From a virus: 22,073 nt of DNA. The DNA is taken from positions 1-22,073 of IMG/VR virus record IMGVR_UViG_3300013104_000078. One strand, 5' to 3'. Position numbers and translations under genes: made by a program. Positions within the stretch are counted from its first letter, which is position 1; every line of letters starts with the position of its first letter. The notes beneath the pieces were generated by a model, which saw nothing but the letters and a program-made list of their open reading frames with translations, ran no database searches and had not been told where the DNA came from. Shown here in pieces: positions 1 through 22,073 of the stretch.

Positions 1-130
1 AGCACATGGATGTGCTGTCGAAAAGCCCGGCCCCGGCTCACGGACTTGCCGGGCAGGATGCCCGGCAAGCGCCAAGCGGGGGGTCGTTTTCTCTTGGTTA
101 CTTCTCTTTTGGACAAGCAAAAGTAAGCCG
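1..130 (+). other. Probable host chromosome flank with end of a small ORF
   Basis: The sequence begins with an inverted repeat (AGCACAT, GG, ATGTGCT at 1-16). A short frame from the ATG at 7 reads through a phrase SFSLGYFSFGQAK near 88-123. Phrases like this recur in small annotated ORFs and repeats of several GC-rich proteobacterial chromosomes (recollection, not searched). The GC content and codon style differ from the phage genes, and the phrase stops making sense just after about 125, as expected if an element inserted there. No function can be assigned. Confidence 0.4.
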
Positions 131-200
131 TGTCTTGATACTTCAGGGGGAGAGGACTTGATAATCCGGGAAATAGAGGGTCATCAAGGGCGATAACGGG
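131..200. repeat. Candidate prophage left end with transposase-site-like repeats
   Basis: The segment starts with TGTCTTGATA. CTTGATA occurs at 134-140 and again at 157-163, 23 bp apart, and a related GATAA followed by CGGGAA occurs twice (161-172 with two extra bases, and 192-202). Ends of Mu-like phages begin with TG and carry several short transposase-binding repeats near the terminus. The segment lies just past the apparent host ORF and beyond the last leftward gene, which fits. The exact terminus is inferred and the right end is not available for comparison. Confidence 0.4.
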
Positions 201-209
201 AAGCCGAAT

Positions 210-235
210 TGAAAACGACTTTCGCGTAGCGAAAG
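210..235 (-). terminator. Terminator-like hairpin after the leftward operon
   Basis: A perfect 7-bp stem (CTTTCGC at 219-225, GCGAAAG at 229-235, loop GTA) lies one base past the stop codon of the last leftward gene (237-239). Read on the minus strand, the stem is followed by TCGTTTTC, a modest T tract. Position and shape fit a Rho-independent terminator closing the early operon before the phage end. Confidence 0.6.
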
Positions 236-236
236 G

Positions 237-548
237 TCAGCCCGCAGGTGGGAAGCGTGGCTCCTCGGTGTCCGAAGCGGCGGCCTCGGTGGCGGTCGGC
301 TTGTCGTGCTGGTGCTGAAGACGGCTGGCCAGCATGTGGAGCGCGTCCGCGATGACGGCGCCATTGACGTTGCTGTTCTCAAACATCTGGTGAGCACCGT
401 AGGTTTCACCGGAGTCCAGAATGATGGTCGCCACGATCTCAGTCAGACCATCGGTAGCTACATCTGCGCCACGATCTCTAACGACGAGCTGGAGGTTCAA
501 CTGGAGGCCGGGAAGACGAGCGTGGGCGACAGAACGTGTGGTTGCCAT
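237..548 (-). CDS. Small protein of unknown function, last gene of the early operon
   Basis: This is a 103-residue protein with no recognised domain. The start is the ATG at 548, preceded by GGAAG at good spacing. A longer frame upstream exists but is an arginine/proline-rich shadow of the Mor gene. The middle section (about 20-75) looks like an ordinary soluble alpha/beta fold (ATIILDSGETYGAH, then AVIADALHMLASRL), and the tail is polar and low-complexity with a proline-rich end. It sits 29 bp downstream of the Mor gene and just before the terminator-like hairpin. The last early gene in such phages is often poorly conserved, so no role is proposed. Confidence 0.72.
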   Translation of the reverse strand: MATTRSVAHARLPGLQLNLQLVVRDRGADVATDGLTEIVATIILDSGETYGAHQMFENSNVNGAVIADALHMLASRLQHQHDKPTATEAAASDTEEPRFPPAG

Positions 549-577
549 TGGTCTTCCTGGAGCTGGTTGAGGTGAGA

Positions 578-952
578 TTACTCGGCGGAGCCATCGGCGT
601 CGAACAGGGCGCCTTGGCGGCGGGCGTAGTCGGCGGCCTCGACCATGCGGATGCGCTGGTAGGCGGTCTTGACGGTGACGTCGAACTGGCGGGCGGTGGC
701 GACGATGTCGCGATGGCTGGCGACGTAGGCGGCGTGCATGGCCTGGTCGCGTTCGCTGATGCGGACAGCGAAACCGGCAGGCACGTAGAACGGTTGGCCG
801 CGATAGTCGTCGCACAGCTCGGTAGCGATCTGCAAGCCCACGTCGACCGCCAGTTCGGGCGCGACCTTCAGTTTGTCGACGATCACGCGCGCGCTGATGT
901 CGGCGAGATCAACCATGAAGGTCGCCAGGCGTTCGGTGCTGCTGCTCATCAT
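578..952 (-). CDS. mor: Mor-family transcription activator of late genes
   Basis: The 124-residue protein matches the Mor/C family of Mu-like phages. A central beta segment around residues 50-62 (GQPFYVPAGFAVRISERD) corresponds to the family's dimer-interface region, followed by a C-terminal helix-turn-helix (IVATARQFDVTVKTAYQRI). In Mu, Mor binds the middle promoter and recruits RNA polymerase. Here it would be expected to activate one or more rightward late promoters, though no matching promoter could be identified by eye. The start is taken as the ATG at 952, overlapping the stop of gemA as ATGA. The next ATG (949) is equally possible. Gene order gemA-mor is as in other Mu-like phages. Confidence 0.88.
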   Translation of the reverse strand: MMSSSTERLATFMVDLADISARVIVDKLKVAPELAVDVGLQIATELCDDYRGQPFYVPAGFAVRISERDQAMHAAYVASHRDIVATARQFDVTVKTAYQRIRMVEAADYARRQGALFDADGSAE

Positions 953-1416
953 CGGGCGACCCCGGCGCGTTCGCACCACTGTTTCAGGTGCTCGATGACC
1001 TTGCCGGCGACGGAGCGCGGCAGCAGGTTCGGGTCATCCCAGCCGAGGTGCTGGGGATGGTGGGCGGCGGACTGGGTGCGCACGTAGGCGCGCAGGGCCT
1101 TGTCGCTGCTGTCCTGGACTTCGCCGGTCTGGCCGAGGCGGGTCCACAGGTGGCGGATCAGGGCGGCTTGGGTGCCCTTCTTGTACGGCGCGCGGCGGGC
1201 GGTGGCGTGGCGCGGGTCTTTCCAGCCGCAGGCGGCCAGGTGCTTGAGCACGGCCTCGCGACCGGCGTCGTCGAGATCCTTGGCGGAGCGCACGCGGGCG
1301 ACAGACCACAGCATGTCGCGGTAGGTTGAATCGTCCATGCCGAGCTGCTGCGCGGCGATGTGGATCATCGCCAGGTGGTTGTTGCGGGCGGGCACTGGCT
1401 TGCGGTTGGGCTTCAT
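949..1416 (-). CDS. gemA: GemA/Gp16 family protein (DUF1018)
   Basis: The 155-residue protein shows the Gp16/GemA signature: an N-terminal basic stretch with HIAAQQLGMDDSTYRDML, then a GREAVLKHLAACGW segment, a basic linker (YKKGTQAALIRHLWTRLGQTG), and a C-terminal part with LRAYVRTQS and VIEHLKQW. In Mu, GemA modulates host gene expression and DNA topology, but the mechanism for this branch is not established. The start is the ATG at 1416, overlapping the previous stop as ATGA. An in-frame upstream start gives only a short arginine-rich extension and is not favoured. It is directly followed by mor with another coupled overlap. Confidence 0.9.
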   Translation of the reverse strand: MKPNRKPVPARNNHLAMIHIAAQQLGMDDSTYRDMLWSVARVRSAKDLDDAGREAVLKHLAACGWKDPRHATARRAPYKKGTQAALIRHLWTRLGQTGEVQDSSDKALRAYVRTQSAAHHPQHLGWDDPNLLPRSVAGKVIEHLKQWCERAGVAR

Positions 1417-1715
1417 GCCGTGGCCTCGCACTCGCTGTCGCACGTGAGGCTGGCAGGCTCTGCTGGCGGGTCGATTTTGCGCAGTTGCCAGTCATGCACG
1501 GCCGCATAGAGGTCCGGAAATTCCACCACGTAATCGCAATCGATGTCAGACCTCGCTTCCCATCCATACAGTCGAGGGAGCTGAATGCGTTCCCCCTGGT
1601 GGAATGGCCCGACCCGAAAGACTTCACACAAACAACCGACATATGGGCCCGACTTTGCGTCGATGCTGACGGCGTAGATCGCGAACTCGCCGACCTTGAA
1701 GCGCAGGCCGCTCAC
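1413..1715 (-). CDS. Small protein of unknown function
   Basis: This is a 100-residue acidic protein starting with GTG at 1715, which overlaps the previous stop as GTGA. That overlap decides the start, because no ATG fits. The N-terminal half reads as a small beta-rich fold (LRFKVGEFAIYAVS, GPYVGCLCEVFRVGPFHQGERIQLP), resembling short SH3-like barrel proteins often seen in phage operons. The second half has DIDCDYVVEFPDLYAAVHDWQLRKI and a cysteine-containing tail. The family is not recognised. Coupling on both sides places it in the early operon just before gemA. Confidence 0.8.
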   Translation of the reverse strand: MSGLRFKVGEFAIYAVSIDAKSGPYVGCLCEVFRVGPFHQGERIQLPRLYGWEARSDIDCDYVVEFPDLYAAVHDWQLRKIDPPAEPASLTCDSECEATA

Positions 1716-2077
1716 GGCACGACTCCACCGGCGCCGACGATCCAGATGGTCACGCACGGCACCAGGTTGATGCACAGGCGGCGGTTGGCCGGTGACCAGT
1801 GCGCGCCGATCCAGCAGCTGCCCCAGCGGAACAGGATGCCGGCGCGGACGCGATCGGCCTTGAGCACGCTGTGCATGCGTTCGCGCTTGGCCATGCCGGT
1901 GGTGTAGTAGCCGTGCAGCAGCCACAACCAGCCCGCGCGGACCAAACCAAACAGCAGGTTCAACGGCACCGGCGCAACAATCGTCTCCCGTCGAAGAAAA
2001 TCGACATAGACCAAGCCATAGCCGCGGGGAACTTCCTCGCATTCTGGAACGCGGCGGAAGAGGATGCCGGCTTTCAT
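1712..2077 (-). CDS. Putative small membrane protein of unknown function
   Basis: The 121-residue protein starts at the ATG at 2077 (ATGA overlap with the preceding gene) and ends inside the next start. Two hydrophobic stretches are visible: residues about 33-57 (IVAPVPLNLLFGLVRAGWLWLL) and the C-terminal 15-20 residues (LVPCVTIWIVGAGGVV). The segment KAGILFRRVPECEE near the start is echoed by RAGILFRWGSCWIG near residue 78, suggesting an internal duplication of a short unit. The membrane role is inferred from hydrophobicity only, and no family is recognised. Confidence 0.75.
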   Translation of the reverse strand: MKAGILFRRVPECEEVPRGYGLVYVDFLRRETIVAPVPLNLLFGLVRAGWLWLLHGYYTTGMAKRERMHSVLKADRVRAGILFRWGSCWIGAHWSPANRRLCINLVPCVTIWIVGAGGVVP

Positions 2078-2637
2078 TCGGTGAGCTCCTTGTGCAGGCG
2101 TTCGACGCGGTAGGCGTTGCGAGCGGTGATGCGGTCGCCGAATTGCAGGTAGCGGCCGGTGTAGCCGAGGCGCTGGGCGAGGAACTGCTCGGTGTAGCCC
2201 TCGTCGAGCAGTTCGGCGATCCGCTGGTGGGTGCGGGCGGCCGAGATATAGGCGTGATCGGAGGCAACTGCCGGCGTGACGGCCAGGATCAGCCGTTCGG
2301 TGCGGGCGCGGATCTGCAGCTTTCGGCCCGTGCGGATCTCCGATAGCACGGTGTCGGCGATGTCGGTGGCGGCGCCGATCGCGCGCCGGCCGATGCCGCG
2401 GCGGCTCAGCTTGAGCATATGCTGGCGGGCCGCGGCAGCGGGCACGATGCCGTTCCAGTCGCCGGCCTTGCGGGCGCGCTGGCGCGCGCACTCGTAGGCG
2501 CTGTTGGCCTTGCGGCAGGCGTCGCAGCGGCAACCGGCCATGTAACGCAGGCGGTCGCCGTGCTGGCGGTTTGCTGCCAGTTCGGCGGTCGGGCGCAGAC
2601 CGCGTGCTGCGAGATCGGTGGCGACGGCGGGATTCAT
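2074..2637 (-). CDS. Phage protein with N-terminal Cys cluster and helical core, unknown function
   Basis: The 187-residue protein begins at the ATG at 2637, overlapping the preceding stop as ATGA. Residues 26-50 contain HGDRLRYMAGCRCDACRKAN, a C-x-C-x2-C cluster that could bind a metal. This is followed by a conserved-looking block GDWNGIVPAAAARQHMLKLSRRGIGRRAIGAATDI and SEIRTGRKLQIRARTERLILAV. The repeated small helices with GxGRR and IRTGR suggest DNA binding. Similar proteins occur in phages and actinobacterial elements (general recollection, not searched). The C-terminal helix pair (HQRIAELLDEGYTEQFLAQRLGY) looks like a helix-turn-helix. Confidence 0.82.
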   Translation of the reverse strand: MNPAVATDLAARGLRPTAELAANRQHGDRLRYMAGCRCDACRKANSAYECARQRARKAGDWNGIVPAAAARQHMLKLSRRGIGRRAIGAATDIADTVLSEIRTGRKLQIRARTERLILAVTPAVASDHAYISAARTHQRIAELLDEGYTEQFLAQRLGYTGRYLQFGDRITARNAYRVERLHKELTE

Positions 2638-3323
2638 TCGTCATGCTCCAGCGCGCGCTGGCTGGCGCCGGTGACGCCGCGGTGCAACTTGGCGGCTTTG
2701 CCAGCCTGGTGGCCAGCCCAGGCATCGTTGTCGCTGGTCTTGCCGCGCTTGGTCAGGTCGCGGCCGGAGCTGGTGCCGGCGTCGGGGTAGCGCACGCGCA
2801 GCACCTCGTCGATCGCCAGGCGCTTGGCGTCGGCAATTTCCGCATCGGGGAACAAGTGTGCGACGGCGTTGACCCATGCGATCGCGAACACCTCGCCGCG
2901 GGCATCGCGGTTGCCGCGTTTGCGCACGCGAGCGATGTGCTTGAGGCGGTCGGCATCCATCTGACGGCGCAGCACCGTGAACGCGAACGCCGCGATCTCG
3001 GCGGCGCCGTCGCAACCGTAGAAGCGGATCACCGTGGAGCCGCTGTTCCAGCATTTTTGCCGGCTGACGATCATTTGTGCGCCGAAGCCGTCCGCGGCGA
3101 GCCCGGCCAAGAACAACAGACTGCGCGCAGGTTCGGCACCACGGGCGCGGGTGTTGACCTCGGCCTCGTCGACATCCATCGCCTCGGCGTGGGTGATGCC
3201 GTGGGCGCGCATCATGGCCTGCGCCTGGCGCAGCGCGGCGGCGGCTTCGTTCGGGTTGGACGAGGCGGCGAGGCGCAGACAGGCCATCACTTTGCGGAGA
3301 ATGTGCTGGCGATCCATCGTCAT
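2634..3323 (-). CDS. DUF2786-like phage protein
   Basis: This 229-residue protein has an N-terminal section typical of DUF2786: ILRKVMACLRLAASSNPNEAAAALRQAQAMMRAHGITHAEAM (residues 8-49), a helical hairpin with the family's N-x-N/HEAA pattern. A second domain follows (about 65-190) with VIRFYGCDGAAEIAAFAFTVLRRQMDAD and AFAIAWVNAV-type helices, as in the partner domain usually found with DUF2786. The C-terminal 40 residues are polar and basic. Function is unknown. The family is common in phages and plasmids. The start is the ATG at 3323, overlapping the previous stop as ATGA; a second in-frame ATG lies 6 bases downstream. Confidence 0.88.
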   Translation of the reverse strand: MTMDRQHILRKVMACLRLAASSNPNEAAAALRQAQAMMRAHGITHAEAMDVDEAEVNTRARGAEPARSLLFLAGLAADGFGAQMIVSRQKCWNSGSTVIRFYGCDGAAEIAAFAFTVLRRQMDADRLKHIARVRKRGNRDARGEVFAIAWVNAVAHLFPDAEIADAKRLAIDEVLRVRYPDAGTSSGRDLTKRGKTSDNDAWAGHQAGKAAKLHRGVTGASQRALEHDE

Positions 3324-3598
3324 TCCCCGATGCGCGGACGTCCGCGCATCCGTTCAGGTAAGAGCGTCGCCATCAAATCGACCACGCAGGCGACCTCCAA
3401 AGGGTTGTTTGCGTCCACGTCGCGCCATTCGCTGAATCCGGCATCACTCCATTCGATCGACGTGCCTGGCCGCGGCGGAACTGATGACGCGCACAGCAGA
3501 TGGTTTCGGGTCTGTAGCACCAGCCGCGCGCGGAAGCCGCGGCGAACGCGTATGCCGGCGATATCGCCGGATCGGAAGATCAGTCGGTCAGGAACCAT
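3320..3598 (-). CDS. Small protein of unknown function
   Basis: The 92-residue protein starts at the ATG at 3598, with GGAGG six bases upstream, and its 5' end overlaps the preceding gene by 11 bp. The N-terminal region is beta-like (DRLIFRSGDIAGIRVRRGFRARLVLQTRNHLL). The middle has IEWSDAGFSEWRDVDA and the C-terminal region is a hydrophobic-acidic helix (EVACVVDLMATLLPERM) ending in a basic tail RGRPRIGE. The DNA for that tail is a perfect 22-bp palindrome (3329-3350). No family is recognised. Confidence 0.78.
   Translation of the reverse strand: MVPDRLIFRSGDIAGIRVRRGFRARLVLQTRNHLLCASSVPPRPGTSIEWSDAGFSEWRDVDANNPLEVACVVDLMATLLPERMRGRPRIGE
3329..3350. repeat. 22-bp perfect palindrome inside the early operon
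   Basis: GATGCGCGGACGTCCGCGCATC pattern: two perfect 11-base arms centred at 3339/3340. The inner 18 bases match the switch-region palindrome at 14785-14802 in 16 of 18 positions (TGCGCGnACGTnCGCGCA). It covers the last codons of the upstream gene, a few bases before the next start codon. It could be an intragenic operator or an mRNA hairpin affecting the DUF2786 gene. Confidence 0.6.
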
Positions 3599-3977
3599 GC
3601 TTGGCCTCCAGCTGGGTTTCGAGCTCGGCGATGCGGGCGTGCAGCGCGGCGACCTTGGCGGACTCGGCGCGGCACATGGTCTCGGGCCAGCCGAGGGCGC
3701 GCTTGATGCGGTTGCCGCCTTCGGCGGCCTGGGCGCTTTGCTCGTCGGTGGTGCCGTAGGTGGCCACGCAGGTCTGCTGGCCATCCCAGGCCAGCACGAT
3801 CACCTGGAGGAAATCGTGGTTGCGGGCGATGTTCTCGGCGGCGATGACCGGCAGGCGGTCGCCGCCGGACTTCTTGGCGCAGGCGCTGCACAGGTCCAGG
3901 CTGACCCAGTAACAGCCACCGGGGCATGCGTGCAGGTCGGTGCAGCCGCAGGCGCGGCACGTGCGGACGTTGCTCAC
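3588..3977 (-). CDS. Zinc-motif phage protein with C-terminal coiled coil
   Basis: The 129-residue protein opens with VRTCRACGCTDLHACPGG followed by CYWVSLDLCSAC: Cys at about 7, 10, 12, 18, 22, 30 and 33. This is a compact cysteine cluster of a type frequent in phage and prophage small proteins and probably binds zinc. A soluble middle domain follows (IAAENIARNHDFLQVIVLAWDGQQTCVATYG). The last 25 residues form a coiled coil (AKVAALHARIAELETQLEAK). The GTG at 3977 is chosen because it overlaps the previous stop (GTGA) and has GGAG seven bases upstream. An ATG 27 bases further up lacks this support. Confidence 0.83.
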   Translation of the reverse strand: MSNVRTCRACGCTDLHACPGGCYWVSLDLCSACAKKSGGDRLPVIAAENIARNHDFLQVIVLAWDGQQTCVATYGTTDEQSAQAAEGGNRIKRALGWPETMCRAESAKVAALHARIAELETQLEAKHGS

Positions 3978-4360
3978 GTGAGGTCTCCGGGCAGGGGTTG
4001 ACATGCGTGCGCGGCGCGCACACGGTCGATGACCACCACATTACGGAGACGGTCATGCGGGATCTGGAACACCCCGGCGATGCCGGCAAGCTGGACACGG
4101 CCCTGCGGCTGGTCGAATCGGAGCTGCCGCCGGTCCGCTCCGGATTGCGCTGCATCCTTGCGGTGCTGGTCTACGGCACGTGGCTGCTGGTCGAGGCGAT
4201 CGACCGGCGCGGCGGGCGCCTCTGAGTGCCACTGCAGCCAGACCACCAGCAGCACGACGGCCAGCAGGTTGAGCAGGAACCAGGTGGTGTCGAGCCCGCA
4301 CATGCGTTCGGGTTCGCCTTCGCCGGGGGCAGCCTGTTGTTCGAGGCCGTGGGCGTTCAT
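3974..4360 (-). CDS. Putative single-pass membrane protein; 3' half overlaps an antisense ORF
   Basis: The 128-residue frame begins at the ATG at 4360 (ATGA overlap with the preceding gene) and ends at 3974 in a GTGA overlap with the next gene, so both junctions support translation of the whole frame. Residues about 26-44 (TTWFLLNLLAVVLLVVWLQW) are a clear membrane segment with a short polar N-terminus. The remaining 80 residues are Gln/Arg/Asp-rich and less protein-like. Over 4055-4225 the opposite strand carries a better-looking small gene. Either the tail is a low-constraint cytoplasmic extension, or it is carried mainly to keep the coupling intact. The family is not recognised. Confidence 0.62.
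   Translation of the reverse strand: MNAHGLEQQAAPGEGEPERMCGLDTTWFLLNLLAVVLLVVWLQWHSEAPAAPVDRLDQQPRAVDQHRKDAAQSGADRRQLRFDQPQGRVQLAGIAGVFQIPHDRLRNVVVIDRVRAAHACQPLPGDLT
3998..4054 (+). promoter_or_regulatory. Candidate rightward promoter and RBS within the early operon
   Basis: A perfect TTGACA box lies at 3998-4003. It is followed by an inverted repeat GTGCGCG-G-CGCGCAC (4007-4021) where an operator between -35 and -10 would sit. At the 17-base spacing the -10 (CACGGT) is poor, so an activator would be needed or the box is chance. A good Shine-Dalgarno (GGAG at 4045-4048) precedes the ATG at 4055. Confidence 0.3.
4055..4225 (+). CDS. Candidate rightward micro-gene antisense to the early operon; possible membrane peptide
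   Basis: A 56-residue frame starts at the ATG at 4055 with GGAG at ideal spacing. It reads like a real protein: an acidic N-terminal helix (DLEHPGDAGKLDTALRLVESEL), then a hydrophobic segment (CILAVLVYGTWLLVEAI), then a basic tail DRRGGRL. About 89% of third codon positions are G or C, higher than first or second positions, which matches the coding bias of the neighbours. The opposing minus frame is less regular here. It would be the only rightward gene within the leftward operon. Expression is unproven. Confidence 0.42.
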   Translation: MRDLEHPGDAGKLDTALRLVESELPPVRSGLRCILAVLVYGTWLLVEAIDRRGGRL

Positions 4361-4617
4361 GCCGTCTCTCCCGCTTTCTGCAGCTTGCGCAGGCGGCGCT
4401 CGATGGCGGCGAGCACCGTCTTCTGCAGGTCAGGCAGCGCCAGCGCCAGTTCGCAATCGACGGCGTTGAACGTCTTGACGGCCCGCTGGCGATCTTCGGC
4501 GGTGATCTCGCCGAGTACTCGCGGCTCGCCGTTGATCATGTAGGCCGTGGTCACAAACGGGTTCGTCTTACGGGCGTCGACCAGCGCGCGCATCGCCTCG
4601 TTGCCGATCGCGTTCAT
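4357..4617 (-). CDS. Small helical protein of unknown function
   Basis: This is an 86-residue protein starting at the ATG at 4617, overlapping the previous stop as ATGA. It looks largely helical: NEAMRALVDARKTNPFVTTAYMINGEPRVLGEITAEDRQRAVKTFNAVDC, then ELALALPDLQKTVLAAIERRLRKLQ. The charged amphipathic C-terminal helix could drive dimerisation. It follows the Gam-like gene and precedes the membrane protein gene. No family is recognised. Confidence 0.78.
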   Translation of the reverse strand: MNAIGNEAMRALVDARKTNPFVTTAYMINGEPRVLGEITAEDRQRAVKTFNAVDCELALALPDLQKTVLAAIERRLRKLQKAGETA

Positions 4618-5135
4618 GCGGTCACCGCTTCGACGTCGTCGTCGTTGATCAGCGCGGCGATCAGCTTGTCGATTTCGCCGTCGACGGGTTTCAGGACAAC
4701 CGCGTCGACGTCGTCGGCGATGCGCACGCCCAGGCGCTTGAGGTCGCTGGCCGGCAGGTTGCCTAGGGCGGCGGCGACGGGCTTCTCGGTGACCTTGACC
4801 AGGGCGTCGAACTGATCGGGGAAGTGCTTGCGGATGAGCTTGACGACGGTGTCGACGTCGCCCAGCTCCAGCTTGCCGCGCTGTTTCATGAAGCCGACCT
4901 TGATGCCGTGGAGCACGCGGGTCTTGGGCGAGCGGAATTCGCCGGGGCTGGTCTCGATGGCTTCCTTCAGCTCGCCGTGGGCGGCGGTGAAGCGCGCCAG
5001 GGAATTCTTGATGCCCTGCAGGCGGCGGCGCTTGGCGGTTTCCTGCTCGTCGCGCAGATCCTGCAGGCGGCTGGCGAGTTCGTCGCGGGCACCGGCGAAG
5101 ACCTTGGCGCGCTGTTCGATGTCTTGCATTTGCAT
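4614..5135 (-). CDS. Gam-like or related early phage protein (tentative)
   Basis: The 173-residue protein has a long N-terminal coiled coil (residues 3-60: IEQRAKVFAGARDELASRLQDLRDEQETAKRRRLQGIKNSLARF), then SPGEFRSPKTRVLHGIKVGFMKQRGKLEL, VVKLIRKHFPDQFDALVKVTEKPVAAALGNL, and an acidic end. A coiled coil followed by a small beta-rich domain, and the position in an early Mu-like operon, resemble host-nuclease inhibitor Gam, which binds DNA ends and blocks RecBCD. Sequence identity to Gam cannot be judged here, and the KTRVLHGIKVGF block may define another family. The start is the ATG at 5135; an ATG two codons later is an alternative. Confidence 0.82.
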   Translation of the reverse strand: MQMQDIEQRAKVFAGARDELASRLQDLRDEQETAKRRRLQGIKNSLARFTAAHGELKEAIETSPGEFRSPKTRVLHGIKVGFMKQRGKLELGDVDTVVKLIRKHFPDQFDALVKVTEKPVAAALGNLPASDLKRLGVRIADDVDAVVLKPVDGEIDKLIAALINDDDVEAVTA

Positions 5136-5140
5136 GGTGG

Positions 5141-5350
5141 TCAACCTTTGTATTTGGTGCCGCAGAATGGGCAGTGTGTGGCGACGGCAATGGGGATTTG
5201 CCGGCGCGCGGTGGGGTCGGTGAATTCGACGCGGACCAGGACACGCGGCGCGCCGAGCACGCCGTTGTTGCCGCGCGGCGTCATGGTCTTGAGCTGGGTG
5301 CCGCCGATGCGCAGCTGGCGGTTGACGTTGCGGATGCAGGTGCAGGTCAT
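5141..5350 (-). CDS. Small protein with C-terminal zinc-ribbon-like motif
   Basis: The 69-residue protein starts at the ATG at 5350 (ATGA overlap). It has a short N-terminal Cys pair (MTCTCIRNVNRQLRI), a beta-like core (RVLVRVEFTDPTARRQIPIAV) and a C-terminal CPFCGTKYKG knuckle. This gives two Cys pairs that could form one zinc site. Small proteins ending in CPFCG are common in phages and usually have no known role. It precedes the Gam-like gene by 5 bp. Confidence 0.78.
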   Translation of the reverse strand: MTCTCIRNVNRQLRIGGTQLKTMTPRGNNGVLGAPRVLVRVEFTDPTARRQIPIAVATHCPFCGTKYKG

Positions 5351-5640
5351 GCTGCGTCACCTGCGGAAGCCGCCGCGCAGTGGCGTGTCGACCAGGTCAG
5401 CTGTTCGACAGTCCACATCGCCAATTCGCCGCGCTCGTACTTATCGAAGCAAGCCTTGCAAGCGGTGAAGCCGCCCCACTCGCCTTCCCACTCCGCCGGC
5501 ACGGGCGTGCCCTCATACAACGGGATGCCGAAGTTCGGATGGTGCTGCCAGATCTGCACTTCACAGTCGCAGATGCAGCAGTCGTCGGTGGGGACGAAGA
5601 ACGGCTCCATCAGAATGACGTGTATCGTTGCGCCGCTCAT
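5347..5640 (-). CDS. Small Cys-rich protein of unknown function
   Basis: A 97-residue acidic protein bounded by ATGA overlaps on both sides. Cysteines fall in two groups, CCICDC (residues 21-26) and CKAC (about 61-64), separated by an aromatic-rich loop (IWQHHPNFGIPLYEGTPVPAEWEGEWGG). This is compatible with a treble-clef-like zinc fold. Small Cys-rich proteins like this are frequent in phage early operons and some act against host enzymes, but nothing here identifies a target. Confidence 0.78.
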   Translation of the reverse strand: MSGATIHVILMEPFFVPTDDCCICDCEVQIWQHHPNFGIPLYEGTPVPAEWEGEWGGFTACKACFDKYERGELAMWTVEQLTWSTRHCAAASAGDAA

Positions 5641-5885
5641 GACGCACCGCCTGCACGTGCGGCATAGCGGGACTCAAGCCATCCGGAGTACTCCTTCAGG
5701 TCGCGGATCATCGTTTCGCGACTGTCGATGCCTTTGCCTTGCAGGCGGAGGCTCTCGCTGCCGTCCCTGCACTGATTGCACGCCAACAGGAAGGACGACA
5801 ATGCTTGCGCTGCCGCATCCAGTTTCTTCGCGCAGACCAGCGCTACCCTGGCGCGCCGCTTCAGTTGCTGAGCCGTGGCACTCAT
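5637..5885 (-). CDS. Small helical protein of unknown function
   Basis: An 82-residue mostly helical protein (AQQLKRRARVALVCAKKLDAAAQALSSFLLACNQCRDGSESLRLQGKGIDSRETMIRDLKEYSGWLESRY). It has a basic N-terminus and an acidic middle, with two cysteines in ACNQC. Start and stop are coupled to the neighbours by ATGA overlaps. No domain is recognised and no membrane segment is convincing. Confidence 0.76.
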   Translation of the reverse strand: MSATAQQLKRRARVALVCAKKLDAAAQALSSFLLACNQCRDGSESLRLQGKGIDSRETMIRDLKEYSGWLESRYAARAGGAS

Positions 5886-6226
5886 GACGGCAACCTCATC
5901 TGCCCGACCAGGTCTGGAATCGACACGCGCTTCATCGCGCTTTCCTGCTGCAGGCTGGACATGGCGCGGGAGTGCAAGAACGCACAGGTCTCTTCCATTT
6001 CCTCGCTGCTGCCGGCGAGGAAATAGCCGTCGCGCGGGTGGGCGCAGACGTGGTGGCCGAGCATGCGCAGCTCGACCACCAGGGTGCGCAGGAAACGTTC
6101 ATCGCCGCTGGTCGGGTGGCTGCCCAGCACTTCGCGGCAGAGTGCGGTGGCGGTGACGCCGTGGCGGCGGCCGATGTGGTTGCGCAGGGCAGCCAGCAGG
6201 GTGTCGCGGGTCAGTTCGTTATGCAT
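5882..6226 (-). CDS. Winged-helix-like regulatory protein
   Basis: The 114-residue protein has an N-terminal winged-helix pattern (LAALRNHIGRRHGVTATALCREVLG, ERFLRTLVVELRMLGHHVCAHPRDGYFLA, residues 9-73). A conserved-looking tail follows (EEMEETCAFLHSRAMSSLQQESAMKRVSIPDLVGQM). Proteins of this plan occur in early operons of Mu-like phages. The tail's SRAMxSLxxES helix may be for oligomerisation. The start at the ATG at 6226 has GGAGG six bases upstream and overlaps the preceding gene by 8 bp. DNA binding is inferred. Confidence 0.84.
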   Translation of the reverse strand: MHNELTRDTLLAALRNHIGRRHGVTATALCREVLGSHPTSGDERFLRTLVVELRMLGHHVCAHPRDGYFLAGSSEEMEETCAFLHSRAMSSLQQESAMKRVSIPDLVGQMRLPS

Positions 6227-6794
6227 CGAGAGCCTCCGGGGGGAAGTCGATATCGGCGAGACGGAGTTCGGCGGTGGTGCGGTCGATGATGTTCAGGCGG
6301 TAGTCGCCCTGGATCTGGGCGAGGCGGCTGCGGCGGGCGAGCGCCTGGTCGCCGACGTTGCGGTGCTGGCCTTTCTGGCGGCTGACTTCCACCGCTTGCT
6401 CGGCTTTCGCCGCGCCGCGCTCGGCGGCGGCGAAGACGATTTCCAGCAGGTAGCCGTGCGATTTCAGTGGCAGCTGCAGCTTGTCGGTGTTGCGCAGCTC
6501 CACCATCTGTTCCAGCGCGCCGCGCCATACGTCGATCGCCGCGTTGCGGGTGTTGCCGTTGCGTACGACGGTGCCGGCGTCGAGCATCGGCACCAGCTCG
6601 GCCATGAGCTTGTCGGCGCGGTCGTGGGCCAGTACGCGGCCCTTGCTGCGGAACATGCCCAGGTATTGCGCCCACAGACCGGCCAGCGGTGCCGGCATGT
6701 GCAGCGCGCGCAGCAGTGCGCCGCGGGACGCGTCCATCTGCAGGGCGACGTCGAGGCTGAAGCTGGCGCAGCAGCTGGGGCATGTCACGCGCAT
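6219..6794 (-). CDS. Early phage protein with N-terminal CPSC motif, unknown function
   Basis: A 191-residue protein beginning MRVTCPSCCASFSLDVALQMD, a half zinc ribbon, followed by an alpha-helical body (SRGALLRALHMPAPLAGLWAQYLGMFRSKGRVLAHDRADKLMAELVPML) and a C-terminal basic region (EQAVEVSRQKGQHRNVGDQALARRSRLAQIQGDYRLNII). This kind of protein is known by recollection from other Mu-like phages but has no assigned role. The order next to the winged-helix gene is conserved in that recollection. The start is the ATG at 6794 with GAGG seven bases upstream, overlapping the preceding gene by 10 bp. Confidence 0.82.
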   Translation of the reverse strand: MRVTCPSCCASFSLDVALQMDASRGALLRALHMPAPLAGLWAQYLGMFRSKGRVLAHDRADKLMAELVPMLDAGTVVRNGNTRNAAIDVWRGALEQMVELRNTDKLQLPLKSHGYLLEIVFAAAERGAAKAEQAVEVSRQKGQHRNVGDQALARRSRLAQIQGDYRLNIIDRTTAELRLADIDFPPEALDA

Positions 6795-7078
6795 GGCTGC
6801 GCCTCGGTGAGTGCCTGGTAGCGCTCGAAAAGGAATGCCACGATCTGCGCGTCGGTATCCAGCTTTGGCCGCGGCCGACCATTGCGTAGCTCGCCCGCGA
6901 TGTAGGCACGCTTGACGGCCGCATCGTTGGCGTCGTGCGCGTCCTGCAGATCCTCCGGCATGGTCTGCGGGTCATAGAGCCAGGCCAGCGTCTTGTCGGG
7001 GTAGCGCGCACGCACATCCAGAATGCGTTGCGCGGTGCGCTCGATCTTGCGGACGTGGAATTGCGGGTCGAGGTTCAC
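6785..7078 (-). CDS. Small protein of unknown function
   Basis: This 97-residue protein starts at GTG 7078, which has GGAGG with an eight-base spacer. An in-frame upstream frame is an arginine/proline-rich shadow. It looks helical throughout (HVRKIERTAQRILDVRARYPDKTLAWLYDPQTMPEDLQDAHDANDAAVKRAYIAGELRNGRPRPKLDTDAQIVAFLFERYQALTE). The segment with ARYPDKTL resembles RYPDETLNHW at the start of the next-upstream gene, so the two might be distant duplicates. No function is known. Confidence 0.78.
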   Translation of the reverse strand: MNLDPQFHVRKIERTAQRILDVRARYPDKTLAWLYDPQTMPEDLQDAHDANDAAVKRAYIAGELRNGRPRPKLDTDAQIVAFLFERYQALTEAQPCA

Positions 7079-7083
7079 GTTGC

Positions 7084-7380
7084 CTACCTCCGGCTCGGCA
7101 GCGGCGCGTCGGCGCGGTTGCGGCGGCGGCTGCCGTGCCACAGCTTCTGGATCAGCTGCGAGCCACGCTGGCGCAGCGAGTGTTCGGCGCGGCGATCGCA
7201 GCGGTGCTGGTGCGGCTCGTCGACCACGCGCACGCTGGACTCGGCGCGATCGACGCGGGCCAGCATCTGGTGCGGGTAGGCGAGGAAGGCTTCGAGACTG
7301 ATGCCGTGCTTGCGCACCTGGCGCGCGACGTAGATGTCGGCCCAGTGGTTGAGGGTTTCGTCGGGATAGCGGTGGGTCAT
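7084..7380 (-). CDS. Small basic protein of unknown function
   Basis: The 98-residue protein starts at the ATG at 7380 (ATGA overlap). Residues 1-45 are a helical domain (MTHRYPDETLNHWADIYVARQVRKHGISLEAFLAYP). The rest is strongly basic (HRCDRRAEHSLRQRGSQLIQKLWHGSRRRNRADAPLPSRR), suggesting nucleic-acid binding. The N-terminal segment with YPDETL and FLAYP is often seen in small Mu-like early proteins (recollection). It is followed 5 bp later by the gene starting at 7078. Confidence 0.75.
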   Translation of the reverse strand: MTHRYPDETLNHWADIYVARQVRKHGISLEAFLAYPHQMLARVDRAESSVRVVDEPHQHRCDRRAEHSLRQRGSQLIQKLWHGSRRRNRADAPLPSRR

Positions 7381-7595
7381 GATGTGCGCTCCTTGGTGGG
7401 TGCCGCTTTGCCTTGCGCCGCGCGCCATGCCGCGCGCCAACGGAAGGCGGCGGCGCGGCTGATGTCGAATTGCGAACGGATCTGCTCGATGGTGGGTTCG
7501 CGCAGCAGCTGCTGTGCCCAAAGCACGAACCGGATGGCCTGCTCGATCCCGCTGCTGACGCCGGCCACCCGCGGTCGCAGTCCGCCACGCTTCAT
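7377..7595 (-). CDS. Small helix-turn-helix protein
   Basis: A 72-residue protein whose core (ATVEQIRS-type stretch PTIEQIRSQFDISRAAAFRWRAAWRAA, residues 34-60) is a canonical helix-turn-helix with a preceding helix (GIEQAIRFVLWAQQLL). Both ends are basic. It probably binds DNA in the early operon, as small HTH proteins in Mu-like phages do, but the target is unknown. The start at the ATG at 7595 overlaps the preceding stop (ATGA), and the stop overlaps the next start likewise. Confidence 0.82.
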   Translation of the reverse strand: MKRGGLRPRVAGVSSGIEQAIRFVLWAQQLLREPTIEQIRSQFDISRAAAFRWRAAWRAAQGKAAPTKERTS

Positions 7596-7819
7596 GCCGG
7601 CAGCACCTCCGGACTGATCAGCACCTTGGCCAGCGCGCGGGCCTGCTCGCCGGTGATCGTCTTGAGCACGTCGTCGATGCGATCGCCGATTGACCAGGTG
7701 GTGATGCCGGCGCGCTCGCAAAACGGCAGCAGTTCGTCGGTGACGTGCAGCGAGCTGATCCCGAGTTCGATCAGCAGGCAGCGGACGTGCAGGCGCTGGT
7801 AGGAGGTTGGCGTGGACAT
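7592..7819 (-). CDS. Small protein of unknown function
   Basis: A 75-residue protein with mixed hydrophobic and acidic helices (YQRLHVRCLLIELGISSLHVTDELLPFCERAGITTWSIGDRIDDVLKTITGEQARALAKVLI). It starts at the ATG at 7819, sharing its first base with the preceding TGA (TGATG). No domain is recognised. The regular amphipathic pattern argues that it is expressed and folded. Confidence 0.75.
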   Translation of the reverse strand: MSTPTSYQRLHVRCLLIELGISSLHVTDELLPFCERAGITTWSIGDRIDDVLKTITGEQARALAKVLISPEVLPA

Positions 7820-8244
7820 CAGCCTTTCTCCAACCGTTTGCGCAGATCACGTGCGCGCAGCCAGCGTTCCAGCTCGGCGAGCGCCAGTGCGGTGCCTTTC
7901 ACCAGCTGGCCGATGCGCGTGTCGATCCCCACGTCGCTGCGGAGCATGCCGTTATCGTAGTCATCGCGATGGATGCCTTCCCATGCGTTTTCGCCGATCA
8001 ACTCATGCATTGATTGCACAATGAGGCCGTACTCTGCGGTACATGTGCAGACGTCCTGATTGACGAAGGCAGGCACCAGGAAGAACGCCGCGGCCGAGGC
8101 GAGTTCTTCGCCACCGTGGCGATCATCATGGTCTTCGGTGTAACCGAGTTCGTCGATCTGGCGGCGACGTTCCTTCACCACCAGGCCAAGCGCCGCGCCA
8201 GCGAAGTAGCTGGTCATTTCGGGCGAGAGTGTGTTGTCGGCCAT
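7819..8244 (-). CDS. MazG-like / NTP-pyrophosphohydrolase-like phage protein (tentative)
   Basis: The 141-residue protein carries VVKERRRQIDELGYTEDHDDRHGGEELASAAAFFL (residues 24-58): a helix with ERxRQ, then a G-Y-T-x2-H-D-D-x-H block and a second helix. A later helix reads LVKGTALALAELERWLRAR. This pattern is familiar from small phage proteins annotated as MazG-like nucleotide pyrophosphatases, which hydrolyse NTPs or alarmones. The expected metal-binding EExxE pattern of true MazG is not obvious, so the activity is unproven. The start is the ATG at 8244 (TGATG with the ATPase stop, GGGAGG five bases before). GTG at 8247 is the alternative. Confidence 0.82.
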   Translation of the reverse strand: MADNTLSPEMTSYFAGAALGLVVKERRRQIDELGYTEDHDDRHGGEELASAAAFFLVPAFVNQDVCTCTAEYGLIVQSMHELIGENAWEGIHRDDYDNGMLRSDVGIDTRIGQLVKGTALALAELERWLRARDLRKRLEKG

Positions 8245-9497
8245 CACACCCTCCCGATCAGCTCGCCGCTGATCTTGTCCATGCCCAGTTCCACCGCCTG
8301 GTTCATCGCCTTGACGATCAGGTTCTGCACCACCAGCGGATACATCTGCGTGTCCACTTCGTTGGTGCCCTGGCGGCGGCGCGTGAGGCGGGCGCGGATG
8401 GCGTCGTAGGCGTCGCGCTCAAAGATGTCGTCGGGCTTGGCACCGACGCGCTTGAACTTCAGCGCCAGGTATTCCTCCAGGTTGCCGTTGAGCGGCTTGA
8501 GGCGTGCCTGCTCGATGCGGCGGATGACCTCGCGGATGTCCGGGTTGCGGCGCTCGTCGAGCAGGTTGGCCAGCTCGGGCTGGCCGACCAGCACGATGCC
8601 CAGCAGTTTCTTGAAGCCGTCTTCCAGCTCCCAGAACCGCTTGAGGTATTTCAGCGTGTATTTGTTGAGGTCGTGGGCCTCTTCGATCATCAGCACGTGC
8701 GACACACCGGTGCTGCTGCTGGCGGCCAGCAGGCGTTCCACCTGGCGCGCCTTGGCTTCCTTGCTGAGCTTGGGCACCTCGGTGGAGATATCCGCGATGA
8801 TGGCGTCGCAGATGTGGCTGGTGGTGAGCTCGCGCTTGTCGACGGTCTTGACGTTGATGATGACGATGGGCTCGTCATCGCGGCGGATGCGGTCGACCAG
8901 GTCGCGGCGCAGCGTGCTCTTGCCGCTGCCGGATTCGCCGATCACGGCGACGAAGCCGCCGTGCTTGGCGGCGTAGTACATGGACTCGCGCACGTAGCGT
9001 TGGTCCTTGCTGAGGTAGACATCCTGCGGGCCTTGCACGTCGTCGACGAAGGGATGACGGGCCAGGCGGAAGTGGTCGCGCGCAACGGGACTGAGCATTT
9101 CTGCCTCCGGGATTTCGATTTGGTCGTCGGCCGGTTTCGGCGCGACGGGGTTGGCATGGCGGAACACGCCGAGCGCGCTGGCGGGCGTCAGCTCGACGGT
9201 TTCACCTTCGGGTATCCACGCGGTGGCGATCTCGTCTTCGGGCACGTTGCGGCTGCGCAGGAAGTCCGCCACCTGGCGCTTGAGCGTGTCGGGGTGCACC
9301 GTGCGTGGCCACGCGTGGCGGGTGAGCAGCTGCGACAGCGTGCTGCTGGCCAGCGGGCTGCCACTGCGGCTGCCGGCCTCATAGACCATCGCGTGGCGCA
9401 GGTCACCCTGCGGGATGCCGTGGCGCAGCAGCAACGCGTGCAGCTGGTACGGCTTTTCGCTGCGCGTGCTGGTGATGGGTCGGCCCATGCGTGCCAT
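8244..9497 (-). CDS. MuB-like AAA+ ATPase, transposition target selector
   Basis: The 417-residue protein has an N-terminal DNA-binding region (about 15-95, SSTLSQLLTRHAWPRTVHPDTLKRQVADFL, helical and HTH-like). An AAA+ domain follows with Walker A GESGSGKST at 187-195, Walker B VLMIEEAHD at 268-276, and a sensor-like LVGQPEL at 303-309. This is the ExeA/TniB/MuB type. In Mu, MuB polymerises on target DNA, delivers it to the transposase and gives target immunity. It follows the transposase with two small genes between. The start is the ATG at 9497 with GGAG nine bases upstream; the gap to the preceding stop is 3 bp. Confidence 0.95.
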   Translation of the reverse strand: MARMGRPITSTRSEKPYQLHALLLRHGIPQGDLRHAMVYEAGSRSGSPLASSTLSQLLTRHAWPRTVHPDTLKRQVADFLRSRNVPEDEIATAWIPEGETVELTPASALGVFRHANPVAPKPADDQIEIPEAEMLSPVARDHFRLARHPFVDDVQGPQDVYLSKDQRYVRESMYYAAKHGGFVAVIGESGSGKSTLRRDLVDRIRRDDEPIVIINVKTVDKRELTTSHICDAIIADISTEVPKLSKEAKARQVERLLAASSSTGVSHVLMIEEAHDLNKYTLKYLKRFWELEDGFKKLLGIVLVGQPELANLLDERRNPDIREVIRRIEQARLKPLNGNLEEYLALKFKRVGAKPDDIFERDAYDAIRARLTRRRQGTNEVDTQMYPLVVQNLIVKAMNQAVELGMDKISGELIGRV

Positions 9498-9500
9498 TGC

Positions 9501-9797
9501 TCAGTGCTCCAGCGCGAACACGGGGGCGCGGGCTTCGTGCACCACGCGCACGAGGGTGTCGCGGCGCAGCTTGAGCAGCTGGCCGGGCACGTAGCCCTCG
9601 CTGTCGTGGTTGACGGCCACCACCACGGCCCATGACCAGGTGCAGTCGGTGACGTCGAGGCCGGCGTGGGTCATCGGCACCAGCACTTCGCTGGGCGAGT
9701 CCAGGCGCACGAAGTGCTGGCCGGGTTTGATCTCGCCGACCGGCGTAAGGCAGCGGGCGGGCGTGTTGGTGGCGTCGATGATGTGTTGTGCGTGCAT
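9501..9797 (-). CDS. Small protein between transposase and ATPase genes, unknown function
   Basis: A 98-residue protein with a beta-rich look (CLTPVGEIKPGQHFVRLDSPSEVLVPMTHAGLDVTDCTWSWAVVVAVNHDSEGYVPGQLLKLRRDTLVRVVHEARAPVFALE), possibly a small barrel. The start is the ATG at 9797 with GGAG six bases upstream. It lies 38 bp after the preceding gene and 3 bp before the ATPase start. The position suggests a transposition-accessory role, but this is inference from location only. Confidence 0.82.
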   Translation of the reverse strand: MHAQHIIDATNTPARCLTPVGEIKPGQHFVRLDSPSEVLVPMTHAGLDVTDCTWSWAVVVAVNHDSEGYVPGQLLKLRRDTLVRVVHEARAPVFALEH

Positions 9798-9835
9798 GCT
9801 GATCTCCAGATCAGTGGGTGAAGCGATGGCGGGGT

Positions 9836-10381
9836 TCAGAGCTTCGAGGCGAGCTCCGGGCGAGCGAGGTTCAGGGCGGTGGAACGCATGACCGAATGGG
9901 ATTTGCCGCGCAGCTCGCGGAGCTCCTCGATGCGATGGCGTGCCACCATGCCCAAGGCATCCATGTCGAGCTGCATGGCGTCGAGGTCGGCGTAAAGCGG
10001 ATCTGCGCGCGGCGCTTCGGCGGCGTGGTTCACCGTGTTGGCCACCGACTGCTCCAACTTTTCGCGCGGTGCCAATGCCAGGGTTTCCACCTGACGCAGG
10101 AACGCGATCGGTGCCGCGCCGGACAACTTGTTCCAGAAGCCAGGCGGGTAGTACTCCGGCTCGCCGGGCCCCACGCGGCAAGCGACCACCACGACGCCCA
10201 ATAGCGCGTCGGGATTGAAGCGCGCGGCGTCGGGCATGTCGGTGTGGAAGCCGTCCGGGTACTGGCTGCAGCGCAGTGCGCAAACGCACTCCACCAGGTC
10301 GGGGCCCAGCGGAACGAACAGGTCACCCGCCTGGGCTTCGGCGAGCATGTTGGGGTTGGTGATGCGGAAGCTGGCTTTCAT
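9836..10381 (-). CDS. Protein of unknown function downstream of the transposase
   Basis: A 181-residue protein starting at the ATG at 10381 with AAGGAG ten bases upstream, 27 bp after the transposase stop. The N-terminal half is beta/loop-rich (NMLAEAQAGDLFVPLGPDLVECVCALRCSQYPDGFH, ALLGVVVVACRVGPGEPEYYPPGFWNKL). The C-terminal half is helical (VETLALAPREKLEQSVANTVNHAAEAP, LDAMQLDMDALGMVARHRIEELREL). Two cysteine pairs are present but no clear zinc motif. Not recognised. Confidence 0.82.
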   Translation of the reverse strand: MKASFRITNPNMLAEAQAGDLFVPLGPDLVECVCALRCSQYPDGFHTDMPDAARFNPDALLGVVVVACRVGPGEPEYYPPGFWNKLSGAAPIAFLRQVETLALAPREKLEQSVANTVNHAAEAPRADPLYADLDAMQLDMDALGMVARHRIEELRELRGKSHSVMRSTALNLARPELASKL

Positions 10382-10408
10382 GTGCGTGCTACTCCTTGTG
10401 GTGTCGGC

Positions 10409-12139
10409 TCAGCCGACGACAGACAGACGCGGGCGCTGCATGGGCTCGGGTGCATCGAGCCGCGCAGCAAGCGCATCGAGTTCGGCTTCGGGCACGCCGT
10501 CGGGAAACCACTCGCGGATGCGGGCGTTGTCGGCGGGCGTGAGTGAGCGCGGCAGGCGGGCGCGCATCTCGAACGCGGCCTGCACGTGCGAAAGCGGCTT
10601 GAGATCCACATGCATGTGATCGGGCACGTCCATGTCGGTACCGCGGCGCAGGATGTGGCTGGGCGCGGCGGCGGCGGCTTCGCGCATGTGCTTGAACGGG
10701 TCGATGGTGCCGTCGAACGCCAGCCGGCCCTTGTTGCGCGCGGCGGTGGCGTCCAGCGTGTCGCGCTCGCCGTAGGCCGCTTCGTTGAGATCCTTGCGCG
10801 CGGTGTCGACGACGGTGTCGGCCTTGCTGGCGTAGTTCTCGCCGAACACCGGCGCGGTGGTGAAGAAGCCGGCAGCGTCGGTGGCGATCGGATCGCACTC
10901 GATGTAGCGCGTGGCACCATCCTCGGCCTCGCCGATCACGAAGATGCTGGGCGCGCGGTACGGGTTGACCGCGACGGTCACCGTTTCGCCGACGCGCACG
11001 TTGGGCACGTCTTCCACCGAATACACGGCGGGGTCGAAGCCCTTGGCGGTGAACTGCACGGTGAGGTTGCCCTTGACCGTGCGCTGCACCGGCTTGCTGT
11101 GCATCAGCATCTGGCACAGATCCACCGGCGGGCACAGGCGCAGCTGGTCCTGGCGGATGGTTTGCCAGAGTGCATCGCGGGTGTGCTTGTGACGGCTGTG
11201 CTTGAAGGTGCCGTTGAACGCGCGCAGCCAGTGGTCCATTTCCACGTTGAGCTGTTCGACGCTGTCGATGCGGGCGAAGGTCAGCACGCCCTCGAACTTG
11301 CGCTCGATGATGTTGTGCACGCCCTCCACCTGGCCTTTCGCACGCGGGTTGCCCGGCTTGTGCGCCCAATGGCGGATCATCAGCGCGGTGAGCAGCGCGC
11401 CAATGGCGTGGCTCATGTTGGCGCTGCCGGCATCCCACACCAGCATCCACGGCACGCCGTGCATCACGTGGCCGTCGTTGCGGTGCATCGCCCACATCAG
11501 GAACTCGAACAGCGTGTGCTGGTCTTCGCCGGCCACGTTGTAGTAGCGGCACAGCACGTCGCCGGTGTAATGGTCGGTGCAGGCGTAGCGCATCACGCGC
11601 TGGTTGCTGACCTTCGCCAGGTCGCGCGGCTTGCGTTCGTTGAACTTGCGCTCGTCCATCACGCCGACGCGGCCGTTGCGCAGGTAGTACAGCACGCACA
11701 CCGACGCATCGAGCTGCCACACGTGGTTCGGGTGGTTGCTGCGCATGTTGACGTGCGGCTCCGGCCGGGCCAGCTGGCGCGGGTGGCAGTCGTGGCGGCG
11801 CATCAGGCGCAGCATGGTTTCCGGCGAAACACGCTCGGTGATCAGGCCGTTGGACAGCGCCATGTCGATCGCGTCGCCCACCGGCAGCAGCTCCTTGCCG
11901 GTCTGCCGCTGGCTGGCGCGCAGGATGCCGGCGACGGCTTTCACCTCGGCCTCGCTGACGCGGCTGTCGCCCTTGTCGGCACGCAGCTTGCGGCCGCTGC
12001 TCCAGCCCACGCGGCGCAGGCGGTCATACAGGGTCGGCTTGCTCACGCCGAGCCAGCGCATGGCCTCGTCGATCAGTGACCCGCGCTCGCCGTGACCAGC
12101 CGATTGCAGCCGGCCGGCCACGTTGCGCAGGTAATCCAT
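10409..12139 (-). CDS. tnpA: MuA-type DDE transposase
   Basis: The 576-residue protein (from the ATG at 12139) catalyses strand transfer of phage ends during integration and replicative transposition. An N-terminal HTH reads MRWLGVSKPTLYDRLRRVG (about 27-46). The integrase-core (rve) domain has catalytic D144 (HVWQLDAS), D236 (WMLVWDAGSAN) and E272 (KGQVEGVHN), and the last two are 35 residues apart, the classical D-D-35-E layout. A Mu-type C-terminal beta domain follows (KGFDPAVYSVEDVPNVRVGETVTVAVNPY), then an acidic tail that in Mu contacts the ATPase. The 12139 ATG has GGGGGAG nine bases upstream. An ATG at 12163 gives eight more residues but lacks a good RBS. Confidence 0.96.
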   Translation of the reverse strand: MDYLRNVAGRLQSAGHGERGSLIDEAMRWLGVSKPTLYDRLRRVGWSSGRKLRADKGDSRVSEAEVKAVAGILRASQRQTGKELLPVGDAIDMALSNGLITERVSPETMLRLMRRHDCHPRQLARPEPHVNMRSNHPNHVWQLDASVCVLYYLRNGRVGVMDERKFNERKPRDLAKVSNQRVMRYACTDHYTGDVLCRYYNVAGEDQHTLFEFLMWAMHRNDGHVMHGVPWMLVWDAGSANMSHAIGALLTALMIRHWAHKPGNPRAKGQVEGVHNIIERKFEGVLTFARIDSVEQLNVEMDHWLRAFNGTFKHSRHKHTRDALWQTIRQDQLRLCPPVDLCQMLMHSKPVQRTVKGNLTVQFTAKGFDPAVYSVEDVPNVRVGETVTVAVNPYRAPSIFVIGEAEDGATRYIECDPIATDAAGFFTTAPVFGENYASKADTVVDTARKDLNEAAYGERDTLDATAARNKGRLAFDGTIDPFKHMREAAAAAPSHILRRGTDMDVPDHMHVDLKPLSHVQAAFEMRARLPRSLTPADNARIREWFPDGVPEAELDALAARLDAPEPMQRPRLSVVG

Positions 12140-12165
12140 TTGGGCAAGCTCCCCCTGGTGCATGG

Positions 12166-13011
12166 TTATTCGCCCACCAGCTCGGACAGGTCGCGCAGCT
12201 GGTCGGCCGCCCAGCGGGCATTGCCGTCCAGGCGTTCGGCGATATCGCCGTCCACGCGCAGGCCGGCATCGGCGTAGAGCTGGGCAACATCGCCGAAGGT
12301 CTTGCTCAGGCGCGCGATGTGCGAGGCCGCCTCCACCACCGCCTCGTCGGCGTCGCGCATCAGATCCTCGGCGGCCTGGCGCAGCTTCTGCTCGTCGCTG
12401 CCCTTGCGCTTGTCGCGGGTGAGCTTGTTGATGCGCTCGTCCTTGGCGCGGATGATCTCTTCGTCGGTGGCCTTCTCGTCCTCCCGCTCCTGGCGCTCGG
12501 CGCGCAGGGCGGCTTTCAGCTCGCGCACCGACATGCGGTCGAGCTCGTCGAACGTCTTGCCGGCCAGCGTGCCGCCGGCATCGAGCTCGGCGAGTACTTC
12601 GTCATCCTCGCTGACCAGCTCCAGCACCTTGCTGACGCCCAGGCGCTGCAGGTTCGGCAGGTCGTGCAGCTTGGCCGCGGTCTGCATGGCGCGCTGGGCG
12701 AAGCGCACGCCGATGCCGATCTGATCGAGTGCCTGGTGGAACGTGCCTTGGGCTTCGCGCTCGCGGATCTGGATCAGCAGCAGGCCCATCTCGATCAGGC
12801 GTTCCGCGGTCTCGGCGACGTTGCGGCGGATGCGCGCGATGTACGCCTCCAGGTTGTACGGCGCGTCGATGCCGTACTGCTGGTCGATGACGCTGATGCG
12901 CGCCGCTTGCGCGGTCATCGCCTGCCCGGCCTGGTCGAGCGCGTCGTGGTCGATGATGGATCCCGGCGCGTCGAGTACTTGGGGCGTGCGGGCTTTGCTG
13001 GTGCGTGGCAT
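12166..13011 (-). CDS. DUF3102-like DNA-binding/coiled-coil phage protein
   Basis: A 281-residue protein. Residues about 53-115 (NLEAYIARIRRNVAETAERLIEMGLLLIQIREREAQGTFHQALDQIGIGVRFAQRAMQTAAKL) match the DUF3102 plan: a helix, a K/REGxF-type turn and a RxAQRxM helix, akin to the ParB/KorB helical region. Residues 165-220 form a highly charged coiled coil (VRELKAALRAERQEREDEKATDEEIIRAKDERINKL). It probably binds DNA as a dimer. It is the gene just before the transposase, so it may be an accessory transposition or regulatory factor. The start is the ATG at 13011 with AAGGAG six bases upstream. Confidence 0.88.
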   Translation of the reverse strand: MPRTSKARTPQVLDAPGSIIDHDALDQAGQAMTAQAARISVIDQQYGIDAPYNLEAYIARIRRNVAETAERLIEMGLLLIQIREREAQGTFHQALDQIGIGVRFAQRAMQTAAKLHDLPNLQRLGVSKVLELVSEDDEVLAELDAGGTLAGKTFDELDRMSVRELKAALRAERQEREDEKATDEEIIRAKDERINKLTRDKRKGSDEQKLRQAAEDLMRDADEAVVEAASHIARLSKTFGDVAQLYADAGLRVDGDIAERLDGNARWAADQLRDLSELVGE

Positions 13012-13027
13012 GTGGTGCTCCTTGGGT

Positions 13028-13333
13028 TCAGCGGTCGACGGAGAAGCGCTGGGCGGTCTCTTCGACACGCTTGCGGGCTTCACCGAGGGAATTCAGGACG
13101 CGCAGCGCGATCTGGCCGATGCGTGGCGTGATGCGCCATTGGCCGTTGTCCAGCTGCTCGGCGTAGCCGGCCTCGCGCAGGTTGGCCAGGTCGCGGGTGA
13201 TGTTGCTGGCGCTGGTGCGCACGGCCTTGGCGATCTCGCCGGGCGCCAGGCCCATCATTTCGTGGCCGGACAGCAGCATCAGGATCTTCAGCACGCGCTG
13301 CTGGGCGGCGTTGATGTAGTTGGCGGCGCTCAT
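13028..13333 (-). CDS. IclR-type winged-helix DNA-binding protein
   Basis: The 101-residue protein consists almost entirely of an IclR-like N-terminal winged helix: NAAQQRVLKILMLLSGHEMMGLAPGEIAKAVRTSASNITRDLANLREAGYAEQLDNGQWRITPRIGQIAL (residues 8-78). The effector-binding domain of full IclR regulators is absent, so it acts without that ligand sensor. Early-operon regulators with this stand-alone domain occur in Mu-like phages. It overlaps the preceding gene as ATGA and is separated by 16 bp from the DUF3102-like gene. Confidence 0.9.
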   Translation of the reverse strand: MSAANYINAAQQRVLKILMLLSGHEMMGLAPGEIAKAVRTSASNITRDLANLREAGYAEQLDNGQWRITPRIGQIALRVLNSLGEARKRVEETAQRFSVDR

Positions 13334-13800
13334 GTCAGGGACAGCTCCGGTTGTGCGTGCCGCTCGACCTGGGCGCGCTCATGCGCCAGCCGGGTCATTG
13401 CGGCGGTGAGGTGGTCGGCGGTATCGGCCGCGTCGGCCTTGCCTTCGGCGAAGCGCAGCAGCGCGCCGATGGCGGCGGTGCAGGACTCCTGCAGGGCGTG
13501 GATGTCGCTGCCGATGGGCAGGCGCCCGGTGGGCAGGTCCACCACCAGCTTGCGGGCGCTGGTAGCCAGGTACTCGGTGACGTACGCGCGGCCGCAGGCA
13601 TGCTCGAAGCCGGCGATCTTCACGGCGGGGATGCTGCCCTTCTCGATCCACTTGTAGATCGTCCACTTCGACTCGCCGACCAGGTCAGCCAGCCGATCGA
13701 CGGACATGCGCGCCGAGTTTTCCTTGGCGTAATCCACGCAGCCTTCGACCGCTTCCTGCAGGCTGGCGGGCCGCCAGACCTTCCAATTGCGGCGGCTCAT
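13330..13800 (-). CDS. Helix-turn-helix early regulatory protein, first gene of the leftward operon
   Basis: The 156-residue protein starts at the ATG at 13800. A longer frame to 13896 crosses the promoter-like region and has a basic, unstructured N-terminus. Residues 32-58 (MSVDRLADLVGESKWTIYKWIEKGSIPAVKIAGFEHACG) are a MerR/Cox-like helix-turn-helix with wing. The remaining 70 residues are helical (ALQESCTAAIGALLRFAEGKADAADTADHLTAAMTRLAHERAQVERH). It is probably the first early gene, adjacent to the switch region, and may control early transcription or act as an excision/replication factor. The RBS before 13800 is weak. Confidence 0.84.
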   Translation of the reverse strand: MSRRNWKVWRPASLQEAVEGCVDYAKENSARMSVDRLADLVGESKWTIYKWIEKGSIPAVKIAGFEHACGRAYVTEYLATSARKLVVDLPTGRLPIGSDIHALQESCTAAIGALLRFAEGKADAADTADHLTAAMTRLAHERAQVERHAQPELSLT

Positions 13801-13873
13801 TGCGCACACCGCATGGCAGCTGGGGTGGCGCGGTTCCAAACGCGGCCGGCGTTTGCCCTTGCGAAAAGGTCTT

Positions 13874-13902
13874 TTGCGTTGTGCAATGCTGCACACTCAA
13901 AT
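13874..13902 (+). promoter_or_regulatory. Candidate rightward promoter with operator-like inverted repeat
   Basis: TTGCGT (13874-13879) and TCAAAT (13897-13902) are spaced by 17 bp. The spacer contains the inverted repeat TGTGCA-ATGC-TGCACA (13880-13895). A protein bound there would block this promoter and also influence the leftward operon start at 13800. Both boxes are weak matches to sigma-70, so this is tentative. Confidence 0.35.
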
Positions 13903-13918
13903 GAAAGTCGCATGCGCA

Positions 13919-14413
13919 TCAGCCCCACGCGACCTGGAATGACCATGACAACCGCAACCGAAGAAACCGAACACTCAGCCCTGCCACCCTGGTCCGACGC
14001 CCAGCGTGACGGTCAGACCGAGGCGTTGCGGCTGTCGTTTCTGGCGCTGGCCGACCTGCTGCACGACCGGGGAGCGATCGACATGGATCTGCTGGCACAA
14101 GTGATGGTCGACGACAGCTGGACGCTGACGGGGCGGCGGCCGGCGCAGATGGCTTTGGATGACCTTGTTGCAGCACTTCGGCGGCGGCGAAGCGCAGAAG
14201 GTGAGCCCGGTCAGCGGGTGGAGAAAACACATGCAGCGCCGTGACGTACCGGTGCAGCTTGTTGCCGCGCGTGCGGCTGGCGCCCAGCAGCTGCTGGGTG
14301 ACGTTGATCACGCGCCGCTCGTAGATCCCGAGCAACTCGCCAGTGCGGCGCGGCGTGAGTTCAGCGGCGATGGCGCGCGCTTCGCTCGGGCCAAAGATAA
14401 GCGTGTCGGACAT
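13919..14413 (-). CDS. Leftward ORF convergent with the 13939 gene; reliable mainly in its N-terminal half
   Basis: The frame starts at the ATG at 14413 with AGGGGGA about eight bases upstream, and its first 85 residues look real (FGPSEARAIAAELTPRRTGELLGIYERRVINVTQQLLGASRTRGNKLHRYVTALHVFSPPADRAHLLRFAAAEVLQQ). The residues after that become Ser/Pro/Arg-rich and are antisense to the 13939 gene, so the true protein may end earlier through a frameshift or the tail may be unconstrained. It lies between the leftward Ner-like gene and the early operon, and could be an additional early regulator. Full length would be 164 residues. Confidence 0.5.
   Translation of the reverse strand: MSDTLIFGPSEARAIAAELTPRRTGELLGIYERRVINVTQQLLGASRTRGNKLHRYVTALHVFSPPADRAHLLRFAAAEVLQQGHPKPSAPAAAPSASSCRRPSLVPADPCRSLPGRAAGRPAPETTAATPRSDRHAGRRTRVAGLSVRFLRLRLSWSFQVAWG
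13939..14244 (+). CDS. Small rightward protein in the switch region, unknown function
   Basis: The 101-residue protein (ATG at 13939, with a second ATG two codons later) has a polar N-terminus and a helical body (ALRLSFLALADLLHDRGAIDMDLLAQVMVDDSWTL, then MALDDLVAALRRRRSAEG). A basic end follows. It is transcribed towards the regulator pair, away from the early operon, and may be a small regulator, but no domain is recognised. Its 3' third overlaps a minus-strand frame. The start RBS is poor. Confidence 0.55.
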   Translation: MTMTTATEETEHSALPPWSDAQRDGQTEALRLSFLALADLLHDRGAIDMDLLAQVMVDDSWTLTGRRPAQMALDDLVAALRRRRSAEGEPGQRVEKTHAAP

Positions 14414-14440
14414 GGATTCATCCCCCTGTGGATGAGTGAG

Positions 14441-14767
14441 TCAGCCTGCCGCCGCGCGGTGCGCGTCGGTGGGTTGTGTGGTGGAAAGCGCGCGACGACG
14501 GCGAGGCTTGGCGTTGGGGCCATGCCATTGCGGCCAGAGTTCGGCGAGTGGACGTCGCGTGATGGCGGCGATTCGCAACTCAATCCGTTTGCTGCGTCCG
14601 CGGCCGTTGATGACCATGCTCACTGCGCTGCGGCTGCGATCGAGTTCGAGGGCCAGGTCTGCCTGCGTGTAATTGCTGCAGGCCAGCGCGTACTTGATTC
14701 GCGCCGCATGTTCCTGGACGCGAACCTCGTCATCCGAGTGTTTTTGCGCGGGTGCCGACGATTGCAT
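14441..14767 (-). CDS. Ner-like helix-turn-helix regulator, leftward
   Basis: The 108-residue protein starts at the ATG at 14767 with AGAGGA five to six bases upstream. Residues 23-80 form a Ner-type domain (RIKYALACSNYTQADLALELDRSRSAVSMVINGRGRSKRIELRIAAITRRPLAELWPQW). Ner represses both the early and repressor promoters in Mu. It is a paralogue of the rightward regulator at 14879: both share AVSMVINGRGRS and a WP-(Q/H)-W end. A 26-bp DNA stretch is identical between the two genes in opposite orientation. It is transcribed away from the operator gap, in the direction of the early operon. Confidence 0.86.
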   Translation of the reverse strand: MQSSAPAQKHSDDEVRVQEHAARIKYALACSNYTQADLALELDRSRSAVSMVINGRGRSKRIELRIAAITRRPLAELWPQWHGPNAKPRRRRALSTTQPTDAHRAAAG

Positions 14768-14994
14768 GGGGTTCCTCTGACCAATGCGCGAACGTTCGCG
14801 CATAACTTGTTCAATTCACAAGTTCATTGAACATGTTCAACAAGAGGATGTCAAGCATTTCCGAATCGGGCGGGCGCCATGCATCCAGCTGAGATCCAGG
14901 CCGCCCTGAAATTGCAGGGCTATAGCCAGTCCCACATCGCCACCATGTGCGGTGTGAGGCCGTCTACCGTGAGCATGGTCATCAACGGCCGCGG
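14598..14994. repeat. 26-bp perfect inverted repeat between the two regulator genes
   Basis: Positions 14598-14623 are the exact reverse complement of 14969-14994. Both encode VSMVINGRGR, the recognition helix region of the two Ner-like proteins, so the repeat reflects homologous genes in opposite orientation. It flanks the operator gap, and recombination across it would invert the gap and exchange gene ends. Confidence 0.9.
14784..14840. promoter_or_regulatory. Switch operator region between the divergent regulators
   Basis: The gap contains a perfect 20-bp palindrome (14784-14803, ATGCGCGAACGTTCGCGCAT) next to AT-rich DNA with an imperfect dyad ACTTGT-TCAATTC-ACAAGT (14805-14823) and a perfect 14-bp palindrome TTGAACATGTTCAA (14827-14840). 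GTTCAA or GTTCAT occurs at about 14809, 14822 and 14835, 13 bp apart, which suggests a row of half-sites for a helix-turn-helix protein. Promoter boxes for either direction are not clear, though TTGAAC could be a -35 box on either strand. Two unlike palindromes suggest two binding proteins. Confidence 0.72.
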
Positions 14995-15319
14995 CCGTAG
15001 TCGGCCGATCGAGGAGAAGATCAGCGAGGTGCTGCGGCTGTCGTTGAGTCGCCTGTGGCCGCATTGGTACGACGATTCGAATGCACAGCCGCCCAAGGCG
15101 GGCGTTCGCGAAGAGCCGGTTCTATCCGCCGAGGAATTGAGGCTGCTTGCTATGTACCGAGCGCTGTCGAACGCTCGAAAGCTGCAATTCCGGGACATGT
15201 TGGAATTGCTTGGCCGCAGCGAACCTCCGCGCCAGCCTGGCGTCCATGCCGATCGTGGAAGCGTCGCCGCTGGAGGGGACGTCAACTACGGTGCGGGCAG
15301 CGGTCGGCGGAAGAAATAA
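14879..15319 (+). CDS. Ner-like helix-turn-helix regulator (candidate repressor) with a C-terminal motif tail
   Basis: The 146-residue protein has an N-terminal DNA-binding domain (residues 3-63, with HTH at about 16-37: SQSHIATMCGVRPSTVSMVINGRGRSR) and a middle helical region (LSAEELRLLAMYRALSNARKLQFRDMLELLGR, 82-113). It is probably the lysogenic repressor, as it is transcribed opposite to the early operon. After residue 121 comes a tail VHADRGSVAAGGDVNY ending in basic residues. Nearly the same motif begins the membrane protein at 15808. The ATG at 14879 is used; an upstream ATG at 14848 is out of frame. Confidence 0.88.
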   Translation: MHPAEIQAALKLQGYSQSHIATMCGVRPSTVSMVINGRGRSRPIEEKISEVLRLSLSRLWPHWYDDSNAQPPKAGVREEPVLSAEELRLLAMYRALSNARKLQFRDMLELLGRSEPPRQPGVHADRGSVAAGGDVNYGAGSGRRKK

Positions 15320-15410
15320 CGGCCGACCCTTACGGCTTTTGTAGGCGAGCGCCCACAGAGAATGCAGACGCAGCCGGCACAGAATGGTGTTCTGAATACA
15401 GGGGCGCGCG

Positions 15411-15773
15411 ATGAAGAGACTGTGGGTTTTCCTTGCAGGTCTGGTGGTCGTTGTTGGCAGCGTTGTCGGATATGCCATACGCACCAGCCATGCCGCTGAC
15501 GTCGTCGACGGTCTTCGGCATTGGCCGGCCTACCACGACTATCAGCAGATGCTGCGCAGCACGCTGGCGGATCCTGATTCGGCCAGGTTCAGCGGACTCT
15601 ATTTCCGCCATGCCGATGGCCGCGACTACATGTGCGGCATGGTGAATGCGCGCAACCGTTCCGGTGGTTACAACGGCACCCAGCCTTTCTATGTCGCGCC
15701 TGGGTCGGCGTTGATCTTCGATGTCGACGACGCTGGGTCGGCTTATTCGATAGAGCGCATCTGCACCAGGTAA
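15411..15773 (+). CDS. Secreted or membrane-anchored protein of unknown function
   Basis: The 120-residue protein has an N-terminal hydrophobic segment (residues 5-22) followed by SHAAD at 26-30, which fits signal peptidase cleavage or a single anchor. The exported part contains LRSTLADPDSARFSGLYFRHADGRDYMCGMVNARNRSGGYNG (about 48-89). This DPDSA(Q/R)F ... CGxVNAKN...GGYxG pattern is familiar from small envelope proteins in phages and bacteria without known function. The gene lies 91 bp after the regulator gene and could be expressed from the prophage (superinfection exclusion or another lysogenic trait), but that is inference. Confidence 0.82.
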   Translation: MKRLWVFLAGLVVVVGSVVGYAIRTSHAADVVDGLRHWPAYHDYQQMLRSTLADPDSARFSGLYFRHADGRDYMCGMVNARNRSGGYNGTQPFYVAPGSALIFDVDDAGSAYSIERICTR

Positions 15774-15807
15774 GCAAGTTCCAACGGGCCACGCCACAGG
15801 GGGCGTC

Positions 15808-16314
15808 ATGCAAGAATTCCACCACAGTGCGGTCCACGCGGACCGCAGGAGTCTCGCCGCTGGGCGTGACATCAACCTCTCCATCAGCCTCAACGAATAC
15901 CGCGACTTGCTCGCGCATCGTGCCAACGACCCACATGCCTTGACGTGCCAATGGTGCAAGCTTGGCGGCCAGGCTCCCGATCTGGATGAGTGCATCGCCT
16001 GCGGTCATGACATCGGCGCCGAGCGCCGTGCCCGCGAAGCGATGCAGGCGCGCGAGTTGCGCGTGCGTCGCGCGATGGGCGATATCCGCCACGTCGTCTG
16101 CTACCTCGGCGCCATGCTGCTGGTGACGGCGTTCCTCGGCTGGTACCACAATGCCGATGACAGCGTGGCCGGCCTCATCATCGGCTTCATGGTCTTGTCG
16201 GTGGTGGCGGGTGAACTGCTGGTGCACGCCTGGATCAACGTCGAGGTATGGTTGATCTACGACCTGCCGCGGCTGATGCGCCGCCACGGGCTGGGCTGGC
16301 TGGTGGGGGAATGA
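15808..16314 (+). CDS. Zinc-ribbon, two-helix membrane protein with a motif shared with the regulator
   Basis: The 168-residue protein starts at the ATG at 15808 with AGGGGG just upstream. Residues 9-24 (VHADRRSLAAGRDINL) match the tail of the regulator at 14879. Cys47, Cys50, Cys62 and Cys65 form a zinc-ribbon-like pair (CQWC...CIAC). Two membrane segments follow (about 96-113 and 119-139: VVCYLGAMLLVTAFLGW, AGLIIGFMVLSVVAGELLV) and an amphipathic basic C-terminus (LIYDLPRLMRRHG). It is therefore an inner-membrane protein with a cytoplasmic or periplasmic metal site. The role is unknown. It is probably co-transcribed with the 15411 gene. Confidence 0.8.
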   Translation: MQEFHHSAVHADRRSLAAGRDINLSISLNEYRDLLAHRANDPHALTCQWCKLGGQAPDLDECIACGHDIGAERRAREAMQARELRVRRAMGDIRHVVCYLGAMLLVTAFLGWYHNADDSVAGLIIGFMVLSVVAGELLVHAWINVEVWLIYDLPRLMRRHGLGWLVGE

Positions 16315-16317
16315 CTA

Positions 16318-16441
16318 TGCGCGGGACGCTGCGCAGCATCGTCCGCCGATTGGGGTAATATCCGGCTGTCCATTGCCGGCGTTGCGGTAAATAACACCGG
16401 TTAAAAGACCCCTCGCATCCTCATGCGGCACTTTGTGCCGC
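16318..16441 (+). other. Gap before the lysis cassette; no gene seen
   Basis: The 127-bp stretch starts with an imperfect palindrome (TGCGCG at 16318-16323, CTGCGCA at 16329-16335) which weakly resembles the switch palindrome. A TAATAT hexamer lies at 16355-16360, but no good -35 box is seen 16-18 bp upstream, and another AT-rich patch lies around 16388-16405. A late promoter for the lysis genes, driven by Mor, is expected somewhere here, but its sequence cannot be identified by eye. Confidence 0.4.
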
Positions 16442-16444
16442 ATG
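16422..16444 (+). promoter_or_regulatory. Hairpin covering the holin-like gene start codon
   Basis: Perfect inverted repeat CATGCGGCAC (16422-16431), loop TTT, GTGCCGCATG (16435-16444). The ATG start of the holin-like gene (16442-16444) lies inside the 3' arm, so in mRNA the start would be sequestered. No T tract follows, which argues against a Rho-independent terminator and for translational control or a DNA-binding site. Confidence 0.7.
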
Positions 16445-16771
16445 ACCTCCCGAACGATCCTCCAGCGTTTCCAGGCCCGCATCCACGCGGCTCTTCCCGC
16501 CTTGCGCGACAAGCTGCGGGCGACGCCGCTGCTGTTGCTGGGCGCGATCACCTTCGGCGTGGTGCTGACGATGAACCCGGCGAAGGTCGGGCTGCTCATC
16601 TGGGGCGCCTCGCGCATCGGCCTGTATGCCTACCTGGGCTACTGGGTCGACCGCATCATCTTTCCGTATGCCCGCCCGCACGTGCTGACCGGCATTGCCG
16701 AGGGCACGGCGTGGAAGCGTCGCGCGCTGATCGTGTCGGCGGCGCTGCTGGCCGGGGCGCTGCTGCCATGA
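16442..16771 (+). CDS. Putative holin-like membrane protein
   Basis: The 109-residue protein has a basic amphipathic N-terminus followed by three hydrophobic segments (about 29-45 TPLLLLGAITFGVVLTM, 48-66 KVGLLIWGASRIGLYAYL, 92-108 ALIVSAALLAGALLP), typical of a class I-like holin. Its place directly before the transglycosylase with an ATGA overlap supports the role: forming inner-membrane lesions that release the endolysin and time lysis. Start at the ATG at 16442 (inside the hairpin). The TTG at 16433 would be an unlikely alternative. Confidence 0.82.
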   Translation: MTSRTILQRFQARIHAALPALRDKLRATPLLLLGAITFGVVLTMNPAKVGLLIWGASRIGLYAYLGYWVDRIIFPYARPHVLTGIAEGTAWKRRALIVSAALLAGALLP

Positions 16772-17406
16772 AGGCGACGCCGACGGCCTCGGCGCTGCTG
16801 GGCGTGTTGATCGTGCTGCTGGTCGCCGTGCTGGTCACGCCATCGCATGCCGCCGACGTGCCCATTCCCGACGCCTCGGTGCGCTACCGCGTGCAGCTGG
16901 AACGCGCGGCTGGCGCGCAGTTCGGCATGCAGGCGCCGGTGGCGCGCATCGCCGCGCAGATCCACCAGGAGTCCGCCTGGCGCACCACGGCGCGCAGCAA
17001 GTACGCGCAGGGGCTTTCGCAGTTCACGCCCGCCACCGCGGCGTGGTTGCCGAAGGTGTGCCCGGAAGTCGGCCCGCCCGATCCCTGGGATGCCGGCTGG
17101 TCGATTCGCGCGGTGGTCTGCTACGACGCCTGGCTGCACGACCGCGCCAGCGGCGCCACGCCGTGCGACCGCTGGGCCATGACGCTCAGTGCCTACAACG
17201 GAGGGGAGACCGCGCGCGACCGCGAGATCCGCATGGCCTACGAGGCGCGCGATGACCCGCACCGATGGTTTGGCCAGGTGGAGCGGCACCGGTCGCGCAG
17301 TGTCGCCAACTGGCAAGAGAACCGCGCTTACGTGCGCCGGATCCTGCTGATGCTGGAGCCGGCGTACCTCGCTGAAGGTTGGCCCGGTGCGAGGGTATGC
17401 CCATGA
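16768..17406 (+). CDS. Lytic transglycosylase-type endolysin with signal peptide
   Basis: The 212-residue protein begins with a hydrophobic N-terminus (MKATPTASALLGVLIVLLVAVLVTPSHA, residues 1-28), so it may be exported by Sec and cleaved after SHA. The catalytic region contains QIHQESAWRTTARS with candidate catalytic Glu68, then AQGLSQFTP (80-88) and SAYNGG (141-146), the motifs of Slt-type lytic transglycosylases, which cleave the glycan strands of peptidoglycan to 1,6-anhydro products. Lysis through an exported enzyme would make the holin a timer of membrane depolarisation. Start overlaps the holin stop (ATGA). Confidence 0.9.
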   Translation: MKATPTASALLGVLIVLLVAVLVTPSHAADVPIPDASVRYRVQLERAAGAQFGMQAPVARIAAQIHQESAWRTTARSKYAQGLSQFTPATAAWLPKVCPEVGPPDPWDAGWSIRAVVCYDAWLHDRASGATPCDRWAMTLSAYNGGETARDREIRMAYEARDDPHRWFGQVERHRSRSVANWQENRAYVRRILLMLEPAYLAEGWPGARVCP

Positions 17407-17849
17407 CGAAGATCATCGCGATCGTGCTGGCTTTGGCGCTGGCGGTTGTCGGCCTGGAATGGCACGGCCACAGCCGCGGCTACGACGACGGCGTGGCGGC
17501 CACGCAGAAGGCCGCGCAGAAGAAGGTGGACCAGGCGAACGGTGAACGCGATGTGGCGAACGCCGAGCGCGACGCGGCGCGGCAATCGCTGGACAACGTG
17601 CAGCGCACGCTGGACGCCAAGAAGCGCGAACTGGCTGTAGCCAACTACTTCGCCGACGCGGCCATGAACGAACGCGCCGGCCTGCAGAAACAACTGACCG
17701 CGGCCATCGCCGCGCGCGATGCCGCCAACAGGAAAGCCGCTAATGATTCGCCCGATTGTGCTGTGCTGGCTCACCTGCCTGTGTGCCCTGCCGTGTCTGA
17801 CCGGCTGTGGCCCGAAACGGCAGGCGACCCGGCCGGCGTCCGTCATTGA
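17403..17849 (+). CDS. Rz: Rz-like inner-membrane spanin
   Basis: The 148-residue protein starts at the ATG at 17403 (ATGA overlap with the transglycosylase). Residues 3-20 (KIIAIVLALALAVVGLEW) form the anchor, followed by a long coiled coil (about 35-115: AAQKKVDQANGERDVANAERDAARQSLDNVQRTLDAKKRELAV). This is the plan of i-spanins, which span the periplasm and join the outer-membrane spanin to fuse the membranes at the end of lysis. The Rz1 frame overlaps its 3' end, as in many phages. Confidence 0.9.
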   Translation: MTKIIAIVLALALAVVGLEWHGHSRGYDDGVAATQKAAQKKVDQANGERDVANAERDAARQSLDNVQRTLDAKKRELAVANYFADAAMNERAGLQKQLTAAIAARDAANRKAANDSPDCAVLAHLPVCPAVSDRLWPETAGDPAGVRH

Positions 17850-18066
17850 AGTGCCGGTGCCGGCATACCGGCCGCTCGATGCGTCGCTGACCGCGCCGCT
17901 GGCCGAGCCGGCGCCGCCGCCGAAAGCCTGCGAGCTGCGCGGCATCCCGGTGCCTTGTGCGCTCGAAGGCCTGCTGCAGATCGACGCGTGGCGCGGCGTG
18001 CTGCAGCGATGCAACGCCGACCGCGCGACGTCGGCGCAAGTAACGAAACCACCAGGGGACCAGTGA
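17743..18066 (+). CDS. Rz1: Rz1-like outer-membrane spanin lipoprotein
   Basis: The 107-residue protein uses the ATG at 17743 (GGAAAG upstream) in a different frame from Rz and overlaps its 3' end, then continues past it. The signal sequence ends in a lipobox (CLTGC) with Cys22 as the lipidated residue. A proline-rich segment (IEVPVPAYRPLDASLTAPLAEPAPPPK) follows, typical of o-spanins. Unlike lambda Rz1, the protein is long, with a C-terminal extra part (CELRGIPVPCALEGLLQIDAWRGVLQRCNADRA) carrying cysteines. It would pair with the Rz-like protein to fuse the inner and outer membranes. Confidence 0.88.
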   Translation: MIRPIVLCWLTCLCALPCLTGCGPKRQATRPASVIEVPVPAYRPLDASLTAPLAEPAPPPKACELRGIPVPCALEGLLQIDAWRGVLQRCNADRATSAQVTKPPGDQ

Positions 18067-18470
18067 TGCAATGGAATGACCTGCAGGCCGCCGCGGCCAT
18101 CATTTCCTCGATCTGCGCGATCGTGGCCGCGACCGTCAGCGTGCTGGTATGGCGCAAATCCCGGTCCAGCGACCTCACGGCGAAGATCGACAACGGCGAT
18201 CGCGCCACGCGCAAGCACACCGACAAGTCCGTCGGCGAGATCAGCACGCGGTTGTCGAACCTCGACGGCCGCATGGGTGTGATGGAGGACGGCATGGCGA
18301 GGATCGAGGCGTCGCAAAACCATCACCTGACCGCGAAGGATCTGAGCCCGCTGCACGAAAAGATCAACGGCGTGGCACAGAACCTCGCGGCTAACACCGC
18401 CGCCACCAATGCCATGCGCGAGCAGCTGCGCATGATCCAGGAACATCTGATGCGAGGTGACCGCAAGTGA
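18066..18470 (+). CDS. DUF2730-family protein (Mu Gp25-like)
   Basis: A 134-residue protein: membrane segment near residues 9-29 (AAAIISSICAIVAATVSVLVW), a basic/polar turn (RKSRSSDLTAKIDNGDRATRKHTDKSVGEISTRLSNLD), and a coiled coil. This matches DUF2730, found at this location in Mu-like phages between the lysis genes and gp26. Function unknown; possibly membrane-linked and involved in lysis or assembly. TGATG overlap with the Rz1 stop (A shared), so translation is coupled. Confidence 0.84.
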   Translation: MQWNDLQAAAAIISSICAIVAATVSVLVWRKSRSSDLTAKIDNGDRATRKHTDKSVGEISTRLSNLDGRMGVMEDGMARIEASQNHHLTAKDLSPLHEKINGVAQNLAANTAATNAMREQLRMIQEHLMRGDRK

Positions 18471-18757
18471 ATCTGACGGAAGAACAGGGCCAGTACCGGC
18501 GCGGCCGCATCCTGCGGATCCTCGCCGAGAGCAATGACCAGGGCTCCAGCGCGCCGCTGGTGCGCACCCTGGTGCGCAGCTGGGGCTACAAGGCCGACGC
18601 CGACACCGTGGCTATCGACCTGGCCTGGCTGAGCCGCCACGGCTTCGCGCAGCTGCGCGACGTGGGCGGCGTGGAGTTTGCCCGGATCACGCAGAGCGGC
18701 CGCGACATCGTCAGCGGCGACCTCACCGTGCCCGGCGTCAAGCTGCTGGAGGATTGA
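18467..18757 (+). CDS. Gp26-like winged-helix phage protein
   Basis: The 96-residue protein starts with GTG at 18467, coupled as GTGA to the previous stop. The core (RRGRILRILAESNDQGSSAPLVRTLVRSWGYKADADTVAIDLAWLSRHGFAQLRDVGGVEFARITQSGRDIVSG) is a winged helix, resembling the Gp26/VpaChn25_0724 family of Mu-like phages which sits between gp25 and gp27. The role is unknown, perhaps DNA binding in packaging or late regulation. It ends with a short tail TVPGVKLLED. Confidence 0.88.
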   Translation: MNLTEEQGQYRRGRILRILAESNDQGSSAPLVRTLVRSWGYKADADTVAIDLAWLSRHGFAQLRDVGGVEFARITQSGRDIVSGDLTVPGVKLLED

Positions 18758-18759
18758 CC

Positions 18760-19335
18760 GTGGCCCGCCGATCCTCGCTGGAACGCCTGCCGCCCGAGCT
18801 GCAGGATCTCTACCACCGCCTGCTGCGCGCGGGCTGCACGATCATGGAGATCACCGACAAGCTCAACGAGCTCGACGCCGACGTGAGCAAGTCGGCCGTG
18901 GGCCGCGCAGTGAAAGGTGCGCGTGCGCAAATGCGTCAATACCGCGAAGCGCAGGAAGTCGCCGGCCAGTGGGTCACCCAGCTCAACGAACAGCCGCAGG
19001 GCGACGTCAGCGCACTGCTGACCGAGATGCTGAAGACCGTGGCGTATTCCACTATCGCCAGCATCGGCGATGGCAGCGAGGCCGAGCTGGGCAAGGACGG
19101 CAAGCCGAAGGCGCCGAAGGCGATGGACATCATGCTGCTGGCCAAGGCGATCCGTGACCTGGAAGCGTCGACCAAGCAGAGCCTGGAGCGCCGCGAGAAG
19201 ATCGAGCGCCAGGCGCTGGAGCGGCAGGCCAAGGCCGCCGAGAAGGTGGCCAAGAAGCAAGGCATGTCTGCCGAAGGCTGGGCGGAGATCCGCGCCGGGT
19301 TCCTCGGCATCGACGTGGCAGCGGCCGACGCATGA
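18760..19335 (+). CDS. Small terminase-type protein, DUF3486 (Mu Gp27-like)
   Basis: A 191-residue protein starting at GTG 18760 with GGAGG seven bases upstream. The TTG at 18754 is too close to that RBS. The DUF3486 pattern is visible: RRSSLERLPPELQDLYHRLLRAGCTIMEITDKLNELDADVSKSAVGRAVKGARAQM (residues 3-60, HTH), then a long helical region ending in a coiled coil (ERREKIERQALERQAKAAEKVAKKQGMS). By gene order (before the Gp28 terminase) it is the small terminase that recognises the phage end. Coupled to the terminase by ATGA. Confidence 0.93.
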   Translation: MARRSSLERLPPELQDLYHRLLRAGCTIMEITDKLNELDADVSKSAVGRAVKGARAQMRQYREAQEVAGQWVTQLNEQPQGDVSALLTEMLKTVAYSTIASIGDGSEAELGKDGKPKAPKAMDIMLLAKAIRDLEASTKQSLERREKIERQALERQAKAAEKVAKKQGMSAEGWAEIRAGFLGIDVAAADA

Positions 19336-20999
19336 ACCCCGAGGAAAAACAGGAAGCGCTGCAGCTGGTGGTCGAAGCGCAAAAGGACCGCTCCGGCGAG
19401 CGCCTGCAGGGCATGCCGAAGTCGGAGATCCCGCACATCCTGCTGCCGTATCAGCAACGCTGGCACCTGGACAAGCGCGACGTGCGCCTATGCGACAAGG
19501 GGCGGCGCATCGGCTTCACCTGGGGCGCATGGGCGCCGGAGGCCGTCGGCGAAGCCGCGCTGGCCAGCGGCGGCATGGATCAGTTCTACATGGGCTACAA
19601 CCAGGGCATGGCCGCCGAATTCATCGGCGACGTGGCCATGTTCGCGAAGTGGTTCAACGTCATCTGCAGCAAGGTCGACGTCGGCTACGAAAAGGTGGTG
19701 GTCGACAACGAGAAGCGCGACATCGTGCGCTACAAGGTCACGCTGGCCAGCGGCCACAAGATCGAGGCGCTCAGCGCGATGGCGCACAACTGGCGCGGTC
19801 GCCAGGGCCACGCGCGCATCGACGAGGCCGGCCATGCCAACGACCTGGGCGCGGTGATCGACGGCGCGATGGCCTACCTGATCTGGGGCGGGCGCGTGTC
19901 CATCGGCGGCACGCACAACGGCGAAGACAACCCGTTCAGCGACCTGGTCAAGGATGTGATGCGCGGCAAGTTGCCGTGGTCGCACCACCGCGTGACCTTC
20001 AGCGATGCCATTCGCGAGGGCCTGTACAAGCGCATCTGCCTGGTGACCAAGAAGCAATGGTCTCCGGAAGCCGAGCGGGAGTTCGTCGAGCAGACGCGCA
20101 GCAAATATCGCACGGTCGAATCGGCCGACGAGGAACTGGAGTGCATCCCCAAGCGCGGTAGCGGCGTGTACTTCAGCCGGCTGCTGCTGGAGAAGTGCGC
20201 CGTCGACGGCCTTGAGATCCTGCACTACAACAAGCCGGCCACGTTCGTGCTGGATCCCGACCGCCTGCGCATCACGCAGCAGTGGATCGACGACGTGCTG
20301 GCGCCGGCCGTGGCGCGGCTGCCGCAGGATCTGCGCACCGTGCTCGGCCAGGACTTCGCCCGCGACGGCGACCTGTCGCCCATCGTGATCGGCCAGGCGA
20401 TCCCCGCCAGCGCGAAGTGGCGCACGCCGTTGCGCATCGAGCTGCGCAAGATCCCGTTCGACTGCCAGAAGCTGATCGTCACGTGGCTGCTGCTGCACCT
20501 GCCGCTGTTCCACCACGCCAAGTTCGACGCGCGCGGCAACGGCCAGAGCCATGCAGAGGCGGCGCTGCAGCTGGTCGGCCCGCAGCGCGTGGAGTGCGTG
20601 CAGCTGACCGGCGGCTGGTACGACACCTGGTTCCCGCGCTACCACCAGGCGTTCGAGGATGGCGACATCCAGACCTTCGGCGACGAGGACTGGATCGCCG
20701 ACCACCGCAGCGTTGTCCTGGTGAAGGGCTCGCCGCGCATGAGCGATGCCCGCACCAAGGGTGCGGACGGCGGCGACCGCCACGGCGACACCGCGGTGTC
20801 CGGTGTGCTGATGTGGGCGGCGGCCCGACAGGAAGCCCAGCCCGCAGCAGGTGAATCCGTCGAACCGGAAGCCGACACCTACCGCGCCGCCGGCTTCGGC
20901 CGGCGCGCATCGACATCCATGTTTGCAAACCGGGCCGACGCCCAACGCGGCGCTGTGAGCGCCGCGGAGCGTCCGGGCCGCCACGATGGGACACGGTGA
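19332..20999 (+). CDS. Large terminase, Mu Gp28 type
   Basis: The 555-residue protein is the ATP-driven packaging motor and nuclease. Visible motifs: an atypical Walker A-like KGRRIGFTW (about 56-64), Walker B RIDEAG (162-167, D164/E165), and a nuclease domain with GQDFARDGDLS (D341), KFDARGNG (D399) and GDRHGDTAVSG (D486 region), the RNase H-like acidic triad. It would cut at the phage end and insert DNA into the prohead by headful packaging. The last 55 residues are a low-complexity tail, probably dispensable. It starts at the ATG overlapping DUF3486 (ATGA). Confidence 0.94.
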   Translation: MNPEEKQEALQLVVEAQKDRSGERLQGMPKSEIPHILLPYQQRWHLDKRDVRLCDKGRRIGFTWGAWAPEAVGEAALASGGMDQFYMGYNQGMAAEFIGDVAMFAKWFNVICSKVDVGYEKVVVDNEKRDIVRYKVTLASGHKIEALSAMAHNWRGRQGHARIDEAGHANDLGAVIDGAMAYLIWGGRVSIGGTHNGEDNPFSDLVKDVMRGKLPWSHHRVTFSDAIREGLYKRICLVTKKQWSPEAEREFVEQTRSKYRTVESADEELECIPKRGSGVYFSRLLLEKCAVDGLEILHYNKPATFVLDPDRLRITQQWIDDVLAPAVARLPQDLRTVLGQDFARDGDLSPIVIGQAIPASAKWRTPLRIELRKIPFDCQKLIVTWLLLHLPLFHHAKFDARGNGQSHAEAALQLVGPQRVECVQLTGGWYDTWFPRYHQAFEDGDIQTFGDEDWIADHRSVVLVKGSPRMSDARTKGADGGDRHGDTAVSGVLMWAAARQEAQPAAGESVEPEADTYRAAGFGRRASTSMFANRADAQRGAVSAAERPGRHDGTR

Positions 21000-21003
21000 G
21001 GCC

Positions 21004-22073
21004 ATGAAAGACGCTGCGAAAATTCACGAAAAGTCCCAGGGCGGTTTCTTCGACCGTTACCCGGGTGCATTCGCGCCTGAGGAGCCGAAACCGGCCCCGG
21101 AAGCGCCGAAACCGCTGCGCGAGGCTGCCGGCGCCACCGTGGACGCCGACGACGATCAGTGGCGGCGCCTGACCGGCGACGGCCAGCGCGACCTGGCGCC
21201 GATGACCCAGGACCGCATGCAGCGCCTGGCGCATTACCAGTGGGAGACGAACCTGCTGGCGAACCGGCTGATCGAGCTGCCGGTGGCGTACCTGCTGGCC
21301 GGTGGCGTGCGGCTGACGATCGGCGCCGCGGATGCCCAGGCGGTGCTCAACCGTCATTGGGACGATGGCTTGAACGCGTGGGATCTGAAATTGCCGAAGC
21401 GGGCGCGGGAGCTGGCGCTGTTCGGCGAGCAGTGCTTCCCGTGCTTCCGCGACGAGAACACGGGTTTCGTGCGGCTGGGCTACCTGGACCCGGCGCTGAT
21501 CGAGACCGTGGTGATGGATCCCGAGAACCGCGAGCAGCCGATCGGCGTGGTGACCAAGCGCGACAAGCAAGGCAACAAGCGCCGCTACCGCATCATCGTC
21601 AACGTGCCGGAGTCGGCGTTCGCCCCCGGCACGCAGAAGATCCGCGAGACCTTCGACACGGGCGATTGCTTCTTCTACCGGGTGAACGATCTCAGCAGCA
21701 CGACGCGCGGCCGCAGCGACCTGCTGGCGCAGATCGACTGGCTCGACGCGTACGACCAGTTCCTGTTCGGCGAGCTGGACGGTGCGGCGTTCCGCCGGGC
21801 GTTCGTGTGGGACGTGACGCTGACCGGCGCGTCGCCGGATGAAGTGACCGAGAAGGCCAAGAAGATCACCGCGCCGAAGCCGGGCAGCGTGCGCGTGCAC
21901 AACGAAAACGAAGCATGGGAGGCGAAGGCGCCCGACTTGCAGGCCGCCGACTCAGCCGAAGGCGCGCGCCTGTTCCGCAACCAGGTGCTCGGTGGCGCCA
22001 CGCTGCCGGAGCACTGGTACGGCGGTGGCGGCGACGTGAACCGCAGCACCGGCGAAAGCATGAGCGAGCCGAC
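21004..22073 (+). CDS. Portal protein, partial (truncated by the window end)
   Basis: The ATG at 21004 opens a frame that runs to the edge (356 residues, no stop). Residues about 45-85 (DDDQWRRLTGDGQRDLAPMTQDRMQRLAHYQWETNLLANRLIELPVAYLLAGGVRLT) and 100-240 match the portal plan of tailed phages: a N-terminal clip region, NxANRLIELP, and a mostly alpha-helical body with GYLDPALIETVVMDPENREQPIGVV. It follows the large terminase by 4 bp, as expected, and would form the DNA channel. Which portal family (Mu Gp29/DUF935 or another) cannot be decided by eye. Confidence 0.85.
   Translation, partial: MKDAAKIHEKSQGGFFDRYPGAFAPEEPKPAPEAPKPLREAAGATVDADDDQWRRLTGDGQRDLAPMTQDRMQRLAHYQWETNLLANRLIELPVAYLLAGGVRLTIGAADAQAVLNRHWDDGLNAWDLKLPKRARELALFGEQCFPCFRDENTGFVRLGYLDPALIETVVMDPENREQPIGVVTKRDKQGNKRRYRIIVNVPESAFAPGTQKIRETFDTGDCFFYRVNDLSSTTRGRSDLLAQIDWLDAYDQFLFGELDGAAFRRAFVWDVTLTGASPDEVTEKAKKITAPKPGSVRVHNENEAWEAKAPDLQAADSAEGARLFRNQVLGGATLPEHWYGGGGDVNRSTGESMSEP

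Follow-up and report, generated by a model that had tools for sequence, protein, structure and literature searches.

Bacterial amyloid signaling sequences, described as BASS 1-10 (Dyrka et al. 2020; PMC7889193, PMC8086366), occur as a common terminal motif on adjacent proteins, one of which contains a transmembrane (TM) helix (PMC7889193). In amyloid signaling of this kind, neighboring genes encode an NLR and an effector that acts at the membrane, both with the same motif, and a review of the field has asked whether the signaling amyloids of fungi and bacteria also act in NLR-independent pathways (PMC7889193). Here, we describe a gene pair that is, by analogy, a candidate for such an NLR-independent signaling amyloid: some B3-like phages encode a repressor that bears a short motif, in most cases in its disordered C-terminal tail, next to a putatively membrane-anchored protein that starts with a matching motif. 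The layout of B3-like regulatory regions has been described (PMC9936078), and lysogens of the related phage Fc02 cotranscribe the repressor with the accessory gene that follows it (PMC9936078).

Results

A motif common to a phage repressor and a nearby membrane protein

We analyzed a 22 kb viral fragment (hereafter the window, i.e., the whole stretch of 22,073 nucleotides), which is part of a B3-like transposable phage. It encodes a MuA-type transposase (10409-12163; phrog_310, 2.8e-88) and a transposition ATPase (8244-9497; phrog_296, 3.1e-61), and its gene layout is that of B3, with a divergent helix-turn-helix (HTH) pair, 14441-14803 (-) and 14879 (+), followed by holin and endolysin. The transposase is ~36% identical to that of B3, and the nearest named phages by this protein, at 36-41% identity, are a Microcystis phage, enterobacterial phages, and Pseudomonas B3-type phages. 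The features of the repressor-holin cassette are as follows:

14441..14803, - strand: divergent Ner-like HTH protein, 120 aa, no motif (phrog_769/1468; B3-like regulatory layout, PMC9936078)
14879..15319, + strand: HTH regulator at the repressor position, 146 aa (Pfam HTH_35, 1.8e-8; phrog_769 "transcriptional repressor", 1.4e-10)
15242..15289, + strand: regulator tail motif, class A (same position in relatives L007, L017, and L021)
15411..15773, + strand: intervening 120-aa protein with N-terminal TM/signal anchor, no motif (phrog_2320, 1.6e-14; TM-like 5-23)
15808..16314, + strand: membrane partner, 168 aa, with disordered head, zinc ribbon, and two-TM helical hairpin (AlphaFold2, hydropathy)
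15832..15879, + strand: membrane-protein head motif, class A (in the family, conservation is highest here and in the zinc ribbon)
15946..16002, + strand: zinc ribbon of the membrane partner, C47-x2-C50 ... C62-x2-C65 (direct reading)
16084..16221, + strand: two hydrophobic segments of the membrane partner, residues 93-111 and 120-138 (Kyte-Doolittle scan)
16433..16771, + strand: holin gene, closing the cassette around the motif pair (Pfam Holin_2-3, 4.7e-10)

The regulator, whose best PHROG is phrog_769 ("transcriptional repressor"), consists of an HTH domain (residues 1-67), a helical hairpin (84-113), and a disordered tail (114-146) that ends in ...PGVHADRGSVAAGGDVNYGAGSGRRKK; AlphaFold2 assigned a pLDDT above 90 to residues 1-60 and below 50 to the tail, within which the motif lies. 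A first-pass annotation of the window had called this protein a Ner-like regulator. The HTH regulator stands, but the Ner position belongs to the divergent gene 14441-14803 (-): because the (+) gene of the divergent pair in phage B3 encodes the repressor, with an annotated similarity to P22 c2, the tailed regulator occupies the repressor position, and the protein on the (-) strand is the opposite arm of the lysis-lysogeny switch. The membrane partner begins with MQEFHHSAVHADRRSLAAGRDINL, its residues 1-26 have a pLDDT below 50 with the motif inside, and its helices span residues 69-116 and 120-159. Both of its CxxC pairs are also present in L021 6147-6722 and in L017, while L021 6722-7180 has the second pair only. 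The partner (15808-16314) matched no Pfam, PHROG, NCBIfam, or PADLOC family, and the intervening protein (15411-15773) gave no alignment to the regulator or the partner above shuffles.

Direct reading of the window places the tail motif, VHADRGSVAAGGDVNY, at regulator residues 122-137 (15242-15289) and the head motif, VHADRRSLAAGRDINL, at residues 9-24 of the membrane protein (15832-15879). The two are identical at 11 of 16 residues (BLASTP, E = 1e-4 for one single comparison; the initial count had been 12), and two further positions are conservative (V/L and V/I). Their local alignment score of 57 was reached by none of 2000 shuffles (best 53), the other gene pairs of the window cassette scored at background, and a degenerate DNA pattern of the motif had just two matches in the window and none in 100 shuffles. 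Outside the motif, BLASTP and shuffled alignments revealed no relatedness between the remainders of the two proteins, in agreement with the first reading of them as otherwise unrelated.

The initial reading had also held that amino acids, not DNA, are conserved, and had listed six identical residues with different codons, which stands as 6 of 11. The same codons are used at the other 5 where 6.4 are expected from the codon usage of the window, so that there is no extra DNA conservation in this pair. Over nine matched motif pairs, taken from six phages and prophages and from phages B3 and Ps59, identity by codon position was 97/167, 117/167, and 69/167; third positions are the least conserved, and therefore the amino acids are what is kept. 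The match between the regulator tail and the membrane-protein head is real and beyond chance, as a chance or DNA-level origin is ruled out by the shuffles, the codon-position pattern, and the recurrence described below. We also considered the VAAG string in the motif, which we take to recall a LexA-type self-cleavage site; such cleavage was rejected, as class C of the motif (see below) lacks Ala-Gly and no protease domain is present.

The tail/head pair recurs in related phages and prophages

The pair recurs in the window, L017/L053, L021, L117, L118, L119, phages B3 and Ps59, and G947, a set that covers Lysobacterales phages and prophages as well as Pseudomonas phage B3. The classes match, and the motifs lie mostly at the ends of neighboring genes; such recurrence in other phages was the check that the first-pass annotation had proposed. 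Searching IMG/VR with the pattern [RG]S[VL]AAG[GR]D[VI]N returned five loci, namely one long unrelated protein, the tails of three regulators, two of which belong to a single phage, and the head of one relative of the window's membrane protein; a strict DNA pattern of the window's motif form had no match in IMG/VR. Relatives of the window's membrane partner were found in L017 and L021. When the membrane protein was used as a single query sequence, no relative turned up among phages, plasmids, or viral contigs. The pair is complete in L017/L020 (tail VHAVGGSVAAGGDVNI, head IVANRHSVAAGRDINL), and a genome scan located the L017 pair also as prophage L053 in a Lysobacterales MAG, the other matches of that scan being unrelated proteins and very long proteins in which the motif resembles a filamentous-haemagglutinin repeat rung. 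In L021, one tail (VIAVGGSMAAGGDVNF) is accompanied by two tandem partners with heads IVADRHSVAAGHDVNV and TVADRRSVAAGGDVNV.

A first regulator profile scan of genome contigs found no relative. Running a regulator profile on 399 genomes of the Lysobacterales order and then reading the cassettes yielded three more pairs with a different wording of the motif: L117 (regulator RGDSNVVAGRDQVGVQ, head of a two-TM protein VVGRDNVVAGRDVIQL), L118 (regulator SGDRNVVAGRDQVGI, zinc-ribbon two-TM head VRGQHNSVAGRDYTHI), and L119 (tail STGADAKIAGRDMVGVQIN, zinc-ribbon two-TM head SSGAHARIALRDYIAHQFN). In the L117 and L118 regulators, the motif is internal and not terminal. The profile of the window-type partner had a sole match in the 399 Lysobacterales genomes, in the genome that holds L053. 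Pseudomonas phage B3 carries the pair at the end of ORF18 (ISVTGDGNRTAGRDFHERKE) and the start of ORF20 (NIEVTGSNNIVAGRDFIENHL), and phage Ps59 has a tail/head pair as well. In G947, the motif takes yet another, third form (tail FEEVGQYIHGSVNQTGLTLNV; heads FHGGVGQVAEGDINNYG and similar). Although the partners of the B3/Ps59 type and of the window type have diverged, the motif ranks among their best-conserved stretches.

Absence was likewise mostly joint. Phages Fc22, JBD25, U3, Ps60, and U11 have neither tail nor partner, and the B3 ORF20 homologs in G806, G1159, and G779 have no head, just as their repressors have no tail. No head without a tail was seen in any repressor-holin cassette examined, and a tail without a findable partner was seen in four phages, L007, L003 (a short contig), L004, and Komp_PAO1_1. 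A hidden second partner in L007 and L004 was considered and rejected, the candidate motif strings elsewhere in these contigs being not motif-like in context. The motif matched none of the named families tested, as initially stated, nor did the solved structures searched or a literature text search for motif strings give a match.

Several cassettes displayed further features. A hairpin lies over the start of the holin gene in the window (16421-16445, TCATGCGGCAC TTT GTGCCGCATGA), L021 (8020-8044), and L003 (6662-6690), and also in L007, L017, L004, L117, and L118, with arms that vary between phages and stay largely complementary; it may be a gate on holin translation or an activator site. The L021 cassette also encodes a SLATT-like two-TM protein (L021:7393-7941; PADLOC "2TM effector" 0.006, phrog_11791 2e-23). 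A two-gene module of a DUF6731-like protein and a two-TM phrog_8552 protein recurs in repressor-holin cassettes (L118:6665-7983, L119:5127-6409), and L117:5951-7514 holds a similar gene pair. The Ps59 partner (L130:2501-3097) has a second, internal motif-like stretch, ISVTVGGDQAGNISLGGTQINIQ, besides its head. In one G947 cassette (L151:2246-4059), each of three membrane proteins starts with the class C motif, suggesting that a single repressor may have more than one partner. Related strings were also encountered in bacterial proteins: L034:1515-3860, from Nitrosospira, looks like a TIR-TM-motif-TPR protein with the motif doubled; L082:284-832, apparently a Chloroflexaceae protein, has an N-terminal repeat of GRDSVAAGRDSVAAGRDIN, a related motif string; and L040:195-419 looks like a 74-aa TM protein with a motif-related string at its C-terminus.

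The head class follows the tail class

The wording of the head follows that of the tail. Homologs in the regulator family of the window carry the wording SVAAGGDVN or NVVAGRD, with the head of the neighbor following, and class B tails go with class B heads as class C tails go with class C heads. The bodies behind the heads do not set the class. Flk-like bodies (identified by the NCBIfam Flk model, 5.5e-16 for the G947 copy) have a head of class B in L158 and L159 and of class C in L160, L165, L166, L168, L172, and L174, in each case the class of their own repressor, while the Flk-like body of L164, whose repressor is tail-less, has neither a class B nor a class C head. The class thus varies on one and the same type of body with the repressor encoded alongside, so that the head goes with the tail and not with the body. 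Conversely, class B heads sit on several bodies, i.e., the zinc-ribbon two-TM type (L157, L175, L118), the Flk-like type, and the B3 ORF20 type. TM segments are predicted for the window partner and most other partners; for the L158, L159, and L165 partners, the TM signal was below the threshold used, though their C-terminal hydrophobic end aligns. Across eight lineages, matched pairs outscored mismatched ones (permutation p = 1.7e-4; 1 in 120 when one lineage per class is taken), and within the window/L017/L021 clade there was no phage-specific pairing preference (permutation p = 0.5).

An unselected sample of Pseudomonas prophages gave the same picture. Selection was by transposase alone, taking every B3-type transposase in 399 Pseudomonas genomes (23 genomes); of 20 cassettes fetched, one lacked a repressor and two came from one and the same prophage, leaving 18 distinct cassettes. 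The G806, G779, G947, and G1159 cassettes, read earlier, are not among these 18. Ten of the 18 repressors have a tail (4 class B, 6 class C). The gene next to the repressor encodes a matching head for all 10 tailed repressors (shuffle p <= 0.0015 each) and for 0 of the 8 tail-less ones (p >= 0.5). The joint presence of tail and head corresponds to a Fisher p = 2.3e-5 with kinship ignored, and the cross-table of tails against heads in this set splits cleanly by class (permutation p = 7e-4), both values being optimistic because related prophages were treated as independent. The classes were named once the data had been seen, and the per-locus shuffle tests are independent of them. In the Pseudomonas set, the partner is encoded immediately behind the repressor, and its gene often starts no more than a few bases after the repressor stop. 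A common, neutral tail that lacks a partner, the case named in the first-pass annotation as speaking against its proposal, was not seen in this sample.

The partners of tail-less repressors have an internal, beta-rich class D element (such as IKIKGNRGHINLGHQTF or SITVGGNNSGNISLGGTQI) in place of the head (L161, L162, L164, L167, L171, L173, L144, L145, and L150). L145 additionally contains an adjacent pair that involves no repressor, a small TM protein (2272-2469) ending in GGDGHQAGRDLTVNVKK and a 278-aa protein (2469-3305) starting with DVAVAAQAGRDVTVNYG.

Discussion

We propose that the pair forms a heterotypic assembly module of B3-like transposable phages, in which the repressor would recruit or nucleate its membrane partner by like-on-like motif stacking, a reading to which we give an even chance. 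The lysogeny repressor would present the short motif in a disordered region, usually the C-terminal tail, and a coexpressed, membrane-anchored partner (two-TM with or without zinc ribbon, or Flk-like with a C-terminal TM) would present the matching motif in a disordered N-terminal head. Like-on-like assembly is the best explanation because two disordered ends, on a DNA-binding repressor and a membrane-anchored partner, bear the same protein-conserved motif and are jointly present or absent. The two motifs would most likely stack as beta-arches, as in amyloid signaling motifs, and bring or nucleate the partner at the membrane. Both proteins are expected to be made in the lysogen, because of the cotranscription in Fc02 and the gap of a few bases in the Pseudomonas loci. 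The likeliest purpose would be to couple the state of the prophage to a membrane effector, for example, for superinfection exclusion or abortive lysogen death, and we favor an effector that protects or sacrifices the lysogen.

Heterotypic assembly had been put forward in the first-pass annotation. Its foundations hold, namely a motif common to adjacent unrelated proteins, conservation at the amino acid level, recurrence, class matching, disordered termini, and predicted membrane anchoring of the partners; from these sequence patterns, we infer heterotypic binding as the best reading of the matched motifs. A cross-beta (amyloid-like) geometry, the direction of signaling, and the function of the pair are likewise inferred. 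A broader form of the proposal would be NLR-free, amyloid-type signaling in which temperate phages wire their lysogeny repressor to membrane effectors by interchangeable prion-like motif pairs, with the classes preventing cross-talk between coresident prophages. We put this forward tentatively, as a possibility somewhat short of probable.

The same pairing evidence, i.e., joint presence or absence and class matching, would also fit sequestration, where the membrane partner holds part of the repressor at the membrane and so tunes or triggers induction, being a regulator of the switch and not an effector. The location of the partner gene directly after the repressor gene in the Pseudomonas set, often by a few bases, would suit such a tether. 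We nevertheless consider it unlikely, since a pure tether needs no such variety of partner bodies as the zinc-ribbon two-TM, Flk-like, and B3 ORF20-like types, and many B3-like phages do without any partner.

Type II antitoxins are generally HTH DNA-binding proteins whose disordered C-terminal tail binds the product of the next gene, and a tailed repressor with a next-gene partner fits this plan. The partner might then be a membrane toxin, held in check by a repressor tail that covers its head and set free upon loss of the repressor; B3 ORF18 indeed displays weak scores against antitoxin HTH families, e.g., couple_hipB and MqsA. To our knowledge, antitoxin tails are no copies of the N-terminus of the toxin, whereas tail and head are alike here, suggesting like-on-like stacking, and tails without partners exist; we regard a masked toxin as quite improbable. 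Phages that have a tail only would be accommodated if both proteins docked to the same host protein, such as a protease adaptor or a chaperone, and did not bind each other. A single host reader would not be expected to produce class matching within each phage among hosts of one genus, and we find this explanation very doubtful. Finally, descent of tail and following gene as one DNA cassette, with a functionless motif left by an old duplication, would agree with their moving together at close distance and with the dominance of related phages in each class, but is highly improbable given that identity is lowest at third codon positions, that the motif is among the best-conserved parts of diverged partners (B3/Ps59 and window type), that presence and absence are joint, and that Flk-like bodies change their head class.

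If assembly of the repressor with a membrane partner is true, the lysogeny switch would be connected to the cell membrane in a new way, and a set of unannotated accessory genes that follow the repressor in B3-like phages would gain a function. Our literature searches, which covered few subscription papers, returned no report of a repressor/membrane-protein motif pair. The question of NLR-independent signaling becomes directly testable because the pair exists in the long-studied Pseudomonas laboratory phage B3.

Among known systems, filamentous haemagglutinin-type beta-solenoid repeats resemble class A in that one rung reads much like it (G-S-V-A-A-G-x-D-[VI]-N), but the motif here occurs in single copy and in small proteins, and six termini gave no Pfam match to the repeat at E up to 10. 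Type II toxin-antitoxin loci are similar in that an HTH protein with a disordered tail is encoded directly before its partner, and different in that tail and head are here alike rather than complementary, the partner is a membrane protein, and the regulator is a phage repressor. The B3-like superinfection-exclusion genes olg1 and gene 10, one of which is expressed in the lysogen, are also accessory genes of the regulatory region in the same phage group, but unlike the pair, they map upstream of the repressor and to the ner operon, with no motif link to the repressor reported (PMC9936078). With RHIM and the fungal PP motif, a group homologous to BASS3, the pair has in common a short motif of ~20 residues, which RHIM/PP use for heterotypic assembly in pathways whose endpoint is the membrane; unlike these, there is no significant match to the BASS3 representative and no kinase, NLR, or HeLo-type domain here.

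The likeness to BASS comprises adjacent genes, a short like-on-like motif in the termini of two otherwise unrelated proteins, one partner with a (here predicted) TM helix, many motif families, and varied bodies. The differences are that a phage HTH repressor (Pfam/PHROGs) takes the place of the NLR (a STAND NTPase), and that the motif sits on the C-terminal end of the repressor and the N-terminal end of the membrane protein. In 34 shuffle tests against one BASS3 and one archaeal peptide (PMC8086366), the best p was 0.005, not significant after correction, a weak test because these published peptides also fail to match one another. Since there is no NLR and no significant match to the BASS3 or archaeal peptide, we do not file the pair under BASS; it would work like an amyloid signaling pair and resembles that group in its plan. 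This common plan suggests that repressor and membrane protein may be connected in the way in which amyloid motifs link immune receptors to their effectors.
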